Shown piece by piece: positions 1 through 34,838 of a stretch of DNA of 34,838 nt. Below the pieces are notes generated by a model that was not told the origin of the DNA, searched no databases, and saw only the letters and a program-made list of their open reading frames with translations. Origin of the DNA: Planctomycetaceae bacterium (GTDB lineage: Bacteria; Planctomycetota; Planctomycetia; Pirellulales; UBA1268); assembly GCA_005791575.1 (NCBI GenBank), contig SXWA01000188.1, forward strand, positions 1 through 34,838. The letters are read 5' to 3'. Position numbers and translations under genes: made by a program. The stretch's first letter is position 1; each line of letters begins with the position of its first letter.

Positions 1-5
1 CCCTG

Positions 6-524
6 ATGTCTGCCGACGCCCCCGCCACGCCCAACGACGAGTCCACCGCCGCCCCGAAGGCCAAGGCGACCAAGCCGAAGGCCAAGCCCGCCAAGAAGCC
101 GGTCGCCACGAAGGCCGCCAAGCCCTCGAAGAAGCCAGCCACCAAAAAGGGTGCGTCCGGGGATGTGAACCGCTCCGCCGAGATTCGCAAGGTCGCAAGC
201 GCCATGAAGGCCAAGGGCATCAAGCCGCGGCCGAGCGTGATCGTGGCGGAGTTGAAGGCGAACGGGATCACAGTCACCCCCACGCTCGTCAGCCTCGTCC
301 TCAAGGGGATGGGCTTCCGGCCGCTCAGGAAGCGCAAGAAGAAGGGTGCTGCCGGTGCTGTGGCCGGGGCGCCGAAGGCTGTCGTCGGGAAGAGCGGGGC
401 CAGGGCAGCCGCCGGGGCCGTTTCGATCGACGACCTGCTCGCGGCGAAGAAGGCGGTCGCTATGATGGGTGGGACGGAGCGGGCCCTCGAGGCGATCCAG
501 GCGCTCAGGAGGTTGGAGGGGTGA
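6..524 (+). CDS. Lysine-rich histone-H1-like protein with planctomycete C-terminal domain
   Basis: 172 aa. Residues about 15-50 are a low-complexity Lys/Ala/Pro tract (KPKAK, AKK, KPATKK) like the tail of bacterial histone-H1-like proteins, which bind DNA non-specifically. Residues about 54-112 (from NRSAEIRKV to the KRKKK patch) form a compact domain with the pattern N-x-S-x-x-I-R ... ITVTPTLVS, which I recognise as a recurrent planctomycete module that often follows such tails. A short helix follows (SIDDLLAAKKAVAMMGG to the C-terminus). A nucleoid or DNA-binding role is inferred from charge and layout; no catalytic motif is seen. The ATG lies 5 bases from the window edge, so the ribosome-binding site is not visible and a start further upstream cannot be excluded. 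Confidence 0.8.
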   Translation: MSADAPATPNDESTAAPKAKATKPKAKPAKKPVATKAAKPSKKPATKKGASGDVNRSAEIRKVASAMKAKGIKPRPSVIVAELKANGITVTPTLVSLVLKGMGFRPLRKRKKKGAAGAVAGAPKAVVGKSGARAAAGAVSIDDLLAAKKAVAMMGGTERALEAIQALRRLEG

Positions 525-569
525 CGGTGGCGGTGATTTCAGCGCCGCCGGACAGGTAGGTCGCCCGTT

Positions 570-743
570 TCAGCGGTGGTCGAGTGGATGACCAAGCAAT
601 GCGCGGATCGCAGCGAGCTTCTCCGGCGGCAGCGTGGCCAGTTGCTGGGCGAGTTCCAGGACGGCAAGGGGCAGGGTAGGGGGGGCGTTTTCGAGCCTCC
701 CGACGTCACCTACGTCGGATTTGACGTCGCCTTCACCCTCCAC
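570..743 (-). CDS. Possible small protein or relic C-terminal tail (57 aa)
   Basis: A GTG-initiated frame of 57 codons. Its C-terminal half (LPLAVLELAQQLATLPPEKL onwards) looks like a real amphipathic helix pair, a style I have seen in short planctomycete proteins and in tails of their integrases. The N-terminal part is acidic and low in complexity. No Shine-Dalgarno sequence precedes the GTG, and the frame stays open upstream across the hairpin at 800-838, so either the start is wrong or this is the remnant of a longer gene. Function unknown. It could also be a chance frame in the pdxH leader region. Confidence 0.25.
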   Translation of the reverse strand: MEGEGDVKSDVGDVGRLENAPPTLPLAVLELAQQLATLPPEKLAAIRALLGHPLDHR

Positions 744-799
744 TTCGTGATTTCTCGATGAAAAACCTATTTTTTCGACTCCCCGTGGGGGTAGTTCCG

Positions 800-841
800 A
801 CGGCCGTTTCCTCCGCGACACGCGGGGGAAACGGCCGTTTT
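800..841 (+). terminator. Strong hairpin followed by GTTTT, terminator or attenuator upstream of pdxH
   Basis: Left arm 802-817 (GGCCGTTTCCTCCGCG), a 3-nt loop (ACA) and right arm 821-836 pair over 16 positions with a single T-G wobble, and flanking bases extend the stem. The right arm runs into GTTTT at 837-841, which gives the classic intrinsic-terminator shape on the + strand. No clear + gene ends just upstream (the histone-like gene ends about 275 bases earlier). It may therefore terminate that transcript, or attenuate transcription into pdxH, whose ATG is 79 bases downstream. Confidence 0.5.
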
Positions 842-844
842 CAT

Positions 845-890
845 TGTCTCTGGATTGCACTGTCTCTGGATTGCACTGTCTCTGGACTGG
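845..890. repeat. 16-bp tandem repeat, about 2.9 copies
   Basis: The unit TGTCTCTGGATTGCAC occurs exactly at 845-860 and 861-876, and a third diverging copy runs 877-890. It lies between the hairpin at 800-841 and the pdxH start at 920, so it would be in the pdxH leader if transcription starts upstream. No protein-coding use is evident. Confidence 0.85.
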
Positions 891-919
891 ATCGCCTCGG
901 CGCTTTGGGGACGGCGGCC

Positions 920-1564
920 ATGGAAGCACGGACCACGCACGCCCGCAAGGAATACGAGCAGGGAGCGCTCGACGAGACCACCGTCGCCCCCGATCCGGTC
1001 CGGCAGTTCGCGGCCTGGTACGACGCCGCCGTGGCCGCCGGTGTGACGGAACCAGAGGCGATGACGCTCTCTACCGCCACTCCCGATGGCCGGCCGTCCG
1101 CCCGCGTGGTGCTCCTCCGTGGCTTCGACGCCCGGGGTTTCTGCTTCTTCACCAACTACGAAAGCCGCAAGGGAAGGGAACTGACGGCCAACCCCCATGC
1201 CGCCCTGACCTTCCACTGGGCGACCCTCGAGCGGCAGGTGCGGATCGAAGGACGGGTGGAGCGCACGACCGCCGCCGAGAGCGACGCCTACTTCGCCAGC
1301 CGGCCGAGCACGTCGCGGATCGGCGCGTGGAGTTCACCCCAGAGCGAGGTGATCGCGAACCGGGCGGCACTCGAGGAACTCTTCGCCCGGTTCCGTGCGG
1401 AACACGCCGACGACGCGGCGATTCCCCGGCCTCCGAGCTGGGGCGGTTTCCGCCTCGCGCCCGAGCGGATCGAGTTCTGGCAGGGACGCCCCAGCCGGCT
1501 CCACGACCGCATCCGCTACCGGCTCGGCGCCGACGGCTGGATCCTCGAGCGCCTCGCGCCGTGA
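920..1564 (+). CDS. pdxH: Pyridoxamine 5'-phosphate oxidase
   Basis: 214 aa, close to the 218 aa of E. coli PdxH. The FMN-dependent cytosolic enzyme oxidises pyridoxine or pyridoxamine 5'-phosphate to pyridoxal 5'-phosphate (vitamin B6 synthesis and salvage). Visible family features in order are the N-terminal RKEYEQGAL segment, the split-barrel FMN site (MTLSTATPDGRPSARVVLLR then FFTNYESRKGRELTANPHAAL), HWATLERQVRIEGRVER, the SRIGAWSSPQS segment, and the C-terminal WGGFRLAPERIEFWQGRPSRLHDR substrate/FMN signature. The frame is open further upstream, but the ATG at 920 gives the family N-terminus; the upstream extension is encoded by the hairpin and tandem repeat and is not protein-like. The ABC ATPase gene follows 89 bases downstream on the same strand. 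Confidence 0.95.
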   Translation: MEARTTHARKEYEQGALDETTVAPDPVRQFAAWYDAAVAAGVTEPEAMTLSTATPDGRPSARVVLLRGFDARGFCFFTNYESRKGRELTANPHAALTFHWATLERQVRIEGRVERTTAAESDAYFASRPSTSRIGAWSSPQSEVIANRAALEELFARFRAEHADDAAIPRPPSWGGFRLAPERIEFWQGRPSRLHDRIRYRLGADGWILERLAP

Positions 1565-1653
1565 ACGCCACTGCCCGTCACCCTCGTGCGGGCTGACTGC
1601 TGCGGCCCGGCATCCCCTCGTCCGCCCCACCCACAGCTCCGGTCCGAGCACCG

Positions 1654-2373
1654 ATGGCAGTTGCCGGTCCCAGCGAGCCGCCGCTGATCCGCGTCACCGA
1701 CGTGGCCAAGGTCTACGATGTCGGCAGCGTGCGCGTCGAGGCGCTGCGGGGGGTGTCGCTCGCCATCCGGCGGGGGGAATACGTGGCCCTCGTCGGCCCG
1801 TCAGGTTCGGGCAAATCGACCCTCATGAACACGCTCGGCTGCCTCGACCGCCCCACCTCGGGAAGCTATCGCCTCGACGATCGCGAGGTGACGACACTCT
1901 CCAAGGACGAGCGCGCGGCTGTCCGCAACCGCCACCTCGGCTTCGTCTTCCAGAACTTCAACCTTCTCGCCCGGACGACGGCGCTGGAGAACGTCGAGTT
2001 GCCGATGATCTACGCCCGGGGGGTGCCGGCCCGTGAACGCCGCAGCCGCGCCCGCGCCGCCCTCGAGAGCGTCGGCCTCGGCGACCGGCTCGACCACCAC
2101 CCGGCACAGCTCTCCGGTGGACAGCAGCAGCGTGTCGCGATCGCCCGGGCGCTCGTCAACGGCCCGTCAATCCTCATGGGCGACGAGCCCACCGGCAACC
2201 TCGACAGCCGTACGGGGCAGGACGTGATCGACCTCTTCCGCCGCCTCAACCGCGACCAGGGGCTGACCGTGATCATCGTCACCCATGATCACGGCGTCGC
2301 GGCCGCTGCCGACCGGATCATCACCCTGCGCGACGGCCTGATCGTCTCCGACACGCCGGCCGGTCACTCATAG
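1654..2373 (+). CDS. ABC transporter ATPase, MacB/LolD type
   Basis: 239 aa nucleotide-binding subunit. Walker A is GPSGSGKST (residues 48-56), the Q-loop glutamine is Q100, the ABC signature is LSGGQQQ (153-159), Walker B is ILMGDEP (173-179), and the switch histidine is in VTHD (about 211). The class is that of MacB/LolD ATPases, which power FtsX-type permeases that extrude substrates or lipoproteins rather than import solutes. The most likely partner is the MacB-type permease on the opposite strand: the two genes converge and overlap by 10 bases (2364-2373), so they cannot share an mRNA. An ATPase of a different transporter is possible, but no other permease is close by. Confidence 0.93.
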   Translation: MAVAGPSEPPLIRVTDVAKVYDVGSVRVEALRGVSLAIRRGEYVALVGPSGSGKSTLMNTLGCLDRPTSGSYRLDDREVTTLSKDERAAVRNRHLGFVFQNFNLLARTTALENVELPMIYARGVPARERRSRARAALESVGLGDRLDHHPAQLSGGQQQRVAIARALVNGPSILMGDEPTGNLDSRTGQDVIDLFRRLNRDQGLTVIIVTHDHGVAAAADRIITLRDGLIVSDTPAGHS

Positions 2374-3596
2374 CGCAGCGCCTCGATCGGGTCGAGCCGT
2401 GCGGCGCGGCGGGCGGGATACCAGCCGAAGAACACCCCCACCGCGGCGGCGAAGCCGATGGCGGCGATCCCGGCGGGTACCGACACCACGATCGGCCAGT
2501 CGGCCCCGGAAGAGTAGGCGTTGATGAGGAGCGTGAGGCCGGCCGCCCCGGCCACACCGAGCGCGAACCCGACCGCGCCGCCGATCGCCGCCAGGAGCAC
2601 CGCCTCGACGAGGAACTGGCGGAGGATGTCGCCACCGGTGGCCCCGAGCGCCATCCGCAGGCCGATCTCCCGCGTCCGCTCGGTGACGCTCACGAGCATG
2701 ATGTTCATGATCCCCACGCCGCCGACGAGGAGCGAGATCCCGGCGATCGAGGCGAGCATCGCCGTCATCACGCCGGTGACCACGCCAAGGGCCTTGGCGA
2801 TCTCGGTCGTGTTCTGAACCTGGAAGTCGGCCATCTGTCCGGGGGCGATGCGGTGCCGGTCGGCGAGCAGATGGCGGATCTCGCGCTCCGCCACGTGCAT
2901 CGAGTCGACCGACCGCGCCGACACGAGGATCGCATGCACCCCCTTGAAGCCGGTGCCGACCAGCCGCTTGCGGGCCGTCGAATAGGGCATGAGGAGGATG
3001 TCGTCCTGGTCGTCGCCGACGATGTTGGCCCCTTTCCTCTCCATCACGCCGATGACACGGAAGGGGATGTTGCGGATGCGGACCACGGCGCCGACCGGGT
3101 CGGCGGTCTGGAAGAGACGGGCGGCGACGGTGTGGCCGAGGACACACACCTTCTCCGCCCCGGCGACATCACGCTCGCTGAAGAACCCGCCGCGTTGCAC
3201 CTGCCAGCTGCGGACGGTGGGGTAGTCGACGCCGACTCCGAACATCTCCTTCGGGCTCCAATTGGTGCCGCCGTGGATCGCCTGCCCGAGTGCGGCGACC
3301 AGCGGCGTCGTCGCCAGCACCGCCGGGCACTCGGCGGCGATCGCGTCGACGTCCGCCTGCGAGAGCGTGGGGAGCGGTCCGAGCCGCACCCCGCCGCGCT
3401 CGCCCGTGCCGGGGATAACCACGATCACATTGGTGCCGATCGCCGCGAACTGGCCACGGATCATCTCCGCGGCACTCTGGCCGACCGAGACGAGCGTCGT
3501 CACGGCGGCGATCCCGATGACGACACCGAGGACGGTGAGCCCGGCACGGAGCCGGTTCTTCACCAGGGAGCGGAAGGCGAGTTGGAGGGTGATCAT
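2364..3596 (-). CDS. MacB-type ABC transporter permease (FtsX family)
   Basis: 410 aa, without a fused ATPase. The layout is that of MacB membrane domains: an N-terminal membrane helix (about 18-40, GLTVLGVVIGIAAVTTLVSV), a large periplasmic MacB-PCD-like domain (about 45-285, beginning GTNVIVVIPGTGERGG), then three helices (about 288-310, 335-360 and 370-395) with the coupling motif TREIGLRMALGAT and the standard end DPIEALRYE. It probably works with the MacA-like adaptor encoded 15 bases upstream on the same strand, as a tripartite exporter moving a periplasmic substrate across the outer membrane. The ATPase is encoded on the other strand with overlapping 3' ends. Substrate unknown. Confidence 0.92.
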   Translation of the reverse strand: MITLQLAFRSLVKNRLRAGLTVLGVVIGIAAVTTLVSVGQSAAEMIRGQFAAIGTNVIVVIPGTGERGGVRLGPLPTLSQADVDAIAAECPAVLATTPLVAALGQAIHGGTNWSPKEMFGVGVDYPTVRSWQVQRGGFFSERDVAGAEKVCVLGHTVAARLFQTADPVGAVVRIRNIPFRVIGVMERKGANIVGDDQDDILLMPYSTARKRLVGTGFKGVHAILVSARSVDSMHVAEREIRHLLADRHRIAPGQMADFQVQNTTEIAKALGVVTGVMTAMLASIAGISLLVGGVGIMNIMLVSVTERTREIGLRMALGATGGDILRQFLVEAVLLAAIGGAVGFALGVAGAAGLTLLINAYSSGADWPIVVSVPAGIAAIGFAAAVGVFFGWYPARRAARLDPIEALRYE

Positions 3597-3611
3597 CGCG
3601 GCACCAGGCGG

Positions 3612-4871
3612 TCAGTCGTCGGCGGGGGCGAGGCCGACGACCAGCCGCGTGCCCGGCTCGATCGCACCGGAGACGACCTCGGTGGATCGGTGGTCACCGA
3701 TCCCGGTGACCACCGCGATCGCGCGGAGCAATCCGTCGGGCTCGACCACCCACACATGGCGCCGCCGTCGCTCCCCCTCCGCATCGGCCTTGGCCACGGC
3801 CGAGGGGGCCTCACCCCGCGCTTGATCGTCGGCCTCGAGCGCACGGCCGTCGAGTATCCCCCGGTCGGCGGCACGCACATGGTCGCGGAGGGGATAAAAT
3901 CGCAGGGCGCCGTTGGGCACCTTGACGACCGCGTCACGGCGATCGACCTCGAAGGAAATCTCGGCTGTCATCCCCGGCAGGAGCTTGAGATCCGGATTGG
4001 CGGTCGCGATCACCACGGGATACGTGACGACGTTCTGCGCGGTCGTCGAGGCGAGGCGGATCTGGGCGATCGCTCCCGTGAACACCTCCCCCGGATAGGC
4101 GTCGACCGAGAACTGCACCGGCTTTCCCGACTCCTGGGCGCGGCGGATCCGGCCGATGTCGGCCTCGTCCACGGAGGCGAAGATCCGCATCTCGCGCCGC
4201 AGGTCCGGGGCGATGACGAACAGTTCCGGCGTCTGGAACTGCGCGGCGAGCGTCTGGCCGAGGTCCACCTTCCGCTCGATGACGATCCCGCCCACCGGGG
4301 CGACGATCCGGGTGTAGCCGAGGTTCGTCTCCGACGTCTGGAGATTGGCGTCGGCCTGATCGATCGCCGCCTGCGCCATGACGATCTCGGCCTCGAGCGC
4401 GATGCGCGAGAACCGCTTCTCGTCGAGCACGCTCTCGGAGATCGCCGTCGCGCTGCGTTCGGCGAGGGCCAGCGACCGCTCCTCCTCGCGGCGTGCCTGC
4501 TCGAGCCGGGCCCGGCAGCGATCGAGCTCGGCGCGCCGTGCCGCCAGCGCCGCCCGGTCACGGGCGACGTTGGCCTGGTAGGTCCGCGGATCGATCGTCG
4601 CCAGGGCGTCCCCCTCGTTCACCTCGGCGTTGAAATCGGCGTGGATGCCGACGATCTGCCCGGAGACGAAGGCCCCGACATGCACCGATTGGACCGGCTC
4701 GACCGTGCCGGTCGAGTTGATCACCTCCACCACGTCGCCGCGCTCGGCGAGAAGGGCATCGAATCGCGGCCGATGACGCGCCACCCACCATGCCGACACC
4801 GGCCCCCACGCCGCAGCGCCGATGCCGCCGAGAACACCGAGCACGACCAGACTCTTGAGCAGACCACGCAT
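3612..4871 (-). CDS. MacA-like periplasmic adaptor (HlyD/RND membrane fusion protein)
   Basis: 419 aa. Residues about 3-25 form a signal anchor (LLKSLVVLGVLGGIGAAAW). A biotinyl-lipoyl half-domain follows (STGTVEPVQSVHVGAFVSGQ, then VNEGDALATIDPRTY), then an alpha-helical hairpin rich in Glu/Arg/Ala (about 110-210), the second lipoyl half (GYTRIVAPVGGIVIERKVD), and beta-barrel and membrane-proximal domains. This is the order in MacA-type adaptors, which link a MacB permease to a TolC channel. An Ala/Glu/Arg-rich insert sits near residues 345-375. The frame is open 18 codons upstream, but ATG 4871 starts the hydrophobic anchor immediately. The permease gene follows after 15 bases. The TolC-family gene at 22164 could supply the outer-membrane channel, though that is inference. 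Confidence 0.92.
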   Translation of the reverse strand: MRGLLKSLVVLGVLGGIGAAAWGPVSAWWVARHRPRFDALLAERGDVVEVINSTGTVEPVQSVHVGAFVSGQIVGIHADFNAEVNEGDALATIDPRTYQANVARDRAALAARRAELDRCRARLEQARREEERSLALAERSATAISESVLDEKRFSRIALEAEIVMAQAAIDQADANLQTSETNLGYTRIVAPVGGIVIERKVDLGQTLAAQFQTPELFVIAPDLRREMRIFASVDEADIGRIRRAQESGKPVQFSVDAYPGEVFTGAIAQIRLASTTAQNVVTYPVVIATANPDLKLLPGMTAEISFEVDRRDAVVKVPNGALRFYPLRDHVRAADRGILDGRALEADDQARGEAPSAVAKADAEGERRRRHVWVVEPDGLLRAIAVVTGIGDHRSTEVVSGAIEPGTRLVVGLAPADD

Positions 4872-4959
4872 GAAAACGCACGCGCCAGGGGAGAGGGGCA
4901 GTTCGACGCGGCAATGGCGGCCCACATGGAAGTGCAGCGCCGCGATGCCGTCGTTCGGG

Positions 4960-5115
4960 TCAGTCGCGGTCCATGTCGGGGGTGTGCAGATCGGGGCCCG
5001 TCATGTGCTCCGCCGTTGCCGACGGCTGGGTGAGGACCTTCGCGACGCACCACACGAAGAGGATCGACACCGTCCCCACCGACGCGATCATCACGGCCAG
5101 GCCGGCGGGCTGCAT
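4960..5115 (-). CDS. Small one-helix partner of the NSS transporter (MetS-like), 51 aa
   Basis: A 51-aa protein whose ATG is 19 bases after the stop of the sodium symporter gene on the same strand. Residues 5-29 form one hydrophobic helix (GLAVMIASVGTVSILFVWCV) and the remainder is a short polar, acidic tail rich in Asp, Thr and Pro. In other bacteria, NSS-family transporters are followed by a tiny single-helix subunit (MetS beside MetP in Corynebacterium, needed for methionine/alanine uptake). Position, size and topology match that arrangement; sequence homology was not tested. The adaptor gene starts 88 bases further on, so it may be on a separate transcript. Confidence 0.75.
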   Translation of the reverse strand: MQPAGLAVMIASVGTVSILFVWCVAKVLTQPSATAEHMTGPDLHTPDMDRD

Positions 5116-5134
5116 GGTGTCGCTTCCGGTCGCT

Positions 5135-6859
5135 TCAGGTGGAGGAATCGTCGCGGTAGCGGCGCGAACCGCCGATCGTGGCAGTCAGCCCGACAGCCAT
5201 CACGGCCACGAGGGCGACGCTCAGCCAGGCCACCGGGTCGCCATCGACGAACAGCGCCTTGGTGTACGGGCTGCCGCGCGAAGCGCCGCCGGCGGGATCC
5301 CAACCGAACACGTTCCGGGCGACCCAGAGGCCGAAAATCGTGATCAGGAACGCCGGGCAGACGTAGCGGAACACCGGCTTGAACCAGCCCGGCAGCTGCA
5401 GGGCCGCCCCGGTGTGCAGCTCCCTCCAACCGCGCTCCATGCCGAAAAACCAGCCGAAGAGGATGATCTGGACGGTCGCCAGCACGAAAATCAGGAACGT
5501 CCCCACCCAGAAATCGAGGGTATCGAGGGCCTTGAGGTCCTTGCTGAACCAGGCGACGAAGCCGGTTCCCAGCGCGGTCAGCGTGCCGAGGAGGCCAACC
5601 GAGCCCTTGCGGCTGATCCCCAGTGACTCCTCGAGCAGGGCAATCCCCGGCTGGAGCATCGACAGCGAACTGGTGATCGCGGCGATGAACAGCACGAAGA
5701 AGAAGATCGCCCCGAACAGGCTCCCGGCCGGCATCGAGCTGAAGACCAGCGGCAGCACGTTGAAGCCCAGGCCGAATGTCCCCGCGCCGGCCACCCCGGC
5801 CACCCCGAGGAAGGCGACGGCCGCGGGGAACGTGATCAGCCCGCCGAGGGCGACCTCGCAGAACTCGTTGGTGGCACTGGCGGTGAGCCCCGAGAGCACG
5901 AGATCGTCGCGCGGGCCCATGTAGCTGGCGTAGACGAGGATCACGCCGAAGCCGACCGACAACGAGAAGAAGATCTGTCCCGCGGCCGCGAGCCAGAGGT
6001 TCGGGTCGGCGAGTTGCGCGAGCACGGTCCGCTCGACCACGGTCGCCCCCGGCGTCTGCGCCGCGAGTGCCGTGGCCCGCTCCCGCTGCCGCGTGCGATC
6101 GGCGTCGACCACCTCCGCGAGCACGGCACCGTCGGCCCCGACCACGACGGTCTTGCCCGGATTCCACATGGAGCCGAGCCCCGTCCAGACGTTGCGATCG
6201 GGCTGGGCCGGATCGGGTGTGCCGAGGGTGAGCACCCGGGCGAGCACGAACACGCAGAGGACGATCAGCACCGGCATGCCCACGCGGCAGGCCAATTCGA
6301 TCCCCTTGGAGATCCCGCGGTAGATGAGGACGAGGTTGAGGAGGAACACGACCACCAGCCAGGGCAGCACGGTGTCGAGGCTCGGCCGCAGCGCGGCGCC
6401 GTCGGCCGCGGCGCCGACGAACGAGGTGAAGTATTCCTGCGAGTCGGACACGTCGGCGAAGCGCAGCGACGGATCGACGATCGCCCGGAGAAAACGCACG
6501 GTGTAACCGAGTGTCCACGCCTCGATGACCACGTAATACATGAAGATCACCAGCGGGATCATCGCCCCGAGGACACCGAAGTACTTGCTCGCCCGCCAGG
6601 GGACGAGGCAGTGGAAGGCGCCGGCGGCCGAGTTGTAGCCCCGCTGCCCCGCGTAGCGCCCCATCGCCCACTCGGCCCAGCCGATCGGCAGGCCGATGAT
6701 CAAAAACGAGATGGCGTACGCGATCATGAACGCGCCGCCACCGAACTGGGCCACCTGGCCGGGGAAGCGGATGAAGTTGCCGAGCCCGACGGCGCTCCCC
6801 GCGACGGCGAGGATGACGCCGATCCGGGAACCCCAGGTGTCGCGGGTGCTGCCTTCCAT
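5135..6859 (-). CDS. Sodium-dependent transporter, NSS/SNF family
   Basis: 574 aa. The inner-membrane LeuT-fold symporter family couples sodium entry to uptake of amino acids or related amines. The TM1 signature GSAVGLGNFIRFP (residues 21-33), with its unwound helix at the substrate/Na+ site, is clear. About 11-12 hydrophobic helices follow, including the TM6 region AAAGQIFFSLSVGFGVILVYASYM (291-314) and TM8 with SSLSMLQPG. Between TM5 and TM6 an insert of about 47 residues (about 235-281) separates GSMWNP from LADPNLWL, which are usually near neighbours; it has charged, beta-like sequence and should lie outside the membrane. Substrate cannot be assigned. The ATG at 6859 puts the TM1 motif at the usual distance from the N-terminus. 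Confidence 0.95.
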   Translation of the reverse strand: MEGSTRDTWGSRIGVILAVAGSAVGLGNFIRFPGQVAQFGGGAFMIAYAISFLIIGLPIGWAEWAMGRYAGQRGYNSAAGAFHCLVPWRASKYFGVLGAMIPLVIFMYYVVIEAWTLGYTVRFLRAIVDPSLRFADVSDSQEYFTSFVGAAADGAALRPSLDTVLPWLVVVFLLNLVLIYRGISKGIELACRVGMPVLIVLCVFVLARVLTLGTPDPAQPDRNVWTGLGSMWNPGKTVVVGADGAVLAEVVDADRTRQRERATALAAQTPGATVVERTVLAQLADPNLWLAAAGQIFFSLSVGFGVILVYASYMGPRDDLVLSGLTASATNEFCEVALGGLITFPAAVAFLGVAGVAGAGTFGLGFNVLPLVFSSMPAGSLFGAIFFFVLFIAAITSSLSMLQPGIALLEESLGISRKGSVGLLGTLTALGTGFVAWFSKDLKALDTLDFWVGTFLIFVLATVQIILFGWFFGMERGWRELHTGAALQLPGWFKPVFRYVCPAFLITIFGLWVARNVFGWDPAGGASRGSPYTKALFVDGDPVAWLSVALVAVMAVGLTATIGGSRRYRDDSST

Positions 6860-6921
6860 GGAAGCGGATCGTACTCCGCACGGCCGGCCGGGGGAAACCG
6901 GGCGCGTCGCGGTGCGGTGGC

Positions 6922-6927
6922 TAGAAT
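6922..6927 (+). promoter_or_regulatory. Candidate -10 box (TAGAAT) for the algH gene
   Basis: TAGAAT differs from the -10 consensus TATAAT at one position. It sits in the 184-base divergent gap between the symporter gene and the YqgE/AlgH gene, 117 bases before the latter's ATG. No convincing -35 box is seen. The same hexamer recurs upstream of pyrB (25061). Confidence 0.3.
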
Positions 6928-7043
6928 GATCCGTCGTTCACGGTGCCGTCACGGCCGGAGGCGGCAGACTCCTCCTCCCCCGACGGACACCGCGGGCTGG
7001 GCGGCCCGCCGGGCCGCGCAACGGCCGTGTTGTCGGATCTTCC

Positions 7044-7595
7044 ATGGATTCGCTCTCCGGAACACTCCTGGTCGCCTCTGCGGCGCTCTCCGATCCCAAC
7101 TTCACCCGGACCGTGATCCTCGTTCTCGAGCACGGAACGAACGGCGCCCTGGGGCTCGTCCTCAACCGCCCCGGCCCACGGCACCTGGAGGCGATCTGGG
7201 ACGACGACGCCCATGGCCCGTGCCCGGTCGATCTGCCGGTCATGACCGGCGGCCCGCTCGTGGGGCCGCTGATGGTGCTGCATGCCAATCCGACCCTGGC
7301 CGAGCGCGAGATCGTGCCGGGGGTGTTTTTCGCGATGGGCAAGGGTCCATTGGCCGCGCTCGTAGCCGACGGCAGCGAACCGGTGCGTGTGTTCGCCGGA
7401 TACGCCGGATGGGGTGGCGGCCAACTGGAGGAGGAACTCGAGGAGGGTGCCTGGGTTGTCGCCACGGCCACGAGCCAATTCGTCTTCGGCGACGGCGACA
7501 CCCTGTGGACGAAAGCCAGCCGGCACGTCGCCGACGAGCGACTGGTGACGGCGCTGCGTGTCCGCCACGTGCCCGAAAAGCCCTGGTACAACTGA
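7044..7595 (+). CDS. YqgE/AlgH family (UPF0301) protein
   Basis: 183 aa, the normal length of the family. Characteristic segments are GTLLVASAALSDPNFTRTVI at the N-terminus, HGTNGALGLVLNRP, the MTGGPLVGPLMVLH motif, and VRVFAGYAGWGGGQLEEELEEGAWVV. This is the conserved single-domain fold of E. coli YqgE and Pseudomonas AlgH. Its biochemical role is not settled; AlgH was first linked to alginate regulation. It is predicted cytosolic. It stands alone on the + strand, divergent from the symporter gene, with a candidate -10 box 117 bases upstream. Confidence 0.93.
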   Translation: MDSLSGTLLVASAALSDPNFTRTVILVLEHGTNGALGLVLNRPGPRHLEAIWDDDAHGPCPVDLPVMTGGPLVGPLMVLHANPTLAEREIVPGVFFAMGKGPLAALVADGSEPVRVFAGYAGWGGGQLEEELEEGAWVVATATSQFVFGDGDTLWTKASRHVADERLVTALRVRHVPEKPWYN

Positions 7596-7828
7596 CGTGA
7601 CCGGCCCACCCCTGATATTCAACGGCGCTTCCCATGCCCCGCGCGCCCGCGGACCGTGCGCTCCGTCGCGACCCCGTGATGCGCGGCGACCACGATCTGG
7701 CAGCGTCGTCGCCCTTGATCCGGGCCGGCGGCCCCCTGAACGGCAAGCTGCGGCGACAGGGGAGGGAGGGCGACGTCATGGCCCGACCGCCTGGCCAACC
7801 CGCCCCTGTCCCCGGCGGCCGCTCCCGC

Positions 7829-7834
7829 TACGAT
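7829..7834 (+). promoter_or_regulatory. Candidate -10 box (TACGAT) for the following secreted-protein gene
   Basis: TACGAT matches four of six bases of TATAAT, in the context GCTACGATCC, similar to other candidate -10 boxes here. A transcript starting near 7841 would barely include the GTG at 7851 and would suit the ATG at 7908. The rest of the gap 7596-7850 shows nothing I can support: no protein-like frame on either strand and no stable hairpin beyond a distant 7-bp inverted repeat. Confidence 0.25.
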
Positions 7835-7907
7835 CCCGCGCCGGAGGCGCGTGAGCAGCCCTCGGCCCGGGATCACAGTCGTTCCGCCGCCGTCGGTCAG
7901 TCGCACC

Positions 7908-9110
7908 ATGCCGTGGGTCATTCACTCCCGAACGCCGGCTGCGGCATCGTGCCGAGGCACCGCCGTGGTGGTGATTGCCACGGTGGTGCTGGCCCTGATC
8001 GGTGCCGCGCGAGGAGCGGGGCAGGGGACTGACGCGGACCCCACGCCCCCAGCGCCCTGGCACGGCGGCGACGGCGCGCGACCTGTTCCCCTGCCGCCGG
8101 TCGACGACTCATTCCTCCCGGCGTCGGTGATCGAACCACTCGAGTCGCTCGATCCGGGAGGGACCGAGGGCAACGACGGACTGCCGCTTCCCGGTCCTCC
8201 CGGGCCCGGGCGCCGACGATCGGCTCCGTCGCGGGGTGCTCCGGTGAGCCTCGGCAGCTTTTGGGCGCCCGCTGCCGCCGTGAGTGGGCAGTCCGCCGAC
8301 CTCGCGATCAACGCGCAGTTCGCCCGCGTCGGCATGCCGCTGGCGCGCCCGGAGGAAGGGGCCCCGATGTGGCTCGGCATCGGGAAATTCGGCCGGCTGG
8401 AACTCGCCACCGACGCCGTCCTCCCCGACTCGGGCCTCCCCGTGCCCGACACGCTGTGGCTTGCGGAGACCGGGGTCACCCATATCCGGCCCCTCGCCAG
8501 CGGCGCGACCGTCGGGGGAACGCTGCTCATCGGGTCGGCGAGTGACCGCCCGTTCGCGGCGCTGCGCGACATGACACTGATGGCGATCGTGTTCGCCAAT
8601 CGACCGGCTGCCAACGGCCGCGACGACTGGAACGCGAGCCTCTTCTATTCGCCGACGTCCCAGCTTCCCTTCCCGGTGCCCGGCCTCGCCTACGTCTGGC
8701 GACCGACGCCGTCCGTCGAGGCGAAGCTCGGTGTGCCGGCCGGCCTCGAATGGACCCCCGACGACGACTGGAGCCTGTCGCTCGGCTTCACGCCGCTGGT
8801 CAACGTCACCGCCGTCCTCCGCCGGCAGCTCGGGGGGGGCTTCTCGGCCGTCGCCCTCTATCGCACCGACACCGAGACGTTCTTCCTCGCCGACCGGACG
8901 ATCGACGAGGAGCGGCTCTACGTCTTCAACCAGCGCGTCGCGGTCGGTCTGGAACGCGTCCTCGCCCGCGGCTTCGCTCTGGAGATGACCGCCGACTACC
9001 TCTTCGACCGGTCGCTCTTCCAGGGGACGAGTTTCTTCGCGGGCCGCACCGACGTGGTCGCGGTCGCCCCGGGGGCCGGCCTGACCGTGCAGCTGCTCTG
9101 GCGGCGTTGA
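7908..9110 (+). CDS. Secreted protein, predicted outer-membrane beta-barrel
   Basis: About 400 aa. From ATG 7908 the N-terminus has a basic stretch and a hydrophobic core (TAVVVIATVVLALIGA), then ARG-AGQ, fitting a signal peptide. A proline-rich linker follows to about residue 120. The C-terminal 270 residues alternate polar and hydrophobic strands with Gly/Asp turns (LAINAQFARVGM, LGIGKFGRLELATDAVLPD, GVTHIRPLASGATVGGTLLI) and end in a strand finishing LTVQLLWRR, as in outer-membrane barrels. I do not recognise a named family. GTG 7851 is an alternative start with GGAGG only 3 bases ahead; I preferred 7908 because it gives the compact signal peptide and lies better relative to the -10-like box. 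It may be transcribed alone. Confidence 0.75.
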   Translation: MPWVIHSRTPAAASCRGTAVVVIATVVLALIGAARGAGQGTDADPTPPAPWHGGDGARPVPLPPVDDSFLPASVIEPLESLDPGGTEGNDGLPLPGPPGPGRRRSAPSRGAPVSLGSFWAPAAAVSGQSADLAINAQFARVGMPLARPEEGAPMWLGIGKFGRLELATDAVLPDSGLPVPDTLWLAETGVTHIRPLASGATVGGTLLIGSASDRPFAALRDMTLMAIVFANRPAANGRDDWNASLFYSPTSQLPFPVPGLAYVWRPTPSVEAKLGVPAGLEWTPDDDWSLSLGFTPLVNVTAVLRRQLGGGFSAVALYRTDTETFFLADRTIDEERLYVFNQRVAVGLERVLARGFALEMTADYLFDRSLFQGTSFFAGRTDVVAVAPGAGLTVQLLWRR

Positions 9111-9198
9111 CCCCACGGGGCAGATGGTTGCACGGGCGGGGGATGATGGGGTCTGATCGTGGCGACAGGATGCCTCCCGGCCAACCCCGGAATCACCC

Positions 9199-10524
9199 AT
9201 GCGCAGCCTCCTCGTCGCCGTCCTGCTCGTGATCGCGCCGGTCCGCGCCTGGTCCGCCGAACCGCGGCGGCCCAACATCGTCGTCATCCTCGCCGACGAC
9301 TTCGGCTACGAGTGCGTTGGGGCCAACGGCGGCGCCTACGCCACACCGCATCTCGACGCACTCGCCGCCAACGGGGTGCGCTTCACCCACTGCCACGTGC
9401 AGCCGCTCTGCACGCCGACACGGGCCGAATTGCTCACCGGCAAGTCGAACAAGCGCACCTACGTCGACTTCGGGATGCTGCCGACCACCGAGACCACGTT
9501 CGCCCACCTCCTCCGCGACGCCGGCTACGCCACCGCCGTCGCCGGCAAATGGCAGCTCGGCAAGGCTCCCGACTCACCGCGCCATTTCGGTTTCGGCTCG
9601 GCCCTGCTCTGGAATCACACGCGGCGGGCGCCGCGGTATGCCAATCCTGGCCTCGACATCGACGGCCTCCCCCGCGACTTCACCGCCGGCGAGTACGGCC
9701 CCGACCTGGTGAGCGAGTTCGCCCTCGAGTTCACCGCCCAGCCCCACGGGAGGCCGTTCCTCCTCTACTACCCGTTGATGCTCACCCACAACCCGTTCCA
9801 ACCCACGCCGCACGACCCCGACTGGGATCCGACCGCACGCGGCGAAAAGGTCGGTGCCGATCCACGCCACTTCCCCGGCATGGTCGCCCATCTCGATCGG
9901 CTGGTCGGCCGGCTCATGGAGTGGCTCGAGGCACACCGGCTGCGCGACGACACCCTTGTCGTCTTTCTCGGTGACAACGGCACGAGCCCATCGATCACCG
10001 GCAGCCTCGACGGCGTGCCGTTCCGCGGCGGCAAGGGCACCACGACCCACCGCGGCACGCACGTTCCCCTGATCGTGAGCTGGCCGGCGGCGATCCGCAG
10101 GCCGGCTGTCTGCGACGATCTCGTCGCCGCCGTCGACATCCTGCCGACCATCTGCGCCGCGGCCGGCGTGCCGATCCCGGCAGGGGGTGATGGACTGAGC
10201 TTCCTTCCACAGCTCCGGGGGCAGCCCGGGGAGACGCGGGAGTGGATCCATGCCTGGTACCGGCCTCGGCTCTCCCGGCCACGCGACGCACGGGAATATG
10301 CCTTCGACCACCACCACAAGCTCGACACCGCCGGTGGATTCTTCGACCTCCGGACCGATCCGGAGGAGAAGAACCCGCTGCCGGTCGCCGCGCTGTCCCC
10401 TGATCAGCGGGCAGCACACGCGAAGCTCTCCGCGGCCCTCGCCCGCTACGCCGACGCCCGACCGGCGGAACTGCTCCGGATCGACGCCCAGGCACCCGCG
10501 ACGGCGGGCGGCAACGACGAGTGA
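9199..10524 (+). CDS. Formylglycine-dependent sulfatase, secreted
   Basis: 441 aa. A signal peptide (MRSLLVAVLLVIAPVRAWSA, about 1-20) is followed by the alkaline-phosphatase-fold sulfatase domain: RPNIVVILADDFGYE with metal-binding D33 and D34, then C71-T-P-T-R75, the CxPxR motif in which Cys becomes formylglycine. AGKWQLGK, TLVVFLGDNGTS (metal-binding Asp-Asn) and FRGGKGTTTHRGTHVPLI complete the active site. The enzyme should cleave sulfate esters in the periplasm or outside the cell; planctomycetes carry many such genes for algal polysaccharides. The substrate is not predictable. No maturase or partner glycosidase gene is in the window. No good Shine-Dalgarno sequence precedes the ATG, which is set by the signal peptide. 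It converges on the Cys-rich gene with a 27-base gap containing two short inverted repeats. Confidence 0.95.
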   Translation: MRSLLVAVLLVIAPVRAWSAEPRRPNIVVILADDFGYECVGANGGAYATPHLDALAANGVRFTHCHVQPLCTPTRAELLTGKSNKRTYVDFGMLPTTETTFAHLLRDAGYATAVAGKWQLGKAPDSPRHFGFGSALLWNHTRRAPRYANPGLDIDGLPRDFTAGEYGPDLVSEFALEFTAQPHGRPFLLYYPLMLTHNPFQPTPHDPDWDPTARGEKVGADPRHFPGMVAHLDRLVGRLMEWLEAHRLRDDTLVVFLGDNGTSPSITGSLDGVPFRGGKGTTTHRGTHVPLIVSWPAAIRRPAVCDDLVAAVDILPTICAAAGVPIPAGGDGLSFLPQLRGQPGETREWIHAWYRPRLSRPRDAREYAFDHHHKLDTAGGFFDLRTDPEEKNPLPVAALSPDQRAAHAKLSAALARYADARPAELLRIDAQAPATAGGNDE

Positions 10525-10551
10525 TCTCCCCGCTGGCGGGCTGTGCCGGTG

Positions 10552-11106
10552 TCAGTTGCCGGCCGCACAGGAGGGGTCGCGCCGCAGGCCGCAGGCACAC
10601 GCGCTACAACGCTCCTCCACCCTCCATTCCCAGGTGGGGATGACGCGCGTCACTTCGCGCTTCTCCGGCAGACGCCGCTCGATCAGCTCGGCACAGGTCG
10701 GGCGCCAGACCGGATACGACCAGCAGCCGCAGTCGTCGCGCTCGCATTTCCACCCACACCAGGTACTCGGTCCCGGCACGCAGACGACGTCGCACTTCAC
10801 TCCCCAGCAGACCTTCTTCACCTTCTTCTCGGTCTTCCGCGGTACACAGACCGGGCAGACGAATCGGTCGCTGCCACAGACGTCGCAGCGGCCGTCGCGT
10901 GCGTCCTTGGCGTCCTTCCCGTTCTTGCCATCCTTCGCCGCGCCCGCGTCGGTCCGGAGCGGATGGGCGCCCCTGGCGGGACGGGGCACGGGGGTGGCGA
11001 CCGCCTCCGCGTCGGGCACCGGGGGCATCACCGCGGGCACCGCCGCGAGGAGAAGCGGCAGGCAGGGGAGTAGCCGCCATGCCAGACGGGCCGGGAAGGG
11101 AGCCAT
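10552..11106 (-). CDS. Cysteine-rich secreted protein of unknown function
   Basis: 184 aa. An N-terminal signal peptide (hydrophobic core LAWRLLPCLPLLLAAVPAV) and an Ala/Pro/Lys-rich linker (AAKDGKNGKDAKDARDG) lead into a domain with 16 cysteines, including CDVC, CPVC and CSAC pairs plus several aromatic and basic residues. The CDVCGSDRFVCPVC segment resembles a zinc ribbon, but export makes disulfides more likely. No family recognised. The start at 11106 has GAGG six bases upstream and lies 14 bases after the porin stop, so it is probably co-transcribed with the porin gene. A role at the outer membrane or cell wall beside the porin is inference from position. Confidence 0.75.
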   Translation of the reverse strand: MAPFPARLAWRLLPCLPLLLAAVPAVMPPVPDAEAVATPVPRPARGAHPLRTDAGAAKDGKNGKDAKDARDGRCDVCGSDRFVCPVCVPRKTEKKVKKVCWGVKCDVVCVPGPSTWCGWKCERDDCGCWSYPVWRPTCAELIERRLPEKREVTRVIPTWEWRVEERCSACACGLRRDPSCAAGN

Positions 11107-11120
11107 GGACGGCCTCACGA

Positions 11121-12815
11121 TCAGAACTCCACCTGGAAACGGGTGGCGAAGATGTCGAACGGCGCGGGACCGTAGCCGATGTAGTTCGGCATCGGACGGA
11201 TCCAGTTGAACTGCACCCGCGTGAACCGGTTCCACCACCAGTTCAATCCCACCGTCGAGGCGTTGTAGACGCCGGCGTTCGGCGACGGGGGCGGCGCCTC
11301 GACGTTGGAGATCTGGTTGGCTGGATTGAGATTCGTTCCGGAGAGATCAACGTATGACCAGCGGAACGCCACCTCCCACGCCCCCCACCCGCCGATTCTT
11401 CCCGTGCGGCCGGTGCCGAAAAACGGGGTGTAGGGGACGACGTTGTAATCGAGCACCCCGGCCTGTTTGAGGTAGCCGATGCTCTCGCCGGTGAGCATCC
11501 AACCGCACTGGGCATAGGCTCCCGGCTGGTAGATCGTCGGGCCGCCGAACTGATCGACACCTTCGAGCATGACCTCGCTCTGGAAGTGGAACCGCCCCGC
11601 ATTTCCGGCGAGCTCGAGATGGGTGAGGCTGAAGCCGTTGGCGAGGATCCGCCCGGTGTCCATCACCACGGGCGTGCCGGCACCAGTGAGACCGATCCCG
11701 GTCTGGTCACCGACGAAGAACTCTGGAAAGAAGGCCGAGCGGAACGTCTTGGCGAACGCCCCGGTCGAACCGATGCCGCCGGTGGCGGCGTAGTGGAAGC
11801 CGCCACCGACGTGGAGCAGGTAGCGCCCTTCGGCGAGCTCGTCGTAATGGAGCAGGTGGGTGACGCGCGAGGCGAAGGCGACACCGCCGTTGTCGCCGAT
11901 CTGCGCTCCGTTGCGGTTGTCGCCGATCGAACTGTAGAGCGTTTCGGTGCCGTTCCAGAACGTCAGACCTGTCGCATACACGCTGTAGGCCCAACTTGTC
12001 CGCTCGTCCTCGCTCATCGCGTAGGCCATGATTCCCGGGCGGCGGAAGGGGTCGAAGGCCTGGAAGACGGCATTCCGCTCGAGGAACTCCAGGTGTCGGA
12101 TGCTCGTCCACCCGTCCATCGTCCCCGGCTGACGGAACTGGCCAATACGGATGGTGCCGAAAAAGGGGATCTGCTCCTGCTCCCCCCACACGTCCATGAA
12201 GCTCGGGCGGCCGGCCGTGGCGAAATCCATCTCGATCGAGAAGTTGGTGAAGTCGGTGAGCTTGCCAACGGCGGCGAGGCGGGCGCGACGGAAACTCACC
12301 CCGTCGTAGACATCGCCGATCCTCTTTTGGCTCGCGAAGGGCTGGCTGAAGAGCCCATCGTCGAGTTGGAGGAAGCCGCTGAGTTTCACGAGGGGAAGGG
12401 GCTCGGCCTTGCCCTCGAGCTCCACGAGCCGGCGCTGGGCCTCCTGGAGTCGGAGGTCGAGATTGCCCACCTGGTTGGGATCGAGCACCGTGCCGGACTG
12501 ACTGGCCACGCTCCTCGTCGACGTCGCCGGCAACCGCTGGTCGATGTTTCCGGGCTGCTCGGGATCGAGGACGGGTGCAGGCAGCCCGGACGACGTCACA
12601 CGCTGCGCGAGTCGCTCGTGGACGGGCCAGAGTTCGGGGATCCGTGGCACCTCCGTGATCCCCCCGTCATCGGCACGCACCCGGATTCCGCAGCAGGTCG
12701 CGGTCACCACCATCGCGACGGCGACCATGCGGCACCACACCGCGCGGCGCGATGCCGGAAGCCTCTTGACGGCTCGGGATCGCGGTGTCGGCTGCGGTGA
12801 CACGGCGGCGACCAT
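11121..12815 (-). CDS. Outer-membrane porin, OprP/OprO-like
   Basis: About 564 aa. The long basic N-terminus leads into a signal peptide (VAVAMVVTATCCGIRVRA). A short region contains the sequence VLDPxQxGNxDxRL twice (roughly residues 70-120), then a coiled-coil-like stretch (LQEAQRRLVELEGK). The remainder is a barrel resembling phosphate-selective porins O and P: LSGFLQLDDGLF, RRARLAAVGKLTDFTNFSIEMDF, GTIRIGQFRQPG, and a C-terminus ending IFATRFQVEF with the terminal aromatic typical of barrels. The protein should form a passive anion or solute pore. ATG 12815 is chosen over GTG 12836 because neither has a Shine-Dalgarno sequence. The 200 bases upstream hold no protein-like frame. It lies between the cytochrome gene and the Cys-rich gene on the same strand. 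Confidence 0.85.
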   Translation of the reverse strand: MVAAVSPQPTPRSRAVKRLPASRRAVWCRMVAVAMVVTATCCGIRVRADDGGITEVPRIPELWPVHERLAQRVTSSGLPAPVLDPEQPGNIDQRLPATSTRSVASQSGTVLDPNQVGNLDLRLQEAQRRLVELEGKAEPLPLVKLSGFLQLDDGLFSQPFASQKRIGDVYDGVSFRRARLAAVGKLTDFTNFSIEMDFATAGRPSFMDVWGEQEQIPFFGTIRIGQFRQPGTMDGWTSIRHLEFLERNAVFQAFDPFRRPGIMAYAMSEDERTSWAYSVYATGLTFWNGTETLYSSIGDNRNGAQIGDNGGVAFASRVTHLLHYDELAEGRYLLHVGGGFHYAATGGIGSTGAFAKTFRSAFFPEFFVGDQTGIGLTGAGTPVVMDTGRILANGFSLTHLELAGNAGRFHFQSEVMLEGVDQFGGPTIYQPGAYAQCGWMLTGESIGYLKQAGVLDYNVVPYTPFFGTGRTGRIGGWGAWEVAFRWSYVDLSGTNLNPANQISNVEAPPPSPNAGVYNASTVGLNWWWNRFTRVQFNWIRPMPNYIGYGPAPFDIFATRFQVEF

Positions 12816-13012
12816 GGCAGGGGGAAACCGATCCACGCCCAGTCATCGTCATTCCCGACCCAAGCAGAAGAATCGGACACGATCGCAGGGGTTTTCCCAG
12901 ACCAGCCAACCAGCCGACGCCGTGCAGATCCTCGTGCAGATCGCCGTGCTCGCGCATGGCGGGCAGGCTGGGCAATCGGGGCGGGATCCGTTTCCCCTCC
13001 CCTCACCAGTGG

Positions 13013-14896
13013 TCAGAGCGACTCGAGGTAGGCGACGAGGTCGGCCACCTCGTCGGGGTCGAGCGGCGGAGTGCCGCTGACCTTCTCCGGCCCGTGGAAG
13101 CGGGTGAGGACGTCGGCCAGCGACCGCGCCTTGCCGTGATGGAGGAGGCGTGTCTTGCGGAACACGCCGAGCAGCGAGGGTGGACTGAACGTCGGGTAGC
13201 GGTCACCGGAGCGGCCGAGGCCGACGTCGTAGGTCTCGCCGCTGGTCAGATGCTCGCCACCATGGCACGTGGTGCAGCCGGCACGCGCGCTCGCGAACAG
13301 TGCACGGCCGCGCTCGGCGGCGGTGTCGAGGCCGCCATCGGCGCGCCGAAAGGGGCTCGGTGGCGGTCGGAGCGTGCCGAGGTAGGCGGCCAGCGCGGTG
13401 ACGTCATCAGCGCTCGGCTGCGGACCCTGCATCGACTCGACGAGCGACTTCTCGAGCGACTGCGTCAGGTCGGTCTGCCATCCGTGCCACGTCCAGGGAC
13501 CTGTTTCGGCCACACCCCACAGCGGGAGCACGGTCTTGTACGTGCCGATCGATCCGTCGTTGCGGGTGTCGAAGGTGATGGTGCTGCCGCCCCCCTCGTA
13601 ATGGCAGGTGTGGCAGGAATACCACTGATCGAGGCTGCGGCGTGCGTCGTGGAAGATCGCCTCGCCGCGCCGGGCCAGTTCGGCCGCGGGATCGGCTGGG
13701 CCGGCCAGCGCCGCGACCGACACCGTCGCCACCACGGCCAACTCCACGCCGGCCCCGCTGCCGGCGACCGCCTGCACCGTGTCGGACAGGCCATTGGCGA
13801 TCCACACCCGGTTCGCGTGCGGGTCGCGTGCCATGCCCAAGGGCCGGCCGCCGAGTTCCAGACGGGCGAAACGGGCGCCGTCGGCGGCGAGGCGCGGATC
13901 CATCACCTCCAGGCCGCTGATCTGCGTCCAGGGAAGATCGCCGGTCGCCAGCCGCAGCAGTTCGTGCGATCCTCCGGCCGTCATCAGCACCGTGCCGCCG
14001 TCAGCGAGTACCTCGACGCCGAGGACATCCCCCACCGCACGGCCTGGGACATCGAGCGTGAGGCCTTCGAGCCCCCCCTCGTCGTCCTCCCCCCGGGGCA
14101 ACCGCAGCCGCCCCAGCCGGCTGCCGGTCACCCAACCGCGCCGGATGTTGCCCGGTGAAGGGTGGCTGCCCCCGTCGTAGGTCCAGGCGAAGTAGATGGT
14201 GGCTCCATCCGGGGCGAACGCCAGTTCGCCGAGGTTGAGCCCCTTGAACGGTGCCCGGTCGCGGACCGTGAGGCTGTCCGCATCGACAAGCACGATCGCC
14301 GCGCCCTCGGAACAGGCCACGGCGATGGTGCCGCCATCGGGGGCGACGGCCACGAATCGCGGCAGCTTTCCCACCTCGATCGATTCCACCACGCGTCGCG
14401 CGGCGACATCGACCACGGCGAGCCGTCCGCACGCCGAGAGCGGCACGTAGGCCCGCGCCCCGTCGGGGGAGAGGGCGGCGTGCCACGGCTCGAAGCCCAG
14501 ATGCACCCGGCCGCGCTCGACGAGCCGGTCTCCGTCGATTCCGAGCACGACGAGGTCGCCGGCCTCGCGGACACTGGCGACGACCTCCCCCGTGGCCGAG
14601 GCCGCGACCGCCGTGGGCCGCGCGCCGACGGCGATCTCGTCGAGCGGCCCGCGCTCGGGATCGACGAGCGAGACCGTGCCCGCCGCCGCATTGGCGGTGA
14701 CCAGCCGCCCATCCACCAGGCAGGCGACGTCGACGGGGGTGCGATACCCGACCACCGACGACGGCATGTCGGCAGCCATCACCCGGTTGCCGGCTGCGCA
14801 CGACAGGGCAGCAGTGGCGCAGGACAGCGCCAGCACCATGAGCACCGGCAGCCCCCCGCGCACCCGCCGCACCACCCCGCTCGATTCCATCGGCAT
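13013..14896 (-). CDS. YVTN-type beta-propeller protein with C-terminal di-heme cytochrome c domain
   Basis: 627 aa. A signal peptide (about 1-42) precedes a seven-bladed-like propeller (about 45-395) with repeats such as PDGARAYVPLS, PDGGTIAVACS and PDGATIYFAW. A C-terminal domain resembles the cytochrome c peroxidase/MauG superfamily, with two CxxCH heme sites at C428-H432 (CHTCH) and C541-H545 (CTTCH). Between them are the WTWHGWQTDL and DVTALAAYLGTLRPP segments typical of that family. It is predicted periplasmic, transferring electrons or oxidising an unknown substrate sensed or bound by the propeller. The start is firm: GGAGGAG lies 5 bases before ATG 14896. It follows the dehydrogenase gene by 95 bases on the same strand; the two may form a redox pair. 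Confidence 0.92.
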   Translation of the reverse strand: MPMESSGVVRRVRGGLPVLMVLALSCATAALSCAAGNRVMAADMPSSVVGYRTPVDVACLVDGRLVTANAAAGTVSLVDPERGPLDEIAVGARPTAVAASATGEVVASVREAGDLVVLGIDGDRLVERGRVHLGFEPWHAALSPDGARAYVPLSACGRLAVVDVAARRVVESIEVGKLPRFVAVAPDGGTIAVACSEGAAIVLVDADSLTVRDRAPFKGLNLGELAFAPDGATIYFAWTYDGGSHPSPGNIRRGWVTGSRLGRLRLPRGEDDEGGLEGLTLDVPGRAVGDVLGVEVLADGGTVLMTAGGSHELLRLATGDLPWTQISGLEVMDPRLAADGARFARLELGGRPLGMARDPHANRVWIANGLSDTVQAVAGSGAGVELAVVATVSVAALAGPADPAAELARRGEAIFHDARRSLDQWYSCHTCHYEGGGSTITFDTRNDGSIGTYKTVLPLWGVAETGPWTWHGWQTDLTQSLEKSLVESMQGPQPSADDVTALAAYLGTLRPPPSPFRRADGGLDTAAERGRALFASARAGCTTCHGGEHLTSGETYDVGLGRSGDRYPTFSPPSLLGVFRKTRLLHHGKARSLADVLTRFHGPEKVSGTPPLDPDEVADLVAYLESL

Positions 14897-14991
14897 GTCA
14901 GCTCCTCCCCGGAATCGGCCGGCCCCGGTTCAAGGCATCGTGGATCTGGCGTGGCAGCCCCTCGACGAGCCGTACCCGGCCGGGATCGAGT

Positions 14992-17487
14992 CTACCGAGA
15001 CGCGCCGCCGGAAGGCGCTGCGGCCGTGGACCGGGGCGCGAGGGTCGCCAGAAGGTCGAGGATCTCGTCGAGCGAGAGCGTGTCGAGAAGCCCCGAGGGC
15101 ATCGGCGACGTGGTCGCCGGATGGGCCGATTCGATCTCCGCGCGGCGGATCTTCTCGCTGCGACCGGCGAGCGGGTCGGTCTCCACGGTGATCTCCGCAG
15201 CCCCCACCTGCGCGGCCCGGCCCGTCACCACCCGGCCGTCGGCCAGGACCCAGGTGGTCACCTGGTACTTCGGATCGACGACCCGTCCTGGTTCGACGAT
15301 CGACTCCGCCAGTGCGCGGAGGTCGAACCGGCCATCGACGGTAGAGAGGTCAGGACCGACGGCGGCTCCGGTGCCGTCGAACCGGTGGCACTTGAGGCAC
15401 TGCGCGGCGGCGAGCGCCCGGCGACCGGAGGCCGGGTCGCGCCCCGACACGCGGGGCAGGGCGGCGACCACCTCGTCGAGCGTCCAGCGCTGCACAAACG
15501 GCCGTGCCCCGGCTGGATCCGCCACCCCGGCCGCCTCGCCGCGCGGCGCGCCGAGCGCGGCAAGTGGCACGGCGAGCGCCTCGCGCTCGGGGCCGCTGAA
15601 GCCCGCGACGAAGTCTTCCTCGAGCTGGCCGAGCACCTTGGGGAGGAGGTGGCCGCCGGTGAACCGCCGTGCCGCGATGAACCAGTTCAGCACGGCGTCG
15701 CGCCGCGGCACCGACCATGGGCCGGGATGGCGGACCAAGGCGTTGATGAGCTGGATCTGGTCTTCCTGGCTGGCCGCTCCCGGCAGCCGGCCGAGGAGCA
15801 GGTCGATCGCCCCCGGATCAGCCAGCGCCGCCAGCACCTCGCACCGCTCGCGATCGATCACCGCGAGCGGCGCGGAATCGATGCCGCGGACCGCGGCAAT
15901 GAGCGCCGCACGCTGCCTGTCGTCGAGCGGGGTGCCGCGCACCAGGGCGATCGACAGCGTGCGGAGCAGCGCGAGAACGGTCGGCTCGTCGCCGGCGACC
16001 GCCTGCCCGAGCCAGGCGTCGATGACCGCCGGCCGCTCGGCCGCGTCGGCGATCCGCACCCAGGCCAGCAGACCGGTGGCGCGGCGCAGCGGATCGGTCT
16101 CGCGGCGCACGCGATCGACCCAGTTGGCGGGGGGCTGGTGCTCGAGCGCCACCCGCGCCGCGCCGCGGAGCCAGCGGTCGGTGCTGCCGAGATCGGCCCA
16201 CAGTCCGTCGACGGCTCCGTCCGAGGGGGTGCCGTGAAACCGCTCGAGCAGCCGGCGCCACTGCCTGGCAGCCGCGGATTCAGCGGCACCCACATCAGCT
16301 GCGGCAGGGTCGTCCGGCACGTCCACACCGCTGGGAGCGCCCTCCCAGCGGATCCGATAGAGCCCCGATTGCGACCCGCGGCCACCGGTGACCAGCCACA
16401 GGCACCCGTCGGGGCCGAACGCCATGTCACAGACGTTGAGCGGCGCTCCGGCGGCGAAGAGCCTGTCACGGGCGCCGTAGCTCGCCCCCTCGGGCACGAG
16501 GGTCACCGCGAGGATCCTGCCGTGCTGCCAATCGGCGGCGAACAGGCAGTCGCGCCACGGCGCGGGAAAACCGCTGCCGGCGCCGAACGCCAGACCGGTC
16601 GGCGAGGAGAGCCCGGTGTCGAGCAGCGCCGGCAGGCTGTCGGGGGCATGTGCCGGCCACGGGCTGCTGCCGAAGCGCCAACCGTATTCGCCACCGCTGA
16701 CCAGGTGCAGGAGCCTCGTCGGCCGGTACCGCGGGAGACCGACATCCCACTCCATGTCGGCGTCCCAGGTCACCATCTCGCCGTCGGGTGTGAAGGCGAC
16801 GTCGACCGGATTGCGGAGTCCACCCGCGACGATCGTCGGGTCGTTTCCCTGGGGATCGATCCGGAGCAGGAATCCGACCCGGTCGTCCCCGGCATCGTCA
16901 CGCGGATCGGGGAGGAGCCGGTCCTTCCTCGGCCCGCGGTACGGCGACGCCGGCGACGTGCCGGTCGGAAACGCCACGTCGTCGCCGCACATCAGGTAGA
17001 CCATCCCGTCGGGACCGGTGGTGAGCTGATTCGGTCCATGGCCGAAACGGCTGCGGTAGTCGAACGACATCAGCAGCTGCCGCTTCCGGTAGCGGCCATC
17101 GCCATCGGCGTCGACGAACCGCCACAACTCCTTGCTGTCGGTCGCGCTCACGTAGAGTGCGCCGTGGGCGTGGAGCACGCCACGGCAGTGACGCAGGCTG
17201 TCGTCGATCCGCTCGAACGACCAACCCCCGTCGGCGCTGGGGGTGAGCCGGCCCACGCCGCGCGTGTCGAGCCCGACGATCACCCGGCCCGCGGGGTCGA
17301 AGGTGAGGCTGATCCAGGAATCCTCGCCAGGCTCCGCCGAGCGGAGCAACTCCGCGCGGAAACCGGGGGGCACCACGATGTGGGAAGCGGGTGTGGCGGC
17401 CGGCTCCGCGGCGCGCAGGAAGGATGTGAGCGCGAGGAGGGCGGGCACCGCCCACCGGCCCCCAGCCCAGGCGGATGACCAGCGCAT
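14992..17487 (-). CDS. PVC-type membrane-bound dehydrogenase with C-terminal c-type heme domain
   Basis: 831 aa. A signal peptide (WAVPALLALTSFLRAAEP region) is followed by a glucose/sorbosone-dehydrogenase-like propeller (about 35-400; FGHGPNQLTTGPDGMVYLMC, GGLRNPVDVAFTPDGEM, GGEYGWRFGSSPWPAH). A helical HEAT-like region comes next (about 420-650), then a heme domain with CLKCH (C697-H701), GPDLSTVDGRFD and VDPKYQVTTWVLADGRVVTG. This domain order is a hallmark of Planctomycetes and Verrucomicrobia, where such proteins are exported; the substrate, probably a sugar or alcohol, is unknown. The ATG at 17487 has GGAGGG six bases upstream. That site lies in the 3' arm of a 40-base hairpin (17491-17530), which may control translation. 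The cytochrome gene follows. Confidence 0.93.
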   Translation of the reverse strand: MRWSSAWAGGRWAVPALLALTSFLRAAEPAATPASHIVVPPGFRAELLRSAEPGEDSWISLTFDPAGRVIVGLDTRGVGRLTPSADGGWSFERIDDSLRHCRGVLHAHGALYVSATDSKELWRFVDADGDGRYRKRQLLMSFDYRSRFGHGPNQLTTGPDGMVYLMCGDDVAFPTGTSPASPYRGPRKDRLLPDPRDDAGDDRVGFLLRIDPQGNDPTIVAGGLRNPVDVAFTPDGEMVTWDADMEWDVGLPRYRPTRLLHLVSGGEYGWRFGSSPWPAHAPDSLPALLDTGLSSPTGLAFGAGSGFPAPWRDCLFAADWQHGRILAVTLVPEGASYGARDRLFAAGAPLNVCDMAFGPDGCLWLVTGGRGSQSGLYRIRWEGAPSGVDVPDDPAAADVGAAESAAARQWRRLLERFHGTPSDGAVDGLWADLGSTDRWLRGAARVALEHQPPANWVDRVRRETDPLRRATGLLAWVRIADAAERPAVIDAWLGQAVAGDEPTVLALLRTLSIALVRGTPLDDRQRAALIAAVRGIDSAPLAVIDRERCEVLAALADPGAIDLLLGRLPGAASQEDQIQLINALVRHPGPWSVPRRDAVLNWFIAARRFTGGHLLPKVLGQLEEDFVAGFSGPEREALAVPLAALGAPRGEAAGVADPAGARPFVQRWTLDEVVAALPRVSGRDPASGRRALAAAQCLKCHRFDGTGAAVGPDLSTVDGRFDLRALAESIVEPGRVVDPKYQVTTWVLADGRVVTGRAAQVGAAEITVETDPLAGRSEKIRRAEIESAHPATTSPMPSGLLDTLSLDEILDLLATLAPRSTAAAPSGGASR

Positions 17488-17490
17488 GAA

Positions 17491-17530
17491 AATCCCTCCC
17501 GCCCCGACGGCCGTCGCGGCGGGAGGGATT
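17491..17530 (-). promoter_or_regulatory. Long hairpin that contains the Shine-Dalgarno sequence of the dehydrogenase gene
   Basis: The arms AATCCCTCCCGCC (17491-17503) and GGCGGGAGGGATT (17518-17530) are perfect complements over 13 bp, and the 14 bases between them contain the palindrome CGACGGCCGTCG. On the minus strand the 3' arm contains GGGAGGG, the ribosome-binding site for ATG 17487, and is followed by TTTTC. It could be an intrinsic terminator for the Spy-like gene upstream (stop at 17560), an attenuator, or a structure that hides the ribosome-binding site; the sequence cannot tell which. Confidence 0.6.
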
Positions 17531-17559
17531 GTAGCCGTCATGATCGGCAGACTGGCGGA

Positions 17560-18207
17560 TCAGGTTCCCGCGCCGCCACGCCGGCCGCCGCCCGGACCGC
17601 GGAGCTGAAGCTTGGAGACGTCGAACGCCGGGCCCTTGAGTGCCTCGAGCTTCGTCTTCTGCTCGGCGGTGAGGATCGTGTTCATCGTGTCGAGGAGCTT
17701 CTGGCGCATCTCGGCGGGATTGCCACCGCCCCCCTGGCCGGCCTGCATCACCTCCATCATCGCCTCCCGCGCCTTGCCGATCTGGTCTTCGGTGACGCCG
17801 AGATCCTTGACCACCGCCTCGTCCATCAGCGCCCGGCCGCCGAGGGCCTGGATGCGGATCTGCTTGAGCCGCGCCGCCTGCTTGGCGTCGAGGATCGCGG
17901 CGACCTTCTTCTCCTCCTCGGCCTGGGCATTGATCCGCTCCTCCATCCAGGCGCGGCGCTGCTCGTCGGTCATGTCACGCGGGTTGCCGCCCCCCGGAGG
18001 CGCGGCCTCGGGCAGCTTGCCGACCTCGCCGACCTGTGCGGTGGAAAGCGCGAGCTCCTGCTGGACCGGCTCCTGGCGGAGGAGCATCGCCGACGACATC
18101 CCGCCCCCCATCCGCCCCATCCCTCGCCCCGGCCCCTGGGCGGCGGCCACACCGGCGGAAAGCCCGATCACACCGACGACAAGCGTTACCGACAGCAACC
18201 GCTGCAT
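17560..18207 (-). CDS. Spy/CpxP-like periplasmic protein
   Basis: 215 aa. A clean signal peptide (MQRLLSVTLVVGVIGLSAGVAAA) is followed by a Gly/Met/Arg-rich stretch (GPGRGMGRMGGGM) and a mostly helical region with features of LTxxQ-type periplasmic proteins: LSTAQVGEV, MTDEQRRAWMEERINAQAEEEKK, KQAARLKQIRIQALGG, LGVTEDQIGKAREAMMEV and ILTAEQKTKLEALKG. It ends in a GRRGG-rich tail. E. coli Spy and CpxP are chaperones of the envelope stress response; a similar role here is inference. Start firm: GGGGAG lies 6 bases before the ATG. It is upstream of the dehydrogenase gene with a hairpin between them, so co-transcription is plausible but controlled. Confidence 0.85.
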   Translation of the reverse strand: MQRLLSVTLVVGVIGLSAGVAAAQGPGRGMGRMGGGMSSAMLLRQEPVQQELALSTAQVGEVGKLPEAAPPGGGNPRDMTDEQRRAWMEERINAQAEEEKKVAAILDAKQAARLKQIRIQALGGRALMDEAVVKDLGVTEDQIGKAREAMMEVMQAGQGGGGNPAEMRQKLLDTMNTILTAEQKTKLEALKGPAFDVSKLQLRGPGGGRRGGAGT

Positions 18208-18420
18208 GGAAAACTCCCCGGTAGAAGACGGACCGGGAGACCGTTTCCCGGGCCAGGCAGGCCGGCCTCCGTCCGTCGGACGCCACCCCCGCCGCAGAAG
18301 ATAACGCCCGGCGGGAAAGGAAGTTGCTCGACCCGACGGGGGCCTGAATCTGCCAGCCGCGTTGCGGCGGTGGCAGAGGGCGTGCCGCCGGCGACCGGTT
18401 CAGGCTGCACTTCCCAGCAG

Positions 18421-18615
18421 CTACTCCTGGATCCGCTGGACGGAGAACTCCCAGTGGCGACCGTCACCGTCGATGAACGTGCCGGACCAGCGGCCCTTTT
18501 CGTCAATCTGTGCCCGAATGGTACCGTCAAGCCGATGCGCTTGCTTGTTCTCGTCGAATGCCTGGATATCCGTGATCGTCCAGACGACGCTGGGGTCGCC
18601 CTTCCGCCCCTTCCG
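18421..18615 (-). other. Start-less coding-like frame directly after the FtsX permease stop codon (64 codons)
   Basis: Immediately after the TAG (18616-18618) of the FtsX permease gene, and in the same frame, 64 sense codons run to a second TAG at 18421-18423. The product reads as genuine protein: DPSVVWTITDIQAFDENKQ, then a beta-rich end with IDEKGRWSGTFIDGDGRHWE and FSVQRIQE. There is no ATG, GTG, TTG or CTG codon in it. Third positions carry more A/T (GAT, CAA, CTT, GGT, ATT) than in neighbouring genes. Options are readthrough of the TAG to give a permease extension, a decayed gene that has lost its 5' end, initiation at a rare codon, or a sequencing error. I recognise no family. Confidence 0.5.
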
Positions 18616-21129
18616 CTATTCCGCCGACAGCGCCTGGAGGAGGTCGAGACGGGCGGCGCGGCGGGCGGGAATCCAGGCCGCCAGCGCCGTCACGAGGATC
18701 GCCGCGAGGACGTTGGCGATGATCACCCCCGGACGGAAACTCATCCGCACCGGATGGCCGAGGAGCGGCTGACTCGAGAACTGGATGTAGAGGGCGGTGA
18801 CGAGCCCGCCGAGGGTACCGAGCAGACCGCCGACGATCCCGAGGATCACGCTCTCGATGACCACCATCCGCGTCACCTGCCGGCTCGTCATGCCGACCGC
18901 ACGGAGGAGCCCGAGCGTGCGCCGTTTTTCCAGGACGTTCATCGTCACCGTGTTGGCGACACCGAGGCTGCCGACGACGAAACCGAGGAACAGGATCGAC
19001 TGCAGCGAGGCGACGATCCCCCCGACGGTGAAGTCGATGAACTGCTTCAGTTCGCCGAAGCTGCGCAGGAGCATGGTCCGCTTTTCGGCCACCGCCGCGA
19101 GCGGCTCCTTGAGGTCGGCGGCGCGCCCCGGCGCCGCCTTGACGAGGAGGATGTCGGCCGCCTCGAAGCCGAACATCCGCCGGGCGACGTCGCGGCGCAT
19201 GACGAGCGACGACCCACCCGAGGTGTAGTCGACGACGAGCGCCGCGATGCGCATCCGGGTGGTGCGGCCATAGACCTCGACGGCGACCTCGTCGCCGGCC
19301 TTGATCCCGGTGCGCCGGGCCAACGCCGTGCCGGCCAGCGCCTCGCCGCGTTCGAGCGCGGCGCGCACGGTCGTGTCGTCAATGCCGACGGGATCGACCG
19401 GGAGCGGTTCGCCGTCGTGGACCTCGCAGGCCACGATCACGCAGGCGTTGTCGTTGGCCCGGCCGGTGGCGATGCCGATCCCCTCGACCCGGTCGACGCC
19501 GGGAATCGCCTTCACATCCTCCTCCGCCTGAACGAGCGTCGGGCCGCTCGCCTTCATGCCGTTGGCGACGACGCCGGCGTGGGAGAGCACCCAGTCGGCG
19601 CGCAGCAAACGGGCATACCAGCGGAGGACGTCGTCGACGTTGTCACGGATCGCATGGCCCAGGCCGATGCCGTTGCTGACGGCAACCACCATCACGCCGG
19701 TCGTGAGCGCGGTGCGGACCGGCTGGCGGAGGATCTGCTCGAGGGCCAGCGTCCGCTCGAGCCTCCAGCGCGCGGGAATGACCCGCGCGGCGAGGCGTGC
19801 CACGGCCGGGAGGATGAGGGGGGTGGTGGCGACGAAGGCGAGCATCATCGCGATGCCGGCGGGCACGGCCGTGCGCGGGGGCACCCGCCCCGAGAGCACC
19901 AGGCCGAGCACGCCGGCGGCGACGGCCCAGAGCAACAGGGCACCGGCGATCATCCGCCAGGGCACGCCCCGCGCCGGGGGCGCCGGCGCCTGCGAGAGCC
20001 CCTCGAGCGGATCGATCGCCGCCGCCTGCCGGGCCGGCCACCACCCGGCGGCCATCGCCACCAGAGTGCCCAGCGCGATCGCCACCGGGACGACGGCCGG
20101 ACGGACCTCGATCGTGGAGACCGGCGCCTGCAGGGCCCGTGAGATCCCCGCCGCGATCGGCCCGGCCGCGGCGAGGCCACCGACGGCGCCGAGCAACGCC
20201 CCCACGCCGCCGAGGATCGCCGCCTCGCCGACGATGAAGCGCTGCACCTGCCGCGCCGTCGCGCCGAGGACGCGCACCAGCGAGAGTTGCCGGCGCCGCT
20301 CGGAGACGTTCATCAGCATGGCGTTGCCGACGATGAACCAGGCCATTGCCACCGTCAGGCCGGTGACGAAGTCGAGACCGAGGTTGGCCGAGAGGAGCAT
20401 GTCCTCCGCCATGCTCGACCTCCCCGCCGGAACCTCGCCGACGAGCTCCGGCGGCAGGCGCGCGGCGACGGCCGCGAGGGCGCTGGGGCGGACCGTGGCC
20501 GATTCGACCACGACCCGCGCCCGATCGACGAGCCCGAGGGCGTTGCTCATCTCCGCGAGCGCCGCGATGTCGGCCACCACCCCGGCCCCCTCGGCAAACC
20601 ACTTGAGCGACTGCGACTCCGCGATCCCGGTGACGGTCACACGGCGCACGCCACGGCGCACGAAGAGGATCACCTCATCGTCGACCGACCGCTCGAGCGA
20701 CGCCGCCAACGACTGGTCGAGGATGATCTCGTCGGGCCCGGAGCAGGCCCGGCCGGCGACGAGCGTGAGCAATCCGATGGCCACCAGGTTCTCGGCATCG
20801 ACCCCGACGGCGATCTCGCGGACGCGCTTCTCGCCGACGCGGAGGAGGGTCGGCCGGTAGAACAGGGGCACCACCGCGCGGACCCCGCCGACGTCGGCCA
20901 GCCGCGGCAGCAGGCCGACGTCGAACCTGCCACCGGTCACCGCCGAGACGTCGATCGAGGGCACCCCCTCGACGGTCTCGGTGAGCCGCCGGTAGCCGGC
21001 CCGCGAGGCATCGGCCGAGACCCAGGTGGCGACCACGGCCCCGACCGCCACGGCCACGCTCCCGACGGTCGCCAGGGCCCGCCCCGGCCGTAGCCGCCAC
21101 TGCCGCAGGAGGAGCCGCCAGAGCCTCAT
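18616..21129 (-). CDS. ABC transporter permease with two FtsX domains (LolCE-superfamily type)
   Basis: 837 aa. An N-terminal helix (about 16-37, ALATVGSVAVAVGAVVATWV) precedes a periplasmic domain. A first FtsX core lies around residues 235-350 (MLMNVSERRRQLSLVRVLGATARQVQRF), then two middle helices (about 385-440), a second periplasmic domain, and a second FtsX core (about 715-830, VTMNVLEKRRTLGLLRAVGMTSRQV). It ends with the usual PARRAARLDLLQALSAE. Such double-core permeases export lipids, lipoproteins or peptides from the inner membrane's outer leaflet; the substrate is not known. The start codon overlaps the stop of the ATPase gene (ATGA, 21126-21129), so the two are translationally coupled. 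A coding-like frame continues past its TAG stop. Confidence 0.94.
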   Translation of the reverse strand: MRLWRLLLRQWRLRPGRALATVGSVAVAVGAVVATWVSADASRAGYRRLTETVEGVPSIDVSAVTGGRFDVGLLPRLADVGGVRAVVPLFYRPTLLRVGEKRVREIAVGVDAENLVAIGLLTLVAGRACSGPDEIILDQSLAASLERSVDDEVILFVRRGVRRVTVTGIAESQSLKWFAEGAGVVADIAALAEMSNALGLVDRARVVVESATVRPSALAAVAARLPPELVGEVPAGRSSMAEDMLLSANLGLDFVTGLTVAMAWFIVGNAMLMNVSERRRQLSLVRVLGATARQVQRFIVGEAAILGGVGALLGAVGGLAAAGPIAAGISRALQAPVSTIEVRPAVVPVAIALGTLVAMAAGWWPARQAAAIDPLEGLSQAPAPPARGVPWRMIAGALLLWAVAAGVLGLVLSGRVPPRTAVPAGIAMMLAFVATTPLILPAVARLAARVIPARWRLERTLALEQILRQPVRTALTTGVMVVAVSNGIGLGHAIRDNVDDVLRWYARLLRADWVLSHAGVVANGMKASGPTLVQAEEDVKAIPGVDRVEGIGIATGRANDNACVIVACEVHDGEPLPVDPVGIDDTTVRAALERGEALAGTALARRTGIKAGDEVAVEVYGRTTRMRIAALVVDYTSGGSSLVMRRDVARRMFGFEAADILLVKAAPGRAADLKEPLAAVAEKRTMLLRSFGELKQFIDFTVGGIVASLQSILFLGFVVGSLGVANTVTMNVLEKRRTLGLLRAVGMTSRQVTRMVVIESVILGIVGGLLGTLGGLVTALYIQFSSQPLLGHPVRMSFRPGVIIANVLAAILVTALAAWIPARRAARLDLLQALSAE

Positions 21130-21854
21130 CGGGACGGCGCCCCCGCGGCGATGGTGTCCGATTCCACCCGGCCGTCGCGCATCCGCACCACGCGCGGTGC
21201 CCCGGCGGCGATTGCCGGGTCGTGGGTGACGAGGACGACGGTCTGCGCTTCACGCTCGACGAGCTCCCGGAACAGTTCGATCACGCGGCGCGAGTTGGCC
21301 GAATCGAGGGCCCCGGTCGGCTCGTCGGCGAGGACGATCGCCGGCCCGGCGACAAGGGCCCGGGCGATCGCGCCGCGCTGCTGCTCGCCACCGGAGAGGG
21401 CATCGGGGCGGTGGCCGGCGCGATGATCCATGCCGACCCGGGCCAGGGCGTCGCGTGCCCGCTCCTCGGCAGCGGCGTTCCGCATGCCGTCGAGGACCAG
21501 CGGCAGGGCGACGTTCTCGACCAGCGAAAGCTCCGGCAGGAGGTTGTAGCGCTGGAACACGAAACCGATGCGCCGCCGCCTCACGACCGCCAGCGCCTCG
21601 TCGCCGAGTGTGGCGAGGTCGACCCCCTCGAGCCGCACGCTACCGGAGGTGGGGCGGGTGATGCCGCCGAGAAGATGCAGCAGCGTGCTCTTCCCCGATC
21701 CCGAAGAGCCGGTGATGGCGACGAACTCACTCCGTTCGACCGCCAGATCGACCCCATCGACGGCGGTGACGCCGGTCCCACCCGCCTCCGCCGGGGCGAA
21801 CGCCTTGCGCACGTGCTCGACCTGCAGGATGACCACGTCCACCCTCCGCTCCAT
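21126..21854 (-). CDS. ABC transporter ATPase, LolD/MacB-like
   Basis: 242 aa. Walker A is GSSGSGKST (residues 49-57), the Q-loop glutamine is Q101, the signature is LSGGEQQ (153-159), Walker B is IVLADEP (173-179), and the switch histidine is in VTHDP. The LolD-like DEPTGALDSANS segment and the FQRYNLLPELSLVENVALPL segment mark the exporter branch that works with FtsX permeases. It is coupled by a 4-base overlap to the permease gene. Start uncertain: ATG 21854 is used, but GTGs at 21842 or 21836, the latter with GGAGG seven bases upstream, would remove only 4 or 6 residues. The TolC-family gene lies divergently 309 bases away, suggesting a possible envelope-export locus. Confidence 0.95.
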   Translation of the reverse strand: MERRVDVVILQVEHVRKAFAPAEAGGTGVTAVDGVDLAVERSEFVAITGSSGSGKSTLLHLLGGITRPTSGSVRLEGVDLATLGDEALAVVRRRRIGFVFQRYNLLPELSLVENVALPLVLDGMRNAAAEERARDALARVGMDHRAGHRPDALSGGEQQRGAIARALVAGPAIVLADEPTGALDSANSRRVIELFRELVEREAQTVVLVTHDPAIAAGAPRVVRMRDGRVESDTIAAGAPSR

Positions 21855-22163
21855 GAACGGCCACGAGCAACCCGGCGACGACGTCCTCCGAGGGCGTCAT
21901 TCCGCCGTCACCACCCGCGCCGCACCGCCCCACGCGCTCCCGGCACCATCTGCCGCTGGCGGGGTGCCGCCTGTTCATTCCCAGCCTGCGCGCGGCGAAA
22001 CCTCCCAATGTACCCCCGCACCGCGGACCGCGGCCACCCAAACCGCCCACCCCCCGGCCACCCACCCGCAGCTTGGAACGCATCCGGAGGATTGGAGTGG
22101 CCGGGCGCTGCCGACCGATCCTTCCCGACTGTTCCTCCTGGATCGGCCGTGCGAACACCAGCC
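21855..22163. other. Divergent intergenic region with no identifiable gene
   Basis: A 309-base gap between the divergent ABC ATPase and TolC-family genes. It should hold promoters for both, but I cannot point to convincing -35/-10 pairs. A tandem ACCGCGG duplication near 22020-22035 is the only local structure. Frames crossing the gap are antisense or extension frames with no protein-like composition. Confidence 0.6.
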
Positions 22164-23645
22164 ATGCAGCATGTGCGCGCCATGCTCGTCGCCCGAGCCG
22201 TGCTCATCGCCACGGCGTCCGCGACCATGGTGGCGGACGCGCGGGGAGAGGCACCACCGGGACCGTCCTCACCGCCGGCGCTGCGCGCCGCCGAGCCGGG
22301 TGTGCCGCTGGCGGTGACCGACGTCGGGTCAAGTGGCGCCACCAGCCTCACCACCGACCAGCCCGTCCCGGCGACTCTCGAGGACTTCGTGGCACTGGCC
22401 GAGAGGAGCCATCCGCGGCTCCGCGCGGCGGCGGCGGCGGTCGAGGCCGCGCGCGGCAAGGCGGTGCAGGCGCGCCTCTATCCCAACCCGATGATCGCCG
22501 GAGCGTCGCCACAGGCCGCCGGCTCCTACAGCCAGTGGAACGGCTTCGTCAGCCAGGACATCGTCACCGGCGGCAAGCTCCGCCTGGCGCAGCAGGCGGC
22601 CCTGCGCGAGGTGCAGCGGGCCGAGTACGACCTGATCCGGGCGCGCTACGAGGTGCTCAAGGGGGTGCGCGGCGCGTTCTACGACTTGGCGGTGGCCCAG
22701 CGGCGGGCCGAGATCTACACCCTGCTGCTCGACATCGCCAAGCGGTCGTATGAGATCGGCCGGCAGCTCGCCGAGGCAGGGGAGGGGACCCGCGCCGACG
22801 TGCTCTTCTGGAGCATCGAGCGCGACCGCGCCGAAGCACGGCTCCTCAATGCCGCCGTATTCATCGAAACCGGTCGCCGGCAACTCGCCGCCGCCGTGGG
22901 GCTGCCGCGCGCCGACGTCGGCCGAATCCGCGCCGACCTCTACCGACGGCTGCCCGACTTCGAGCTCAAGGAACTGCAAGCGGCGATCATCGGCGCCAAC
23001 GCCCAGCCGCGTGCCGCCGAGTCGATGGTGGCGCAGACCCAGTGGGCGCTCGAGCGCGCGGTCGTCCAGCCGATTCCCAACGTCAACGTGATGGGTGGGT
23101 ACCAGCGGCAGGTCGACTACCCACCCCAGGACCAGGGGATCTTCCAGGTGATGGCGGCCGTGCCGTTGTTCGACCGCAACCAGGGCAACATCCGCTCGGC
23201 GCGGGCCGAGATCTCTGCCGCACGGGCCAACCTCCGCGGCGTGGAGATCGATCTTGCCGCCCAGGCCGCCCAGGCGCTGGCCCAGTACCGATCCGCCCAG
23301 CAGCTCGTCGCCTGGTACGACGAGCGGATCCTTCCCAAGGCGCGTGAGACAGTGGCCCTCACCCAGACGCTCTACGCCCGTGGCGAGGTCACCTTCCTCA
23401 GCCTGCTGCAGGCCCAGAAGATCCTCACCGAGACCGAACTGGCATTCGTCGAATCGCAGGCCGATCGCTGGCAGGGGGCGGTGACGATCGCCGACCTGCT
23501 CCAGCTCGAGGCCTTCCCGCCCGACGACGATTCCCCGGCGGCGGTTCCCCTTGCGGCCGACTGGCTCCCGACCTTGCCGGGTGACCCGCCTCCGGCACAG
23601 CCAGCCCGCCCGGAACCGGTCGCTGCCCCACCACCGCGCCCCTGA
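22164..23645 (+). CDS. TolC-family outer membrane efflux protein (CzcC-like)
   Basis: About 493 aa. A signal peptide (MLVARAVLIATASATMVADA region) and a short linker are followed by two outer-membrane-factor repeats. The first begins LEDFVALAERSHPRLRAAAA with LYPNPMIAGASPQ and VSQDIVTGGKLRLAQQ. The second begins after about residue 270, with VNVMGGYQRQ, AAVPLFDRNQGNIRSARAEI and YARGEVTFLSLLQAQKIL. The YPNP motif and spacing match the CzcC/TolC type, which forms a trimeric channel through the outer membrane and periplasm. The C-terminus is Pro/Ala-rich and low in complexity. ATG 22164 has no Shine-Dalgarno sequence; an upstream GTG at 22149 is possible. It could serve the ABC exporter divergently encoded next door, or the MacA/MacB genes at 2.4-4.9 kb. 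It converges with the next gene (28-base gap). Confidence 0.92.
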   Translation: MQHVRAMLVARAVLIATASATMVADARGEAPPGPSSPPALRAAEPGVPLAVTDVGSSGATSLTTDQPVPATLEDFVALAERSHPRLRAAAAAVEAARGKAVQARLYPNPMIAGASPQAAGSYSQWNGFVSQDIVTGGKLRLAQQAALREVQRAEYDLIRARYEVLKGVRGAFYDLAVAQRRAEIYTLLLDIAKRSYEIGRQLAEAGEGTRADVLFWSIERDRAEARLLNAAVFIETGRRQLAAAVGLPRADVGRIRADLYRRLPDFELKELQAAIIGANAQPRAAESMVAQTQWALERAVVQPIPNVNVMGGYQRQVDYPPQDQGIFQVMAAVPLFDRNQGNIRSARAEISAARANLRGVEIDLAAQAAQALAQYRSAQQLVAWYDERILPKARETVALTQTLYARGEVTFLSLLQAQKILTETELAFVESQADRWQGAVTIADLLQLEAFPPDDDSPAAVPLAADWLPTLPGDPPPAQPARPEPVAAPPPRP

Positions 23646-23652
23646 GACGTGG

Positions 23653-23670
23653 CCGGCGGTTCTTCGCCGG
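23653..23670. terminator. Inverted repeat between convergent genes, possible bidirectional terminator
   Basis: CCGGCG (23653-23658), a six-base spacer GTTCTT, and CGCCGG (23665-23670) form a perfect 6-bp stem. The flanks (GTGG and GGCTCAC) allow further pairing with a bulge. It fills the gap between the TolC-family stop and the stop of the secreted-protein gene on the other strand. No U-tract follows on either side, so intrinsic termination is uncertain. Confidence 0.35.
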
Positions 23671-23673
23671 GGC

Positions 23674-24846
23674 TCACTGCGCGGGCAGCACTTCCAGATC
23701 GAGGGCGGATTCCGTCGAGCCACCGGCGAGGGTGTCGGTGACGAGGAACTCCAGCCGGTACTGCCCCGGGGTAAGCTCTTCGGGAACGGTGAGGAAATAG
23801 CGGACGAAATAGTCGCGCCGTGGCGCGTGGCAGGTCTCGACCAACGGCGGGAACGTCCAGTCGTTCACCGGCTCGCCATCGGGAGCGACAAGCCGGAAAG
23901 CGGTGTCGACGCCGGTGGTGTGCCCCGCGGCCGACTGCCGCGAAAGCAGGTTCTCCAACTCGAAATAGACGAGCACCTCCTGACCGGGGCGGAAGGCGGC
24001 CCGGGGGAAGCGGTCGACCACGCCCCAGGCCCGCACCCGCGTGGCGAAGCAGGCGTTGCGGACATCGGGACCGGAGGCGGCGTCAGCCGCGGCGGCAGGC
24101 GGGTCGGCCGGCGGGATGACGATCTCGTCGGCGGCGACCGGTTCGATGAGCTCGATCCGCGCCGCCGGCGGCCCCGCCAGCGCCATCGCGACCGTGGTCG
24201 ATACGGGCCGGACGATCGGGCGGGCCGCACGGACGCTCGTTGGCAGCGTTGCCGGGGCTTTTGCCGGCTGCGGGGCGACGATCTCCGACGCTGCGGCGGG
24301 GAAGCGGAGGGGCCCCGGGCCCGCGCTGATCGGCTCGGGAGCCGGCTCGGCAGGGGCGACGGCGGTATCGCGGGTGGAGGCCGGGGCCGCCGGTCGGACG
24401 TCGGGCGACGACCCGCCCTCCTCGAGCGCGGCGACGAACTCGTCGACGACCGCCGGCCAATCGCGCGGACGGGTCGTCTGCAGGGTCTGCACGAGGACGG
24501 CGCGGGTGGCATCATCGACCCCGCCCGTCGACGACAGGCGGGCCACTGCCCGATCGATCGCCTCCTCGAGCGACGGCACGGGCTCCTCGGGAATGTCCGG
24601 CTGATCCTCGGCCAACTGGGGATCGGTGACGGTGGTCTCGGCCGGCTGCGTCTTGGAGGCGTGATCGTTCGGCGAGACGCTCGCCGCCGTCTGGCGCAGC
24701 GCCTCGCGAAGTGTCGCCGAGGTGATGGCCGAGGTGCAGCCGACCTGCACGGGCAGACCGATCAGGATCACGGCGGCTGCGGCCAACGGCCAGCCTGGAT
24801 GCATGGCCCCAGCGCTGCCAGTGGAAACGGGTGACTGCCTGCCCAT
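23674..24846 (-). CDS. Secreted or lipid-anchored protein with low-complexity middle region
   Basis: About 390 aa. A hydrophobic export signal (WPLAAAAVILIGLPVQ) leads to VGCTS, a possible but non-ideal lipobox (Gln at -3 instead of Leu). Residues about 40-270 are Ala/Pro/Glu/Thr-rich with a helical stretch (SLEEAIDRAVARLSSTGGVDDATRAVLV). The C-terminal 120 residues form a beta-rich domain (FRPGQEVLVYFELENLLS, DYFVRYFLTVPEELTPGQYRLEFLVTD and a closing LDLEVLP strand), an Ig-like or carbohydrate-binding-like fold by appearance. No named family recognised. ATG 24846 is chosen (GGGAG about 10 bases upstream); ATG 24804 is an alternative without a ribosome site. The leader includes a strong hairpin at 24896-24929. 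Confidence 0.75.
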   Translation of the reverse strand: MGRQSPVSTGSAGAMHPGWPLAAAAVILIGLPVQVGCTSAITSATLREALRQTAASVSPNDHASKTQPAETTVTDPQLAEDQPDIPEEPVPSLEEAIDRAVARLSSTGGVDDATRAVLVQTLQTTRPRDWPAVVDEFVAALEEGGSSPDVRPAAPASTRDTAVAPAEPAPEPISAGPGPLRFPAAASEIVAPQPAKAPATLPTSVRAARPIVRPVSTTVAMALAGPPAARIELIEPVAADEIVIPPADPPAAAADAASGPDVRNACFATRVRAWGVVDRFPRAAFRPGQEVLVYFELENLLSRQSAAGHTTGVDTAFRLVAPDGEPVNDWTFPPLVETCHAPRRDYFVRYFLTVPEELTPGQYRLEFLVTDTLAGGSTESALDLEVLPAQ

Positions 24847-24895
24847 CGCGGTCTCACTCCCGGGAGGGTGGGTCGGTGGCCGCTTTGGCTGCCGA

Positions 24896-24929
24896 CCGAC
24901 TGCGGACCGGCACTGCCGGACCGCGTCGG
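24896..24929. repeat. Imperfect inverted repeat, 16 paired positions
   Basis: CCGAC (24896-24900) pairs with GTCGG (24925-24929), and after a one-base bulge GCGGACCGGCA (24902-24912) pairs with TGCCGGACCGC (24914-24924) across a single C, with one A-A mismatch. It lies 50 bases upstream of the secreted-protein ATG on the minus strand. It could be an RNA hairpin in that leader or a two-fold operator. No U-tract follows. Confidence 0.6.
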
Positions 24930-25057
24930 GAGGGTAGAAAGGGCGGCATTGACGAGGCAAGACCATCTCGCCGCAGCGTCTTCCGCCGTACGGCAACCGG
25001 CGTGCCAGACCGCCGCCGATCACCGTGGAGCCGGCCACCACGCCGTCCTCCGCCGGT

Positions 25058-25066
25058 TGGTAGAAT
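25058..25066 (+). promoter_or_regulatory. Candidate extended -10 promoter (TGGTAGAAT) for pyrBC
   Basis: TG-G-TAGAAT fits the extended -10 pattern TGnTATAAT with one mismatch, 120 bases before the pyrB ATG. The expected -35 position has no good match, as is common for extended -10 promoters. The hexamer is the same as that upstream of the YqgE/AlgH gene. Confidence 0.4.
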
Positions 25067-25186
25067 CCTCGCCGCGTTGTTGACCGGTTGCCGATCCGCT
25101 CGCCGGGGCCGGTCTCCCGTGTTGCCCCCGGTTGCCCAGTCGCGCGCCACCACGCATCCCGCCTTCGCCCCCGTCCCGGTGCCGCC

Positions 25187-26173
25187 ATGCCCCTTTCCCA
25201 CCCCATGACGGATGGCTCGCCGCCAGCATGGGAGCACCGCCACCTCCTCGATCTGGAGCGGTTGTCGGCTGCGGAGATCGGGCTGCTGCTCGACACCGCC
25301 GCCCGGCTCAAGGAGGCCACCAACGGGTGCCGCACGAAGCTGTCGGCCCTCGCCGGGCGGACGGTGGTCAATCTGTTCTTTGAGAATTCCACCCGCACAC
25401 GAACCAGCTTCGCCCTCGCCGCCCGCCGGCTCGGGGCCGACGTGGTCGACTTCTCGACGTCGGCCAGCAGCCTTGCCAAGGGGGAGTCGTTCATCGACAC
25501 CGCCCGCAACCTCGAGGCGATGGGGATCGACGCCGTGGTGGTGCGCCACGCCTCGCCGGGCACCCCACACCTCCTCGCCCGGCACCTCGACGTCGGCGTC
25601 ATCAACGCCGGCGACGGCCCCCACGAACATCCCACCCAGGGGCTGCTCGACATCTTCTCGATCCGCGAGCGCCGGGGGAGCCTCGCGGGCTGCACCGTGG
25701 GTCTGGTGGGTGACATCGCCCACAGCCGCACGGCGCGGTCCAACCTCCACGGCCTGCTCAAGCTCGGCGCCCGGGTGATCCTCTGCGGCCCACCGACCCT
25801 CGTCTCGCCACGCTGGCAGGAACTCGGGGCGGAGGTCTCCCACGACCTCGACGCGATCATCCCGCGCTGCGACGTGCTCAATCTGCTCCGCATCCAGTTC
25901 GAGCGGCAGAACACGCGCCCCTTTCCCTCCGTGCGCGAGTATGCCTCCCTCTACGCGATGACCGGGGAGCGGCTGCGGCGGGCGCGGCCCGACCTGCTGA
26001 TCCTCGCCCCCGGCCCGATCAACCGCGGCGTGGAGATGACCGCCGACGTCGCCGACTGCCCGCAATCGGTGATCCTCGATCAGGTGACCAACGGGCTCGC
26101 GGTGCGGATGGGGGTGCTGTGGCTGACGTGCGGGGCGCGTCCGGCGGCCACCGTGGCTGGAGGGCAGGGCTGA
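25187..26173 (+). CDS. pyrB: Aspartate carbamoyltransferase catalytic subunit
   Basis: 328 aa. Catalyses carbamoyl phosphate + aspartate to N-carbamoyl-aspartate, the committed step of pyrimidine synthesis, in the cytosol. Visible active-site motifs: carbamoyl-phosphate loop [12 protein letters not shown] (STRTR at 68-72), the SSLAKGES loop (95-101) with the lysine that reaches in from a neighbouring subunit, HPTQGLLD (148-155), and [12 protein letters not shown] near the C-terminus (the aspartate/PGPhNRG motif). No regulatory subunit gene (pyrI) is nearby. ATG 25187 is used; ATG 25205 would trim six residues. The stop codon overlaps the pyrC start by one base (TGATG), so translation is probably coupled. 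Confidence 0.97.
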
Positions 26174-27447
26174 TGGGCACACTCCTGATCCGTGGCGGCC
26201 GGATCATCGATCCCTCCCAGGGGATCGACCGGGTCGACGACCTGCTGGTCCGCGACGGCGTGGTGGCCTCGATCGGCCGGGCGGCCGGCCCGACCGACGA
26301 ATCGTTCGACGCCAGCGGCATGATCGTGTCGCCCGGTCTCGTCGACATGCATGTCCACCTCCGCGAGCCCGGCCGCGAGGAGGACGAGACGATCGAGACC
26401 GGCACGCGCGCCGCCCTCGCCGGCGGCTTCACCAGCGTCGCCTGCATCCCCAATACCGAGCCGCCGATCGACACCCAGGCGGCCGTCGGCTTCATCCACC
26501 AGAAAGCGGCCCGCGCCGACACCTGCAACGTGTTCGTCGTGGGCTGCGTGAGCCGTGACCGGGCCGGCAGGGAGTTGGCCGACATCGGCGGCCTGTTCGA
26601 GGCGGGTGCGGTGGCCTTCAGCGACGACGGCGCACCGGTCTACGACGCCGAATTGATGCGCCGCGCGCTCGAATACTGCCGGATGTTCGACGTGCCGATC
26701 CTCGCCCACGAGGAGGTGCTGGAGCTGACCCGCGGGGGGGTGATACACGAGGGGCTGGTGTCGCTTGCGCTCGGTCTCGGGGGGATGCCGGCGGCCGCCG
26801 AGGAGATCATGATCGGCCGCGACATCGCCCTGGCGGCCTGCACCGGCGGACGGCTGCACGTGATGCATGTCTCCACCGCCGGGGGCGTGGCGCAGGTGCG
26901 CGAGGCGAAGGCCCGCGGGATCCGGGTCACCGCCGAGGCCTGCCCGCACCACTTCACCCTCACCGACGAGGCGCTGCGCGGCTTCGACTCCAACTGCAAG
27001 ATGAGCCCGCCGCTGCGGACGGCAGCCGACGTGGAAGCGATCATCGCGGGCCTGGCCGATGGCACGATCGACTGCATCGCCACCGATCACGCCCCCCACG
27101 CGCGCGAAAAGAAGATGCTCGAACTCGACCGTGCCCCGTTCGGCATCCTCGGGCTGGAGACCGCGATCGGTCTGGCGGTGACCCGCCTCGTGGCCCCCGG
27201 TCGGATCGACTGGCCGCGGTTGATCGACGCGCTGAGCACCGCCCCCGCGCGGATCCTCGGCGTGCCGCGCGGCACGCTCCGGCCCGGTGCCGTGGCTGAC
27301 ATCACCGTCATCGATCCTGATACCAACTGGCAGGTCGACGTGTCTGCGTTCCGTTCCAAGAGCGTCAACTCGCCGTTCCAGGGCTGGATGCTTCGTGGCC
27401 GGGCGGTAGCCACCATCGTCGCGGGTCGGGTGAAGTTCCGCCGGTAG
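26173..27447 (+). CDS. pyrC: Dihydroorotase, class I
   Basis: 424 aa. Zinc amidohydrolase that cyclises N-carbamoyl-aspartate to dihydroorotate. The metal-binding H60-x-H62 sits in DMHVHLREPG, the family signature, with H179 (LAHEE), H232 (HVMHVSTAGG) and the D305-H-A-P-H motif (305-309). FSDDG (about 150-153) carries the bridging aspartate of class I enzymes; the substrate-binding LREPG arginine is present, so this appears to be an active enzyme rather than the pseudo-dihydroorotase found in some class I pairs. The length suits class I. A ribosome site (GGAGGG) lies inside the end of pyrB. The ATG overlaps the pyrB stop. It forms a pyrBC unit, with the NYN gene 72 bases downstream. Confidence 0.96.
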   Translation: MGTLLIRGGRIIDPSQGIDRVDDLLVRDGVVASIGRAAGPTDESFDASGMIVSPGLVDMHVHLREPGREEDETIETGTRAALAGGFTSVACIPNTEPPIDTQAAVGFIHQKAARADTCNVFVVGCVSRDRAGRELADIGGLFEAGAVAFSDDGAPVYDAELMRRALEYCRMFDVPILAHEEVLELTRGGVIHEGLVSLALGLGGMPAAAEEIMIGRDIALAACTGGRLHVMHVSTAGGVAQVREAKARGIRVTAEACPHHFTLTDEALRGFDSNCKMSPPLRTAADVEAIIAGLADGTIDCIATDHAPHAREKKMLELDRAPFGILGLETAIGLAVTRLVAPGRIDWPRLIDALSTAPARILGVPRGTLRPGAVADITVIDPDTNWQVDVSAFRSKSVNSPFQGWMLRGRAVATIVAGRVKFRR

Positions 27448-27519
27448 TCAGCCGTCGGGCAGACCGGCCGCGTCCGCGGCACGGTCCCCCGGGGAACGAG
27501 CGCCGCAAGGAGGCGATCG

Positions 27520-28005
27520 GTGACCTTGATCATCGACGGCTACAACCTGCTCCATGCCTCCGGGGTGTTCGGCGAGGAGCGCGGTCCGCGCGGCTTCGAG
27601 CAGTCGCGGTTGGCGCTGCTCGACCTGCTCGTGGACCTGCTCGGCCCGGAGGCGGCCGACTGCATCGTCGTCTTCGACGCGGCGCGGGCCCCCGACGGAC
27701 TTCCCGGCCGCTTCCTCCACGGCGGCATCCGTGTCTGGTTCGCCCGCGAGTATCCCGATGCCGATTCGCTCATCGAGGAACTGGTCGCCGACGACGACGC
27801 ACCGGGCAGCCTGGTGGTGGTGTCGGGGGACCGGCGTCTGCAGGCGGCCACGCGGCGACGGCGGGCGACCGCGATCGGTGCCGACGAATGGCTTGCCGAG
27901 CGGCGCGCCCGGCACCGCGCGGCCCGCCGGCCGGGTGAGATGAAGCCACCGCCGCCCGACCCGTCGGCAGTGGACGCCTGGAAACGGTACTTCGGCCTCG
28001 ACTGA
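27520..28005 (+). CDS. NYN-domain nuclease, YacP/Rae1-like
   Basis: 161 aa, starting with GTG behind an ideal AAGGAGG six bases upstream. The PIN-like NYN fold is visible: LIIDGYNLLHA at the N-terminus (first catalytic Asp), CIVVFDAARAPDGLPG, IRVWFAREYPDADSLIEELV (acidic residues of the metal site) and LVVVSGDRRLQAATRRR. The B. subtilis relative Rae1 (YacP) is a ribosome-associated endoribonuclease that cleaves mRNA in the A site; the same role here is inference. A basic, proline-rich tail ends in WKRYFGLD, a terminal motif I associate with planctomycete members. It may be transcribed with pyrBC. Confidence 0.9.
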   Translation: MTLIIDGYNLLHASGVFGEERGPRGFEQSRLALLDLLVDLLGPEAADCIVVFDAARAPDGLPGRFLHGGIRVWFAREYPDADSLIEELVADDDAPGSLVVVSGDRRLQAATRRRRATAIGADEWLAERRARHRAARRPGEMKPPPPDPSAVDAWKRYFGLD

Positions 28006-28013
28006 ACAGCGGC

Positions 28014-28103
28014 GGCCGTCTGGCGGCCCAAGCTGCCGGCCGTCTGGCGGCCCAAGCTGCCGGCCGTCTGTCGGCCCAAGCTGCCGGCCGTCAGTCGGCC
28101 CAG
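28014..28103. repeat. 24-bp tandem repeat, about 3.7 copies, between convergent genes
   Basis: Unit GGCCGTCTGGCGGCCCAAGC plus TGCC, at 28014-28037, 28038-28061, 28062-28085 and a partial copy from 28086 that runs into the last codons of the sigma-54 activator gene. Each unit contains GGCCG-TCTGG-CGGCC, a 5-bp hairpin. Since 24 is a multiple of three, the repeat keeps the activator's reading frame on the minus strand. It fills the space between the convergent NYN and activator genes and may end transcription from both sides. Confidence 0.9.
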
Positions 28104-30034
28104 CGCGCGAGTTTGCGATCGAGTGTCGATCGCTCGATACCGAGGATCGCCGCCGCCTTGGTCTTGTTGCCAGCAGTGGCGGTGAGCGTGGCCATGACAT
28201 GCCGCCGCTCGACCTCCTCGAGCGTCGCCGGCACGTACCTCGGGCCAGAGGCGATCCGCCCGGTGTCGCCACTGGAGCCGAGGTCGCTGAAGCCCAGTTC
28301 ATGGACGTCGACCGAGCCGCCCGAGGAGAGAACGACCGCCCGCTCGACGCAGTTGCGCAGCTCGCGGATGGTGCCCGGCCAGTGGTGCCGGCGCATCGCC
28401 TCGAGGGCCGCGGGGGTGAAGTCCCGGACCGGCTGGCCCGTCTCCGCGGCGAAGCGCTCGAGAAAATGACGGGCCAGCGGCTCGATGTCCTCGACGCGCT
28501 GCCGCAGCGGCGGCACGAGGATCTCCACCACCTTGAGGCGAAAGTAGAGGTCACGGCGGAACTCCCCCGACTCGACCGCCTTTTCGAGGTTGCGGTTGGT
28601 CGCGGCCACGACGCGCACATCGACCTGCACGCGGGTGTGGCCGCCGACGCGCTCGTAGGGATGGCCCTCGAGCACGCGGAGGAACTTCGCCTGGATGGCC
28701 GGGCTCATCTCGCCGATTTCGTCGAGCATGATGGTGCCGCGGTGGGCCTGCTCGAACTTGCCCACCTTGCGCTCGGTGGCACCGGTGAACGCCCCCTTTT
28801 CGTGCCCGAAGAGCTCGCTCTCGAGCAGCGTCTCGGAGAGGGCGGCGCAGTTGAGGCAGACGAACGGTCCGGACCGACGGTCGCTCGCCTCGTGGATCGC
28901 CCGGGCGACCAGCTCCTTGCCGGCGCCGCTCTCGCCGCGCACCAGCACGGTGGCCTTGGTGCCGGCCACGCGGCCGATCTGCCCGACGATCGTGCCCAGG
29001 GCACGGCTCACCCCGACCATCCGCGATTCCTCGCGGAGCCGGGCCTTGAGCCGGGCGTTCTCGTCGGCGGTGGTCGCGAGCCGCACCGACAGCGCCTCAC
29101 GGGCCTGGAGATTGGCGACCGCCATCCCCAGGGCATTGCAGACGGCGAGCAGAAACTCGAGATCGTCGGGCGTGCCCTCGCGTTCACCCGCCCTCTTCTC
29201 GAGGTGCATCACCCCGACCGTGCGGCCATCGGCGCGGATCGGCGCCGACATGCTCGACACCGTCCCGGGGCGCTGGGTCGACTCCCGGGCGACGATCGCC
29301 TCGTCCATCCGCAGCACGGCCGCCGCGGCAGCCCGGGGGATCTCCGCGGCGGGCCACTCCCCCGGTGACGCGGCGAGCGGCTCGAGGGTTGGCGCCCCCT
29401 TGCCGGCCGCCGCCAGCGCCCCCACCGCATCGGGCAGGAGGACGATGCCGCGGGTGGTGCCGCACCCCTCGAGCGCCGTGGCGAGGGCGAGCCCGGCGAG
29501 GGTGCGCGTGTCGCCGGCCTGACCGAGGGCGAAGGCCAACCGGCAGAGTTCGGCCGCGGCCCGCCCCACCCTCGGCGCGGTCTCCGCCGAATCCCTGATG
29601 ACGTCGAGGAGCCGCGTCTCGGTCCGTCGGTGGGTGATCGAGGCGTGCCACTGCTGCAGCACCTCGGGCAGGTGGTCGGTCGACATGCCGCTCCCGAGGG
29701 CGACACTTCCCTCCGCGGCTTCGGTCGGCGGGTTGCCGAGACCGAAAGTGATCTCGGTCTTGCCGATCCGGATCACGTCGCCGGCGGCGAGCGGCCGCAT
29801 GCCCTTGATCGGCTCGCCACCGACACGCGTCCCGTTGCGGCTGTCGAGGTCGCGGACCCGCCACTGGCCGTCGGCAGCGAACACCTCGGCATGGCAACGG
29901 CTGGCACGCTCGTCGCGGACGACGATCGAGTTGGTCGAGGCGCGGCCGAGGGTCACCTTCTGGCCGACGGTGAGGGGGATCGCCGTCGGCCCCGCCTCTG
30001 GATCGTGGAGCAGGAGGTAGGCGGTGGTGGCCAT
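28091..30034 (-). CDS. Sigma-54-dependent transcriptional activator with FHA and GAF domains
   Basis: 647 aa. An FHA domain (about 5-98: [31 protein letters not shown]) should bind phosphothreonine peptides, linking activity to Ser/Thr kinase signalling. A GAF-like domain follows (about 140-310), then a short coiled linker. The AAA+ domain has Walker A GESGAGKE (367-374), the sigma-54 contact loop GAFTGA (414-419), Walker [11 protein letters not shown] (434-443) and RRDLYFRL with the arginine finger (493-500). A Fis-type helix-turn-helix ends the protein (about 605-644, [20 protein letters not shown]). All residues needed to activate sigma-54 polymerase look intact. The ATG at 30034 gives the FHA start; longer frames upstream lack domain sequence. 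The 3' end lies in a 24-bp tandem repeat. Target genes unknown; the divergent DUF1598 gene is a neighbour. Confidence 0.95.
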
Positions 30035-30149
30035 GACGGACGTCGGACCGGGGCGGGCCGCGGACGATTCCCGCGGCGCTTTTGCATGATGCGATACCGC
30101 GCTGGCTTTGGCGAGGGGCGAACCGGGGTCGACCGGGAAAGCGCCCGCT

Positions 30150-30206
30150 CCCCGGGCAAACAGGGGTTTTTCGGCCAGGAATCGGGTTTGCCCCGGGCAA
30201 CAGGGG
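30150..30206. promoter_or_regulatory. Pair of 16-17 bp direct repeats in the divergent regulator/DUF1598 region
   Basis: CCCCGGGCAAACAGGGG (30150-30166) recurs as CCCCGGGCAACAGGGG (30191-30206), one base shorter, with 41 bases between the starts, close to four helical turns. Each copy has CCCC and GGGG arms, so each is also a weak inverted repeat. The pair lies about 115-170 bases upstream of the activator ATG and 65-120 bases upstream of the DUF1598 ATG, where tandem activator sites would be expected. No sigma-54 promoter was found beside them. Confidence 0.45.
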
Positions 30207-30230
30207 AAGACTAGCATGTCGCACCGTCAT

Positions 30231-30247
30231 GGGGGCCGGATGCCCCC
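30231..30247 (+). promoter_or_regulatory. Hairpin in the leader of the DUF1598 gene
   Basis: GGGGGC (30231-30236), a five-base loop CGGAT and GCCCCC (30242-30247) form a perfect 6-bp GC stem that ends 22 bases before ATG 30270. The ribosome site CCGGAGG lies just downstream and is not within the stem. It may be incidental in such GC-rich DNA. Confidence 0.35.
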
Positions 30248-30269
30248 TTCCGTCAGCCGGAGGCTGTCC

Positions 30270-31649
30270 ATGAAACGCCTGCCCGCCACCCGCCCGTTCC
30301 CCTCCGTCCTCGTGATGCGGCCGGTGATGGTCCTCGCCGTGCTGCTGCTGGCCCCGCTGGCGCCGGCCCACGCTCAATTCGGCTTCGGCCAGGCGGTGGG
30401 CGGTATCTCGATCGACGCCGCCGGGATCGTCCGCAACCTCGAGCCCGGGGCGGTCGAATCACTCGCCAAGCAGCGGCGTGAGGCGCTGGCGAAGACCGGC
30501 GGCCAGACCGGGGAAGCGAGCACGCTGCGCAAGGTGTCGCTGGGCCGCGTCGCGGCGGCGCTGGCCGCGGCCGCGAAGGGCGAGGCACCGCTACCGGCGG
30601 AGGTGCTGTTCCTCGGCGGACTGGAACGGATCACCCACGTATTCGTCGATCCCGAGGGCCGAGACATCATCCTCGCCGGGCCGGCCGACGCGATGGCCGT
30701 CGACGCTGCCGGCAACGTGGTCGCCGCCCGCAGCGGCAGGCCGCTGTTGCAGCTCGAGGATCTGATCGTCGCGATGCGGGCAATCGACCGGGCACGGGAC
30801 GGCGGGATGCGCTGCTCCATCGATCCCACACCCGAAGGTGTGGCGCGGGTCCAGCAGTTCCTCAAGACGCAAGTCGCGATCGGTGATCCCGACGCCACAC
30901 TTCGCCGGATGGAGGATCTGCTCGGGCCGCAGCAGGTGTCGGTCGGGGGGGTGCCCGCCGACAGCCGTTTCGCCCGTGTGCTCGTCGCCGCCGACTACCG
31001 CCTCAAGCGACTGGGCATGGGCCTCGAGCCGTCCGGCGTGACTGGCCTCCCCAGCTATGTGTCGATGCTGCCCGCCAGCGCCCCCGCCGCCGCGACCATG
31101 CCGCGCTTCTGGCTGGAGGCTTCGTACGATCCGATCGCCCGTGATGCCGACGAACTGGCTTGGAGGATCACCGGCCGGCGGATGACTTGCCTGACGGAGA
31201 GCGACCTCTTCGGCCGCGACGGCGCCCGTCGTGGTGCCGGCGGTGCCGACCCGACCGCCACGCGCTGGTGCGAGATGTTCTCGCGGCACTACGACGACCT
31301 CGCCGCCAAGCAGCCCGTGTTCGCCGAACTGGTCAATTGCGTCGATCTGGCGGTGGTCGCCGCGCTGATCCACGGTCGCCAACTCGACCGCCGCGCCAAC
31401 CTCGACCTCGCCCTGCTGCTCGATCCGGCTGCCGTGCGGGTGCCGAGCTACGATGCCCCCGCGACGGTCCCCACGGTGGCCAGCGGGATGAAGCGCGGCA
31501 ATCGCTGGGTGGTGACCGCCTCCGGCGGCGTGCAGTTTCAGCCGTGGCAGTTCGCCTCCGCCGAGGGCACGACGACCGCCGACCTGGAAACCTCCCGCGG
31601 TGAGGCGCTGGCCGCCCGCCCCGGTGCCGATCGCTGCTGGTGGGACTGA
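30270..31649 (+). CDS. DUF1598-domain secreted protein
   Basis: 459 aa. A signal peptide (MRPVMVLAVLLLAPLAPAHA core) is followed by QFGFGQAVGGISIDAAGIV and a long single domain with LFLGGLERITHVFVDPEGRDIILAGPAD, MRCSIDPTPEG, ADYRLKRLGMGLEPSGV, ARDADELAWRITGRRM and YDDLAAKQPVFAELVNCVDLAVVAALI. I recognise this as the DUF1598 family, found almost only in Planctomycetes and of unknown function; the protein should be exported. ATG 30270 has GGAGG six bases upstream, the best of three in-frame ATGs. Its stop and the stop of the convergent kinase-fold gene both lie in a perfect palindrome (31643-31664). It is divergent from the sigma-54 activator gene and shares its regulatory region. Confidence 0.88.
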   Translation: MKRLPATRPFPSVLVMRPVMVLAVLLLAPLAPAHAQFGFGQAVGGISIDAAGIVRNLEPGAVESLAKQRREALAKTGGQTGEASTLRKVSLGRVAAALAAAAKGEAPLPAEVLFLGGLERITHVFVDPEGRDIILAGPADAMAVDAAGNVVAARSGRPLLQLEDLIVAMRAIDRARDGGMRCSIDPTPEGVARVQQFLKTQVAIGDPDATLRRMEDLLGPQQVSVGGVPADSRFARVLVAADYRLKRLGMGLEPSGVTGLPSYVSMLPASAPAAATMPRFWLEASYDPIARDADELAWRITGRRMTCLTESDLFGRDGARRGAGGADPTATRWCEMFSRHYDDLAAKQPVFAELVNCVDLAVVAALIHGRQLDRRANLDLALLLDPAAVRVPSYDAPATVPTVASGMKRGNRWVVTASGGVQFQPWQFASAEGTTTADLETSRGEALAARPGADRCWWD

Positions 31650-31664
31650 CCGGCCGGTCAGTCC
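31643..31664. repeat. Perfect 22-bp palindrome containing both stop codons of convergent genes
   Basis: The half-site GGACTGACCGG (31643-31653) is followed by its exact reverse complement (31654-31664). The DUF1598 stop TGA (31647-31649) and the stop of the opposite-strand gene (31658-31660) occupy symmetric positions. As RNA it forms a 9-bp stem with a GGCC loop on either strand. No U-tract follows, so it could be a bidirectional terminator, a protein site, or the result of the two 3' ends converging. Confidence 0.8.
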
Positions 31665-32284
31665 GCGGCACCGTCGCTCTGGTCTCCGCCGCCGTCAGCG
31701 GCAGGACACACCCAGCCGATCCACGGCAGCCGGGCAGCGGCCCGTGGAAACCTGGCATCCACCCAGCCGAGCCGCGACACCTCGGCGAGGTCGGTCGCCG
31801 GCGGGGGCACGCTCTTGACCAGGAGCAGCGGCCTGCCGGCAGCCGTGGCGACGGCCGCGGCGATCGAATCACTGGTCACGTCCCAGCCGGCGGGAAGGGA
31901 CCCGATCCGGCACGCGGCGAGGCAGCCCGCGGCGTCGAGGATCCCGCCGCCGGCCGCTGAGCTGACGATCTCCAGGCCGAGTTCTGCGGCCACCAGCCGG
32001 GCTGTGGCGGCCATGAGCTCGATCGCCACCCCGTGGACGAGCGCCGCGTCGAGCCCACCGGCGGCGTCGATGGCACGCAGTCCATCGACGATCGCCCCAC
32101 CGCCGACGACCAGCAGGGGAGGCGCGGGTGCCGCGAGGGCCCGATGGAGTCGGCGGAGGTGCGGCGGCCATCCGGGCCGGGAGAGCAGGCTGCCGCCGCA
32201 CTTGAGGACGAGGGGACCGGGTGGCTCGATGCTGCCGCCGCCGGCACCGAGCCGTCCGCCCGTCCAATCCGGCGGCAGGATCAT
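31658..32284 (-). CDS. Amino-acid-kinase-fold protein, MfnE-like
   Basis: 208 aa. Amino acid kinase fold: LVLKCGGSLLS at the N-terminus (phosphate-binding Lys and Gly-Gly), LLVVGGGAIVDGLRAID, ALVHGVAIELMAAT, and WDVTSDSIAAAVATAAG with PLLLVKSVPPP at the nucleotide site. In archaea MfnE of this superfamily phosphorylates 5-(aminomethyl)furan-3-methanol phosphate to the diphosphate used in methanofuran synthesis. Assignment to MfnE is inferred mainly from its place directly after MfnF- and MfnD-like genes; the fold alone could also be an uridylate or glutamate kinase. The start ATG overlaps the upstream stop by four bases (ATGA, 32281-32284), so it is translationally coupled. Confidence 0.8.
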   Translation of the reverse strand: MILPPDWTGGRLGAGGGSIEPPGPLVLKCGGSLLSRPGWPPHLRRLHRALAAPAPPLLVVGGGAIVDGLRAIDAAGGLDAALVHGVAIELMAATARLVAAELGLEIVSSAAGGGILDAAGCLAACRIGSLPAGWDVTSDSIAAAVATAAGRPLLLVKSVPPPATDLAEVSRLGWVDARFPRAAARLPWIGWVCPAADGGGDQSDGAAD

Positions 32285-33318
32285 GGCAGCTCCCCGAGAG
32301 CGACCAGCGCCAGCGCATGGGCCGGCGCCACACGGGCCACCTCCGCTCCCAGGCGGGTGGCGAGCGAAACGGTCGGAGCCTGCCAGCCCATGAGGTCGAG
32401 GGCCCGCCGCGCCAGGCATTCGCCGTGGCCGGAGAGCACCACCGCCGCCGGCGGCCGGCCGAGCGACGTCGCCACGCGTTGCAGGGCGGCGGCCACCAGA
32501 CGGGCCTGCGCGCGAGCGCACCGCTCGGCCAGCAGCGTGGCGTCGGCCGCCGGGAAGGAGTCCGGTTCGACGAGCAGCATCCGCGCCAGGCGCGCCCGGG
32601 CGAACTCCCGGGTGGACGGCCGTCCGTCGGCGGTGTCGGTGTCGTGCGGATCCTCCGCCAACACTCCCAGCCACAGCCAGGCATCGCGGGAATCGGCGAA
32701 GCGCTCGGCGACGATCGGGCGGACGACACCGGCGTGGATGCACCGGCGGAGCAGGGCGGCGACCGGTGTCCGCTCGATGCCGGTGTAGACCAGTTCCCCC
32801 ACGGCGAGCCGGCCGGCATCGTCGGTCGCCGTGGGCACCGGCCGACCGTGATCGAGGGGAACGATGTCGGTGGTGGTCGAACCGACGTCGACAAGGAGCG
32901 CTGGCCAGGCGGGGGCATGGGCTGCCGCCAGTCGGGCGAGGGCCTGCCAGTTGGCGGCCGCCGTCGCGAGCGGTTCCGCCACCGCCACCTCCGGCGGCAC
33001 GAGGGATCCGTCCACCCGGAGGATCCCCACCTCCTCCGCCACGCCACGGGCCGCCTCGACCACGGCAGCCACGATCGTCGCGACACCGTCGCGCCGCGAG
33101 GGGAAGCAGTCGGCGATCTCGCCGGTCATCGTCGCCACGAGCCGTCGCGGACAGCGGGCATCGACGAGCTGCCTGAGCGCCGGGAGCAACGCCGCAGGCT
33201 GCCGCCACAAGGGGAAGGGCGCGGCATGGGTGAAGCCCCGTCCGTCGGCCGCCTTGAGATTGGCGCCACCGATGTCGAGTGCCAACACCGGCGCGGTGAC
33301 GGGGTGGCTGAATGCCAT
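32281..33318 (-). CDS. Hydantoinase/oxoprolinase-fold protein, MfnF-like (H4MPT-linked C1 pathway family)
   Basis: 345 aa. ASKHA-type ATPase fold of the hydantoinase A/oxoprolinase class: first phosphate motif VLALDIGGANLKAADG (N-terminus), second LLVDVGSTTTDIVPLDHG, and VVLSGHGECLARRAL near the C-terminus. It fits the family once named probable H4MPT-linked C1 transfer pathway protein, whose archaeal member MfnF joins the furan diphosphate to glutamyl-tyramine in methanofuran synthesis. Methylotrophic bacteria carry a related gene for methylofuran. A cytosolic soluble enzyme. ATG 33318 starts just before the first motif; ATG 33354 is an upstream alternative overlapping the ligase gene. It lies 19 bases after the ligase gene and overlaps the kinase-fold gene. 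Confidence 0.85.
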   Translation of the reverse strand: MAFSHPVTAPVLALDIGGANLKAADGRGFTHAAPFPLWRQPAALLPALRQLVDARCPRRLVATMTGEIADCFPSRRDGVATIVAAVVEAARGVAEEVGILRVDGSLVPPEVAVAEPLATAAANWQALARLAAAHAPAWPALLVDVGSTTTDIVPLDHGRPVPTATDDAGRLAVGELVYTGIERTPVAALLRRCIHAGVVRPIVAERFADSRDAWLWLGVLAEDPHDTDTADGRPSTREFARARLARMLLVEPDSFPAADATLLAERCARAQARLVAAALQRVATSLGRPPAAVVLSGHGECLARRALDLMGWQAPTVSLATRLGAEVARVAPAHALALVALGELP

Positions 33319-33337
33319 TGCGGGGCCGAGCAGGCCG

Positions 33338-34432
33338 TCAGGCGTGGTGGGCATCGGCGCTCGGATCCTCGGTCGTGCCGATCGCGAACGATCCGTCTCC
33401 ATGGGGCTCACCCGGCCAATCGACCGGTTCTCCGGCGCCGCGCGCCAGGAGCGCCCGCAGCAGACTGCGGCTGCTTTGGGCGGAGAGGCCGACGAACGAG
33501 GTCGTGAGCCGCGGATTGATCTCCAGCACGCGATCGTGCGCCCCATCGTCCCGGCTGCCGAGGATCATGTCGACTCCCACCCAGCCGACCGCCGGGCCCG
33601 TTGCCCACTCGAGGGCCGTGATCGCCCGACGGGCCAGCTGTGTCGCCCGCGCCGCCGCGGCAGCGGGGAGGCCGAGATCGCCCCCGAGGAACCGGGGAGA
33701 ACGGCCGGTGGAGAACCGCTGCCGCACCGGAGGGAGGGGGAACGGGCCCTCCGCACCGCACAGGCACGACACGCCGACCGGAGTGCCGGCCGCATGCGCC
33801 TCGAGCCGACGCGAAAACTCCGCCGGCAGCAGCTCGGCGGGACCGCGGAGCACCGCCAAGCCGTCACCGCCACAGCCGGCCCGGGCCTTGACCACTGCCG
33901 GCAGCGCGAACCCGACCGGCCATTCTTCGCCCGGCTCGAGAAGGCGTCCGGCCGGCACCGGCACCCCAGCGGCCGCCAGGGCGCGGACCGTCGCCTGCTT
34001 GTCACCAGCCACGGCGATGAACCGATCATCCGGCGCCGCCACCCTGCCGCCGGCGGTGCGGACCAGTGCCACCCGGGCGGCGAGGATGCCGTCGGTCTCC
34101 GGGGCGACGACCACCGTCCAGTCGGCGTCCCGGGCGGCGGACCGGAGGGCCTCGGGTTCCGCGCCGGGCGGCACCACGACCACCCGCACCCCGGCCGGCA
34201 CGCCGGCGGCGCCGTAGGCCGGGAGCAGCGGTGACAGCCCTTCGGCCACCAACACGGAGACATCGAGATCGGGAGCCCGCGCCCCGTCGGCCACCAGCGC
34301 TGCCAGCATTGCCCGCCCCTCGGCGACGATCGCCGACTCCGCCGCCGGACCAACGCCGGCAGGGTAAAGGGGAGCGGCGGTGGGCACAACGGTCCCGCCT
34401 GAACAGGACCACTCGTGGAGCACGATCCGCAC
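33338..34432 (-). CDS. ATP-grasp ligase, MfnD-like (tyramine/tyrosine-glutamate ligase type)
   Basis: 364 aa, GTG start. An N-terminal Rossmann-like part (VRIVLHEWSCSGG, then VRVVVVPPGAE and TVVVAPETDGILAARV) leads to an ATP-grasp fold: DKQATVRALAAAGVPVPAGR, the nucleotide-binding LPAVVKARAGCGGDG, and the metal-binding end DRVLEINPRLTTSFVGLS. The EINPRLTTS motif and length fit the ligase that in archaea (MfnD) attaches glutamate to tyramine for methanofuran; related ATP-grasp genes occur in bacterial methylotrophy clusters. The substrate in this organism could be tyrosine rather than tyramine; no tyrosine decarboxylase gene is in the window. It starts 12 bases after the MIP18-like gene and precedes the MfnF-like gene by 19 bases. 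Confidence 0.85.
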   Translation of the reverse strand: MRIVLHEWSCSGGTVVPTAAPLYPAGVGPAAESAIVAEGRAMLAALVADGARAPDLDVSVLVAEGLSPLLPAYGAAGVPAGVRVVVVPPGAEPEALRSAARDADWTVVVAPETDGILAARVALVRTAGGRVAAPDDRFIAVAGDKQATVRALAAAGVPVPAGRLLEPGEEWPVGFALPAVVKARAGCGGDGLAVLRGPAELLPAEFSRRLEAHAAGTPVGVSCLCGAEGPFPLPPVRQRFSTGRSPRFLGGDLGLPAAAAARATQLARRAITALEWATGPAVGWVGVDMILGSRDDGAHDRVLEINPRLTTSFVGLSAQSSRSLLRALLARGAGEPVDWPGEPHGDGSFAIGTTEDPSADAHHA

Positions 34433-34444
34433 GGGAAGGCCGCG

Positions 34445-34837
34445 TCAGAAGATACCGAGCTGGTCGCGCGCCGCGTCGGTCATGCGGTCGGGCGTCCACG
34501 GCGGGTCCATCACGATCCGCACCTCCACGCCACGGACGAGCTCGTGGCAGCCCACCGCGCGCTTCGTGTCGGCGATCAACTGGGGACCGGCCGGGCAGGC
34601 GGGGCTGGTCATCGTCATGTCGATCGACACCCGGCGGCCGGCGGGGTCGTCGGCGGCGGGGTCGATCGTCACCCCGTAGATCAGGCCGAGATCGACGATG
34701 TTGACGAACAGCTCCGGATCCTTCACCTCCCGGAGCATCTCCCGGACGGCATCCTCGGAGAGCCCGTTCGCGGCTGGCAACACCATGCCGGCTGGCGACA
34801 CCATGCCGGCTGGCAACACCATGCCGGCTGGCAACAC
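34445..34837 (-). CDS. MIP18/SufT-like iron-sulfur assembly protein, 5' end uncertain
   Basis: About 113-130 aa. One MIP18 (DUF59) domain: AVREMLREVKDPELFVNIVD, LGLIYGVTIDP, VSIDMTMTSPACPAGPQLI with the reactive Cys region, and VEVRIVMDPPWTPDRMTDAARDQLGIF. Relatives (SufT, PaaD, Cia2) help mature iron-sulfur proteins. The N-terminus is made of an 18-bp tandem repeat coding MVLPAG units that runs off the window, so the start may be any of ATG 34786, 34804 or 34822, or a codon outside; the most compact choice is 34786. It is first in the visible MfnD/F/E-like operon. A direct role in cofactor synthesis is not implied by its family. Confidence 0.85.
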   Translation of the reverse strand: MLPAGMVLPAGMVSPAGMVLPAANGLSEDAVREMLREVKDPELFVNIVDLGLIYGVTIDPAADDPAGRRVSIDMTMTSPACPAGPQLIADTKRAVGCHELVRGVEVRIVMDPPWTPDRMTDAARDQLGIF

Positions 34838-34838
34838 C
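34772..34838. repeat. 18-bp tandem repeat at the 5' end of the MIP18-like gene, about 3.7 copies to the window edge
   Basis: Unit GGCTGGCAACACCATGCC at 34772-34789, 34790-34807 (one change), 34808-34825, and a partial copy to 34838. On the minus strand every full unit carries an ATG-GTG pair in the MIP18-like frame (ATGs at 34786, 34804 and 34822), so the array encodes MVLPAG/MVSPAG units and supplies several possible start codons. The array probably continues beyond the window. Confidence 0.9.

Follow-up and report, generated by a model that had tools for sequence, protein, structure and literature searches.

A divergent mfnD-mfnF-mfnE-like gene trio behind a SUF operon in a planctomycete lineage, predicted to make the core of a methylofuran-type coenzyme

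Results

Gene organization at the contig end

The window analyzed here spans an entire contig, 34,838 bases long, of a planctomycete draft assembly that comprises 274 contigs, totals 3.84 Mb and is ~75% complete. Its right end carries four genes on the minus strand, the reading frames of which were all confirmed: a SufT-like frame followed by genes resembling archaeal mfnD, mfnF and mfnE (Table 1). The first-pass annotation had described the latter three as adjacent and overlapping or nearly so, and this was borne out on the minus strand from 34432 to 31658. The GTG start of the mfnD-like gene lies 12 bases downstream of the SufT-like gene; a start at 33354 makes the mfnF-like gene overlap the mfnD-like gene, the alternative start being 33318; and the ATG of the mfnE-like gene overlaps the mfnF-like stop codon as ATGA at 32284. 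Two frames in the open reading frame list extend beyond the genes they contain: the frame 31658-33208 is overlong, with the kinase gene beginning inside it at 32284, and the synthase start falls well within a frame listed from 33546.

Table 1. Features at the right end of the window (positions on the 34,838-base contig)
Feature	Coordinates	Strand	Remarks
SufT-like frame	34445-34838	-	5' end open at contig edge
mfnD-like ATP-grasp ligase	33338-34432	-	GTG start; PF02655, NF040722
mfnF-like synthase	32281 to 33354 or 33318 (start)	-	TIGR03123, NF040623, 3c0b/3cet
mfnE-like kinase	31658-32284	-	NF040622, 7qrh
18-bp tandem repeat, 3.8 copies	34771-34838		codes for LPAGMV-type linker
Palindrome GACTGACCGGCCGGTCAGTC, 20 bp	31643-31662		spans both convergent stop codons

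The mfn genes are genuine, recurring in the same order and on one strand in independent contigs. Neither a sigma-70 promoter nor a T-run or canonical terminator was found around the mfn unit; the palindrome, which has no T-run, is a possible bidirectional transcription end.

The three enzymes are divergent relatives of archaeal MfnD, MfnF and MfnE

The mfnD-like product matched PF02655 (ATP-grasp_3) at 58.3 bits and the NCBIfam MfnD model NF040722 at 43 bits, short of the equivalog cut-off of 400. MfnD was also the best family by count across the relatives of this ligase, with 33 of 33 matching (best 3.9e-16). The sequence EINPRLTTS, noted in the ligase by the first-pass annotation, was found again at residues 304-312, and E304, N306, P307, R308, T310 and S312 are invariant in the 33 relatives; the ATP-grasp residues K145, K182, D288, E304 and N306 are likewise invariant in the ligase family. 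The ligase was modelled with a pLDDT of 89.7, and fold and profile comparisons both placed first 3df7, which comes from Archaeoglobus fulgidus and is a putative ATP-grasp protein. With its catalytic residues intact and MfnD as its closest specific family, the protein is described here as a divergent MfnD-like enzyme, a predicted tyramine/tyrosine--L-glutamate ligase. ATP-grasp ligases readily switch substrate, and we counted this against a firm MfnD assignment.

Along its entire length the mfnF-like product matched TIGR03123, a family named "probable H4MPT-linked C1 transfer pathway protein", at 229-230 bits (E 4e-68; cut-off 244.1, a value exceeded in seven planctomycete genomes), and the NCBIfam MfnF model NF040623 at 140-141 bits, under the equivalog cut-off of 520. 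A profile built from 24 synthase relatives matched 3c0b/3cet, the conserved archaeal protein Q6M145, from end to end (E 1e-65). This enzyme of the hydantoinase/oxoprolinase/ASKHA fold is predicted to couple a furan unit to a glutamyl-tyramine unit. When plasmids were searched for annotated MfnF neighbours, only partial matches were returned, which were either annotated as hydantoinase/oxoprolinase or unannotated.

By sequence score, the mfnE-like product is the weakest of the three. Because it reached 21.4 bits against the NCBIfam MfnE model NF040622, which has a cut-off of 300, we call it MfnE-like and not a member of the equivalog; the same model was matched by all 39 kinase relatives (best 2.9e-14). 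Foldseek comparison of an AlphaFold2 model of the kinase (pLDDT 92.4) with PDB chains ranked first 7qrh, the MfnE of Methanococcus vannielii (E 1.9e-7, TM 0.61), and the kinase profile matched 7qrh at E 3.7e-16. Identity of the kinase to archaeal MfnE is ~20%, the LPxxWxVTSDSxAA motif is common to the kinase family and 7qrh, and the conserved sites comprise K28, GGS, GGG and TSDS. With an amino-acid-kinase fold whose closest match is a characterised MfnE, this assignment is, on modelled fold and shared motif, the best anchored of the trio, and the protein is a predicted (5-aminomethylfuran-3-yl)methyl-phosphate kinase.

Taken together, the MfnD, MfnF and MfnE identities proposed at first pass were recovered as the best specific NCBIfam matches; those to MfnD and MfnE were weak, and that to TIGR03123 fell narrowly short of its cut-off. 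Since all three proteins score below the curated cut-offs, none reaching its archaeal equivalog threshold (43/400, 140/520 and 21/300 bits; TIGR03123, 230/244), we refer to them as divergent.

The same genome encodes most of an H4MPT-linked C1 pathway

The first-pass annotation had proposed a bacterial methanofuran-type pathway, a reading that it set against a possible absence of all other H4MPT/methanofuran genes from the genome. These genes were found, and the proposal was largely right. Formyltransferase (Ftr/FhcD), FhcA, FhcC, Fae, MfnB and Mch are all present; a protein with the N-domain of methylene-H4MPT dehydrogenase (Mpt_N, mtd-type) adjoins fae; and a beta-RFAP synthase scored just above its cut-off. 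Fae, Mch, Mtd, the Fhc subunits A, C and D, MfnB and RFAP synthase thus occur together in one genome. An MptN-like ligase, a relative of MyfB, adjoins mch. The single PF00282 decarboxylase scored 140 bits as a diaminobutyrate decarboxylase versus 42 bits as MfnA (cut-off 299) and is not clearly an MfnA; a recognisable MfnA is absent from three of six known tyramine-type strains (PMC8141765).

In proteobacteria, MyfA and MyfB lengthen the glutamate chain of methylofuran (PMC8141765), and the ATP-grasp gene of the window might be of the MyfA (OrfY) type, adding the second glutamate instead of forming the first bond as MfnD does. The window ligase and MyfA alike belong to ATP-grasp_3 and partly resemble MfnD (PMC8141765), and the low MfnD score of the window ligase would fit such a role. 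However, a separate MyfA-like ATP-grasp protein is encoded beside fae on another contig (C244), this protein is missed at E 1e-3 by a profile of the window's ligase family, and the mfnF-adjacent mfnD of another planctomycete family is clearly MfnD-like at 110 bits. We therefore consider a MyfA-type role improbable and keep to the MfnD-like assignment.

The compact trio is a trait of the window's lineage

A search of bacterial genomes returned 59 related loci, nearly all of them planctomycete, and the trio was syntenic in dozens of related planctomycete genomes at protein identities of 35-93%. Among 119 planctomycete genomes, TIGR03123 (MfnF) was present in nine and formyltransferase in ten; all nine MfnF carriers fall within the ten formyltransferase carriers (hypergeometric 1e-12, a value that ignores shared ancestry), and the carriers span five families. 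MfnE was found in every one of the nine MfnF-positive genomes, whereas seven MfnF-negative genomes all lacked it. The adjacency of mfnD and mfnF extends to other planctomycete families, where mfnE lies elsewhere in the genome, and a search with the mfnE profile found no mfnE next to mfnF in loci from these families. Since mfnE stands apart there, the compact trio is a trait of the lineage to which the window belongs.

SufT closes a SUF operon in related loci

The SufT-like frame matched PF01883 (DUF59/MIP18) at 58.9 bits and TIGR03406 at 99 bits. It had been regarded at first pass as an unexpected companion of the mfn genes, a description that did not hold: in relatives, it is the ordinary end of a SUF operon. 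The order in related loci is sufC, sufB, sufD, Rieske-SufT, mfnD, mfnF, mfnE, with the family names assigned on the closest relative (L035). Among the 42 related loci in which SufT reaches its C-terminus, 41 carry a Rieske CxH...CxxH motif upstream of SufT in the same frame with no stop between them, and the sole locus without the motif ends at its contig edge. Because of this same-frame motif, we read SufT as the C-terminal tail of a Rieske-SufT fusion, the last gene of the SUF operon. The window's own SufT would also be such a fusion, its Rieske part lying beyond the contig end, and the 18-bp repeat that encodes the linker probably broke the assembly. A study of SufT (DUF59) describes its genes as often co-localising with sufBC (PMC4982691); the loci here are alike in having a DUF59 domain beside sufBC but differ in that it is fused behind a Rieske ferredoxin domain through a low-complexity linker.

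The spacing between SufT and mfnD among relatives ranges from a 4-base overlap to a 404-base gap. Since it varies, the suf and mfn genes are likely to be co-transcribed in part of the genomes, among them that of the window, and not throughout. Dozens of genomes keep the order SufT-mfnD-mfnF-mfnE, and their SufT-mfnD spacing is often <30 bp, as might be expected if SufT were functionally coupled to cofactor synthesis, for example through maturation of an Fe-S protein that acts in C1 metabolism. A Rieske-fused SufT that closes a sufC-sufB-sufD operon would, however, serve Fe-S proteins generally, the widest SufT-mfnD gaps sit poorly with coupling, and no SufT match was found beside the mfnD-mfnF pair in other planctomycete families, so that we judge such coupling very unlikely. 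Instead, the position of the trio behind the SUF operon looks like an inherited, lineage-specific gene order for which a functional link would be unnecessary. The idea of SufT as a dedicated cofactor partner was dropped once the SUF operon was found upstream in relatives.

A proposed route to a methylofuran-type coenzyme

The trio very probably makes the core of a methanofuran/methylofuran-type coenzyme, and gene anatomy, homology, catalytic motifs, fold, conserved order and the presence of the pathway form the basis for this reading. Its substrates, reaction order and product are predicted by analogy with archaeal MfnA-F and with the route drawn in PMC8141765. A furan phosphate would be made by MfnB, the gene for which lies outside the window, and this would be aminated by a transaminase to aminomethylfuran-methyl phosphate, which the MfnE-like kinase would convert to the pyrophosphate. 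The MfnD-like ligase would activate an acyl group as its phosphate to link glutamate with tyramine or tyrosine, after which the MfnF-like enzyme would condense both halves, releasing pyrophosphate. Further glutamates would then be added by the MyfA- and MyfB-like ligases encoded on another contig, and in H4MPT-linked formaldehyde oxidation the product would serve the formyltransferase/hydrolase complex as its formyl carrier.

We lean somewhat towards the tyramine form of methylofuran over the tyrosine form, since a relative of MfnD is present and most tyrosine-type strains lack MfnD, although the tyrosine producer M. album has it (PMC8141765). There is a slim chance that the divergent MfnD-like ligase takes another amine or amino acid, which would give a third version of methylofuran, neither the tyrosine nor the tyramine form. 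That the trio serves some other small-molecule pathway (e.g. peptide or sugar-acid) reusing the same folds, as its sub-threshold scores and the generic nature of these folds might allow, is hardly credible because of the co-occurrence with formyltransferase, and the MfnE structure match and the near-complete pathway in the genome also speak against it.

Discussion

The planctomycete trio resembles archaeal MfnD, MfnE and MfnF (Methanocaldococcus/Methanococcus) in folds, motifs and presumed reactions, but its genes are adjacent and overlapping, and its proteins have low identity to the archaeal ones and fall under the equivalog cut-offs. In methylotrophic proteobacteria, the corresponding genes are orf22/mfnB, orf21/mfnE, orf9/mfnF, orf1/mfnD, orfY/myfA and orf5/myfB (PMC8141765), and relatives of that set are present in the genome of the window. 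Whereas the proteobacterial genes lie within an archaeal-like C1 cluster with fhcABCD (PMC8141765), the planctomycete genome has its counterparts spread across several contigs, and its mfnDFE genes follow a SUF operon.

The novelty originally attached to the locus does not hold up. Planctomycete H4MPT/methanofuran C1 genes, from the same phylum and the same pathway, have been published since 2004 (reviewed in PMC5020050), and bacterial relatives of MfnB, MfnD, MfnE and MfnF have also been described (PMC8141765). Our literature search found no earlier report of the order sufCBD-(Rieske-SufT)-mfnD-mfnF-mfnE and no planctomycete methylofuran structure. The trio thus extends known planctomycete C1 biology and is not a new system; what it adds is a lineage-specific trio behind a SUF operon, a Rieske-SufT fusion, and divergent MfnD and MfnE proteins far below annotation cut-offs. 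As a result of these low scores, automatic annotation with the present models can be expected to miss mfnD and mfnE in this lineage. The trio offers three testable core enzymes from a lineage remote from both methanogens and proteobacterial methylotrophs, and is useful for reconstructing how the pathway evolved and for forecasting tyrosine versus tyramine use.

Features around the mfnD-mfnF-mfnE-like genes

A Rieske ferredoxin domain and SufT are joined in one protein in 41 of 42 planctomycete loci by a low-complexity linker rich in Pro, Ala and Thr, a fusion for which we found no earlier description in the literature searched. On the other side of the trio, a gene converges on mfnE, and a 20-bp palindrome, GACTGACCGGCCGGTCAGTC, spans both convergent stop codons. 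The counterpart of this neighbour in the locus of the closest relative (L035) encodes a DUF1598 protein (PF07643), and the position of the DUF1598 gene beside mfnE is kept in ~50 loci. Elsewhere in the window, a 24-bp tandem repeat (3.8 copies, 96%) is flanked by an NYN/YacP-domain gene and a convergent FHA/sigma-54-activator-like gene.

Coordinates of the features described
Feature	Location	Strand
24-bp tandem repeat	window 28013-28102	
NYN/YacP-domain gene	window 27520-28005	
FHA/sigma-54-activator-like gene	window 28091-30217	
Convergent neighbour of mfnE	window 30108-31649	+
Its DUF1598 counterpart	L035 9660-10817	-
20-bp palindrome	window 31643-31662	
Rieske-SufT fusion (putative in the window, SufT part)	window 34445-34838; L035 6100-6888	
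mch, myfB-like, mtd-type, fae, myfA-like	L031 (contig C244) 2524-12000	

Distribution of C1 genes

One planctomycete genome (G079, 89% complete) carries formyltransferase, while neither TIGR03123 nor MfnE was matched in it; either sequence is missing, or this is an Ftr genome without the MfnF/MfnE cofactor route. In the window's own genome, five C1 genes lie on a single contig, C244, interspersed with rsgA and hflX. As fhcA, fhcC, fhcD, mfnB and the gene for RFAP synthase all map to contigs other than C244, the genes of the pathway are dispersed through this genome.
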